33,999 bases of DNA. Origin: a virus. Within the stretch, counting starts at the first letter, position 1, and each line of letters begins with the position of its first letter. The DNA lies in IMG/VR virus record IMGVR_UViG_3300043466_002107, positions 1-33,999 of that record; one strand, given 5' to 3'. Under the pieces are notes generated by a model. That model saw nothing but the letters and a program-made list of their open reading frames with translations. It ran no database searches and was not told the origin of the DNA. Positions 1 through 33,999 of the stretch are shown here, one piece after another. The translations under genes and the position numbers were made by a program.

Positions 1-15
1 TAATACAAAAGAATA

Positions 16-57
16 GGGTGGTATTAGGTGGAAATGGGTGGTCACCTAATACCACCC
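16..57. other. Perfect 15-bp inverted repeat (hairpin 1 of junction region)
   Basis: GGGTGGTATTAGGTG at 16-30 is the exact reverse complement of 43-57, with a 12-base loop. It is the first of three hairpins packed into about 180 bases. The 15-mer GTATTAGGTGGAAAT at 21-35 recurs at 154-168, so hairpins 1 and 3 are related. There is no U run, so it is not a simple terminator. It may be an origin element or a protein-binding site; the function is not known. Confidence 0.85.
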
Positions 58-78
58 AATTCAAGTTGGAGGCGTTTT

Positions 79-116
79 GGGATATTGGGGGGGGTCTGTT
101 GACCCCCCCAATACCC
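79..116. other. G-tract/C-tract hairpin (hairpin 2 of junction region)
   Basis: Bases 83-93 (TATT followed by seven G) pair with 103-113 (seven C followed by AATA) around a 9-base loop. After a bulged A at 82, GGG at 79-81 pairs with CCC at 114-116. This gives a very stable stem of about 14 bp. The eight-G tract is unusual for this genome. No U run follows. Confidence 0.8.
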
Positions 117-153
117 AATACCCTTCGTCAAAAATGAATACTAAGAATTAGGT

Positions 154-196
154 GTATTAGGTGGAAATCCCTTAAGGGGGCCACCCAATACTTTTT
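154..196 (+). terminator. Terminator-like hairpin 3 with inner palindrome, upstream of the first late gene
   Basis: GTATTAGGTGG at 154-164 pairs with CCACCCAATAC at 181-191 with one mismatch and is followed by five T at 192-196. The loop contains the perfect palindrome CCCTTAAGGG at 169-178. The stem plus T run resembles an intrinsic terminator or attenuator on the plus strand, just before the gene starting at 230. It shares its 5' arm with hairpin 1, so it may instead belong to a repeated binding site. Confidence 0.5.
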
Positions 197-229
197 GATT
201 TTGTGAGTTTTCGTGTGGAGACATTGGAA

Positions 230-619
230 ATGTTGCAAAACGTGGTGAAAAAACAGGGTGGGGGGGATGTCCCCCAGTTGCTGGAAAAAAACAATGGGGG
301 GGTGGTCAATGATGCTGCGAACTGGGTGGACGATGACCGCATCACCTGCAACATGTGCCAGCACATGGCCCAGCACCTGCACACGGTCAACCTGCCAGCA
401 GATCATTTCGACAAGATCAGGCGAGAAAACCATATTGCCAATCGTTGGATGTTTGATATTGTCAAAATTAAAAATGGATGGGCAAGGGTTGAATATATGG
501 GCTGGCAATGTAATGGGGGCCAGCGTTCATATATTCCCATCGACATCAAACACCGATGCGACAGCTACAAACCAAAACAGACTGCCCAGGCATTTAATGT
601 GAAAGAATGGTGGGAATAA
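230..619 (+). CDS. Hypothetical protein, possible zinc-binding
   Basis: A 129-residue protein that I do not recognise. ATG 230 is chosen because GGAG lies at 216-219; an in-frame GTG at 203 would add nine residues but has no ribosome binding site. The N-terminal third is rich in Gly, Asn and Val. The middle carries CNMCQH, and further Cys residues occur in WQCNGGQR and HRCDSY, so a metal-binding fold is possible. The end resembles small Cys-rich proteins seen next to replication genes in related phages. It is the first gene after the hairpin-rich gap, and its stop TAA overlaps the ATG of the VRR-NUC gene (TAATG), which suggests translational coupling. Confidence 0.6.
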   Translation: MLQNVVKKQGGGDVPQLLEKNNGGVVNDAANWVDDDRITCNMCQHMAQHLHTVNLPADHFDKIRRENHIANRWMFDIVKIKNGWARVEYMGWQCNGGQRSYIPIDIKHRCDSYKPKQTAQAFNVKEWWE

Positions 620-996
620 TGCCAGATATAAAGAAACCATTTATAAAAAGAAAATCAACCGAATCAGTCGAGCAGATTAAATTCGTGCAGCACGTTCGCA
701 CGTTCTACCCCGAGGTGGTGATCTTCAGCGTACCCAATGGTGGGGATGTCTCGGCTACCCAGCGCATACGGCTTACCCAAGAGGGGATGCTGGCAGGTGT
801 TCCTGATGTGCTGGTCTTTGGTTTGAATCGACCAACACTTGCCATCGAGTTCAAACGACCTGATGGCAAAGGCAAGATCAGCCCAGATCAGCAGGCAGTG
901 GGGGTGCAGCTTGAAGGGGTGGGGGCCATTGTTAGGGTGGCTACATCAGCAGAACAGGCCAAAGGTTTCTTGCACGAATGGCTTGCAAAGGACTAA
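619..996 (+). CDS. VRR-NUC domain nuclease
   Basis: A 125-residue stand-alone VRR-NUC protein, a small member of the PD-(D/E)XK nuclease superfamily that phages use in replication, recombination or resolution of branched DNA. The core is visible: SVPNGGD, then GVPDVLVFG with the catalytic Asp, then AIEFKRPDGKGKISPDQQ with the E-x-K pair. Such domains commonly accompany SNF2-like helicases, DUF2800 and DUF2815 proteins in phages; all three of those are present here but in the opposite transcription block. ATG 619 overlaps the preceding stop; an upstream ATG at 607 would add four residues. The family is clear, the exact substrate is not. Confidence 0.88.
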   Translation: MPDIKKPFIKRKSTESVEQIKFVQHVRTFYPEVVIFSVPNGGDVSATQRIRLTQEGMLAGVPDVLVFGLNRPTLAIEFKRPDGKGKISPDQQAVGVQLEGVGAIVRVATSAEQAKGFLHEWLAKD

Positions 997-997
997 C

Positions 998-1324
998 ATG
1001 AACAAACAGACAGTAGAACGGCCAAGAGGTCGCACCTTGCAACGATTGCGATCACGCATCATGCAAGGCCAGCCGCTTTGCAAGATGTGCGAGGACAATG
1101 GCCTGGTCACCCCAGGTGTCGAGATGGATCACATCCAGCCGATCTTTATGGGGGGCAGCAACGAGGATGGCAACCTGCAAATGCTTTGTGTTGAATGTCA
1201 CCGAAAGAAGACCGCTGATGACCTCGGCATACGGTACAAGCCCACCATCGGCCTCGACGGTTGGCCGATCAGCCCGACAGAGCGCAAGCCGGGTGGGGCG
1301 GCGGGAAAGTCTAGCGAGAAATAA
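998..1324 (+). CDS. HNH endonuclease
   Basis: A 108-residue HNH nuclease. The N-terminal CKMC and the later CVEC form the zinc-ribbon Cys pairs, EMDHIQPIFMGG carries the catalytic His, and the second half of the beta-beta-alpha-metal fold is NEDGNLQMLCVECHRKKT. Small HNH proteins beside the terminase genes are known to assist terminase cleavage during packaging in HK97-like phages, and the position just ahead of the small terminase fits that role. The start at 998 follows the previous stop by one base. The C-terminal tail is Gly/Pro/Lys rich and probably flexible. Confidence 0.88.
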   Translation: MNKQTVERPRGRTLQRLRSRIMQGQPLCKMCEDNGLVTPGVEMDHIQPIFMGGSNEDGNLQMLCVECHRKKTADDLGIRYKPTIGLDGWPISPTERKPGGAAGKSSEK

Positions 1325-1398
1325 CTGTAAACCGGCATGGCTCCATCGTTTTTACGCAATCCCGAAATTTTGAAACCCGTTTTTGAGCAAGGCGCAAA

Positions 1399-1866
1399 AT
1401 GACAAAACGCAAAACGCGATCCGACTCGGCGGCAGCGGCCATCGATGCAATGGTGAATGCCTCGATGCCTCTTCCCGATGTTCCGGCGCATGTGAGGCTG
1501 GACAAATTGCACCTCCCATTCTGGGGCGGTATTATTCGCGCACGTGCGCGGAGCGAGTGGATCGAAACCGATCTGGTGGTGGCCGCACAGTTGGCCCGGT
1601 GTCAATATGACATCGAGCGCGAATCCGAATTGCTGGATTCCGAGGGCAGCGTGATCGAGAATGCCCGAGGCACGCCAGTCATGAATCCTCGCCATGCGGT
1701 GCTTGAGCAACTGGCACGGCGAGAAATGGCCCTGATGCGTGCTTTGCGCATCGCTGGTGCGGCGGCTGGCATCGATCCAAGGGATATGGTCAAAAAACGC
1801 GCATTGGAGCGCGAAAGCAGGGCCACCAAGGAAGAAATGCAAGAAGATGACCTGTTGGCCTCATGA
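1399..1866 (+). CDS. terS: Terminase small subunit
   Basis: A 155-residue protein in the normal small-subunit slot before the large terminase. It would recognise the packaging site and recruit the large subunit. A basic N terminus (TKRKTRSDS) is followed by a helical region and a conserved-looking LHLPFWGGIIRARARSEWIETDLVVAAQLARC segment, described by its ends rather than as a full motif. An oligomerisation-type helix rich in Arg and Glu and an acidic C-terminal tail (EEMQEDDLL) follow. AAGG at about 1389 supports ATG 1399. Assignment rests mainly on position and the overall pattern of phage small terminases. Confidence 0.75.
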   Translation: MTKRKTRSDSAAAAIDAMVNASMPLPDVPAHVRLDKLHLPFWGGIIRARARSEWIETDLVVAAQLARCQYDIERESELLDSEGSVIENARGTPVMNPRHAVLEQLARREMALMRALRIAGAAAGIDPRDMVKKRALERESRATKEEMQEDDLLAS

Positions 1867-1907
1867 TTTTTTCTAATTCCTCTAAATGAAGGGTACAATA
1901 CTTTTCT

Positions 1908-2531
1908 ATGAAAGGCGTTTCAAAAATCACAGGGAAAAGTCCAAGGTTTATTGACAGGACTGGGACGAGAAACGGACGATTAGTTTTTCTTGAGTGTTTG
2001 GGCGAGAACAATCATCGACACAGTGTTTGGCTTGCTTTGTGTGATTGCGGATCAAAAACAACAACAACAACACCATCAAAAACCATGTCTTGTGGCTGTT
2101 TTCAAAAAGAAGAAGCTGCAAAACGAGGAAGAGAAAAACGATTCTTGACCGATGAACAAAGGAAGCAGCGTGCGAAAGAAAACGCAGCAGTTCAGAGGAA
2201 AAGACGCGCCAGCGATCCAAACAGAGCGATGCAAGCGCGAATCAGCAGATTGCACCGACATGCCCTAAGTCAGGTTGGAGCAATAAAAACATCGCCAACA
2301 TTTACGCAGTTGGGCTATTCTGTTTCGGAGTTTGTAAAGCACATCGAGAGACAATTTGAAAAAGGAATGGGCTGGCAAAACATGGGTGATTGGCAGATAG
2401 ATCACATCATTCCGATAAGCACAGCAAAGACAGTTGAAGATGTGATTTTTTTAAATCAATTGTCAAACCTGAGACCTCTATGGGCAAAAGAAAACAACGC
2501 GAAGAAGAACAAACTTCTAAGCCTGATATGA
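1908..2531 (+). CDS. Free-standing HNH homing-type endonuclease
   Basis: A 207-residue HNH protein between the two terminase genes. An N-terminal zinc-finger-like module has CDCG (about residue 46) and CGC (about 62), as in many phage mobile HNH nucleases. A very basic Lys/Arg/Gln middle follows, and the C-terminal HNH core shows WQIDHIIPIS and NLRPLWAKENNAKK. The gene is visibly richer in A and T than its neighbours (for example a run of ACA codons near 2057-2075), a sign of separate origin. Its stop overlaps the start of the large terminase (ATGA at 2528-2531). It looks like a selfish homing gene, although a packaging role like that of other terminase-linked HNH proteins cannot be excluded. 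Confidence 0.85.
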   Translation: MKGVSKITGKSPRFIDRTGTRNGRLVFLECLGENNHRHSVWLALCDCGSKTTTTTPSKTMSCGCFQKEEAAKRGREKRFLTDEQRKQRAKENAAVQRKRRASDPNRAMQARISRLHRHALSQVGAIKTSPTFTQLGYSVSEFVKHIERQFEKGMGWQNMGDWQIDHIIPISTAKTVEDVIFLNQLSNLRPLWAKENNAKKNKLLSLI

Positions 2532-4069
2532 AAAAAAAGCTCACAAGAGGTGAACGAGTTTGTGAGTTTATTAGCCGATATCTGATCGTGCCCGAGGGCG
2601 ATCTGATCGGAAAACCGATTCGGCTTGAGCCATTCCAAAAGCGGTTCATCTTGGAAATCTACGACAACCCTGCTGGCACGCGCAGGGCTTTTTTGTCAAT
2701 TGCCCGTAAGAATTCCAAAACGGCCACCATTGCCTGCATTTTGCTGGCGCACATCGCTGGTCCAGAGGCAAAGCAAAACAGCCGGATTATTTCAGGGGCG
2801 ATGAGCAAAGAGCAGGCAGCCGAGGTTTACAACTACGCCAGTAAGATGGTGATGATGTCGCCAGCATTGGGCGAGGTCATCAGGATTGTGCCTAGTTCAA
2901 AGAAGCTGATCGGGCTGGCGCGAAATGTGGAATATCAGGCGGTGAGCGCCGAGGGCAAAACAGCGCATGGCAAGTCTCCAGTGCTGGCCATTCTTGATGA
3001 AGTTGGACAGGTCAAGGGGCCGCAGTCTGATTTCATCGATGCGATCATCACGGGTCAGGGCGCTTATTCCGATGCGATGCTGTTTGCGATCAGCACGCAG
3101 GCCAGCAGCGATGCCGATCTGTTCAGCATTTGGCTGGATGACGCGATCCAGAGCCAAGACAAGCGAATTGTCTGCCACCTGTACGCAGCGCCCAAGGATT
3201 GCCCACTGGATGACCGAGAGGCATGGGCATTGGCCAATCCGGCGCTTGGGAAATTCCGAAGTTTGGCCGATGTGGAGGAACAAGCTGATCGCGCCAGCCG
3301 AATGCCATCGTTTGAGCCAACATTTAGAAATCTGGTGCTGAATCAACGTGTGGAGATGGTGGCCCCCTTCATTTCTCGCGGCATTTGGCTTTTGAACAGC
3401 CAAGACCCTGACGAATCTGCGTTTTACGATGGCGAAGTGGTGGTCGGAATCGACTTATCAGGGCGAAATGACCTGACATCGATGGTGATATTGGGCGAAA
3501 AGGACGGAAAATTTCATGTGAAACCCTACTTTTGGACACCTGAAAAGGGTCTGAAAGACCGTGCCAAGCGTGATCGGTCGCCTTATGATGTGTGGGTCAA
3601 CCAAGGATTCATGCGGACAACACCAGGCGCATCGGTGGATTATTCGTATGTCGCCCGTGAAATGAGCGAGATTTTGGCCGATTGCACGGTGAAAAAGGCC
3701 AATTTTGACCGATGGCGCTTTGATTTACTGAAAAAAGAGTTTGAGAATATTGGTTTTGACATACCATTGGAGCCATTCGGTCAAGGCTTCAAGGACATGG
3801 CCCCTGCTGTCGATCAGTTGGAAACTTTGCTTTTGAATGAGCAAGTGGCGCATGGTGGCCATCCGGTTTTGACCATGTGCATGGCGAATGCTCGAATTGA
3901 GCGCGATGCGGCTGGAAACAGAAAACTGAACAAGGCCAAGGCCACAGGTAGAATCGACGGGGCGGTGGCACTTGCAATGGCAATTGCTGCGGCCATGACC
4001 AACAACGACGAGGACGATGGCGATTTTGACGATTTCCTCAGTTCACCACTTGTAATAAAACACGGCTGA
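2528..4069 (+). CDS. terL: Terminase large subunit
   Basis: The ATP-driven packaging motor and headful or site-specific nuclease, 513 residues from ATG 2528. Visible motifs are an atypical Walker A ARKNSKT (about 59-65), Walker B LAILDEVGQ (DE about 157-158) and the C-terminal RNase H-like nuclease starting at GIDLSGRND (Asp about 309), with a late acidic residue in RIDGAVALAMA. The family is the HK97-type terminase (Terminase_1). ATG 2528 overlaps the stop of the HNH gene in an ATGA; an in-frame ATG at 2480 would add 16 charged residues and overlap the HNH gene by 52 bases. The family normally begins close to the RGERV segment, which favours 2528. The C terminus ends in an acidic run. Confidence 0.95.
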   Translation: MKKKLTRGERVCEFISRYLIVPEGDLIGKPIRLEPFQKRFILEIYDNPAGTRRAFLSIARKNSKTATIACILLAHIAGPEAKQNSRIISGAMSKEQAAEVYNYASKMVMMSPALGEVIRIVPSSKKLIGLARNVEYQAVSAEGKTAHGKSPVLAILDEVGQVKGPQSDFIDAIITGQGAYSDAMLFAISTQASSDADLFSIWLDDAIQSQDKRIVCHLYAAPKDCPLDDREAWALANPALGKFRSLADVEEQADRASRMPSFEPTFRNLVLNQRVEMVAPFISRGIWLLNSQDPDESAFYDGEVVVGIDLSGRNDLTSMVILGEKDGKFHVKPYFWTPEKGLKDRAKRDRSPYDVWVNQGFMRTTPGASVDYSYVAREMSEILADCTVKKANFDRWRFDLLKKEFENIGFDIPLEPFGQGFKDMAPAVDQLETLLLNEQVAHGGHPVLTMCMANARIERDAAGNRKLNKAKATGRIDGAVALAMAIAAAMTNNDEDDGDFDDFLSSPLVIKHG

Positions 4070-4073
4070 AGAC

Positions 4074-5300
4074 ATGGGCACATTTTACCAATCACTGCGG
4101 CGCTGGTTTGGCAATGTCGGATCAACCGGGCAGCAAGAGGGCATCCAATTCGGAGAGCCTTTTACCCGTGTTTATGACAACAACAAGGACTACGGCATCG
4201 ACGGGGCACTGCAAGTCAGTGCTGTCTGGGCGGCTGTTGAACTGCTGACCGACAACATCGCGTCATTGCCGCTGTTTGTTTACAAACGGGCAAACGACAC
4301 CCAGGGCAACAAGACGCTGGCACGCGATACGCCACTTTGGACGCTGCTGCACGACAGCCCAAATCGTCGCCACACGCCGATGGAGTTTTGGCAATATGCC
4401 TGCTTGAATTACCTGCTGCGCGGCAATGCTTATGCGCGACTGGTGCGCAATGACTTGGGCGAGGTGATCGAGATGTGGCCGCTGTCGGCTGACCAGATCG
4501 AGATCGAGGTTTTGGCTGACAGATCGCTGATTTACAAATACAGCTATGAAGGCAAAATTGCGATTTACGATGAGAAAAGCATTTGGCACTGGCGTGATAA
4601 GGGCAACGGTGTTATCGGCATGTCGCGCCTTGATTACATGCGCAATTCTGTCGGCGTGGCTATCGACGCACAAAACCATTCATCCAATGTTTTCCGCAAG
4701 TCTGCAAAGCGCCCTGGCGTTTTCATGATCGACAAAGTGCTGAAAGAAGAGCAGCGCGAGGCCATTCGCAAGAATTATCGCGGCCTGGTTGAGGGCAACG
4801 ATGACGATCTGCTGGTGCTGGAGGCTGGCGCCAAGTTTGAGCCATTGAGCATGTCGCCTGCTGACCTGCAACTGCTGGACACCCGCAAATTCTCAGTCGA
4901 GGATATTGCCCGGTGGTTTGGTATTTCGTCGGTGTTGATTAACGACACAGCCAAGACCACCACCTGGGGCACTGGCATTGGCCAGATCATCGAGGGCTTC
5001 TACAAGTTCAAACTGCGGCCAATGCTGGAAGGCTTGGAGCAATCACTGGACAGGCGAGTGCTGACATCAAATCAGCGCCAGCTATATACGGTGGAATTTT
5101 CACTCGATGCCATCTTGCGCGGATCTTTGGCTGATCGCCTCGATGCAGGCTCCAAGGCCGTGCAAAATGGCTTGATGACCCGCAACGAATGGCGGCAACT
5201 TGAGAATATGCCTCGCATGGAAGGTGCAGACACATTGACAGCCCAGGTCAACCTCGCGCCTTTGGCCTCATTGGGTGCGACAGCACCTGCTGCGGAATAA
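4074..5300 (+). CDS. Portal protein, HK97 family
   Basis: A 408-residue HK97-type portal that forms the dodecameric ring through which DNA enters and leaves the head. Family hallmarks are visible: SAVWAAVELLTDNIASLPL near the N terminus, a PNRRHTPMEFW segment, LLRGNAYARLVRN, and a late ARWFGISSVLINDTAKTTTWG segment followed by the helical crown region. The length is normal for the family. It follows the large terminase by four bases and precedes the protease by three, a classic head-operon order. Confidence 0.95.
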   Translation: MGTFYQSLRRWFGNVGSTGQQEGIQFGEPFTRVYDNNKDYGIDGALQVSAVWAAVELLTDNIASLPLFVYKRANDTQGNKTLARDTPLWTLLHDSPNRRHTPMEFWQYACLNYLLRGNAYARLVRNDLGEVIEMWPLSADQIEIEVLADRSLIYKYSYEGKIAIYDEKSIWHWRDKGNGVIGMSRLDYMRNSVGVAIDAQNHSSNVFRKSAKRPGVFMIDKVLKEEQREAIRKNYRGLVEGNDDDLLVLEAGAKFEPLSMSPADLQLLDTRKFSVEDIARWFGISSVLINDTAKTTTWGTGIGQIIEGFYKFKLRPMLEGLEQSLDRRVLTSNQRQLYTVEFSLDAILRGSLADRLDAGSKAVQNGLMTRNEWRQLENMPRMEGADTLTAQVNLAPLASLGATAPAAE

Positions 5301-5303
5301 GCC

Positions 5304-6329
5304 ATGCCAGTGCCAACACAAGCCATGGCCGATGAAGCACAGCGCGGACTCGACTGGCGTGCTGAGTACGGTCGCGGCGGCACTGATGTTGGCGTGGCCA
5401 GGGCGCGTGATATTTCCAATCGTGTTGATCTAAGTGATGACACAATCGGGCGCATGGTGTCCTATTTTGCGCGGCATGAGGTGGACAAGGATGCACAGGG
5501 CTTTCGCCCAGGCGAGGAAGGCTACCCAAGCGCAGGCCGGATTGCATGGGCTTTGTGGGGTGGTGATCCTGGGAAATCCTGGGCAGGCAAAGAATGGGCG
5601 AAAATTCAGGGCAAAGGAGCCGAAAAAATGATGATGCGGAAAAATCTTGTTTTGGAAAATGTGGGTCTGAAGTTCGCCAAGAACGACACAGGCGCATTTA
5701 GCGGTTATGCCTCAGTCTTTGGCGGCGTGGACAGCTATCGCGACACCATCATGCCTGGCGCATACAAATCGGTCATCGAGCGCATCCAGTCTGGTGCTGC
5801 CCGTATGCCAAAAATGTTCATCAATCACAAATCCTACGAATTGCCAGTGGGCAAGTGGTTGAGCATGGAAGAAGACGAAAAAGGCTTGTTCATGTTTGGC
5901 GAATTGACCCCTGGCATGGAAGATGCCAAGACGGTCAAAGCGGCCATGCAGCATGGCACGATTGATGGATTGAGCATTGGCTATGGCCTCAATCGTGATG
6001 ATGTTGAAATGGTCGAAAAGGATGATGGCGTGGTGCGCATCATCAAAAATGTCAGTGAACTGTACGAAATTTCGATTGTGACTTACCCGGCAGACGATGC
6101 TGCGCGGGTGGATCTGTCCAGCGTGAAGAGCGCCTTGGATCAGGTCGAGTCCATCAAAGATTTTGAGGATTTTCTGCGTGAGGCAGGGGGTTTCTCAAAA
6201 TCGCTGGCAACGGCTACGGCAAGCCGCGCCAAGCGACTTTTCTCTCAGAGTGAGTCTGAGAAATCAAAACTGCCTGATGAATTGCAGCGAATCATCGCTG
6301 CCAACCTCCAAAACTCTCGGACTCTTTAA
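5304..6329 (+). CDS. Prohead protease with extra N-terminal domain
   Basis: A 341-residue protein made of two parts. Residues 1-108 form a small conserved phage domain with the pattern VSYFARHEVDK then GEEGYPSAGRIAWALWGGD, known as an N-terminal extension in some prohead proteases. Residues 109-341 are an HK97-family serine protease: VFGGVDSYRDTIMPGAY, the catalytic His in MFINHKS (about 175), the catalytic Ser in GTIDGLSIGY (about 224), and LYEISIVTYPADDAA. It would cleave the scaffold domain off the capsid protein. A strong AAAGGAG at 5613-5619 stands 8 bases before the ATG at 5628 (residue 109), so a protease-only form may also be made. Confidence 0.93.
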   Translation: MPVPTQAMADEAQRGLDWRAEYGRGGTDVGVARARDISNRVDLSDDTIGRMVSYFARHEVDKDAQGFRPGEEGYPSAGRIAWALWGGDPGKSWAGKEWAKIQGKGAEKMMMRKNLVLENVGLKFAKNDTGAFSGYASVFGGVDSYRDTIMPGAYKSVIERIQSGAARMPKMFINHKSYELPVGKWLSMEEDEKGLFMFGELTPGMEDAKTVKAAMQHGTIDGLSIGYGLNRDDVEMVEKDDGVVRIIKNVSELYEISIVTYPADDAARVDLSSVKSALDQVESIKDFEDFLREAGGFSKSLATATASRAKRLFSQSESEKSKLPDELQRIIAANLQNSRTL

Positions 6330-6340
6330 AGGAAATTACC

Positions 6341-7537
6341 ATGTCTGACATCAACGAAATCAAAGCCCTGGCCGAAACCCAAGGCACATTGCTGGCCACC
6401 ACCAAGGAACTGAAATCCTGGATGGAAAAAGCCAACGGCGAAATCGCTGCTGTGAAAAGCATCGAATCGGAAACAAAATCTGCAATGGAAAAACTCGCAG
6501 CCAAGGCTGGTGAGTTGACCGACAAGTGCTTGGAACTCGAGCGCAAGATGACTGCTGGCAAAGAAGACAGCCAACAAGCCGAGCAATCGTTTGGTGAGCA
6601 ATTCGTGAAAAGCGATGCTTTCCAAGCTATGGCCCAAGGTCGCAGCAAGTTTGCCCGCATGGAGTTCAAGACTGCCATCGTGAACGCCACAGGCCAAAAC
6701 CAGCCCCTGGTTGCTGCTGCCCGTGTTCCTGGCATCATCAACAACCCCAACCGTGTTTTGACCATCCGCGACGTGTTGCCTGTTGGCCGCACCTCTAGCA
6801 ACCTGGTTGAATTCACCAAAGAAAACGTGTTCACAAACAACGCTGGCGCTCAATACTCCAGCCCTGCCCGTGAAAACGTGACCAAGCCTGAGTCCGGCAT
6901 CACCTTCACATTGGCCTCGGCTGCTGTGGTGACTTTGGCTCACTTCATCCCCGTTTCGCGCCAAGTGCTCGACGATGCTCCACAGCTTCAAAGCTATGTG
7001 AACGGTCGCCTGACATACGGCCTGAAGCTGGAAGAAGAAGACCAACTGTTGAACGGTGCTGGCACAAGCGGCAACCTGTCCGGCATCTTGGCCTCTGGCA
7101 ACAACACTGCTTACAACCGTGCAGCCACTGGCGACACACGTTTGGACGCATTGCGCAAGGCGATCACCCAGGCTGCATTGTCTGAGTACACCGCCGACAC
7201 CATCGTGTTGAACCCTGAAGACTGGGAAGCAATCGAGTTGCTGAAGACCTCCTACGGCGAATACATTTTCGGCGGCGATATGGGTCCAGTCGACGGCATG
7301 GCTCCTCGCGTTTGGGGCAAGCGTGTGGTGGCCACCAACTCCATCGCTGAAGGCACTTTCCTGGTCGGCGCCATGAATATGGGCGCTCAGATCTGGGATC
7401 GCATGGACGCTGCTGTGCAAATTTCTTACGAAGATGGCGACAACTTCAAGAAAAACATGGCAACTCTGTTGGCCGAAGAGCGTTTGGCACTGACGGTTTA
7501 CCGTCCAGCCGCCTTCATCAAAGGCACATTCGCTTAA
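6341..7537 (+). CDS. Major capsid protein, HK97 gp5 family
   Basis: A 398-residue HK97-fold capsid protein. The first ~105 residues are a charged coiled-coil-like scaffold domain (delta domain) that the preceding protease would remove. The mature part begins near the GRSKFARMEFKTA region and shows the family pattern VLTIRDVLPVGRTSSNLVEF, the E-loop segment, ISRQVLDDAPQLQSYVNGRL in a slightly varied form, and a C-terminal FKKNMATLLAEERLALTVYRPAAF. AAAGGA sits just before ATG 6341. A strong intrinsic terminator follows directly, which should set the high capsid-to-downstream ratio. Confidence 0.96.
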   Translation: MSDINEIKALAETQGTLLATTKELKSWMEKANGEIAAVKSIESETKSAMEKLAAKAGELTDKCLELERKMTAGKEDSQQAEQSFGEQFVKSDAFQAMAQGRSKFARMEFKTAIVNATGQNQPLVAAARVPGIINNPNRVLTIRDVLPVGRTSSNLVEFTKENVFTNNAGAQYSSPARENVTKPESGITFTLASAAVVTLAHFIPVSRQVLDDAPQLQSYVNGRLTYGLKLEEEDQLLNGAGTSGNLSGILASGNNTAYNRAATGDTRLDALRKAITQAALSEYTADTIVLNPEDWEAIELLKTSYGEYIFGGDMGPVDGMAPRVWGKRVVATNSIAEGTFLVGAMNMGAQIWDRMDAAVQISYEDGDNFKKNMATLLAEERLALTVYRPAAFIKGTFA

Positions 7538-7549
7538 TCAGCGACATCC

Positions 7550-7576
7550 AAAAAAGGGGGCGCAAGCCCCTTTTTT
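7550..7576 (+). terminator. Intrinsic terminator after the capsid gene
   Basis: Bases 7550-7561 (A run, then G run, then C) pair with 7566-7576 (G, then CCCC, then T run) around a GCAA tetraloop of the GNRA type. The 3' arm ends in six T. It lies 12 bases after the capsid stop and should reduce read-through into the connector genes. The A run on the left makes it bidirectional in form. Confidence 0.85.
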
Positions 7577-7601
7577 CATCAACCCCGCGAAGGTCAAAAT
7601 C

Positions 7602-8042
7602 ATGGAAAAAGTCGAAGTCGTGGCCACAAGCCACTTTTCAGACAGTCGAATCGGCAGCGTTTCACGCAAGCAACGGCTGTTTATCCCGGTTCAAGTGGCC
7701 GAAGACTTGCACAGCATTGGCCTGGTGCAGTACCCAAACAACCAGGCAACAGCCACAAAAAACCCACAGATCGGACTGCTGGCCGATGGTGGGGGCGTGT
7801 TGCCTGCATCATTGCCAGCGGGCCAAGCCTTACAGCCGAAGACTGTGATGCAGTTTCCAGCACAGGATGGGCAACCATCGCCATCAACGACACATACCGA
7901 CGAGCAGGCTTTGCCGACGTCCTCTATGCCTGCGATTTCCAGTGGTGGCGAGTCCATGCCGAAAAAGCGCGGTCGACCTTCAAAGGCGAGTGCTGGACTC
8001 AAGACGAACAAGCCGCCAGAAAATATGGGATCCATCGAATAG
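7602..8042 (+). CDS. Small head-region protein (zero-frame product)
   Basis: A 146-residue protein directly after the capsid terminator, with a GAAGG-type ribosome binding site. The first ~50 residues (starting MEKVEVVATSHF, with RKQRLFIPVQVAEDL and SIGLVQYP) resemble the short beta-barrel-like proteins found between capsid and connector genes in related phages. The rest is low in complexity, rich in Pro, Ser and Gln, and includes an AT-hook-like PKKRGRPSK near the C terminus. From 7764 onward it overlaps, in another frame, a well-conserved-looking domain (see 7763-8389). It may therefore be one of two products of a -1 frameshift, or its second half may be incidental. No function is assigned. 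Confidence 0.65.
   Translation: MEKVEVVATSHFSDSRIGSVSRKQRLFIPVQVAEDLHSIGLVQYPNNQATATKNPQIGLLADGGGVLPASLPAGQALQPKTVMQFPAQDGQPSPSTTHTDEQALPTSSMPAISSGGESMPKKRGRPSKASAGLKTNKPPENMGSIE
7757..7763 (+). promoter_or_regulatory. Candidate -1 ribosomal frameshift site (A AAA AAC)
   Basis: In the frame of the gene starting at 7602 the codons are ACA AAA AAC CCA, giving the canonical slippery heptamer A AAA AAC. Six bases later ATCGG (7770-7774) can pair with CCGAT (7783-7787) around an 8-base loop, which is the usual spacing for a stimulator, although the stem is short. A -1 slip leads exactly into the frame that is open to 8389 and has no start codon of its own. A one-base sequence error is the main alternative. 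Confidence 0.55.
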
Positions 8043-8389
8043 GCTCAGAAAACCTGCCTGGACTTGGCCGATATGACATCATCCACCAGGGCGGCAATTC
8101 AGGGTATCAGGCGATCAATTTGGCTTACCTGTGGGGCGCACAGACGATCATTTTGATGGGCCTTGATTGCAGCAAAGCCCCTGATGGCAAAGATCACTGG
8201 TTTGGGCAACATGGGCCGGAACTCACACAGCGCCAGCCTTATGATCTGTGGCAGGCAAAATTCCCAAGGCTTGCACAAGATCTCAAAGATGATGGCGTGC
8301 GCGTCATCAATTGCAGCAGACAAACGGCGCTCACTTGTTTTGAGCGCATGACACTGGAAGAGGCTATAAAACTATGCTCACACTCCTGA
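7763..8389 (+). CDS. Start-less SGPSL/GGNSGYQA domain protein, probably made by -1 frameshift
   Basis: This frame is open from the capsid stop to 8389 but has no ATG, GTG or TTG before the TTG at 8120, which lies deep in the domain. The encoded sequence is clearly protein-like: ACIIASGPSLTAEDCD, IAINDTYRRAGFADVLYACD, WTQDEQAARKYGI, HQGGNSGYQAINLAYLWGA, LMGLDCS, HWFGQHG and RVINCS. It matches my memory of a family in Burkholderia-type phages called norphogenetic or glycosyltransferase-associated, normally beside a GT-A glycosyltransferase, as here. With a slip at 7757-7763 the product is join(7602..7763,7763..8389), 262 residues. Alternatively, loss of one G from the run near 7789-7794 would give a gene from ATG 7786. 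Its stop overlaps the next start. Confidence 0.7.
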   Translation, partial: PTDRTAGRWWGRVACIIASGPSLTAEDCDAVSSTGWATIAINDTYRRAGFADVLYACDFQWWRVHAEKARSTFKGECWTQDEQAARKYGIHRIGSENLPGLGRYDIIHQGGNSGYQAINLAYLWGAQTIILMGLDCSKAPDGKDHWFGQHGPELTQRQPYDLWQAKFPRLAQDLKDDGVRVINCSRQTALTCFERMTLEEAIKLCSHS

Positions 8390-9099
8390 CCACCACAGGC
8401 AGCAGGCCACAGGCTTGGAAAATCTGCCAAAAACTCATGGCCCGACAGACCTATACAGGACAAGTGCGCTGGATCGTGGTTGATGATGGCGAAAAAGAGC
8501 AAGAAATCGACTTCAACCCCATGCGTGGCGTTTGGCATATGGAGATATACAGGCCAGAGCCTCTATGGCAGCCTGGACAAAACACACAGGCGCGAAACCT
8601 GCTGACAGGTTTGGCCGTGGTCAAGAATGAAGAAAATCTGGTCATCATCGAGGACGACGATTTTTATGCAGACGATTGGTTGGAAACTGTCGAAAAGCAG
8701 TTGCAAAAGGCAGAATTGGTTGGTGAATCAAATGCCAGGTATTACAATATAAAAAAGCGAATGGGCCGCGAGATGGTCAATCGCACGCATTCGAGCTTAT
8801 GTTCAACGGCCATGCGGGGGCAGGCCATTGAGACTTTTCGCAGCGTATGCCGACCAGGGATTGAATTTATCGACCACATTTTGTGGCAAGCCCACTCAAA
8901 CAGGCAGATTTTTGACGGTCACCGGGTGGTGGGAATCAAGGGTTTGCCAGGTCGACAAGGTATCGGCATGGGCCATCATGAAAAATTTACCGGCACACGC
9001 GATAATGATGGAAAATTGCTGCTTGAGTGGGTTGGCCCCGATGCGGTCGGCTTTTACATTGAGGATCAGGTCAAATGGCGCAAACAGTCAGAAAAGTGA
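8374..9099 (+). CDS. GT-A fold glycosyltransferase family 2-like
   Basis: A 241-residue protein with the GT-A pattern: an N-terminal LTLLTTTGSRPQAW strand-turn, VVDDG at about 36-39, QARNLLTG, and IIEDDDFYADDW, where EDDD at about 93-96 provides the DXD-type metal and nucleotide-sugar site. GIEFIDHILW and a C-terminal GMGHHEKFTG may form the acceptor side. It would transfer a sugar from a nucleotide donor; the acceptor is unknown, but its place among head genes points to a virion protein or a host surface sugar. It overlaps the preceding gene by 16 bases and the following connector gene by 25. Confidence 0.82.
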   Translation: MLTLLTTTGSRPQAWKICQKLMARQTYTGQVRWIVVDDGEKEQEIDFNPMRGVWHMEIYRPEPLWQPGQNTQARNLLTGLAVVKNEENLVIIEDDDFYADDWLETVEKQLQKAELVGESNARYYNIKKRMGREMVNRTHSSLCSTAMRGQAIETFRSVCRPGIEFIDHILWQAHSNRQIFDGHRVVGIKGLPGRQGIGMGHHEKFTGTRDNDGKLLLEWVGPDAVGFYIEDQVKWRKQSEK

Positions 9100-9695
9100 A
9101 GGCAATTGGCTCTGTCGCTACAGAGCCGATCAGCCTTGAAACGGCAAGGCTGCATTTGCGCCTGGACACCGAAGGCTCGCCACCATCAAATCCCGATGAT
9201 GCATTGGTTACGGCTTTGATTACTGTCGCACGCGAGGCTGTCGAAAACTTCACCGAATTGACTGTGGCAGTGAACGATTTTCAAATGAAATTGGACTATT
9301 TCCCCACAGCCGAGATCAACCTGGGCACATGGCCAGTGAACAGCATCGCCAGCGTGACTTATGTGGACGCAAACGGTGCAACGCAGACCATTTCCTCGGC
9401 TGACTATGCGCTCGACACATTCAGCAAGCCTGCACAAATCAACCTGGCCTATGGCAAGACATGGCCAATGGTGCGCAACCAGTCCAATGCGGTCACAGTG
9501 ACCTTTGAGGCGGGCTACACAGGCGACACCAGCCCAGTGGCCAATGAGATGCCAAAGGCGCTCAAACAGGCCATGCTGCTGACGATCACCGACCTATACG
9601 AAAACCGAGGTGCGCTCGGCAGCAAACAGAATTACGAAATCCCCGTGATGGCGCAATATCTGATGGCCCCCTATCGCATCAATATGGGGCCATGA
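9075..9695 (+). CDS. Head-tail connector, gp6-like adaptor
   Basis: A 206-residue head-tail connector of the HK97 gp6/YqbG-like family that binds under the portal. The helical N terminus has ISLETARLHLRLDTEGS followed by DDALVTALITVAREAVENFT, which is the typical signature. A beta-rich middle with a YVDANG turn and a C-terminal helix, ALKQAMLLTITDLYENRG, are also typical. ATG 9075 lies inside the end of the glycosyltransferase gene in another frame, indicating tight packing. Confidence 0.9.
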   Translation: MAQTVRKVKAIGSVATEPISLETARLHLRLDTEGSPPSNPDDALVTALITVAREAVENFTELTVAVNDFQMKLDYFPTAEINLGTWPVNSIASVTYVDANGATQTISSADYALDTFSKPAQINLAYGKTWPMVRNQSNAVTVTFEAGYTGDTSPVANEMPKALKQAMLLTITDLYENRGALGSKQNYEIPVMAQYLMAPYRINMGP

Positions 9696-9696
9696 C

Positions 9697-10050
9697 ATGG
9701 ACAAGATCGGGCGACTTGACAAGCGAGTGACGATCCAGCGTCGATCAGCGACAAAGGACAGTTATGGCCAAGAATTGGATTCTTGGACAACCATTGCGCA
9801 GGTCTGGGCGCAGGTCAAGCCATTGGGCGGCAAAGAGCGTATGCGCAATGCGGCCATGGTGGTTGAGTCGATCCTGACGCACACAGTCACGGTCCGATAC
9901 AGCGCAACGCTGATGCCACCACTTGAGGCCGATGCTTGGCGCATCTTGTATGGCAGCCGCATTTTCAACATCACCAGCAGCCGCGATGTCGAGGAAGATC
10001 GCCGCTTCATTGAATTTGACTGCACTGAGGGCAGCGTCAATGGCCAATGA
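9697..10050 (+). CDS. Head closure / head-tail adaptor protein
   Basis: A 117-residue protein of the phage head-tail joining family (SPP1 gp16 / HK97 gp7-type). The pattern is plain: KIGRLDKRVTIQRRS, then DSYGQELDSWTTIAQVWAQVKPLGGKER, a beta-rich VTVRYSATLMP, RILYGSRIFNITS and a final acidic strand. It closes the head after packaging and gives the docking surface for the tail. It starts one base after the connector stop and overlaps the next gene by 11 bases. Confidence 0.9.
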   Translation: MDKIGRLDKRVTIQRRSATKDSYGQELDSWTTIAQVWAQVKPLGGKERMRNAAMVVESILTHTVTVRYSATLMPPLEADAWRILYGSRIFNITSSRDVEEDRRFIEFDCTEGSVNGQ

Positions 10051-10567
10051 GTTTTTTCAGGTTCAAGGCTTGAAAGAATTGCATCAAATGCTGCAAGAAT
10101 TGCCCGTGCGCATTGAAAAAAACATCATGCGCGGCGCGATTCGTGCTGGTGCGAATGTTTATCGTGATGCCGCAAGGCAGGCCGCGCCAGTCGATGACGG
10201 CACTTTGAAGCGCAGCATTAAGACAGGATCCACCAACGTCAAAAAAGGCAAAGTGGTGGTGAATGTTGGCACTGATCTTTACTATGCGAGGATGGTGGAA
10301 TTCGGCACTGCCAGTTACTACACAGGCACAGGCCGATCTGTTGGCAAGCCTTACAAGATCCCCAAAACATCGAAAACAGGCAAGATCAGCAAGCGCACAA
10401 AAAAGGCAATCAAGTTCAATGGCGTGATCGTCAACAATGTGACGCATCCAGGCATCAAGCCACAGCCATTCATGCGCAGGGCTTTTGATGGTGCAAGCGA
10501 CCAGGCTGTGGCGACTTTCGCGCAGTATGTGTCAACCAGACTCGCCAAAGAGATCGGCAAAATATGA
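10040..10567 (+). CDS. HK97 gp10-family tail protein
   Basis: A 175-residue protein of the HK97 gp10 / neck family. QGLKELHQMLQELPVRIEKNIMRGAIRAGANVYRD is the usual N-terminal helical part, described here by its ends LKELHQMLQ and AGANVYRDAA, followed by APVDDGTLKRSI, a YYARMVEFGTA turn and a C-terminal FMRRAFD. It sits between the closure protein and the tail terminator in the normal order. ATG 10040 is chosen; an in-frame extension to 9923 would run through the closure gene. A basic Lys-rich insert lies at about 110-135. Confidence 0.9.
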   Translation: MANEFFQVQGLKELHQMLQELPVRIEKNIMRGAIRAGANVYRDAARQAAPVDDGTLKRSIKTGSTNVKKGKVVVNVGTDLYYARMVEFGTASYYTGTGRSVGKPYKIPKTSKTGKISKRTKKAIKFNGVIVNNVTHPGIKPQPFMRRAFDGASDQAVATFAQYVSTRLAKEIGKI

Positions 10568-10962
10568 ATCCAGAATTGATCGTGGCATCGATGCTGAATG
10601 TGGCTGGAGTCACCAACCTGGTTGGCAGCCGCAGGGCGATGGGCCAACTCCCTCAAAACTCGGCATTTCCGGCACTTGTTTATACAATTGTCGATGCAAC
10701 TCCCATGCCGCACCTCAATTATTCTGTCGAAAGACAGATGGCAAGGGCTAGAATCCAGATAAACCCGATTGCGAAATCTATTGCCGAGGTCAAATCCATT
10801 CTGGATGCTGTACGTGCGGCAATGGATTTCAAATTACAACAGGTCTATGCTAACAAAACGGTCATCAGCAGCCGAATGGAATTGCTTGGGCCGATTGAAA
10901 AAGACGATGACCTGGGCGTTTGGACGCAATCTGTCGATTACATGCTGATGTGGTATGAATGA
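10564..10962 (+). CDS. Tail completion / terminator protein, DUF3168-like
   Basis: A 132-residue protein in the tail-terminator slot. It begins with VASMLNVAGVTNLVGSR, continues with LPQNSAFPALVYTIVDATPMPHL (given by its ends) and has an alternating strand-helix pattern with a closing WTQSVDYMLMWYE strand, as in DUF3168 and lambda gpU-like folds. It would cap the tail tube and join it to the neck. Its ATG overlaps the previous stop by four bases. Confidence 0.8.
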   Translation: MNPELIVASMLNVAGVTNLVGSRRAMGQLPQNSAFPALVYTIVDATPMPHLNYSVERQMARARIQINPIAKSIAEVKSILDAVRAAMDFKLQQVYANKTVISSRMELLGPIEKDDDLGVWTQSVDYMLMWYE

Positions 10963-10976
10963 CACCAGCAAAACGG

Positions 10977-11019
10977 TTTCGTGCGAAAGCACGGAAAAAA
11001 TGCCAGCATCCCTGCTGGC
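10977..11019 (+). other. Two hairpins upstream of the tail tube gene
   Basis: CGTGC-GAAA-GCACG at 10980-10993 (a GNRA tetraloop, extendable to 10977 by a wobble and two A-T pairs) is followed by GCCAGCA-TCCC-TGCTGGC at 11002-11019 and CATCTTTT. They fill most of the 85-base gap before the tail tube start. They may protect the 5' end of the tail tube mRNA or act as a weak terminator. Confidence 0.7.
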
Positions 11020-11047
11020 CATCTTTTGATCCTGAAAGGAAACTGAA

Positions 11048-11524
11048 ATGACAGTCCGCACCTCAGCAGGGACGACACTTAAAGTCACATCCTCTGCACC
11101 CGCTACCTTTGATTCGTCGGGTTATAACACCCTTTTCACGGCATCCCCAGTGCCTGCCACCGTTGGTGAGATCACCGACCTGGGCGAGTTTGGCCGCGAG
11201 TTCGCTCTGGTCACGCACAACCCCGTCGGCACACGTGGCACACAGAAGTTCAAGGGTTCCTTCAACGAAGGCACAATGTCCCTGTCTCTGGGCTTGGACA
11301 CCGATGATGCTGGTCAGATCATCATGAAGGCCGCCAGCCTGAGTGACAACAATTACAGCTTCATGGTCACAACCCAAAGCGGCGACCGTTACTTTTTCCA
11401 AGCAAAAGTGATGTCGTTCAAAGTGGGTGTCGGCTCTGTAGATTCGATCACCACAGCCACCAGCACTCTGGAATTGACAACCAATGCCGCAGGTGTTGGT
11501 ATCGTTGAATCCTTGGCAGCTTAA
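11048..11524 (+). CDS. Major tail tube protein
   Basis: A 158-residue tail tube protein of the lambda gpV-N/HK97 type. It has a Ser/Thr-rich N terminus, the sequence GEITDLGEFGREFALVTH, then GTQKFKGSFNEGTMSLSLGLD, a long loop, and SFKVGVGSVDSI with a beta strand ending, all usual for the tube fold. GAAAGGAAACTGAAATG gives a strong ribosome binding site, in keeping with high expression. It lies between the tail terminator and the frameshifted chaperone, the standard position. Confidence 0.9.
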   Translation: MTVRTSAGTTLKVTSSAPATFDSSGYNTLFTASPVPATVGEITDLGEFGREFALVTHNPVGTRGTQKFKGSFNEGTMSLSLGLDTDDAGQIIMKAASLSDNNYSFMVTTQSGDRYFFQAKVMSFKVGVGSVDSITTATSTLELTTNAAGVGIVESLAA

Positions 11525-11568
11525 TCGCCAGTAATGGCAAAACGCGCACCGACTGGGGACAGTTCTCG

Positions 11569-11623
11569 CCTTTCGCGGGGTGAGGCTGTTCCCAGCACGG
11601 GCAATTTTTCAACCCGCGAAAGG
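11569..11623 (+). promoter_or_regulatory. Inverted repeat masking the tail chaperone ribosome binding site
   Basis: CCTTTCGCGGG at 11569-11579 is the exact reverse complement of 11613-11623. The 3' arm contains the AAAGG ribosome binding site (11619-11623) for the ATG at 11630. A smaller hairpin, GCTG-TTCC-CAGC at 11585-11596, sits inside the loop. Folding would hide the ribosome binding site, so chaperone synthesis may be limited or switched by this leader. Confidence 0.75.
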
Positions 11624-11629
11624 TTACCC

Positions 11630-12034
11630 ATGTTTGATATTTCAGCCCTGGCAGTGAAAGAAACTGCCCTTGTTAATTTGGAAGCTGTCGATGGTGAGGC
11701 TTTGCTGGATGCCGAAGGCAAGCAGTTGAGCATCACTGTTTATGGCCCAGGCTCGAAAGCCTTCCAAAAAGCCACAGCAGTGCGAAATCGTGCGATTCTT
11801 GAGTACGTCAAAAAGGGCGGAAAAAAGATGAAGGACAACGAACAGCGCGAATTGGACTCAGATTTTCTGGCCTCTTGCACTGTGTCTTTCAATGGCTTCA
11901 CATACAAAGATTTCACTGGCGTGGAAATGTTCCGCGAGGCATACAGTGACCCGTCGATCGGCTTTATCACCGAACAAGTGAACAAGGCGATCAGTGACTG
12001 GGCAAATTTTACGCCTCAGTCTGCGAAGACCTGA
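11630..12034 (+). CDS. Tail assembly chaperone, short form (G-like)
   Basis: A 134-residue protein that would coat the tape measure during tail assembly, equivalent to lambda gpG. ATG 11630 has AAAGG at 11619-11623; an in-frame extension to 11534 runs through the leader hairpins and is rejected. The sequence starts FDISALAVKETALVNLEAVDGE, given in two parts FDISALAVKETALVN and LEAVDGEALLDAEGK, and has a charged KKGGKKMKDNEQRE helix. Near its end the slippery heptamer A AAT TTT (12004-12010) allows a -1 shift into the frame open to 12492. Confidence 0.85.
   Translation: MFDISALAVKETALVNLEAVDGEALLDAEGKQLSITVYGPGSKAFQKATAVRNRAILEYVKKGGKKMKDNEQRELDSDFLASCTVSFNGFTYKDFTGVEMFREAYSDPSIGFITEQVNKAISDWANFTPQSAKT
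12004..12010 (+). promoter_or_regulatory. -1 ribosomal frameshift site of the tail chaperone (A AAT TTT)
   Basis: In the G-like frame the codons are GCA AAT TTT ACG, giving A AAT TTT, which fits the X XXY YYZ rule. The -1 frame opens only six bases before this site (stop TGA at 11995-11997) and then continues with protein-like sequence YASVCEDLILYARQLAWF. GCCTC (12013-12017) can pair with GAGGC (12045-12049) shortly downstream. This matches the conserved G/GT arrangement of siphophages. Confidence 0.85.
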
Positions 12035-12492
12035 TCCTCTATGCGAGGCAGTTGGCATGGTTTAACGCTGTGCCAACTGTGCCCGACAAGGGCAAATCTG
12101 TGGCTTCAGCAGACACAAAGCCTGAGCAGTTGACCAGGGCGCAGAAAATTGAGCGCAATGGTGGATTTCCGCGATTTCCAAATGTCGGTGACGCTGAGTA
12201 TGTGATAACCTATTGGCACGACCTTGGGGTGGTGGAATCTGGCGCGATGGGGCCAATTCCTCTGTCATCAAAGGAGATTTTGAGTTGGCAAGAATGCACT
12301 GGTGTTGACCTTCAGGCATGGGAATTCAGGGTTTTGCGCGAGATGTCGCGCAGGTATCTGATTCAGGCAGAAGAGAGCAAGAAACCAGAATGTTCACCAC
12401 CTTTTGGTGATCCAGTCAACGAGTTTGACAGGGGCATCGTGAGTAAGAAGGTGACCAACGCATTCCAGGCATTCATACAGGCTAAGAGGTAA
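12010..12492 (+). CDS. Tail assembly chaperone, frameshifted extension (T-like)
   Basis: This is the -1 frame part of the long chaperone. The full product is join(11630..12010,12010..12492), 287 residues, equivalent to lambda gpGT, which links the tape measure to tube subunits. The extension begins YASVCEDLILYARQ and contains YVITYWHDLGVVESGAMGP, LSSKEILSWQECTGVDLQAWE and LREMSRRYL. There is no convincing independent start: a TTG at 12052 is inside the protein-like sequence and has no clear ribosome binding site. The stop is three bases before the tape measure ATG. Confidence 0.83.
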   Translation, partial: YASVCEDLILYARQLAWFNAVPTVPDKGKSVASADTKPEQLTRAQKIERNGGFPRFPNVGDAEYVITYWHDLGVVESGAMGPIPLSSKEILSWQECTGVDLQAWEFRVLREMSRRYLIQAEESKKPECSPPFGDPVNEFDRGIVSKKVTNAFQAFIQAKR

Positions 12493-12495
12493 ACC

Positions 12496-15400
12496 ATGGC
12501 GACACCAGTTGGACAGCTTACGATTGAAATGGCAGCCAACATTGTCCGACTGCAAAAGGACATGGAAAGCGCACGCAAAACGGTTGATGGGGCTATGGCC
12601 AGCATCACCAAGAGCGTTGAATCTGCCATGCGCACAGTCGGAGCATTGTTCGCTGGTGTCTCCATTGGTGCATTTGCTGGAAAACTTGTATCTGTCGAGC
12701 GAGAGTTCGGAACACTTAATGCCAGCCTTGTAACAGTCACTGGATCAGCGCGAGAGGCCGACAAAGCCTTTGCTTTGCTGACCAACTTTGCGGCCACCAC
12801 CCCATTTTCATTGCAAGAGGTCACAGCGGCATTCATCAAGATGAAGGCGATGGGCTTGGATGCCTCTGAAGGTGCTTTGCGCAGCTATGGCAACACGGCC
12901 AGCGCCATGGGCAAGTCGCTCAATCAAATGATCGAGGCTGTGGCCGATGCAGCCACAGGCGAGTTTGAGCGCCTGAAGGAATTTGGTATTCGCGCAAAAT
13001 CCGAGGGTGATCGGGTCACATTGACATTCCGAGGTGTCAGCACCAACATTGGAAAGAATGCAGCCGAGATTGAAGGCTATCTCCGGCGCATTGGCGATGT
13101 GGATTTTGCTGGTGCGATGGATGCCAGAGCAGCCACACTCGATGGCGCGATCAGCAACTTGGGCGATTCTTGGGATTCATTGTTTCGCACCATCAATGAC
13201 GAAATGACAGGGCCACTGCTGTTGACAGCAGTGCAGGGCGCACAAACAGCAGTGGCTGGTTTGTCTGATGTTGTCAAAAACTTTGCACAGTTCATCGATG
13301 ACAACAAAGTCACATTGATGGCGCTTGGTGCGATCTTTGCAGCGCCTTTGCTGGTGTCTGGAATCGGCGCGACAGTGGCCGCATTTGGCGCATTGAAACT
13401 GGCGGTGATGGGTGTCACAGCAGCCTTTGCGGCCAACCCCATTGCTTTGGCTATTTTGGCGATCACAGCGGCTGCTGTGCCAGCGATTGATGGCATCCAG
13501 CGTTACATGAACGCCAACAAGGCACTGGAAAAAGAACAGGCAGGCTTGAATCAAAGCCAAGCCGAGACTGAGCGACTTTTGCGCCAGGCCGAGCCTGTCA
13601 AGGCCAAGGCTGTGGTCAGCACCAAAGAACTGACTGATGCGCAAAAGAAGGCTGCTGAAGAGCAGAAAAAACAGACTGCGAACTACGAAAAACTGCTGAA
13701 CGACATTGAGGACAAAACTGGCGCAATGTTGCTGGAACAGCAGCAGACAGAAAAACTCTCTGACAGCCAAAAACTTGCATTGAAGATCATGCAAGATATT
13801 CAGTCGGGCACGCTGAAACTCAATCAATCGCAAAAGATCAAGATCACGCAAAGCCTTGAAGAGTTGCTCAACACCGAGCGCCTGAATGCTGAAATGAAGG
13901 ACTTGGCAAAGACACAGCAGGCGGCCATCGCTTTGTCGAACAAGTTGAACGATGAGCAAAACAAAACCACAGAATCAATGCGTGCAACTGTGGTTTCTTT
14001 GATGGAGCAAAACGACGAATTGCGTTTGGGCAAAGATGCTGTGATTGCGCGTCAAGTTGCTGTCATGCGCTCAACTGCCACCGACTTGGAGTTTGCGGCT
14101 GCTACCTATGAGGGCAATGAGGCTTTGGCCGAGCAAGCCCGTTTGTTGCGCCAGCAAGCCGATCTGACAGAGAACAATTCCATGCTGTCTGCGGCCAAGG
14201 AAGCAAACAAAGAGTTGGAAAAAACAACTGGAACAGTTGGAGAAATTGAAAAAAGCCTGACCGATGCGCTGATGCGCGGCTTTGAATCTGGCAAGGGTTT
14301 TGGCCAAAACCTGAAAGACACCCTGATAAATATGTTCAAGACACTGGTCTTGAATCCAATTATTCAACCAGTTGCAAGCGGTGCGGCATCTAGCGTTTTA
14401 AATGTGCTTGGCATGAGCAGCGGTGCAAATGGATTGATGCTTGGTGGTGCAAGTTTGGCCGCACAGGGCACAGCATTTGGTCAGGGCTTCTTGAGCAGCG
14501 TTTCTGGGATGATCTCGGGCGGCGCACCAGTCACCTCGATGGGCAGTGCAACGTCTGCGGCATTCAACATGGGCGGTTCAGCGGCCAATACTGCGGCCAT
14601 GGCTATGCCTTATGTCGCGGCTGCTTTGGTGGCTCTAAATGCCTTGGGCGTATTCCGCAGCAATAAAACAGTCGGCGGCGGTGTCACTGGCACTTTGGGC
14701 GGTGACCTTCAAGAATATGACCTGAATCGTCGAGGCGGCACTTTGTTCTCTGGCCCTGATTACAGCATTGCCAATATGCGGGTCAGCGAAACCACCGAGG
14801 CAATGAATGCGGCATTCACAGCACTCAGGAACAAGAGCCTGGCGGCCGCATTTGCCTTGGGCGCAAATAACACACAGTTGGAGACATTCACCTATGCCTT
14901 ATCTGAGCAACTGCACCCAGACCTGAACGAGCTGGGCTTGATGCTCGATGGCCTGACTGACGATCAAAAGCAAGAGAAAATCCGAGGCGTGCTGATGGCC
15001 GCTGAAGAGGCGATGGCAGCCATCATTGTTGGCGCATCGGGCTTGCAATTGGCAGGCGAGACGGCGGTGCAGGCGCTCAATCGCTTGATGGCCATCCAGA
15101 CTGCAAGCGATGCTTTGAATCAGTTTGGCGGTGCATTCAGCACGTTTGCAACAGCATCCATCACAGCAAGACAAAGCATCATCGAATTGGCTGGTGGCCT
15201 CGATGCCCTGATCCAAAAGACACAAGGCTTTGTGGCCAACTTTTACAGCAAAGAGGAACAAGCTGGAATCACAGCCCGTGGCCTGGTTCAGGCACTGGAA
15301 ACTGCTGGATTTACTGCGGCTCAGATTGCGGCACTCGAGACCCGTGCTGATTTCCGCACCCTTTTGGAAAGCCTCGATGTCAATACAGACTTGGGCCAGC

Positions 15401-16116
15401 AGCAATTTGTCGCCCTGCTGGACATGTCGGAATCTTTTGCAGGCTTGTCCACAATCATGGAAGAACAGCAAACATCGCTGTTGGGATTGATTGAAGCAGC
15501 GCCGCAGGTCGAGATTTTGCAAAAAATGTTTGAAACCGATTCCTCGTATCAGGAACGAGTGCAAACGGCAGGAGAGATGGCACAGGCCACATTTGATGGC
15601 CTGTTGACCACAATGGGCAAGGTCGATGTTTCGATCAACAACTTGACAACCATCATGGCATCTCGCCTTGATAGATTGTCAACCGATATGGCAACAGCCT
15701 TGGCCCAGTCACGCGCAGCAGCTGCAAGCGCAATCGCAGTCGCCAACGCATCGGCGGCAGCAGCAATTGCTGCGGCATCTAGGGCGGATGCAACCCCTGC
15801 AATCGATTATGCGAATACAGCGGCCATGGGCGGCTACATTGATGGGCCAACACTGGTGGGTGAGCATGGCCCAGAGATCTTTGATCCTCGCCAGAGCCAA
15901 ATCTACACAGCCCCAGCCACAAGCAACATCTTTGGCGGCAATGAGTTGACAGCCGAAATGCGAGCCTTGCGCGATGAGGTGGCCATGATGCGTTACGAAA
16001 CCCGAAGCACTGCTGTAAATACTGCCAAAATTGCCAGATTGCAGGATAATTGGGATGTTCGTGGTCTTACTGTTAAGACCGATGTTGACCAACCCCTGGA
16101 TACAGTGACCGTATGA
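12496..16116 (+). CDS. Tail tape measure protein
   Basis: A 1206-residue tape measure that sets tail length. The N-terminal ~200 residues show the conserved tape-measure domain (FGTLNASLVTVTGSAREADK, NFAATTPFSLQEVTAAFIKM, GNTASAMGKSLNQM). A hydrophobic stretch at about 271-328 could cross the host membrane during DNA entry. Long Gln/Glu/Lys-rich helices fill the middle (about 340-620), another Gly/Ala-rich hydrophobic segment follows at about 630-700, and Ala-rich helices precede the C-terminal GGYIDGPTLVGEHGPEIF motif common in these proteins. At roughly 1.5 angstrom per residue the tail would be about 180 nm. ATG 12496 follows the chaperone closely. Confidence 0.95.
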   Translation: MATPVGQLTIEMAANIVRLQKDMESARKTVDGAMASITKSVESAMRTVGALFAGVSIGAFAGKLVSVEREFGTLNASLVTVTGSAREADKAFALLTNFAATTPFSLQEVTAAFIKMKAMGLDASEGALRSYGNTASAMGKSLNQMIEAVADAATGEFERLKEFGIRAKSEGDRVTLTFRGVSTNIGKNAAEIEGYLRRIGDVDFAGAMDARAATLDGAISNLGDSWDSLFRTINDEMTGPLLLTAVQGAQTAVAGLSDVVKNFAQFIDDNKVTLMALGAIFAAPLLVSGIGATVAAFGALKLAVMGVTAAFAANPIALAILAITAAAVPAIDGIQRYMNANKALEKEQAGLNQSQAETERLLRQAEPVKAKAVVSTKELTDAQKKAAEEQKKQTANYEKLLNDIEDKTGAMLLEQQQTEKLSDSQKLALKIMQDIQSGTLKLNQSQKIKITQSLEELLNTERLNAEMKDLAKTQQAAIALSNKLNDEQNKTTESMRATVVSLMEQNDELRLGKDAVIARQVAVMRSTATDLEFAAATYEGNEALAEQARLLRQQADLTENNSMLSAAKEANKELEKTTGTVGEIEKSLTDALMRGFESGKGFGQNLKDTLINMFKTLVLNPIIQPVASGAASSVLNVLGMSSGANGLMLGGASLAAQGTAFGQGFLSSVSGMISGGAPVTSMGSATSAAFNMGGSAANTAAMAMPYVAAALVALNALGVFRSNKTVGGGVTGTLGGDLQEYDLNRRGGTLFSGPDYSIANMRVSETTEAMNAAFTALRNKSLAAAFALGANNTQLETFTYALSEQLHPDLNELGLMLDGLTDDQKQEKIRGVLMAAEEAMAAIIVGASGLQLAGETAVQALNRLMAIQTASDALNQFGGAFSTFATASITARQSIIELAGGLDALIQKTQGFVANFYSKEEQAGITARGLVQALETAGFTAAQIAALETRADFRTLLESLDVNTDLGQQQFVALLDMSESFAGLSTIMEEQQTSLLGLIEAAPQVEILQKMFETDSSYQERVQTAGEMAQATFDGLLTTMGKVDVSINNLTTIMASRLDRLSTDMATALAQSRAAAASAIAVANASAAAAIAAASRADATPAIDYANTAAMGGYIDGPTLVGEHGPEIFDPRQSQIYTAPATSNIFGGNELTAEMRALRDEVAMMRYETRSTAVNTAKIARLQDNWDVRGLTVKTDVDQPLDTVTV

Positions 16117-17009
16117 AAGTCATCAAGCCGATCACAGTCACGCCAGCCATGATCTTGGCGAGTAACGCTGTCGAAGCGTATGCAGCCTGGTCATCGGTCA
16201 CGACCTATTCCAAAGACCAGATCGTGGACTATGGCGAGGGGTATTACATCAGCTTGGTCAATACCAACCTGAACAACATCCCCAGCGCACCAGGATCGAC
16301 GTTTTGGGCTTATGTCAGCCCAGACAATAAGCACGCCATGTTTGATGGTCAGGTCAGCACGGCCACCACATCGACAAGCCCATTGATCGTCACCATCGCG
16401 CCTGGCATCGTCAACAGCTTGGCAATGATTGATCTGGTCGGCTCTAGCGTCACGATCACGATGACCGATGCCGGAGCAAGCCCACCTGTTTACACCAAGA
16501 CAATTGGGCTTGATGGCTCCATTGTTTTTGATTGGTACACCTATTTTTTCGAGCCTTTTGTGCAGTTGGCCGAGGTGGTGCTGACCGATCTGCCACCTTA
16601 TTCAAATGGCCGCATCACAATGAATCTCTCAAGCGGCGGCTCTGTGGCCATCGGGGAATTGCTGGTCGGCACGGTTTATGAATTGGGCGAACAGGGCATG
16701 GAGCAGGGCGCTTCTGTTGGTATCATCGACTACAGCCGCAAAGACACTGACAACGACACAGGGCTTACAACATTCGTGCGCCGTGCTTACAGCAAGCGCA
16801 TGTCCGGCCAGTTCTTGCTGAACAATGGACAATTGAACGCTGTGCAGCGAATCCTGGCAGACATCAGGGCCGTGCCATCGGTGTTCATTGGCTCAGAGGC
16901 TGCGGACTATTCGCCCTTGATCGTTTACGGCTTCTATCGTGATTTTTCCATTGACATCGCATATCCGACAAAGAGTTTTTGCCGGATCGAGGTCGAGGGA
17001 TTGACTTAA
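16113..17009 (+). CDS. Tail-tip protein with CBM5/12-like N-terminal module
   Basis: A 298-residue protein in the slot where distal tail or baseplate genes normally lie. Residues ~24-70 have the CBM5/12-like pattern AAWSSVTTYSKDQIVDYGEG then APGSTFWAYV, a small sugar-binding fold of spaced Trp and Tyr residues. The rest is beta-rich, with VGTVYELGEQGMEQG, IIDYSRKDTDNDTG and a C-terminal PTKSFCRIEVEG. It may act as the distal tail hub that carries the receptor-binding proteins. Its ATG overlaps the tape measure stop (ATGA). The family is not firmly recognised. Confidence 0.65.
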   Translation: MKVIKPITVTPAMILASNAVEAYAAWSSVTTYSKDQIVDYGEGYYISLVNTNLNNIPSAPGSTFWAYVSPDNKHAMFDGQVSTATTSTSPLIVTIAPGIVNSLAMIDLVGSSVTITMTDAGASPPVYTKTIGLDGSIVFDWYTYFFEPFVQLAEVVLTDLPPYSNGRITMNLSSGGSVAIGELLVGTVYELGEQGMEQGASVGIIDYSRKDTDNDTGLTTFVRRAYSKRMSGQFLLNNGQLNAVQRILADIRAVPSVFIGSEAADYSPLIVYGFYRDFSIDIAYPTKSFCRIEVEGLT

Positions 17010-17021
17010 AAGGAAACAGAC

Positions 17022-17753
17022 ATGGCCATCACTCCACTGCCAACGCCTCCCAGCCGGGACGATCCCACAAACTTTTCAGCCCGTGGCGACGCATTTCTGG
17101 GCGCATTGCCTGACTTTGCGACAGAGGCGAACGCCCTGGCCGTGGATGTGAACGCAGACGCTGTGGCGGCGGCTGCCGCTGAAACAGCAGCCACAGCAGC
17201 CGCAGCAGCCGCAGCAGCAGCGGCCAATGTGACCAAGTGGGTCAGTGGCACAACATACACTGAAGGCGCGGTCGTTTGGTCGCCGATCACCTATCTGTCA
17301 TATCGTCGCAAGTCCACAGGCGGCGGCACGACAGACCCAAGCGCAGACAGCACAAACTGGGCGCAAGCGGCTGGCACGGGTGATGTCACGCAGACTGGCA
17401 CACAGACCCTGACAAATAAGACACTGAGCGCAGCAGTCCTGAACGATGGCTACACCGAAGAAATCTTTGCTGTCACAGGCACAACGCCAGCCCTGTCGCC
17501 CACCAACGGCTCGATCCAGACATGGACGCTATCTGGCAACAGCACACCCACGGCTGGAACGTGGGCAAATGGTCAATCCATGACGCTGATGATTGATGAC
17601 GGAACAGCCTCAACTGTCACTTGGACATCACTTGCTGTGACTTGGAAGACCAATGGCGGCACAGCGCCAATACTGAACACCACAGGTTTTACAGTGATTC
17701 AACTTTGGGAAGTCGGGAATGTGATTTACGGCGCTCGCGTGGGAGATGCTTAA
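17022..17753 (+). CDS. Tail fibre-like protein with Ala-rich helix and CBM-like module
   Basis: A 243-residue protein. Residues ~38-68 are almost all Ala (encoded by GCA/GCC repeats), a helix that probably forms a trimeric stalk. A CBM5/12-like module follows: KWVSGTTYTEGAVVWSP then YRRKSTGGGTTDPSADSTNW. Then comes the phage fibre motif DVTQTGTQTLTNKTLSA and a beta-rich tip ending in FTVIQLWEVGNVIYGARVGDA, given here as the short piece QLWEVGNVIYG, found at the end of many fibre proteins. It probably connects the tail tip to the receptor-binding protein encoded next; its stop TAA overlaps the next ATG (TAATG). Confidence 0.8.
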   Translation: MAITPLPTPPSRDDPTNFSARGDAFLGALPDFATEANALAVDVNADAVAAAAAETAATAAAAAAAAAANVTKWVSGTTYTEGAVVWSPITYLSYRRKSTGGGTTDPSADSTNWAQAAGTGDVTQTGTQTLTNKTLSAAVLNDGYTEEIFAVTGTTPALSPTNGSIQTWTLSGNSTPTAGTWANGQSMTLMIDDGTASTVTWTSLAVTWKTNGGTAPILNTTGFTVIQLWEVGNVIYGARVGDA

Positions 17754-19795
17754 TGCTTGCTGACAAACTCAGAGCGGCTACTGCTGCGGCCAAGCCCAAA
17801 GCATTGGCCGTGGCTCACGTGGGTTCACCTTTTGTTACTGTGTACTCATGGGGCGATAGTGGCTTTCGTGGGGTGTACTCTAGCCCAGCAACACTTCCAG
17901 CAAGTTCTGGCCTCGGTGTTTCTTTCAGCCCCAACGGCTCTTCCATTGCTGTAGTTCACAACACTACACCTCGCATCACAGCCTACCCTTGGAGCAGTTC
18001 AGGTTTTGGCACAAAATACGCCAATCCAGCAACGTTACCAGCAAGTACTGGCTATGCTGTAGCATTCAGCCCTGATGGCTCTGCTATTGCTGTAGCGCAT
18101 GGCACGACCCCATTCATCACGGCATACCCTTGGAGTGGATCAGGATTCGGCACTAAGTACGCTAACCCCTCAACACTGCCTGTCAATAATAGCTACGGTG
18201 TTTCTTTCAGCCCTGATGGTAGTGCTGTCGCTGTAGCTAATGACAGTACACCCTCTATCACTGCCTACCCTTGGAGCGGTTCAGGTTTTGGTACTAAGTA
18301 TGCTAATCCCTCAACACTTCCAGCGGGTACTGGCAACGGTGTCGCATTTAGCCCTGATAGTTCTGCTATTGCTGTAGCGCATGGCACGACCCCATTTATC
18401 ACCGCCTACCCTTGGAGCGGCTCTGGTTTTGGGACTAAATATACAAACCCAGCAACGCTACCCACCGGCAGCGGCAGCGGTGTCTCTTTCAGCCCTAACG
18501 GCAGTGCCATTGCTGTAGCGCATAGCATCTCGCCTTTTATCACCGCCTACCCTTGGAGCGGTACTGGTTTTGGCACTAAGTACGCTAACCCTTCAACACT
18601 TCCTGGAACTCAGGGCAACGGTGTTTCTTTCAGCACAGACGGTTCTGCTATTGCAGTTGCTCACAGTGGAGCACCATTTATCACCGCCTACCCTTGGAGC
18701 GGTTCTGGTTTTGGCACTAAATATGCTGACCCAGCAATTCTTCCGCCTAGCTCTGGCAACGGCTGCGCTTGGTCTGCAGTGGGCGACACACCGCCACCGA
18801 TTTATTCTTTGGCTGTTTCGCACACCACAACACCATTTATTACCGCATATCCTTGGAGTGGTTCTGGATTCGGCACTAAATACGCTGATCCAGTAACACC
18901 TCCAGCGGGTAATGGCAACGGTGTTGCATTCAGTCCTAACGGTGGGTTTATTGCTGTAGCTCACAGCATCACACCTTTTATCACCGCCTACCCTTGGAGC
19001 GGCTCTGGTTTTGGTACTAAATACAGCAATCCGGGAGCACTGCCTGCGAGTACTGGCAACGGCTGCGCATTCAGCCCTGATGGCTCTGCTGTTGCTGTGG
19101 CCCACCCCAGCAGCCCATTCATAACGGCCTACCCTTGGAGCGGTTCGGGATTCGGCACTAAGTTTTCCAATCCTGGAACGTTACCAGCAAGTACTGGCTA
19201 TGCTGTAGCATTCAGCCCTGATGGCTCTGCTATTGCTGTAGCTCATGCCAATACACCATTCATCACCGCCTACCCTTGGAGCGGTTCAGGTTTTGGCACT
19301 AAGTATGCTGATCCCGCAACACTGCCTGCGAGTACTGGCAACGGCTGCGCATTCAGCCCTGATGGCTCTGCTGTTGCTGTGGCCCACCCCAGCAGCCCAT
19401 TTATCACCGCCTACCCTTGGAGCGGTTCGGGATTCGGCACTAAATACAGCAATCCTGGAACGCTGCCTGCTGGCACTGGCAACGGCGTCGCATTTAGCCC
19501 CAATAGTTCTGCTGTTGCTGTAGTACACAACGGCTCCCCATGTGTTACCGCTTACCCTTGGAGCGGTTCAGGTTTTGGTACTAAGTACGCCAACCCCTCA
19601 ACAATTCCAACAGGCAATGCTGCCAACGGTGTGGGATTCAGCCCGGATGGCTCTGCTATTGCTGTGGCCAATAACCTTACACCATTTATCACCGCCTACC
19701 CTTGGAGTGGTTCTGGTTTTGGAACTAAGTATGCTGACCCCTCAACACTGCCAACAGGTGTAAGCAGTGGCATTGCTTTCGGTAAAATCAATTAA
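17753..19795 (+). CDS. Tail receptor-binding protein with 14 propeller-type repeats
   Basis: A 680-residue protein whose residues 18 to the end are 14 tandem repeats of about 47 residues with the core IAVAH-x4-PFITAYPWSGSGFG then TKYANP-x2-LP and GVAFSPDGSA, given in short parts. The pattern (AVAH strand, P-W-S-G turn, SPDGS-x-IAVA) is that of WD40/TolB-like beta-propeller blades. Repeats 1-7 and 8-14 are separated by a divergent linker with TPPPIYS, so two seven-bladed propellers are inferred. ATG 17753 overlaps the previous stop; an extension to 17621 lies in another gene. It is probably the host-recognition protein at the tail tip. The exact receptor is unknown. Confidence 0.85.
   Translation: MLADKLRAATAAAKPKALAVAHVGSPFVTVYSWGDSGFRGVYSSPATLPASSGLGVSFSPNGSSIAVVHNTTPRITAYPWSSSGFGTKYANPATLPASTGYAVAFSPDGSAIAVAHGTTPFITAYPWSGSGFGTKYANPSTLPVNNSYGVSFSPDGSAVAVANDSTPSITAYPWSGSGFGTKYANPSTLPAGTGNGVAFSPDSSAIAVAHGTTPFITAYPWSGSGFGTKYTNPATLPTGSGSGVSFSPNGSAIAVAHSISPFITAYPWSGTGFGTKYANPSTLPGTQGNGVSFSTDGSAIAVAHSGAPFITAYPWSGSGFGTKYADPAILPPSSGNGCAWSAVGDTPPPIYSLAVSHTTTPFITAYPWSGSGFGTKYADPVTPPAGNGNGVAFSPNGGFIAVAHSITPFITAYPWSGSGFGTKYSNPGALPASTGNGCAFSPDGSAVAVAHPSSPFITAYPWSGSGFGTKFSNPGTLPASTGYAVAFSPDGSAIAVAHANTPFITAYPWSGSGFGTKYADPATLPASTGNGCAFSPDGSAVAVAHPSSPFITAYPWSGSGFGTKYSNPGTLPAGTGNGVAFSPNSSAVAVVHNGSPCVTAYPWSGSGFGTKYANPSTIPTGNAANGVGFSPDGSAIAVANNLTPFITAYPWSGSGFGTKYADPSTLPTGVSSGIAFGKIN
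17804..19792 (+). repeat. Tandem 141-bp repeat array (14 units)
   Basis: The DNA repeats with a 141-base period matching the 47-residue blades. The most constant segment encodes TAYPWSGSGFGTKY. Synonymous differences show the array is old in part. However, 19039-19119 is identical to 19321-19401, exactly 282 bases (two units) apart, which points to a recent two-unit duplication or gene conversion. Long arrays of this kind are prone to recombination and to assembly collapse. Confidence 0.9.
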
Positions 19796-19804
19796 AGGAA
19801 AATC

Positions 19805-20065
19805 ATGACAGAACAAATCACACCACAAACCCGCGAAGAAATTTTGGCTGCATCTTTGGATGCACGCATCCAAGAGGTCATGCACTATCAGATCAACATC
19901 GACAACTACGCTATTGCGCTGGAAGAAATCGGCAACCTGCCACCAGACGAGCGTGCTGAACTGTCGGCCTTCACTGAGCAACTGCGCACGCTGCTGGCCT
20001 CTGAAAAGCTAGAGCAGAAGAAGGCCCAGATCATGTTGAACGTCATCAAACGCCAAGTGGGGTAA
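19805..20065 (+). CDS. Hypothetical small helical protein
   Basis: An 86-residue, mostly helical, acidic protein that I do not recognise. It begins TEQITPQTREEILAASLDAR and includes HYQINIDNYAIALEEIGNL and a Lys/Gln-rich C-terminal helix LEQKKAQIMLNVIKRQ. AAAGGAAAATC gives a good ribosome binding site. It lies between the propeller protein and a tail-fibre assembly chaperone, so a structural or chaperone role in tail-tip assembly is likely but unproven. Confidence 0.75.
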   Translation: MTEQITPQTREEILAASLDARIQEVMHYQINIDNYAIALEEIGNLPPDERAELSAFTEQLRTLLASEKLEQKKAQIMLNVIKRQVG

Positions 20066-20068
20066 GCC

Positions 20069-20527
20069 ATGCACGCACTGATCGAAAACGGCTCTGTTAA
20101 GCAGTACCCATACACCACGAGCGACCTGAAACGGGCCAACCCGCAAACCAGTTTCCCGAGCCAGATCAGTGACGAATCGCTGCTGGAATACGGCATTCAT
20201 CGGGTGTTCTTTGCGACTCAACCTGAGTTGACAGCCACACAGGTCTTGGTGGAAGGAACACCAGTTTTCAGCACCGAAGATCAGCGATGGATTCAGACCT
20301 TCACCGTGCGTGACATGACCACTGATGAGGTGCAGCAGCGTGATGCTGGTCAGGCGGCACAGGTTCGCTCGGAGCGCAACGCTTTGCTGGCCGCATCGGA
20401 TTGGACTCAACTGGCCGACAGCACTGCTGACAAAGCTGCATGGGCTACCTACCGCCAAGCCTTGCGCGACATCACTGGTCAAGAAGGCTTTCCTTGGACA
20501 ATCGAGTGGCCAACTAAGCCGGAGTAA
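20069..20527 (+). CDS. Tail fibre assembly chaperone (Phage_tail_APC-like)
   Basis: A 152-residue protein. The C-terminal half has the signature of the phage tail assembly chaperone family: RSERNALLAASDWTQLADS, then WATYRQALRDITGQEGFPW and IEWPTKPE. The N-terminal half (SVKQYPYTTSDLKRANP) is the usual accompanying domain. It would help fold or attach the receptor-binding fibres encoded just upstream. It starts four bases after the previous stop. Confidence 0.88.
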   Translation: MHALIENGSVKQYPYTTSDLKRANPQTSFPSQISDESLLEYGIHRVFFATQPELTATQVLVEGTPVFSTEDQRWIQTFTVRDMTTDEVQQRDAGQAAQVRSERNALLAASDWTQLADSTADKAAWATYRQALRDITGQEGFPWTIEWPTKPE

Positions 20528-20530
20528 ACG

Positions 20531-20737
20531 ATGAGCGATCAGATTGATGCAACTGATGCACGCCTGACAACCCATGAGCAGGTTTGCGCCTACAGGTATG
20601 AGGGCATCCAAAAATCGTTTGAGTCAGGCTCCAAGCGCATGGCAAAGATCGAATATCTGCTTTATGCGGTGATCGCTGCGGTCTTGCTTGGGCCTGGTGT
20701 GGCAGCCGAGTTTGTCAAAAAAGTTTTTGGGCTCTGA
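20531..20737 (+). CDS. Small single-span membrane protein, holin-like candidate
   Basis: A 68-residue protein with a soluble charged N terminus (about 1-40) and a single membrane segment, YLLYAVIAAVLLGPGVAAEF (about 43-62). GGAGTAAACG upstream is a strong ribosome binding site that overlaps the previous stop. It opens the cluster of small membrane proteins before the spanins and endolysin. The shape recalls XhlA-like or class III holin-associated proteins, but the family is not certain. Confidence 0.75.
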   Translation: MSDQIDATDARLTTHEQVCAYRYEGIQKSFESGSKRMAKIEYLLYAVIAAVLLGPGVAAEFVKKVFGL

Positions 20738-20739
20738 CC

Positions 20740-20832
20740 ATGAGGGATTTTGCCGAGGCTTTGATCGCGGCAATTCTCCTTGTTGGCATCGTCATTTGGA
20801 CGGTCAAAATTGTTGTTGAGGTTTTGAGATGA
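20740..20832 (+). CDS. 30-residue membrane peptide
   Basis: ATG 20740 to TGA 20832 encodes 30 residues, with MRDFAEALIAAILLV leading into a membrane span and VKIVVEVLR as the tail. It begins two bases after the previous stop, and its own stop overlaps the next start (ATGA at 20829-20832). The spacing and pure membrane character in a lysis cluster support a real gene, though the ribosome binding site is weak. It may be a holin or a holin modulator. Confidence 0.6.
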   Translation: MRDFAEALIAAILLVGIVIWTVKIVVEVLR

Positions 20833-21323
20833 TCGATCCACTAACCGCTCTTGCTGCTGTATCCGCAGCAGTTAATCTGGTCAAAAAGGCGGTCAAGACT
20901 GTTGACGATGTGCGCAGCCTTGGGCCAGTCTTGGGAAAATACTTTGATGCTAAGGCCGATGCGGTCAAAGTGCTGGAAGAAGTCCACAAGGGTGGCTTCA
21001 AGGGCAGCAACATGGGCAAGGCCGTGGAACTTGAATTGGCGATTCACAGTGCCAAAGAGTTTGAGGAAGAGGTCAAACAGTTGTTTTTCCCGAACAACAT
21101 GGACGTTTGGCACAAGATCATCGCACGCAGGCAGCAAATGGATGCTGACGATAAAGCAGCCAAGCGCAGGGCTGCTGATGCGGCCATTCAAGCACGCAAA
21201 AGGCGGCAAGAGAATTTGGAACTCTGGTCGGCCATCATCTTGGCTGCGGTCATTGTCGGATTCATGCTGTGGGGCGGCATCGAGATTTTGAAACACTGCC
21301 AGGTGGTCAAATGTGGAAATTGA
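20829..21323 (+). CDS. Membrane-anchored helical protein of the lysis cluster
   Basis: A 164-residue protein with a hydrophobic Ala/Val N terminus (PLTALAAVSAAVNLVKKAV), a long charged helical middle (about 35-130, many Lys, Glu, Asp and Arg) and one C-terminal membrane span (SAIILAAVIVGFMLWGGI, about 134-152). GAGG seven bases before ATG 20829 supports the start. The C terminus runs into the start of the lipoprotein gene. I recognise the general type from related phages, but no function has been assigned to it. Confidence 0.78.
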   Translation: MIDPLTALAAVSAAVNLVKKAVKTVDDVRSLGPVLGKYFDAKADAVKVLEEVHKGGFKGSNMGKAVELELAIHSAKEFEEEVKQLFFPNNMDVWHKIIARRQQMDADDKAAKRRAADAAIQARKRRQENLELWSAIILAAVIVGFMLWGGIEILKHCQVVKCGN

Positions 21324-21523
21324 TTTTGCCTTTGATGCTGCTGGCAGGCTGTGAAGAGCAGTACAGATATTTTTGCCAGAATCCTGACAACTTCCATGCT
21401 GTCAGATGTCAAAAGCCTCGATGCCAATTTACGCAGACTTGCCCAGAGTATCTGGTCGCACCTGTTTTGGAGAAACAAATTGACCAAACAAGACCAACAA
21501 ACGATCCAACCCCTGTCCGCTGA
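21311..21523 (+). CDS. Small lipoprotein
   Basis: A 70-residue lipoprotein. The N terminus MWKLILPLMLLAGC is a complete signal peptide with lipobox LLAGC, so Cys 14 would be acylated. The mature part is Cys-rich: YRYFCQNP, VRCQKPRCQFTQTCPEYL. Similar small phage lipoproteins with a YRYPCQ-like motif are known near lysis genes. ATG 21311 overlaps the previous coding sequence by 13 bases. It may act at the outer membrane in lysis or in superinfection exclusion; neither is proven. Confidence 0.8.
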   Translation: MWKLILPLMLLAGCEEQYRYFCQNPDNFHAVRCQKPRCQFTQTCPEYLVAPVLEKQIDQTRPTNDPTPVR

Positions 21524-22031
21524 TGAGGCCATCGCCTTATTGGAGGTAAGAATCTGGGCTTTTGTGGTGGTGGCTGTGACGGTAATTCTGTTTGGCATCG
21601 TGGTGGCTTTGCTGTATTCGGTCACGTTCGTGACCCAGCCGATCAAATCGATGGCCCCTATCGATCAGGCATATACCAAGATGCTCAACGACATCGTGCT
21701 TTTGATCGTGGGCGGCATTGGAGGTGTGATCGGCAAGCGTGCTGTATCTGGCGCGGCCAAATCATTTGGGCCAAGACCACCACAGCAGCCGATGTGCCAG
21801 CCCATGATGGGTGGCTACGGCAACGGCTACAACAGCCACCAGAGCAACTATGCGCCTCCACAGTCAGGCTACAACTTACCAAGCCAACCATTTGGGGCGA
21901 TGCCTATTTGGCAAAATCCTGAGTTGGACGAAAGCTGGACACCTGGCCCACCACCGACCACACCACCAGAGCATCAAGAGGCCGATGAAGATCGCGCAGA
22001 AATTGCGGCAGCCCGTAAGGAGCAAGAATGA
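21480..22031 (+). CDS. Two-span membrane protein with Pro-rich tail (TTG start)
   Basis: A 183-residue protein. TTG 21480 is chosen because GGAG lies at 21469-21472, seven bases upstream. An ATG at 21351 in frame would overlap the lipoprotein gene almost completely and has no such signal. Two membrane spans are clear: IWAFVVVAVTVILFGIVVAL (about 23-42) and DIVLLIVGGIGGVIG (about 70-85). The rest is a soluble Pro/Gln/Tyr-rich tail ending in charged Glu/Arg. It may be a holin or antiholin; the tail is unusual. Its stop overlaps the Rz-like start (ATGA). Confidence 0.75.
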   Translation: MTKQDQQTIQPLSADEAIALLEVRIWAFVVVAVTVILFGIVVALLYSVTFVTQPIKSMAPIDQAYTKMLNDIVLLIVGGIGGVIGKRAVSGAAKSFGPRPPQQPMCQPMMGGYGNGYNSHQSNYAPPQSGYNLPSQPFGAMPIWQNPELDESWTPGPPPTTPPEHQEADEDRAEIAAARKEQE

Positions 22032-22549
22032 CCTCGATTCAAAGAACAGCATTGGCAGTGTTTCTGGCCTTGCTGGTGGTATTCGGAATCTACAAATGGG
22101 GCTATGGCCGAGGCTGGGGTGATCGTGATGTGGAGATGCAAACCGAGATCGCCAAAAAGAATGAAGAGGCCAGAGCCAAAGAACAAGAGATGGCCAAGGC
22201 TGTGGCCGACAAAGACGCTGAATTACGAAAGGCAAATCATGTCATTGACAAAAAGCAAACTGATCTTAATGCTGCCATTCGTGCTGGCAGGGTGCGCCTC
22301 CCCTCCCCCAGTTGTCCACAAGCCCCCACAAGTGCCCCCATTGCCCTTAGAGATCTCGACCAAGCGCGAGGCCAACCTGGTGGATCGCCTGACCAAGCTG
22401 CTGGTGATAGAGGGCCAACCGAGTCCGAGCGCGAAACCTTGAGACTTATCGCCGAGATCGCAGCCGATGGCGACAGGGCCATCAATCAGTTAAATGCTTG
22501 CGTGGCTGCATATGACAACATGAGGAGCATCGTCAATGGTAAGCCCTGA
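22028..22549 (+). CDS. Inner-membrane spanin (Rz-like)
   Basis: A 173-residue protein with an N-terminal signal-anchor span (ALAVFLALLVVFGIYKWGYG) and a long periplasmic coiled-coil region rich in Glu, Lys and Ala (about 35-85). A Pro/Gly-rich stretch then overlaps the nested Rz1 frame, and a C-terminal helix has AADGDRAINQLNACVAAYDN, split here as AADGDRAINQL and NACVAAYDN. It pairs with the outer-membrane lipoprotein at 22239-22442 to fuse the two membranes in the last step of lysis. Its 3' end overlaps the endolysin start by 14 bases. Confidence 0.9.
   Translation: MTSIQRTALAVFLALLVVFGIYKWGYGRGWGDRDVEMQTEIAKKNEEARAKEQEMAKAVADKDAELRKANHVIDKKQTDLNAAIRAGRVRLPSPSCPQAPTSAPIALRDLDQARGQPGGSPDQAAGDRGPTESERETLRLIAEIAADGDRAINQLNACVAAYDNMRSIVNGKP
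22239..22442 (+). CDS. Outer-membrane spanin lipoprotein (Rz1-like), nested
   Basis: A 67-residue lipoprotein wholly inside the Rz-like gene in another frame, the classic Rz/Rz1 layout. The signal peptide ends in VLAGC, with the acylated Cys at residue 19, and is followed by a Pro-rich mature part (SPPPVVHKPPQVPPLPLE), typical of o-spanins. AAAGG at 22227-22231 supports ATG 22239. The small size and high Pro content agree with the family. Confidence 0.9.
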   Translation: MSLTKSKLILMLPFVLAGCASPPPVVHKPPQVPPLPLEISTKREANLVDRLTKLLVIEGQPSPSAKP

Positions 22550-23147
22550 CCAAATGGAACAACTGCACATTGCGCCCCATTGGGCCGATGCGCTCAACAG
22601 CACGTTTGATCGCTTTGGGATCTTGACACCTCGCCAGCAAGCTGCATTCATTGGGCAATGCGGCCATGAGAGTGCCAACTTCAGGGTGCTGGAGGAAAAC
22701 CTAAATTATCGGGCGGCAACCCTGCTTAAACTGTTTCCCAAGACACAGCGCAGACCGTGGGGCTTTACGCCTGAAGAGGCGGCAGAATATGAGCGCCAGC
22801 CTCGCAAGATCGCAAATAGGATCTATGGCAACAGGATGAACAATCGCGATGAGGCATCAGGCGATGGCTATCGCTTTCGAGGTCGAGGGATTTTGCAGTT
22901 GACTGGTTCGGCAAATTACCACCATGCAGGGCAGGCGCTGGGCGTGGATTTCATCATGGAGCCTGATCTTGTGGCGACTCCACAATATGCGGCCATGACT
23001 GCTGGGTGGTTTTGGAACACTCAAAAACTCAATGCCATTGCCGAGGCTGGCAACCATGTTTTGCTGACCAAGAAAATCAACGGTGGCAGCATTGGCCTAG
23101 ATGATCGAATTAAACACACGAATGAGGCGCTGGCATTGTTGACTTGA
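22536..23147 (+). CDS. Endolysin, GH19 chitinase-like
   Basis: A 203-residue glycoside hydrolase family 19 lysin that cuts the peptidoglycan sugar backbone. The catalytic region shows FIGQCGHESANFRVLEENLNY in two parts, FIGQCGHESANF with Glu 45 and VLEENLNYRA with Glu 53/54. The substrate-binding GDGYRFRGRGILQLTG and NYHHAG follow, and TKKINGG is in the C-terminal lobe. No signal peptide is seen, so release depends on a holin. It is the last gene of the rightward block and is followed by two terminators. Confidence 0.95.
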   Translation: MVSPDQMEQLHIAPHWADALNSTFDRFGILTPRQQAAFIGQCGHESANFRVLEENLNYRAATLLKLFPKTQRRPWGFTPEEAAEYERQPRKIANRIYGNRMNNRDEASGDGYRFRGRGILQLTGSANYHHAGQALGVDFIMEPDLVATPQYAAMTAGWFWNTQKLNAIAEAGNHVLLTKKINGGSIGLDDRIKHTNEALALLT

Positions 23148-23160
23148 TGTATGCTGGAGG

Positions 23161-23184
23161 CGCAGCTTGCCATGCTGCGTTTTT
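23161..23184 (+). terminator. Intrinsic terminator 1 after the endolysin
   Basis: CGCAGC at 23161-23166 pairs with GCTGCG at 23174-23179 around TTGCCAT, followed by five T at 23180-23184. It starts 13 bases after the endolysin stop. Confidence 0.85.
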
Positions 23185-23200
23185 CTTTGCAACGAGGATT

Positions 23201-23230
23201 AGCCAAGGCTTTATGCCTTGGCTTTTTTTT
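23201..23230 (+). terminator. Intrinsic terminator 2 at the convergence point
   Basis: AGCCAAGGC at 23201-23209 pairs with GCCTTGGCT at 23215-23223 around TTTAT, followed by a long T run to 23230. It is the second of two tandem terminators for the rightward block. The stop codon of the last leftward gene (23211-23213) lies in its loop and stem, so the same hairpin ends both blocks; the leftward strand lacks a U run. Confidence 0.9.
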
Positions 23231-23339
23231 GGGTGAAATGTGTCCAACACTTGGCGCACAGCCATCGTTTTGCGCTGGTCTGAACGCCACCCTCTGGCAG
23301 CCTGTCACGCTCACAGGCGCTGCAAAATTTAAAACTCAT
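23211..23339 (-). CDS. Small zinc-ribbon protein
   Basis: Reading the minus strand from ATG 23339 to TAA 23211 gives a 42-residue protein starting MSFKFCSACERDRLPEGG and ending with WLCAKCWTHFTQKK. Two CxxC pairs (Cys 6/9 and Cys 29/32) make a zinc ribbon. Its ATG overlaps the stop of the preceding leftward gene in an ATGA. Small CxxC...CxxC proteins of this form occur in related phages. It is the last gene of the leftward operon. The function is unknown; binding to host RNA polymerase or nucleic acid is possible. Confidence 0.75.
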   Translation of the reverse strand: MSFKFCSACERDRLPEGGVQTSAKRWLCAKCWTHFTQKKAKA

Positions 23340-23455
23340 GATTTTCTGCATCCTGTTTTGCACCCAGGTCTTTGGCTTGACTGGCAAACACCAAGCACCT
23401 GACAGCGGGTTAATGGAACTGGTTTAGGTTTAAACCAGATTGTTTTGAAGATCAT
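23336..23455 (-). CDS. Small Cys-rich protein
   Basis: A 39-residue protein from ATG 23455, beginning MIFKTIWFKPKPVPLTRC, with four Cys (about 18, 24, 32, 36) in RCQVLGVCQ and GCKTGCRKS. Its start overlaps the previous stop and its stop overlaps the next start, both as ATGA, which argues strongly that it is a translated member of the operon. It may bind zinc. An in-frame extension to 23518 would overlap the previous gene and is rejected. An 8-bp inverted repeat (23419-23438) lies within it. Confidence 0.68.
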   Translation of the reverse strand: MIFKTIWFKPKPVPLTRCQVLGVCQSSQRPGCKTGCRKS

Positions 23456-23661
23456 GCCATCTCCACCAGGACATGGCACGCATGATGCAATGTGGATTCT
23501 CTGTGGCCATCGGTGCATGTGATATAGGGGTCATCACGCATCACGACATGGCGAGTGCCACTAGGCGTTTGATGTTCGCGCCGAATGAATCGATATTTTT
23601 CACCAGTGCGCAGCAGCGTGAATCGCTGGCCTGGTTGCAGGTTGCGCACATACTTTTTCAC
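23452..23661 (-). CDS. Hypothetical small beta-rich protein
   Basis: A 69-residue basic protein, unrecognised. It begins MKKYVRNLQPGQRFTLLRTG and continues KYRFIRREH, GTRHVVMRDDPY. The LQPGQRFTLLRTGEKY type of sequence suggests a small SH3-like or intein-like barrel. ATG 23661 overlaps the stop of the upstream gene (ATGA), and its own stop overlaps the next start. Confidence 0.78.
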   Translation of the reverse strand: MKKYVRNLQPGQRFTLLRTGEKYRFIRREHQTPSGTRHVVMRDDPYITCTDGHRESTLHHACHVLVEMA

Positions 23662-23870
23662 TTTTCACCCCTTATGTCTTTGAGTGTTCTGCTGGCATAC
23701 AAATAATAATTGTGCGTGTCTTGACAGGCGTGCAGACCCTCCAGCACATCGATGCAAGCCTGCAACTCACGCTGGGCCAGCAGATCGGCAAAACGCTGCA
23801 AAGCCTTGGGGTGTTCCAAATGGCAGGCTGGAAGATTGGCTTGCCTGGCCAAATCCATGATGGTACTCAT
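23658..23870 (-). CDS. Hypothetical small helical protein
   Basis: A 70-residue protein starting MSTIMDLARQANLP, with KALQRFADLLAQRELQACID as a helical segment. ATG 23870 is chosen because it overlaps the stop of the upstream membrane-protein gene (ATGA); an ATG at 23879 would add three residues. I have seen similar small proteins in Burkholderiales phages, but no function is known. It is chained by overlaps to both neighbours. Confidence 0.75.
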   Translation of the reverse strand: MSTIMDLARQANLPACHLEHPKALQRFADLLAQRELQACIDVLEGLHACQDTHNYYLYASRTLKDIRGEK

Positions 23871-24031
23871 GATGACCACCAGGCCACCAAGAGGGCGGCC
23901 ATGCCGATGCCGATGGCGATGGCCAGCACTGGGCCTTGGATGCGCTGCCAGAGGCTCGGCTTGCGGCCATATCCCTGAAGCCAGGTGCAGTCCGCAAAGT
24001 TGCGGGGTGTGGTGAGGTGTGAGGGTTTCAT
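23867..24031 (-). CDS. Small single-span membrane protein
   Basis: Minus strand from ATG 24031 to TGA 23867 encodes 54 residues. A soluble N terminus (MKPSHLTTPRNFADCTWLQG) is followed by a basic KPSLWQRIQGP and one C-terminal membrane span, AIAIGIGMAALLVAWWSS. The layout and the final AWWSS are familiar from small Burkholderiales phage proteins. ACGAAAGAAACGAA precedes the ATG, a variant of a leader motif shared by other leftward genes. The stop overlaps the next start. Confidence 0.75.
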   Translation of the reverse strand: MKPSHLTTPRNFADCTWLQGYGRKPSLWQRIQGPVLAIAIGIGMAALLVAWWSS

Positions 24032-24051
24032 TTCGTTTCTTTCGTTTAAAT

Positions 24052-24066
24052 GGGGCCAGTGGCCCC
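24052..24066 (-). other. Perfect GC-rich hairpin between two leftward genes
   Basis: GGGGCCAGTGGCCCC is a perfect inverted repeat with 7-bp arms (or 5 bp with a 5-base loop). It fills the 43-base gap between the 48-residue and 54-residue leftward genes. No U run follows, so it may be an RNA-stability or processing element rather than a terminator. Confidence 0.65.
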
Positions 24067-24074
24067 GGTGGGTT

Positions 24075-24221
24075 TTAGGCTTTTACAAACTTGTTGAAGG
24101 CTGCAACGTAACCGATGGCCTCTGCCTCTGTCTCGAAAAACATTTCGTTTGGCTTGGACTCAAAAATCATCATTGCAAAAACACCGTTTGTGGTCTTTGT
24201 GATTTTTTCGATTGTCATCAT
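24075..24221 (-). CDS. Hypothetical 48-residue protein
   Basis: It begins MMTIEKITKTTNGVFAMMIF and includes FETEAEAIGYVAAFNKFVKA, an alpha/beta pattern. GGAG eight bases before ATG 24221 supports the start, and the leader shares AAACGACATG with two other leftward genes. An in-frame extension to 24281 would pass through the promoter and is rejected. The function is unknown. Confidence 0.72.
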   Translation of the reverse strand: MMTIEKITKTTNGVFAMMIFESKPNEMFFETEAEAIGYVAAFNKFVKA

Positions 24222-24255
24222 GTCGTTTACTCCGTTTGTGCTGTTGATGTGTTGA

Positions 24256-24286
24256 ATTATACACGAAATCACACAGCACAAAGCAA
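24256..24286 (-). promoter_or_regulatory. Candidate leftward promoter
   Basis: On the minus strand a perfect -10 box TATAAT (24256-24261) is preceded by TTGCTT (24281-24286) at a 19-base spacing, longer than ideal. It lies 35 bases before the ATG at 24221 in one of the few real gaps of the leftward operon. Confidence 0.55.
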
Positions 24287-24299
24287 CTTAGGATAAACC

Positions 24300-24776
24300 C
24301 TACCTTTTGCGTAGTTTTTTCACCACAACGTCTTGCGGTCTTGTTTTGCCTTTGAGGATGTCATGCATCTTTTTTTCGGTGACCCGATGGCAGTGGATCA
24401 TCGATCTGGCCGACATTGCCTGCATGACCATGGCGTAATCTTCCAGCACGGCACGCAGGGTCACAATGCCCTTGGCATCAAGCCGGATCACGCCATGCTT
24501 GAAGTGTCTTTGGCCTGCCAGGGCCATGGCCTCGATTGCGTCTTTCAGCAGCCCAGAGCCATCCTCGCAGGCTCCAAGTTCCACCATGGTTTCGAGCATG
24601 TTGACCGCATCGCTGACCACCTCCCAGTCGCGCTCTGTGGGGTTTGGTGATGTCTCAAGCGCGTGCAGCCCTTTTTCCATTTGGGCCAGTTGGTGCTTGA
24701 TGTGAGCCTCTGGCAACGGGTGATCCTTGGATGCCAGCAATTCATCCATCAAGCTGTATGTGGTTTTCAACTTCAT
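24300..24776 (-). CDS. Conserved hypothetical protein (Burkholderiales phage type)
   Basis: A 158-residue, largely helical protein. Recognisable segments are HQLAQMEKGLHALETSPNPT, DWEVVSDAVNMLETMV, AMALAGQRHFKHGVIRLD and CHRVTEKKMHDILKG. Proteins with this layout are common in Burkholderia-type phages and prophages but have no assigned role. The C terminus is basic. Its start overlaps the stop of the upstream gene (ATGA). Confidence 0.8.
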   Translation of the reverse strand: MKLKTTYSLMDELLASKDHPLPEAHIKHQLAQMEKGLHALETSPNPTERDWEVVSDAVNMLETMVELGACEDGSGLLKDAIEAMALAGQRHFKHGVIRLDAKGIVTLRAVLEDYAMVMQAMSARSMIHCHRVTEKKMHDILKGKTRPQDVVVKKLRKR

Positions 24777-25306
24777 CGCATCAGACCTGCAAATGGGTTG
24801 ATGCTGGCATTGACAATGCGTCTTGCCCTGTTGCCTTTGACCTTTGCAATCGTGCTTTTGCTCACACCATAAAAAAGCGCCAGCGCCCTGCTGGAGTCGG
24901 TGGATTCTAGGATGGCATCGATCTGCTCTGGCGATAACTTGCGCCGAGGTGCGGCGGCGGCTTGCAGTTTGGCGATCCTGATCGGTGATTTATGGTTCAC
25001 ATTTTTCGCCATCGAGATCATGTGCTTTTTGTGATCGACCACTTTGATGTGTTCGAGCCTGACACACAGGTCGTTCCCGCAAGTGGTTTTGAAATATGTC
25101 CGATCAGGCACTTTGCGCTCATTGAGCAACATCACCAGCTTGCGCACGGCCACCATCTTGCCAGCGTGACTGACCTGGGGATTGTTGCCCTCATATGAAT
25201 AACCGAGCCATTCGATGCAGTCGCCTTCAACACTGGTGCGCTGCATGAGGCTTTCAATCGTCTGGATCGTTACTGTTCGTTTTTTACGTTTTTTGGGTGC
25301 GGTCAT
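24773..25306 (-). CDS. HNH-like zinc-finger protein with C-terminal HTH
   Basis: A 177-residue protein. After a very basic N terminus (PKKRKKRTVTIQTIESL), the middle has CIEWLGY, then KTTCGNDLCVRLEHIKVVD, which resembles the Cys and H-N half of HNH-type homing nucleases. The C-terminal part, LSPEQIDAILESTDSSRALA then FYGVSKSTIAKVKG, is a helix-turn-helix of the kind fused to phage homing nucleases. Some catalytic residues are not evident, so it may bind DNA without cutting. Both ends overlap neighbouring genes by ATGA. Confidence 0.72.
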   Translation of the reverse strand: MTAPKKRKKRTVTIQTIESLMQRTSVEGDCIEWLGYSYEGNNPQVSHAGKMVAVRKLVMLLNERKVPDRTYFKTTCGNDLCVRLEHIKVVDHKKHMISMAKNVNHKSPIRIAKLQAAAAPRRKLSPEQIDAILESTDSSRALALFYGVSKSTIAKVKGNRARRIVNASINPFAGLMR

Positions 25307-25461
25307 TTTTGATTGAAATGGTTTTTGAGGATATGCAGCACTTGCGAGGCCACCGTGCGGGTGTTGGCCTCGGCTTCTTTTTTCAGGGCTTCCATGAGCG
25401 TGGGGGTCACCCGAATATTCATGAATTTGGTTTTGAGTTCTTTGTCTGTTGGATTGGTCAT
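25303..25461 (-). CDS. Arc-like ribbon-helix-helix regulator
   Basis: A 52-residue protein beginning MTNPTDKELKTK, with strand FMNIRVTP then helices LMEALKKEAEANTRTVASQV and LHILKNHF, the Arc/MetJ ribbon-helix-helix plan. ATG 25461 is chosen because AGAGG lies six bases upstream; an ATG at 25467 touches that ribosome binding site. It would act as a dimer binding a palindromic operator. The palindromes at 26161-26177 and 31110-31122 are possible targets, which is inference. Confidence 0.82.
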   Translation of the reverse strand: MTNPTDKELKTKFMNIRVTPTLMEALKKEAEANTRTVASQVLHILKNHFNQK

Positions 25462-25544
25462 TTTCATCCTCTTAGGTGCAGGGCTTCCACCTGCTCCCAC
25501 ATCTCTTTATGGTCTGCGTGTCCTAGACCTGCGGGGTGATCTAT

Positions 25545-26123
25545 TTATGCCCAGGCATCGTCATCGCCAGCAGCAGCGGCTGGAGCGCCACCACCACCGA
25601 TGCCGAATTCATCGGCTGCTGTCATGCGAGGTGCACCAAGCGGTTCGCCCTTGGCAACCAGCAAGACATTATTGAGGCCAAAAGCCACACCCTTATTGCC
25701 GACTGCATCGTATGCATAAGCATTGACCGACAGCTTGACGTAATCACCAGACACCACAGCATCAGGGTCGATCAATTCGCGGCCATTGGTGTCAATGATC
25801 GATGGTTTGTTGCGGTCAGCATCGGTCTTGCAGTTGAAGAACAGGTGGCCCTGATACTCTTTACCCATGGGGCTGCCATCGTCCTTTGTCGATGTGTCGC
25901 CATCGCGCAATGGGTTTTTCAAACCCTTGGGCGGCGTGCCACCAAACTTCTTTTCAATGGCTGCTTTGGCCGCAGCTTTCAAGCCATTGATCGTTTCTGT
26001 GTCCGTCTTTGGCACAAGCACCACAGCAGAATATTCATTCTTGCCATTCATTTCGTTCTTGCCTGGGCGCATGATCTTGGCGTAAGACAAGCGGACTTTC
26101 CCGGTTACAAAGCGTGTTGACAT
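25545..26123 (-). CDS. ssDNA-binding protein, DUF2815 (gp2.5-like)
   Basis: A 192-residue DUF2815 protein, a T7 gp2.5-like OB-fold ssDNA-binding protein that coats replicating DNA. It begins RFVTGKVRLSYAKIMRPG and shows YSAVVLVPKTDTETIN, SGDYVKLSVNAYAYDAVGNK and FGLNNVLLV. It ends in a Gly/Ala linker and the acidic tail GDDDAWA typical of SSBs that recruit partners. ACGAAAGGAAAACGAC before ATG 26123 is a good ribosome binding site. It has its own upstream promoter/operator region (26124-26200) and so can be made apart from the upstream helicase. Confidence 0.92.
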   Translation of the reverse strand: MSTRFVTGKVRLSYAKIMRPGKNEMNGKNEYSAVVLVPKTDTETINGLKAAAKAAIEKKFGGTPPKGLKNPLRDGDTSTKDDGSPMGKEYQGHLFFNCKTDADRNKPSIIDTNGRELIDPDAVVSGDYVKLSVNAYAYDAVGNKGVAFGLNNVLLVAKGEPLGAPRMTAADEFGIGGGGAPAAAAGDDDAWA

Positions 26124-26160
26124 GTCGTTTTCCTTTCGTTTCGACGTTTAAAAAGCACAA

Positions 26161-26177
26161 ATTGATTGTCAATCAAT
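26161..26177. promoter_or_regulatory. Palindromic operator candidate over a -35 box
   Basis: ATTGATTG at 26161-26168 and CAATCAAT at 26170-26177 form a perfect palindrome about one base. On the minus strand it contains the consensus -35 TTGACA (26167-26172), about 45 bases before the ssDNA-binding-protein ATG. The -10 is weak (TAAACG at about 16 spacing). A repressor bound here would block that promoter. Confidence 0.65.
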
Positions 26178-26200
26178 CTGTGTTACTAGCATACCATGAA

Positions 26201-27424
26201 TCAGAGAATCTGATCGATGATGTGCAATTTTTTAAGGACTTTTTGCAGGATTGTGTGATCCAGGCTGTTCCTTGTGGTCAGGATATACACCGCAGGTGCG
26301 ATGCCGAATTTCTGGATGTTCTCCACCCTTGCCGATGCCTGCTCAAAGGCACTGGTGGCCCATGTCGCCTCGACAAAGATCACCGTGCTGGACTTGGACA
26401 GATCAACACCTTCAGAAAGCGTGGCGATGTTGCCGATGATGACCTTTGCCTCGCCTGATTGAAATGCCTCGATGTTCTTTTGCCGATCTGCTGCTGGTGT
26501 TTCGCCAGTGACCATCACAGGCTGGTAATCCTTGAGGCCATCATTGAGCATGGCCGCCACATCTTTGTGCCAAGCAAACACCACCAGCGATTCTGATGGG
26601 TCATCTTCCAGCTTGCCTTTGATGAAATCCAGCGCCAGCGGCACTTTCCTGATGCCACCCTCGCGCATGACCTCGGCCAAGCCATCGAGCGCCAGGATTA
26701 GGTTTGGGTTGTCCACCAGGGCATCGGCATCGAATTGCTTTTCCCTGCGGTCAATGGGCAGGTCGAGTTCAATCAAGCTGATGACCGGGTGCTGATAGTT
26801 TTGGAAAACATCAGCCCTTGTCCGGCGCAAAACATGGGGGGCCAGTGCTTTTTTGAGTTCTGGCAAGTTGCTGGCCCCTGACACATCCAAGCCCCATGGC
26901 GAGTGCCAAGCCTTGGCGTATCTGTACGCGAATTTCAGCCAAGACCCTTTGTAGATGCCCAAGCCGTGCAGCAGCGGCCAGATTTCAATGGGCCTGTTTG
27001 GGATCGGCGTTCCTGACAATGCATAAACCACAGGCGTGGCTTTCATCAACTTCATCGCCACCTTGGTGCGCTTGGTGGTCGGTGTCTTGATGCGGTGGGC
27101 TTCATCGATGATGAGCGTCTGCCAGCCGTTGATCGCAGTCAGGTTTGGCAGCAAATCGTAATTAACGATCAGCACGCCACCAGGCACACATTCCTCGGCC
27201 ATCTTGCGGCCATTGACGATCACAGCGGTGATGCCCAGTTGCTCGAATGCCTTTTTCCAGACAGGCTTGGCAACTGCTGGACACAGCACCAGCACGGGCA
27301 GGTTTTGCGCGGCAGCCGTGGCCGTGGGCAGCGTCTTTCCGACCCTGGGTGCATCGGCCAAGATGCAGCGTTTGCGGGTCAGCAGAAAATCGCGTGCGAT
27401 CTCTTGGTGAGGGTAGAGGGTCAT
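26201..27424 (-). CDS. SNF2-like DEAD/DEAH-box helicase
   Basis: A 407-residue superfamily 2 helicase of the SNF2-like type. It begins LYPHQEIARDFLL (Q-like region), with an unusual motif I ADAPRVGKT in place of the usual D-x-GLGKT, motif Ia LVLCPAVAKPVWKKAF, motif II IIDEAHRIK, motif III ALSGTPIPNRPIE, motif V GNIATLSEGVDLSK and a motif VI region QASARVENIQ where the usual HRIGQ-like run is altered. It would unwind or remodel DNA in replication, working with DUF2815 and VRR-NUC proteins as in other phages. ATG 27424 overlaps the methyltransferase stop. Confidence 0.92.
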   Translation of the reverse strand: MTLYPHQEIARDFLLTRKRCILADAPRVGKTLPTATAAAQNLPVLVLCPAVAKPVWKKAFEQLGITAVIVNGRKMAEECVPGGVLIVNYDLLPNLTAINGWQTLIIDEAHRIKTPTTKRTKVAMKLMKATPVVYALSGTPIPNRPIEIWPLLHGLGIYKGSWLKFAYRYAKAWHSPWGLDVSGASNLPELKKALAPHVLRRTRADVFQNYQHPVISLIELDLPIDRREKQFDADALVDNPNLILALDGLAEVMREGGIRKVPLALDFIKGKLEDDPSESLVVFAWHKDVAAMLNDGLKDYQPVMVTGETPAADRQKNIEAFQSGEAKVIIGNIATLSEGVDLSKSSTVIFVEATWATSAFEQASARVENIQKFGIAPAVYILTTRNSLDHTILQKVLKKLHIIDQIL

Positions 27425-28467
27425 CCATGAATCCCAAAAAGATCAATTGTTTTTTTGCATCTTTCGACAGCAGAAACCTTTTTTGGCTTTATCTGCGTCT
27501 GGATTCTTTCCTCTTGCAACTCTTTGTAAGTTGGATTCAACTCGCAGCCAAGGTACTGTCGGCCATGCTGTATGGCGACTTGTGCTGTTGTTCCACTACC
27601 CATGAACGGGTCAAGAACGATGTCGTTTTGCCGACTTCCAGCCAAAATACATGGCTCGATCAATTCTGTTGGAAAGGTGGCGAAGTGAGCGCCCTTGTAG
27701 GGCTTTGTGGCAACCTTCCAGACGCTACGTTTGTTTGCCCCTTTTGGGTTCAGCAGGCACTTTCCATCTGCGCCAAAGTATCCGCTGTGACCTTGCTTTT
27801 TGAACTGCGTTGCCTGCCCTTCTGTCAGTCCTCGCCGAGCTGATGCGTTGATGCCTCGCTGCCCAACTTCCTTCGTGCCCATCGCAACTGCCTTAGCAGC
27901 TTCACCCTCCCAAGGCTCACGTATGGCATCAGCATCAAAAAAGTATTTGTCCGACTTCGACAGCAGGAAGATGTACTCGTGCGCCTTGGTGCAACGGTCA
28001 CGCACTGACTCGGGCATAGGATTGGGCTTGTGCCAGATGATGTCTTGGCGCAAGTACCAGCCATCAGCACGCAGAGCAAAGGCCAGCATCCAAGGGATGC
28101 CGATCAAATCCTTCGGCTTCATGCCTACTGGTGTTGGCGGACGAACGTTGGCCCACTGCGCGGCCTCTGTCTTGCTCCCCTTGGTCTGCGGCGCATTCTT
28201 GGTTCCGGGTGCTGTGCTGCAATAGCTGTCCCCAATGTTCAGCCACAGCGTGCCATCGTCGGCCAGCACATCTTTTACGCAGCGGAAAACCTCGACCATC
28301 GCTGTGATGTATTGCTCGGGTGTTTGCTCCAGCCCGATCTGGCCCTCATGCCCATAATCACGCAGGCCAAAGTACGGTGGGCTAGTGACGCAGGTTTGCA
28401 CCCTGACACCTTCAGCAATCCATCGACGCATGGTTTCTCGACAGTCGCCAAATTCGATCTTATTCAT
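27421..28467 (-). CDS. Orphan DNA methyltransferase (N4-cytosine/N6-adenine type)
   Basis: A 348-residue amino-methyltransferase. Motif IV TSPPYFGLRDYG comes before motif I DPFMGSGTT, the order of beta-class enzymes. A central variable region (about 130-250) would read the DNA target. No restriction nuclease is nearby, so it probably protects phage DNA from host restriction or marks it. ATG 28467 is chosen because it overlaps the stop of the upstream gene; a long in-frame extension to 28839 runs antiparallel-framed through the DUF2800 gene and is rejected. Confidence 0.92.
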   Translation of the reverse strand: MNKIEFGDCRETMRRWIAEGVRVQTCVTSPPYFGLRDYGHEGQIGLEQTPEQYITAMVEVFRCVKDVLADDGTLWLNIGDSYCSTAPGTKNAPQTKGSKTEAAQWANVRPPTPVGMKPKDLIGIPWMLAFALRADGWYLRQDIIWHKPNPMPESVRDRCTKAHEYIFLLSKSDKYFFDADAIREPWEGEAAKAVAMGTKEVGQRGINASARRGLTEGQATQFKKQGHSGYFGADGKCLLNPKGANKRSVWKVATKPYKGAHFATFPTELIEPCILAGSRQNDIVLDPFMGSGTTAQVAIQHGRQYLGCELNPTYKELQEERIQTQIKPKKVSAVERCKKTIDLFGIHG

Positions 28468-29474
28468 GCCTTCACCTTCACCAGTGATGCAGCCTTGCGG
28501 GTTTCTTCGATCATCGCCTCTGGCACTTCCAGGCCCAATTTCAAGATCGCGCTGGCCGACTTCAACGAAAATGCCTCGGGCTTGCCCTTGAGCAATTCGG
28601 CCACCATCTTTTCGTCTTTGAATTTGACCATCCTTGCACCAGGCTTCATGGCCCAGCCTTTGATCGACTCGGGTTGATCGGCCAGTTGCTTTTTGGCCGC
28701 ATCTTGAACCGCCTCGGCCCATGTGCTGCAAAGGGCGGCATCTTCCAATTGCTGCGGCGTGATGCCCAAAGCGAATTCCTGTTTGGCCGCATTCACGGCC
28801 ACATCGCGCAGGGCATCGCATTGGGTCTTGGCGCGGCAATACTTGCAGGCATCCTGATCGGGGTTCCTCGGTGCATTGGGTTCATGTGCAGCCACTGCCA
28901 GATCGCGCAGCTTATCCTTCCAGGCCATCAGGTCGGCATGGGTGCATGACCATTCACGCCAGCCGCCATGATCGGGCTGGTAGATCGCCAAGCGCACAGT
29001 CACTGTGGGCGGTGCATTCAAAGCAATGGCCGCACCGAGCGCATAGGTCATCAACTGCAAATTATTCTCCGGCGACACCTCTATGCGGCCAGTCTTGAGA
29101 TCGCACACGGTCATCACGCCACCACCGATGGCGATCAGGTCAGCAGTGCCACCGAGCGATGGGTGGATGGTTTTGAGCGCCTCGGTCACATCCAGTTCGA
29201 TGTGATATTTCTTGGCATGGGCTGTATGTTCCATGGCCGTGGTGACATACTTTTGCGCGATGGCGATCATTTCATCGTCAACACCAGTCACAGGCTGCTG
29301 GCGCAGTATCTGCTCGGCGATCTCATGAATGTCAGTGCCTCGCTGGGCAGCCTCGCTGGTGCTGTTTGGCAGCCCTTCCTCGGCCAGCAGTGACCCAGGG
29401 CAGACAGCGACCCTCGAAATCTTGCTGGCGCTCATTCTGGCGTGCAGGCGCTGGGCGTGGTCAGGGCTTGTCAT
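28464..29474 (-). CDS. DUF2800 RecB/Cas4-like nuclease
   Basis: A 336-residue DUF2800 protein of the PD-(D/E)XK superfamily. Near the N terminus are VAVCPGSLLAEEG and RGTDIHEIAE, the Cas4/RecB-type lead motif. The nuclease core is GGTADLIAI then VCDLKTGR, with the D and E/Q-x-K residues, followed by QLMTYALGAA. The Cys cluster CKYCRAKTQC and the early CPGS Cys can hold an iron-sulfur cluster as in Cas4 and AddB. It probably acts as a recombination exonuclease with the ssDNA-binding protein. A start at 29435 is possible. Confidence 0.9.
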   Translation of the reverse strand: MTSPDHAQRLHARMSASKISRVAVCPGSLLAEEGLPNSTSEAAQRGTDIHEIAEQILRQQPVTGVDDEMIAIAQKYVTTAMEHTAHAKKYHIELDVTEALKTIHPSLGGTADLIAIGGGVMTVCDLKTGRIEVSPENNLQLMTYALGAAIALNAPPTVTVRLAIYQPDHGGWREWSCTHADLMAWKDKLRDLAVAAHEPNAPRNPDQDACKYCRAKTQCDALRDVAVNAAKQEFALGITPQQLEDAALCSTWAEAVQDAAKKQLADQPESIKGWAMKPGARMVKFKDEKMVAELLKGKPEAFSLKSASAILKLGLEVPEAMIEETRKAASLVKVKA

Positions 29475-29634
29475 TTTTGTCCTTGTTCAGTTCGTTGAGG
29501 TAGTTGTCGAGCGCATCCATTGCTGCCTGCCATTGGTCAGCGCAAAAGAAATCATCTTTTGTGAGATACAGCAGGTTTGAGAGTTCGTGCGCCATCTTTT
29601 TGCACAGGGCAGGCATTTTGTCGGTGTCGGTCAT
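29461..29634 (-). CDS. Hypothetical 57-residue protein
   Basis: It begins MTDTDKMPALCKKMAHELSN and continues LLYLTKDDFFCADQWQAAMD to a charged C terminus. It is mostly helical and acidic, and unrecognised. ATG 29634 overlaps the previous stop (ATGA); the in-frame extension to 29730 lies over the upstream gene. Its 3' end overlaps the DUF2800 start by 14 bases, which supports coupled translation. Confidence 0.7.
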   Translation of the reverse strand: MTDTDKMPALCKKMAHELSNLLYLTKDDFFCADQWQAAMDALDNYLNELNKDKNDKP

Positions 29635-29906
29635 TTTGCAGTCCATTCTGTTTTGAAAGTGCCATCGGGTTTGAACACACTCTCGGGATCGCTTAACTTG
29701 ATGCCATTGCCGATCTCGACGCGATGCCAAGACACTCGGTTATCAATGAGGCCGCGCACATTGGCTTTGGCCTCGGCCACATTGCGGTCAATCATCGTCA
29801 TATAAAGTTGATGATTGAAATATCGGGGATCTTCCCAGTGATGGGATTGCGGCTTGAGGGTCATCCAAGTTGGCCAGGATGCCCGGTCGAAATATGTGTC
29901 GATCAC
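29631..29906 (-). CDS. Hypothetical 91-residue protein
   Basis: An unrecognised protein rich in Trp, His and Asp: DTYFDRASWPTWMTLKPQS, HWEDPRYFNHQLYMTMID, VSWHRVEIGNGIKL. ATG 29906 overlaps the stop of the upstream gene, and its stop overlaps the next start. It is a member of the chain of small early genes ahead of the DUF2800 gene. Confidence 0.72.
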   Translation of the reverse strand: MIDTYFDRASWPTWMTLKPQSHHWEDPRYFNHQLYMTMIDRNVAEAKANVRGLIDNRVSWHRVEIGNGIKLSDPESVFKPDGTFKTEWTAK

Positions 29907-30106
29907 GATTGTTCCTCCATGCCCTTCAAGAATGCCGACAGGCGCTTGATCTTGATCTTGTGAAATTCGACCATCTTTGTCGAATACTCTTGCTGGGTAT
30001 GCGCAGACAGCAGATCGCGGCGCGATTGTTCCAGTTCGCGCAGTGCCAGCGTTTCAGCAGTTGGCGGCGCATAAATTGTTTTGAGTGTGTTTATGATGTT
30101 TGTCAT
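29903..30106 (-). CDS. Hypothetical 67-residue coiled-coil protein
   Basis: It begins MTNIINTLKTIYAPPTAETL, followed by a long charged helix, ALRELEQSRRDLLSAHTQQE then MVEFHKIKIKRLSAFL, likely a coiled coil. Small proteins of this form, with an APPTAE-type N terminus, are common in related phages but have no known role. Both ends overlap neighbours by ATGA. Confidence 0.75.
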   Translation of the reverse strand: MTNIINTLKTIYAPPTAETLALRELEQSRRDLLSAHTQQEYSTKMVEFHKIKIKRLSAFLKGMEEQS

Positions 30107-30336
30107 AGTCCAACCTTTTTAAGTGCAGCTTGCAGGCCAGCCAAGCCACCAACCCTTTGATCGTTGATCCAAATCTGAGGCATTTGCCTTGCGTCTGGAT
30201 AACTGTTCAGCAGTATTGCCAAGCGATCCCCCACCTCGACATCAACCTCGCTGTATTGCAGCCCCTTGGCCTTCAACAGAGCCTTGGCTGTGTCGCAGTT
30301 TGGACAGCCTGACTTGGTGTAAATCGTGATGTTCAT
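30103..30336 (-). CDS. Glutaredoxin-like protein
   Basis: A 77-residue glutaredoxin. The active site CPNC is in the usual place (TIYTKSGCPNCDTAKALL), and the cis-Pro/GG region follows as QMPQIWINDQRVGGLAGLQ. It would reduce disulfides or supply electrons to ribonucleotide reductase during phage DNA synthesis. AAGGAAA precedes ATG 30336, which also overlaps the stop of the upstream zinc protein; an in-frame ATG at 30363 lies inside that gene and is rejected. Confidence 0.93.
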   Translation of the reverse strand: MNITIYTKSGCPNCDTAKALLKAKGLQYSEVDVEVGDRLAILLNSYPDARQMPQIWINDQRVGGLAGLQAALKKVGL

Positions 30337-30452
30337 GATTGCTTTTCCTTGAGGGCAGCCCATGCCGTCTCATTGCACTTAGCGCATTGATAGTGATACT
30401 GGGTGCGATGTGGTGATGGGGTCAATATCCATCGATGTTTGCATTGGTTCAT
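30333..30452 (-). CDS. Small zinc-binding protein
   Basis: The minus strand from ATG 30452 to TGA 30333 encodes 39 residues, MNQCKHRWILTPSPHR then YHYQCAKCNETAWAAL. The Cys/His at the start (CKH) with the later CAKC make a small zinc-finger-like protein. It overlaps the upstream stop and the glutaredoxin start, each as ATGA, which makes it a clear link in the operon. The function is unknown. Confidence 0.72.
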   Translation of the reverse strand: MNQCKHRWILTPSPHRTQYHYQCAKCNETAWAALKEKQS

Positions 30453-30970
30453 GGCTTCATTCCTTTCAACATCTCTGCCCGGCAATCGTTCCAGCCTTGG
30501 ATGTATTGGGGATGCTCACCCTCACGGGTTCCAAACGCATCAGGCACTGCTGGCTGTGCGGGTGGGGTGGCGTAGAGGGCAATTGGCTTGAATTCACTTG
30601 TTGGCTTCTTCCACCGGAAATACTTGTGACCAACTGCGTTCTCGCACAAATACGCCACAGGCGCAGGTACAGCAATTGAAATCATGCCAGCCTGTCTTGG
30701 CACTGGCTGTTCCAATTCTTCAGCATAAGTCTCATAGTACAGCCCCAACTCTCTGGCGTTCTCTGCCTTCTTGTCGAGGGCACGGGCTTGCTTGATGGCG
30801 GTGATGGCTTTCAAGGCTGGCTCAACAAACTCAGCTTCGTAATCCTCGTAACCCCTGTCGCATCCTTGCGCAAGTTCTTCTGCTGTACTTGCACTTTTAA
30901 AGAACGCCCTCTTCAGCTTTTCCAACGCCTCCAGCGCCAAGTCCATTGCCAATTCTTCGTCTTTGGTCAT
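30449..30970 (-). CDS. Hypothetical 173-residue protein
   Basis: An unrecognised protein. The N-terminal half is helical and acidic (DEELAMDLALEALEKLKRAF, then EPALKAITAIKQARALDKKA). The C-terminal half is different, with KPIALYATPPAQPAVPDA then HPQYIQGWNDCRAEML. The PIALYATPP and GWNDCRAEM motifs recur in many phage proteins of mixed layout, so this looks like a modular accessory protein. ATG 30970 has a G-rich ribosome binding site and overlaps the upstream stop; extension to 31162 crosses the divergent control region and is rejected. Confidence 0.78.
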   Translation of the reverse strand: MTKDEELAMDLALEALEKLKRAFFKSASTAEELAQGCDRGYEDYEAEFVEPALKAITAIKQARALDKKAENARELGLYYETYAEELEQPVPRQAGMISIAVPAPVAYLCENAVGHKYFRWKKPTSEFKPIALYATPPAQPAVPDAFGTREGEHPQYIQGWNDCRAEMLKGMKP

Positions 30971-31065
30971 ACCACCCCCGCCAGCCACCACAGGCCATAA
31001 ATGATTGATACAGACACCGCTGCCGATGCCAGCAGCAGTCCGATCAAAAGAATCTGAGTTTTCAT
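30967..31065 (-). CDS. 32-residue membrane peptide, first leftward gene
   Basis: From ATG 31065 it encodes MKTQILLIGLLLASAAVSVS then IIYGLWWLAGVV, a single membrane span with almost no soluble part. ACGAAAGGCAAACGAC before the ATG is a strong ribosome binding site and nearly identical to that of the ssDNA-binding-protein gene. It is the first gene of the leftward operon, and its stop overlaps the next start. The role is unknown. Confidence 0.7.
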   Translation of the reverse strand: MKTQILLIGLLLASAAVSVSIIYGLWWLAGVV

Positions 31066-31160
31066 GTCGTTTGCCTTTCGTTTGTTTGAAACCACATAGT
31101 AGCACAACATTGTTGACAACAAAACCATGTACAATAAAAATATCAGCAACACACCGAGGC
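31066..31160. promoter_or_regulatory. Divergent promoter/operator region
   Basis: This 95-base gap separates the leftward and rightward blocks. TTGTTG at 31110-31115 and CAACAA at 31117-31122 make a perfect palindrome about A31116. It contains TTGACA on the plus strand (31113-31118) and TTGTCA on the minus strand, so one operator could control both directions. The -10 boxes are weaker: TACAAT at 31130 is too close to that -35, and TATGTG on the minus strand is at about 15 spacing. It shares the core TTGACAA with the palindrome at 26161-26177. Confidence 0.6.
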
Positions 31161-31343
31161 ATGATGAAAAAACCACACGATCACAAGAAAAAGCCCTCAC
31201 GAACAGCCCAAGCATTGCACGCTGTCAATGAAGGCATGTCGGTCAGGAATGCAGCCTTGGTGCACGACATCACGCCCCAATCGATCTATCGCCTGATGGC
31301 TTATCGGCGCAATAACCCACCATGCCCTGTCTGCGGGAAATGA
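31161..31343 (+). CDS. Small HTH protein, first rightward gene
   Basis: A 60-residue protein with a basic N terminus (MMKKPHDHKKKPSRTAQAL), a helix-turn-helix of resolvase/transposase type (HAVNEGMSVRNAALVHDITP then QSIYRLMAYRR) and a closing CPVCGK that may bind zinc. GAGG precedes the twin ATGs at 31161 and 31164. Its location next to the divergent palindrome makes it a candidate regulator of both blocks, which is inference. Confidence 0.78.
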   Translation: MMKKPHDHKKKPSRTAQALHAVNEGMSVRNAALVHDITPQSIYRLMAYRRNNPPCPVCGK

Positions 31344-31600
31344 CCATGCACATCGACAACATCCTCCAAGAGCGCGGCGAGCGTTATGGCCGTTTCCAAG
31401 ACAATGCAGCCACCGTGCAGGCGCTCAAAAAGGTCTTGCACATGCACGACAACTGGCTGCACCTGAACTATGACCAGCGCGAGGCTCTTGACATGATCTG
31501 CCACAAAATGGCACGAATCATGAACGGTGATCCGAACTATGTCGATTCATGGGCAGACATCGCTGGATATGCCACCCTGGTGGCGAATCGGTTAAAGTAA
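31340..31600 (+). CDS. DUF6378-like protein
   Basis: An 86-residue helical protein of the DUF6378 type, found often beside phage replication genes. The family pattern is visible: ILQERGERYGRFQDNAATVQ, LNYDQREALDMICHKMARIM and the closing DPNYVDSWADIAGYATLV. ATG 31340 overlaps the stop of the HTH gene (ATGA); an earlier in-frame ATG at 31322 is less likely. The family resembles MazG-type helical folds, but no reaction is proven. Confidence 0.82.
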   Translation: MTMHIDNILQERGERYGRFQDNAATVQALKKVLHMHDNWLHLNYDQREALDMICHKMARIMNGDPNYVDSWADIAGYATLVANRLK

Positions 31601-31694
31601 AGGTTTACGACCCCGGCTAGGGTAGCTCCCGAAAAGCGGATTGAACCACCGCCTGCCGCAAGGTCTTTCAAATGGTTCGACATCAGAGGTTCAG
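31601..31694 (+). promoter_or_regulatory. Structured leader of the primase-helicase gene
   Basis: A 94-base non-coding gap. GGG-TAGCT-CCC (31620-31630) and GCGG...CCGC (31636-31652) can form hairpins. TGAACC (31642-31647) can pair with GGTTC at 31674 or with GGTTCA at 31688-31693, which overlaps the AGAGG ribosome binding site (31685-31689). Alternative pairings of this kind suggest translational control. No tRNA or known riboswitch was recognised. Confidence 0.4.
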
Positions 31695-33851
31695 ATGGAA
31701 AACAACCCCATTTCCAATTCGCATCCATCAAAGGCAGTCGCCCAGGCCATTGCCAACATTTGCCCAGATGCCCTGTTTTGCGGCTTTAAGGTCAAGCAAA
31801 ATGCCAATGGCACATCGGCCAAGATACCCTTCAACAAGCACGGCCAAGGCGTGGCCGCCAGCACTCCAAAATCTGACCTGATTCAAGGCAGCGAACTGTC
31901 AGACCATCCACCAGGCGGTGAGCATTGGGGCGTGGTCATGCAAAACCCCACATTTGACCCATTTGGCGAACTGGTGCTGACTGTCCTTGATCTGGACATG
32001 AAACGCAGCACAGCCCCCAGAGACATCCGCATGGACAGAATCATGGGGCAGGCCAAGGCCATGGGCCTGATGACCGAGCGCAGCCACAGCAAAAAGGGCG
32101 GCCACATCATCTTTTTGGCAAAGCCTGATCCCGACATGCCGCCAAAGATCAACTTGGGCAACCACCAAGAGATCGAGATATTCGGCCATCCAAAGTCGGC
32201 GGGTAAATCGGTGATGCTCACAGGCGATGCCCTCAAGGGCGATGTCAACGAGATTAACTGCACGCTGCAAGAATTCTTGGCCCAGGCTGGCATCACCATC
32301 GAAAAAGCCCCAGAGCCAAAACCAGCGCCAGCGCCCATCTTGCCCAAGATCACCACCAGCAGCGACATGGACAGGGCAGCCGATGCACTAGATCATATTG
32401 TCTTGATTGATGGTGATTACGATCAATGGATTGATATTGGCTTTGCACTTAAAGAAGGCTTTGGAGATTCAGCATTCGGTCTTTGGGATGAGTGGAGTTC
32501 AAGGACATATGACTATGAAGGCACAGAGGCTTTGCGCAGGAGATGGGATAAGTTTGAAAACTCAAAGGGCATAACCCTAGCCACCCTTTTTCATATTGCC
32601 AAGGATCATGGCTATAAGCCACCATCGGTTCAGGATGAGCGCAGAACAGCAGTCGAGGACTTTGGCAGATTCCTCAAAGCCCAAGAAGCAGGGCCAACGG
32701 TCGATCAGGACACTGGCGAGATCACCCAGCCACCAGCCCTGCACTGGCCCGAGATTGACTACAGCCTGACCAAGCTGGAGCCGATCTGCTACCTGGTTGA
32801 CGGGTTCCTTGCCCACAGCCTGTTTGTTATGGCAGGCCAACCCGGTGTCGGCAAGACCAGCGCCCTGATTGCCTTGGCAATGGTTCAGGCAGGTTTTCAG
32901 ATCGATGGCTGCGAACTCAAGACCCGCAAAAAGCGCAAGACCATATTTGTCACCGAGGACTCAGACCAGATCGTGCGCAGCCTCTTTGCCTATGGCAAGC
33001 ACTTTGGCATCGATCCAGTGATGCTCTGCCAAATGATCGTCATCATCGATGCGCGGCGCTCTGATGTGAAAGACATCCTGAAGCTGGCGCAGAACTGCGA
33101 CAAACACACATTGGATGGACAGCGGCCATGGCTGGTGCTGGACACAGCCAACGCCACCCTCGACCTCGATGATGAGAATGACAATGCCAAGGTCGGCCAA
33201 TACTTGTCCAGCATCAAGGCCACCCTGTTCGTGCAAATGGGCGTGCCAGTCTGCATCACAGCCCACACCAACAAGACCATCAGCCGCAAAGACAGCGATG
33301 CCCAGGCCCGAGGTGCATCAGCCTTCACAGGCGATGCAACCCTGACAGGCATCTTGTTCCTGGACGATGACCAGCAGCGATACATGAAGCTGACCAAGAC
33401 CCGCTACGAGCCAACATTCAGGGAAATCAGATTCGATTCACAAACATTTACTGAGGCAGTAACCGATGCCGATGGTGAATTGCAAGAGATCGTCTGTCGC
33501 GTATCTGTTCCACACATCAGCAGCGAGGAATTAAGGGTTAAGGCAGCAGCAGAAAAAGCCGATGAAAAGCGGCAAGACGCGATTATGGATAAATGTGACC
33601 AGGCTTGTGCATATATCCAATCGATAATGAATCAAAATAATAATGGCGTGATTATTCAAAGAGGTGCTGGCCGCATTTCAATACCCGACACAATGGTTAA
33701 TATGACACCACTGAGGTGGGCCGATATTCTCGACCAAGTGCCTGGGGCCAACAACGATCCAGACATGAAGAAGGCCATCAAGCAAGCAGTCTGCAACCGC
33801 TTTGGCGTTGACCATCTTGGGCTTCCAGGATGGGTGCAATTGCATGGATGA
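31695..33851 (+). CDS. PrimPol / PriCT-2 / RecA-type replicative helicase
   Basis: A 718-residue replication protein with three parts. The N-terminal ~200 residues look like an archaeo-eukaryotic primase-polymerase of NrS-1 type: LTVLDLDMKRS (metal-binding D-x-D), SHSKKGGHIIF (H motif), EIEIFGHPKSAGKSVMLTG. A PriCT-2-like helical module follows (ADALDHIVLIDGDYDQWIDI then FALKEGFGD, WDEWSSRTYDYEG). The C-terminal half is a RepA/DnaB-like RecA-fold ATPase with Walker A GQPGVGKTS and Walker B WLVLDTANATLDLDDEND. ATG 31695 has AGAGG in front; a TTG at 31641 is rejected. It would prime and unwind at the origin, possibly the adjacent hairpin region. Confidence 0.9.
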   Translation: MENNPISNSHPSKAVAQAIANICPDALFCGFKVKQNANGTSAKIPFNKHGQGVAASTPKSDLIQGSELSDHPPGGEHWGVVMQNPTFDPFGELVLTVLDLDMKRSTAPRDIRMDRIMGQAKAMGLMTERSHSKKGGHIIFLAKPDPDMPPKINLGNHQEIEIFGHPKSAGKSVMLTGDALKGDVNEINCTLQEFLAQAGITIEKAPEPKPAPAPILPKITTSSDMDRAADALDHIVLIDGDYDQWIDIGFALKEGFGDSAFGLWDEWSSRTYDYEGTEALRRRWDKFENSKGITLATLFHIAKDHGYKPPSVQDERRTAVEDFGRFLKAQEAGPTVDQDTGEITQPPALHWPEIDYSLTKLEPICYLVDGFLAHSLFVMAGQPGVGKTSALIALAMVQAGFQIDGCELKTRKKRKTIFVTEDSDQIVRSLFAYGKHFGIDPVMLCQMIVIIDARRSDVKDILKLAQNCDKHTLDGQRPWLVLDTANATLDLDDENDNAKVGQYLSSIKATLFVQMGVPVCITAHTNKTISRKDSDAQARGASAFTGDATLTGILFLDDDQQRYMKLTKTRYEPTFREIRFDSQTFTEAVTDADGELQEIVCRVSVPHISSEELRVKAAAEKADEKRQDAIMDKCDQACAYIQSIMNQNNNGVIIQRGAGRISIPDTMVNMTPLRWADILDQVPGANNDPDMKKAIKQAVCNRFGVDHLGLPGWVQLHG

Positions 33852-33877
33852 AAACAAAATGCCTATCATGTCAAAAG

Positions 33878-33999
33878 TAATACAAAAGAATAGGGTGGTA
33901 TTAGGTGGAAATGGGTGGTCACCTAATACCACCCAATTCAAGTTGGAGGCGTTTTGGGATATTGGGGGGGGTCTGTTGACCCCCCCAATACCCAATACC
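33878..33999. repeat. Direct terminal repeat, right copy
   Basis: Identical to 1-122. The 26 bases from 33852 to 33877 join the primase-helicase stop to this repeat; across the circular join the whole gap to the next gene start (230) is about 255 bases and holds three hairpins. Confidence 0.95.

Follow-up and report, generated by a model that had tools for sequence, protein, structure and literature searches.

A hairpin and repeat element next to a PrimPol-helicase gene is the probable replication origin of an uncultivated tailed phage

The window, that is, the whole 33,999-nucleotide stretch analysed here (virus record IMGVR_UViG_3300043466_002107), carries within its first 196 positions a three-part element (A, B, and C) that, judging from sequence comparison, is probably the replication origin of the phage; we give this reading a probability of a little under nine in ten. 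A candidate origin had already been proposed here in a preliminary description of this DNA, and that proposal is now supported by GC-skew minima and by an architecture of the slot downstream of the initiator gene that recurs in relatives. Computation has established the anatomy of the element, the layout kept among relatives, the turnover of its repeat unit, the skew, an enrichment in DnaA boxes, and an association between the unit and the C-terminal domain of the putative initiator.

Anatomy of the element

The main features of the region are the following:
11-62, no strand assigned: element A, in which the iteron-like unit GTATTAGGTGG is present as an inverted pair; arms 11-30/43-62 with a perfect core at 16-30/43-57
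80-116, no strand assigned: element B, a central hairpin with a G8 tract; arms 80-93/103-116, perfect 83-93/103-113
147-196, no strand assigned: element C, made of a direct unit (147-164), the loop core AAATCCCTTAAGGGGG (165-180), an inverted unit (181-191), and T5 (192-196)
203-619, plus strand: gene for a small CxxC (zinc-finger-like) protein, likely start ATG 230; homologues in 60/83 near loci
607-996, plus strand: VRR-NUC endonuclease gene, which travels with the module; present in 62/83 near loci
31641-33851, plus strand: putative initiator, a PrimPol-PriCT2-RepA-like helicase of 736 residues; likely true start ATG 31695, with AGAGG before it
33878-33999, no strand assigned: assembly end overlap, same DNA as 1-122, so that elements A and B appear twice in the linear contig

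The three hairpins described earlier within positions 1-196 were all found in place. Hairpin 1 contains the perfect 15-bp inverted repeat, and its arms stretch to 20 nt at 95% match. Hairpin 2, the G/C-tract hairpin of about 14 bp, pairs over 14 nt at 93%, with a perfect core of 11-bp arms and the G8 tract at 87-94. Hairpin 3 (arms 154-164/181-191, 10 of 11 positions paired) encloses the palindrome CCCTTAAGGG (169-178) ahead of its T5. The 15-mer common to hairpins 1 and 3 is likewise real, an exact direct repeat GTATTAGGTGGAAAT at 21-35 and 154-168. Because a genome-specific unit is common to both, we read these two hairpins as iterons in direct and inverted orientation and not as unrelated structures. 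Altogether, near-copies of GTATTAGGTGG occur four times beside the initiator gene in the window, twice in direct and twice in inverted orientation, and relatives carry more. The hairpins had also been placed at a circular junction: the genome is indeed circular, but the junction itself is merely the assembly cut, marked by a 122-bp exact end overlap. Since positions 1-122 equal 33878-33999, the element A-C is uninterrupted in the 33,877-bp circle.

Recurrent 9-mers number 23 in the window slot, against a shuffled mean of 1.3 (shuffle maximum, 7). Across the whole genome, perfect stems of at least 10 bp with loops of up to 20 nt are limited to hairpins 1 and 2 and a terminator-like stem at 7550. 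The latter (AAAAAAGGGGGCGCAAGCCCCTTTTTT, 7550-7576), a 10-bp stem with a T-run just 3' of the major head protein gene, is likely an intrinsic terminator. RNA from either strand of the slot has a very stable fold, and an Rfam search of the element retrieved no known RNA. The most repeat-rich DNA of the window lies elsewhere, at 17621-19795 (plus strand), where a 724-residue protein with many repeats of about 42 residues (ITAYPWSGSGFGTKYANP...FSPDGSAIAVAH) is encoded, perhaps a beta-propeller-like receptor-binding or tail protein.

The putative initiator and its neighbourhood

The hairpin region follows the PrimPol-helicase gene, as originally described, and has the small zinc-finger gene on its other side. 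The putative initiator comprises an AEP PrimPol domain (residues ~30-235), PriCT-2 (247-320), a RepA-like AAA_25 helicase (372-546), and a C-terminal domain (~605-736). The AEP motif residues D117/D119, S150/H155, and E177/E179 are invariant in 29 sequences, and the fold matches that of the NrS-1 PrimPol (6a9w); a PDB sequence search with the initiator profile gave no match. The helicase part has Pfam AAA_25 and RepA/DnaB fold matches (Foldseek 1g8y and 1nlf), and no SF3 helicase domain was found in the initiator. For the C-terminal domain, Foldseek returned no significant match and VIA-align only weak and unreliable rows, including winged-helix domains such as MAGE (Z 5.2) and the C-terminus of yeast Cdt1 (Z 4.5); together with the AlphaFold model, these weak structural matches faintly suggest a winged helix. 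An Rfam match to the int-alpA RNA (RF02996, 36.5 bits, gathering 35.8) lies at 31610-31675 on the plus strand, directly before the likely PrimPol ATG, and in L002, L004, L013, and L014 int-alpA matches also occur at, or shortly upstream of, the beginning of the PrimPol match.

Downstream of the element, the genes for the CxxC protein, the VRR-NUC nuclease, an HNH nuclease, and the terminases follow in this order (607-4069 from VRR-NUC to the large terminase), and beyond the terminases come portal, head protease, capsid, and tail genes, those of a tailed phage.

A kept layout with changing units

Some 80 viral loci encoding a related initiator came out of two scans. The 400 nt past the initiator stop (the slot) were read in 67 of them, window included; 65 of these slots had sufficient length and came down to 32 after removal of redundancy. 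The conservation of the stems in relatives, which had been suggested as a check on the origin proposal, takes the form of a slot architecture that recurs while its sequence turns over. In nearly all slots, A consists of two to four tandem units spaced by about 10-12 bp plus an inverted copy, B is a central hairpin, and C combines a unit, often joined by a partial second one, with a loop core like AAATTCCTTTAGGG and an inverted unit. At the position of B, most relatives have a hairpin of other sequence, and in several of them DnaA boxes lie within or next to this hairpin. The loop of the third hairpin is ATTCCTTWRGGG-like in most relatives, and the loop pattern CTTW[AGC]G occurs in 21/32 slots, with 6.9 expected. 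Recurrent 9-mers are in excess in every one of the 32 non-redundant slots (8-49 versus shuffled means of 0.4-1.3). A few slots deviate: the C stem of L060 is unrelated, L062 is without a clear C, and A and C of L017 share a string of only 8 nt.

Counted by eye, there are about 15 unit types, and A and C of one genome usually share one. The units include:
Window: GTATTAGGTGG
L001: TAATAGTTGG
L002 and L029: TAATCCGGTAG
L016: GTAAACCGGTA
L003 and L022: GTCGAAGGGAC
L006 and L030: GTCGACCGGAC
L032: ATATGGGGACG
L018: CAACGGGTA
L020: TCAAGGGGTG
L009 group: CGGAGATACC
There are others besides.

The longest string shared by A and C of the same genome averages 13.2 nt, against 8.1 nt when the C elements are permuted (p<=1e-4; none of 10,000 permutations reached the observed mean). 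In the 27 genomes with a clear C stem, each of 12 stem positions is occupied by three or four Watson-Crick pair types, a variety that reflects turnover of paired bases and is no independent estimate of pairing, because the stem search itself demands pairing. Among the non-Watson-Crick cells of these stems, 7/10 are G-T. The consensus DnaA box TTATCCACA is present in 17/32 slots versus 11/664 control stretches of the same loci; none was found in the window slot.

Several further peculiarities were observed in individual slots. Those of L001 and L012 have a second direct repeat, AAAAATGAATACTAAGAATT, ahead of both A and C, one copy of which is retained in the window at 131-150. The genome's own unit also turns up within the next gene's coding sequence in L016 (TGTAAACCGGTAAAAC), L022, L032, and the L009 group. 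In the clade of L034, L046, and L050, the A and C units are the same at their ends (TCGG..ACC) and different in the centre, possibly a unit change under way.

GC skew

The GC skew, another check suggested at the outset, places the detrended cumulative minimum of the window at 33452, 550 bp from the hairpins, and the maximum at 15628, a distance of 0.46 of the circle; both stay put once the hairpin region is cut out. In the other 11 near-complete genomes of the PrimPol group (G001-G008, MW202879, G422, and G426) the minimum lies 102-373 bp from the element, so that the distance is 102-550 bp in 12/12 genomes, which do not amount to twelve independent tests since they are related and several are linear contigs treated as circles. 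Third-codon GC skew in the window is -0.197 for the PrimPol gene and between -0.014 and +0.16 for the next seven genes, HNH being the sole tested downstream gene with a negative value (-0.014) and the rest ranging from 0 to +0.16. Gene direction alone does not explain this switch, because the neighbours on both sides of the element run the same way. In six more distant genomes the skew does not single out the element: the minimum is 2.2-2.7 kb off, at the rep 5' end, in three of them and elsewhere in the other three.

The unit follows the C-terminal domain of the initiator

Similarity of the units correlates with identity over initiator residues 640-736 (rho 0.59), versus 0.43 for the helicase and 0.17 for the PrimPol half. 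Controlling for the PrimPol half, the C-terminal domain has a partial correlation with the unit of 0.57; the value is 0.50 when the helicase is controlled for and 0.39 with the downstream zinc-finger gene. The reverse partials, given the C-terminal domain, are 0.04, 0.27, and 0.12, respectively. Mantel-type permutations remove shared ancestry incompletely. The zinc-finger gene is about as near to the unit as the C-terminal domain is, on the opposite side. Natural chimeras go in the same direction. L002 and L030 are 89% identical in the PrimPol half and 51% in the C half, and their units differ; L002 and L029, with 45% and 86%, share their unit; L016 and L033, with 97% and 66%, have different ones. 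The rule is not strict, since L022 and L003 share a unit despite identities of 43% and 48%. Sequence comparison thus associates the unit with the C-terminal domain of the initiator and not with its PrimPol half, an association behind part of which could be physical linkage (recombination).

Distant relatives

Initiators with an AAA_25 helicase at ~30-37% identity are found in bacterial contigs (L085, L086, L088, and L089) and many viral contigs; one scan alone gave 303 viral candidates. The helicase of these relatives is of the same kind, but they are without the PrimPol-first layout. The primase part differs in the L086/L088 type, because PriCT-2 is N-terminal in both and a weak Toprim match below the threshold was seen in L088. 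When profiles of the C-terminal domains were compared between the PrimPol group and the L086-type group, nothing was found. Repeat-rich DNA begins at the rep 3' end in 30/49 non-redundant distant cases, with units such as these:
L089: GGGAACGGAC
L156: ATCAAGTGG
L179: TAATCGTTTGG
Several distant cases have the loop core in reverse orientation. In the remaining 19/49 no repeat-rich start was found at the rep 3' end; in some of them, such as L132, the array lies about 1.6 kb further on.

Alternative explanations

Hairpins next to a rep gene might serve transcription, with hairpin 3 and its T5 as the terminator of the PrimPol gene, while hairpins 1 and 2 would act as operators or attenuators for the next operon. 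The T5 does close hairpin 3, 33 bp ahead of the likely start of the next gene, yet the T-run is short or absent in many relatives (such as L001, L002, L007, and L009) that keep the hairpin, and such signals leave unexplained the skew minima, the DnaA boxes, and an A-C unit that follows the C-terminal domain. We therefore deem a purely transcriptional element very unlikely, a secondary terminator role of hairpin 3 being possible. It seems very unlikely indeed that the origin lies elsewhere and that the element is only a regulatory or incompatibility site, namely a structured RNA or an operator bound by either the initiator or the zinc-finger protein. Inverted repeats adjoining rep genes often act in autoregulation, and the stable RNA fold of the slot on both strands and the G-T cells of the C stems would suit an RNA; however, inverted protein sites also account for the inverted copies, the element lies 3' of rep and not at its promoter, the unit goes more closely with the C-terminal domain than with the zinc-finger gene, and the skew minima coincide with the element in all 12 genomes.

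Packaging, which the preliminary description had named as an alternative, is disfavoured and can be considered extremely improbable. The element would then be a pac or cos site for the small terminase, whose gene starts ~1.2 kb downstream beside the HNH gene. HNH-terminase neighbourhoods are typical of cos phages, and here VRR-NUC, HNH, TerS, and the large terminase follow in a row. The terminases, however, do not travel with the element: homologues of the window TerS and TerL went undetected in 83 near and 85 far loci that keep rep, within the limited flanks available and for proteins that diverge, and in distant relatives the unit arrays remain at the rep gene. The GC skew also favours replication.

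Comparison with known replication systems

Just 3' of its PrimPol gene, the Sulfolobus plasmid pRN1 needs a stem-loop of ~100 nt with a conserved fold and a variable sequence; a similar stem-loop has been noted in the Bordetella phage BIP-1 (PMC4234260). The window resembles both in having a multidomain PrimPol-helicase gene with a structured element directly downstream whose fold is kept while its sequence varies, and it shares PriCT-2 with BIP-1. By contrast, pRN1 and BIP-1 have an SF3 helicase, one large stem-loop, and no iterons (PMC4234260), whereas here we find a RepA-like helicase, usually three elements, a genome-specific A-C unit, and DnaA boxes in many relatives. Iterons, hairpins, and a RepA-type hexameric helicase recall the oriV of RSF1010 (IncQ) with RepC, RepA, and RepB', although in the present phages the primase, the helicase, and the presumed binding domain are fused and the primase domain is of the NrS-1/AEP type. 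The alpha protein of phage P4 likewise unites primase, helicase, and origin binding (presumed in our case) in one protein, but its primase is a Toprim and the P4 iteron sequence is not shared. In P4, ori and crr form a pair of widely separated regions. Its alpha protein binds the iteron origin via a C-terminal winged-helix domain (PMC4234260). In AEP proteins of the PrimQH type, PriCT is joined to helicases, RepA among them, and to a C-terminal winged helix for which a role in origin recognition has been suggested (PMC5862659); the window initiator shows AEP, PriCT-2, and AAA_25 and, as faintly predicted, may have the winged helix.

In PLE satellites, the RepA_N DNA-binding domain covaries with the iterons while the remainder is conserved, the modules are swapped, and the ICP1 nuclease Odn cuts the origin, with selection on initiator and iteron change demonstrated (PMC8263062). 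Covariation of the unit with the presumed binding domain of the initiator and swapping of modules are common to both cases, but the PLE initiator is unrelated (RepA_N), its iterons are of ~30 bp, and nuclease selection in the present phages would be speculation. Copies of an origin in the cell can block phage lambda (PMC4488673). The present case joins traits of these systems: a probable PrimPol-linked origin, iterons, a RepA-like helicase, and changing units. In the open-licence papers searched we found no description of shared genome-specific units in PrimPol-linked origins.

Proposed mechanism and implications

If the element is the origin, the C-terminal domain of the initiator would bind the repeat unit, the helicase would be loaded at the element, and the DNA would probably open at the B hairpin and about the AT-containing core of C. 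Priming by the PrimPol domain would follow, and exposed hairpins may be its sites, by analogy with the ssi hairpins at which RSF1010 RepB' primes. Host DnaA may assist via its own boxes in about half of the relatives, the window being without boxes. Forks would depart both ways, since the skew sign flips at the element and again roughly opposite. We also entertain, with considerable doubt, that the unit serves each phage lineage as a private address, altered time and again together with an exchangeable C-terminal address domain of the initiator and under pressure from origin-targeting nucleases, origin decoys, or co-infecting relatives.

The proposed origin would be placed at base-pair scale and tied to one gene in uncultivated, seemingly mostly aquatic phages. 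The large natural set of initiator-origin pairs, swapped-half chimeras included, could allow the recognition rules of the initiator to be derived and offers a concrete route to asking why origin words diversify. Were the private-address reading true, these phages would hold many mutually orthogonal initiator-origin pairs, swappable across PrimPol and other primase-helicase backbones.

Follow-up and report, generated by a model that had tools for sequence, protein, structure and literature searches.

Probable -1 frameshifting in a capsid-adjacent small gene of tailed phages, giving access to a start-less sialyltransferase-like domain

Directly behind the major capsid gene of the viral record IMGVR_UViG_3300043466_002107 lies a reading frame that raises a simple question: how is a domain translated when its frame offers no start codon? 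The window (the whole stretch of 33,999 nucleotides that was analysed) contains a frame that opens at 7538, right behind the capsid stop, and ends at 8389. In the stop-to-stop listing, its first ATG, GTG or TTG is the TTG at 8120, just as the original prediction had stated for the region from the capsid stop onwards. The same prediction had called the sequence of this frame protein-like, and it does match PHROG 4603 ('alpha-2,3-sialyltransferase', E 4.8e-48) over residues 9-196, covering the whole domain, which begins at about 7787. A small gene, referred to here as the donor, overlaps this frame (Table 1), and the donor frame is the one from which a -1 slip leads into the enzyme frame, giving a fusion of 262 aa as had been calculated.

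The answer put forward here is that the small gene 3' of the major capsid gene very probably undergoes programmed -1 ribosomal frameshifting, which would yield a short protein together with a minor fusion of N-domain and enzyme. Sequence comparison supports the two frames, the direction of the shift and roughly where it occurs, and it supports the fusion being a product under selection. We further infer that the ribosome and not the polymerase slips, at an efficiency that would leave the fusion the minor product, that the N-domain may bind the capsid and that the fusion may dock a glycosyltransferase on the head. The joining of a small capsid-adjacent protein to a start-less domain had been the core of the original prediction, and it is strongly supported by 54 clusters of start-less relatives, by a switch of wobble positions, by an enrichment of slippery heptamers and by a relative in which the fusion occurs in frame.

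Table 1. Positions of the capsid, donor, enzyme and neighbouring features in the window
Feature	Positions	Strand	Basis
Major capsid gene, directly 5' of donor	6341..7537	+	Pfam Phage_capsid E 1.8e-54
Donor ORF, ATG start, 146-aa short product	7602..8042	+	ORF listing
N-domain coding part, 46 codons, common to both putative products	7602..7739	+	AlphaFold; third-position substitutions dominate in relatives
Candidate slip site 1, C CCA AAC, -54 from domain start	7733..7739	+	CCCAAA core kept in clade
Candidate slip site 2, A AAA AAC (site of the original prediction)	7757..7763	+	Sequence; lost in L010-L012
Predicted stem-loop, possible stimulator, 9 nt 3' of slip site 2	about 7773..7824	+	-35 kcal/mol, z about -2.6
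-1 frame part of 262-aa fusion, assuming slip at site 1	7740..8386	+	PHROG 4603 match; AlphaFold
Dual-frame overlap of ~300 nt: short-product tail and enzyme	7740..8042	+	ORFs in both frames
Glycosyltransferase-2-like gene, overlaps enzyme 3' end	8374..9099	+	Pfam Glycos_transf_2 E 0.0012, below cutoff

The product of the start-less frame can be judged from profile and structure comparisons. Its AlphaFold model reaches a pLDDT of 95.6 and a pTM of 0.92 (the AlphaFold alignments consisted of rows from the window and from the loci of its relatives), and the ASGPSL motif aligns among the window enzyme, D3, PAJU2 and P1. CstII profile matches have E-values of about 0.6-0.95, and the match of the model to ST6GALNAC2 (prob 0.97, TMq 0.49, E 7e-3) is listed beneath dehydrogenase matches of lower TM-score. 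The best biologically sensible matches are thus to sialyltransferases, none of them significant, and the similarity is weak. The enzyme may be described as a putative, possibly head-docked, glycosyltransferase-like protein. The glycosyltransferase-2-like gene at its 3' end has a counterpart in a relative (L043) that lies above the Pfam cutoff (E 9.1e-6). In two other relatives (L071, 3001-4485, and L067, 2720-3793) the enzyme frame runs on into a further stretch, which in L071 matches PHROG 6804 and, below the cutoff, glycosyltransferase family 9.

The donor product consists of a folded N-domain (residues 1-44; pLDDT about 95 for residues 1-40 and low after about 45) and a disordered tail that carries the basic motif KKRGRPSK. 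Comparison with Pfam gave no match for the donor, nor did a tblastn search for phage homologues with the donor sequence of the window. Foldseek matched the N-domain to the C-terminal domain of lambda gpFI (2lsm; prob 1.0, TMt 0.63), with a non-significant E-value of 0.13. Gene position and this weak fold match suggest that the donor may encode a head protein.

Relatives were gathered by scanning viral contigs, bacterial genomes and phage records, and were grouped into 65 clusters at 80% identity. In 54 of these, to which D3 belongs, no start is present that the enzyme could use, and the donor ORF runs through the junction without a stop; in a few of the 54, the enzyme frame contains a single weak, unconserved GTG or TTG. 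The enzyme frame has a serviceable start in the other 11 clusters, which were assigned to this class by inspection and include PAJU2, P1 and phiNP. Pfam identified Phage_capsid as the upstream neighbour in 10/10 startless loci tested. The own-start clusters are mostly distant from the capsid gene and without a donor, with the exception of L139 and L143, which adjoin it. On the tree, the class label changes 9 times, with at least 6 changes forced by well supported branches, and the two arrangements have therefore been interchanged repeatedly.

According to the original prediction, reads with one G fewer in the G run, or homologues with an ordinary start, would speak against a frameshift. Homologues with their own start turned out to be a minority, mostly without the donor gene, and almost every close relative has the same G5 run (7791-7795) as the window (L007-L009 and L011-L018). 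With one G gone, an ATG at 7786 would come in frame (by inspection), so that a false or mutated base could have split a normal gene. This explanation carries next to no probability: the frame arrangement and the G run recur in separate assemblies, the arrangement is also present in isolate-derived D3-type records, and signatures of purifying selection in both frames argue against a decaying gene. Because it recurs in relatives, the arrangement in the window is not an error, and a sequencing error at the G5 run was rejected on the conservation of the run in other assemblies.

In L139 the N-domain and the enzyme are encoded by one ordinary ORF 3' of the capsid gene (N-domain HMM E 5.8e-7, with L139 outside the training set; one contig). 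The fusion can therefore be the encoded product. The HMM did not detect the N-domain in L143, the other own-start locus adjoining a capsid gene, which is only suggestive of a fusion. Another candidate for an in-frame fusion, L073, was dropped (N-domain HMM E 0.13, not adjoining the capsid gene).

The place of the shift can be followed through the substitutions in gapless relatives. Upstream of about -60, counted from the start of the domain, these gather at the third positions of donor codons, whereas from about -35 on they gather at the second positions, which are the wobble positions of the -1 frame. Within the clade of the window, about 4 independent pairs are available for placing the switch between -54 and -30, which is a small number. 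Constraint on the -1 frame hence begins near the slip site and not at the domain, which is not what would be expected if translation of the enzyme began independently, at a non-AUG codon or a hidden start inside the -1 frame. Such a start is very unlikely on other grounds as well. A near-cognate or start codon does occur 3' of the last -1 stop and 5' of the motif in 36/54 clusters, and a few relatives have an in-frame TTG or GTG 5' of the domain (D3 GTG/TTG at -42; L080 TTG). However, such a codon is accompanied by a strong Shine-Dalgarno-like sequence in only 2/54 clusters, or in 8/54 under a looser criterion that is satisfied by the donor ATGs in 39/54. Start-free members of the D3 clade retain the gene, and in L139 it is fused in frame. 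Simple reinitiation is unlikely, as the donor stop lies beyond the start of the domain.

The D3 clade is largely made up of isolate-derived phage and prophage records. In two members without any start (L231 and L234), the -1 frame is open only from -21 and -27, and the heptamer C CCA AAG, invariant throughout the clade, lies at -18. In E. coli, C CCA AAG was the most efficient motif measured for -1 shifting, reaching up to 54% (PMC4066793). In D3 (L002) and Psp6 (L005), the public annotation begins the enzyme about 100 nt late and loses the ASGPSL motif; for orf7 of D3 this is because the annotated gene starts 96 nt into the domain. Psp6 belongs to the startless class, yet has no clear slip motif.

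Across the startless clusters, a heptamer of the type X XXY YYZ is found in the correct phase in 38/54, compared to 8/54 and 8/54 in the other two phases. Synonymous shuffles gave 14.2 +/- 2.8 (max 22), and AAACCC alone occurs in 20 clusters against 5.8 in shuffles; these counts are descriptive, since inspection of the loci preceded the test and some motifs are shared by descent. A AAC CCY, C CCA AAR/C and C CCT TTN, all with a proline codon after a C, are common forms, as are runs of A or T. Six of the 54 clusters scanned contain no recognisable slip motif. With a stimulator, C CCU and C CCC tetramers are weakly shifty in E. coli, while A AAC CCA stays below the threshold (PMC4066793).

The A and T runs (A6/A7 or T6-T8, in the window and in some lineages) would be compatible with transcriptional slippage, in which the polymerase on the A6 run and not the ribosome changes the frame. 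In most clusters, however, the site is C CCN or A AAC CCY and has no run of this sort, and the A6 run itself is lost in L010-L012; slippage of this kind in place of ribosomal frameshifting is very unlikely.

Over all clusters, no general downstream RNA structure was found above control windows (mean z -0.60 vs control -0.45). A stem-loop is present in the clade of the window and in L242/L243. These two and L238, all relatives of D3, carry a perfect GGCCGCTGGC/GCCAGCGGCC-type hairpin soon after a C CCT site, a possible stimulator. An Rfam scan gave no match besides an int-alpA RNA just over threshold (31610-31675), which lies elsewhere than the frameshift region.

Two in-phase heptamers come into question in the window itself. 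The original prediction had rightly read ACA AAA AAC at 7755-7763 and placed the slip there. A AAA AAC is a proven IS frameshift site that also shifts in E. coli (PMC4066793), and it has a better spaced stem-loop than site 1. A structure 3' of it is indeed predicted, but the 5-bp hairpin proposed originally is not the best one, the longer stem-loop of Table 1 being preferred. In most clade members this stem-loop has z-scores of -1.9 to -5.8 (L013: -0.5). The original prediction had proposed to see whether relatives keep the heptamer and the lack of a start codon: absence of a usable start extends over 54/65 clusters, and A AAA AAC is gone from L010-L012. The second heptamer, C CCA AAC at site 1, has a core that is better conserved within the clade (CCCAAA in 13/13 members). 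Site 1 occupies codons 45-46, where the folded N-domain ends. A relative with 89% identity (L087) has A AAC CCC at this position, and most neighbouring clades have A AAC CCY. C CCA AAC is absent from the motifs listed with more than 0.10% shifting without a stimulator in E. coli (PMC4066793). One may lean slightly towards site 1, and both sites are possibly used; the wobble data in this region are few. The predicted frame-junction peptide is LFIPVQVAEDLHSIGLVQYPNQPGNSHK for a slip at 7733 and NPTDR for a slip at 7757.

Whether the short product has a role of its own can be asked of its tail. Over 53 clusters, the tail charge is +4.0, compared to +1.1 expected from synonymous shuffles of the enzyme frame, RGRxKK-like motifs close many of the donor tails, and no stop interrupts the donor frame just beyond the junction. 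It is therefore improbable that only the fusion matters and that the 146-aa protein is a by-product with a tail devoid of function, even though L139 makes the fusion only and the charge of the window's own tail is not significantly above expectation (p 0.47).

In the proposed mechanism, the majority of ribosomes would read the donor ORF to its end and produce the 146-aa protein. A minority would slip one base back at 7733-7739 or 7757-7763, where the folded domain ends or just past that point, and go on to 8386, generating the 262-aa fusion of N-domain and sialyltransferase-like enzyme, the latter part having no start codon of its own. The frameshift would fix a low ratio of enzyme to structural protein, in a Gag-Pol-like manner, and the fusion may, probably together with the downstream glycosyltransferase-2-like gene, modify virion or host glycans. 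Many phages, D3 included, appear from their sequences to make the sialyltransferase-like enzyme only via a -1 slip in a small capsid-adjacent gene. A broader reading is speculative and rather doubtful: a widespread, unrecognised Gag-Pol-like strategy of tailed phages, in which a virion-borne glycosyltransferase on a capsid-binding domain, in few copies per head, would add glycans to the virion or target those of the host. Cultured phage D3 offers a testable prediction, namely the fusion protein and possibly virion glycosylation. For annotation, the locus is a case of a conserved recoded gene that has been missed or mutilated, the D3 enzyme having been annotated without its motif.

Frameshifting in phage heads, outside the tail chaperone, had been called rare in the original prediction; precedents are the capsid-gene frameshifts of T3/T7 (gp10A/10B), A2, A118/A500 (-1) and PSA (+1) (PMC5009743). 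As proposed for the window, slippage in a head gene of these phages leads to a structural protein and a longer version of it, and sets their ratio. In those systems, however, the coat protein itself is extended (with an Ig-like domain in several, not in T7), whereas in the window a small post-capsid gene gains an enzyme-like domain through a long dual-coded overlap.

The tail assembly chaperone pair G/GT is alike in that slipping by -1 within the late operon of a phage leads to a short and a long form (Xu et al. 2004, cited in PMC10885494); the genes, their position and the domain differ. A likely G/GT pair is also present in the window, at 11998-12492, recognised by position and arrangement, with an A AAT TTT heptamer at 12004-12010 and a -1 frame that opens at 11998. 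Further downstream, a long ORF contains 13 copies of a 141-bp repeat (17885-19753; FITAYPWSGSGFGTKYANP repeats), propeller-like in look.

PmgO of P1, whose gene is non-essential (PMC10695390), and gp10 of PAJU2 share the enzyme domain with the window, but have an ordinary ATG, lack a donor and do not adjoin the capsid gene. The arrangement of the window recurs in D3, where orf6.5 follows the capsid gene, orf7 lies in the -1 frame and C CCA AAG stands between them, although the two are annotated as separate genes. On the lambda map, the gene of gpFI follows the capsid gene E. This post-capsid position is like that of the donor, and the C-terminal domain of gpFI is the non-significant fold match of its N-domain; to our knowledge, neither a frameshift nor an enzyme is associated with gpFI.

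In the open-access literature, no account of the gene pair as frameshifted and no such annotation was found. Capsid-gene frameshifts and Gag-Pol are already known, while the pair of capsid-adjacent gene and enzyme is undescribed in the literature found. It would add a phage head-gene frameshift outside the coat protein and the tail chaperone. A likeness in design is offered by retroviral and totiviral Gag-Pol, where a structural part is likewise joined to an enzyme by frameshifting, which can bring the enzyme to the particle (PMC5009743). Here the virus is a dsDNA phage, the enzyme is transferase-like and not a polymerase, its packaging is putative and no homology is claimed, so that the locus would be a DNA-phage parallel to Gag-Pol.
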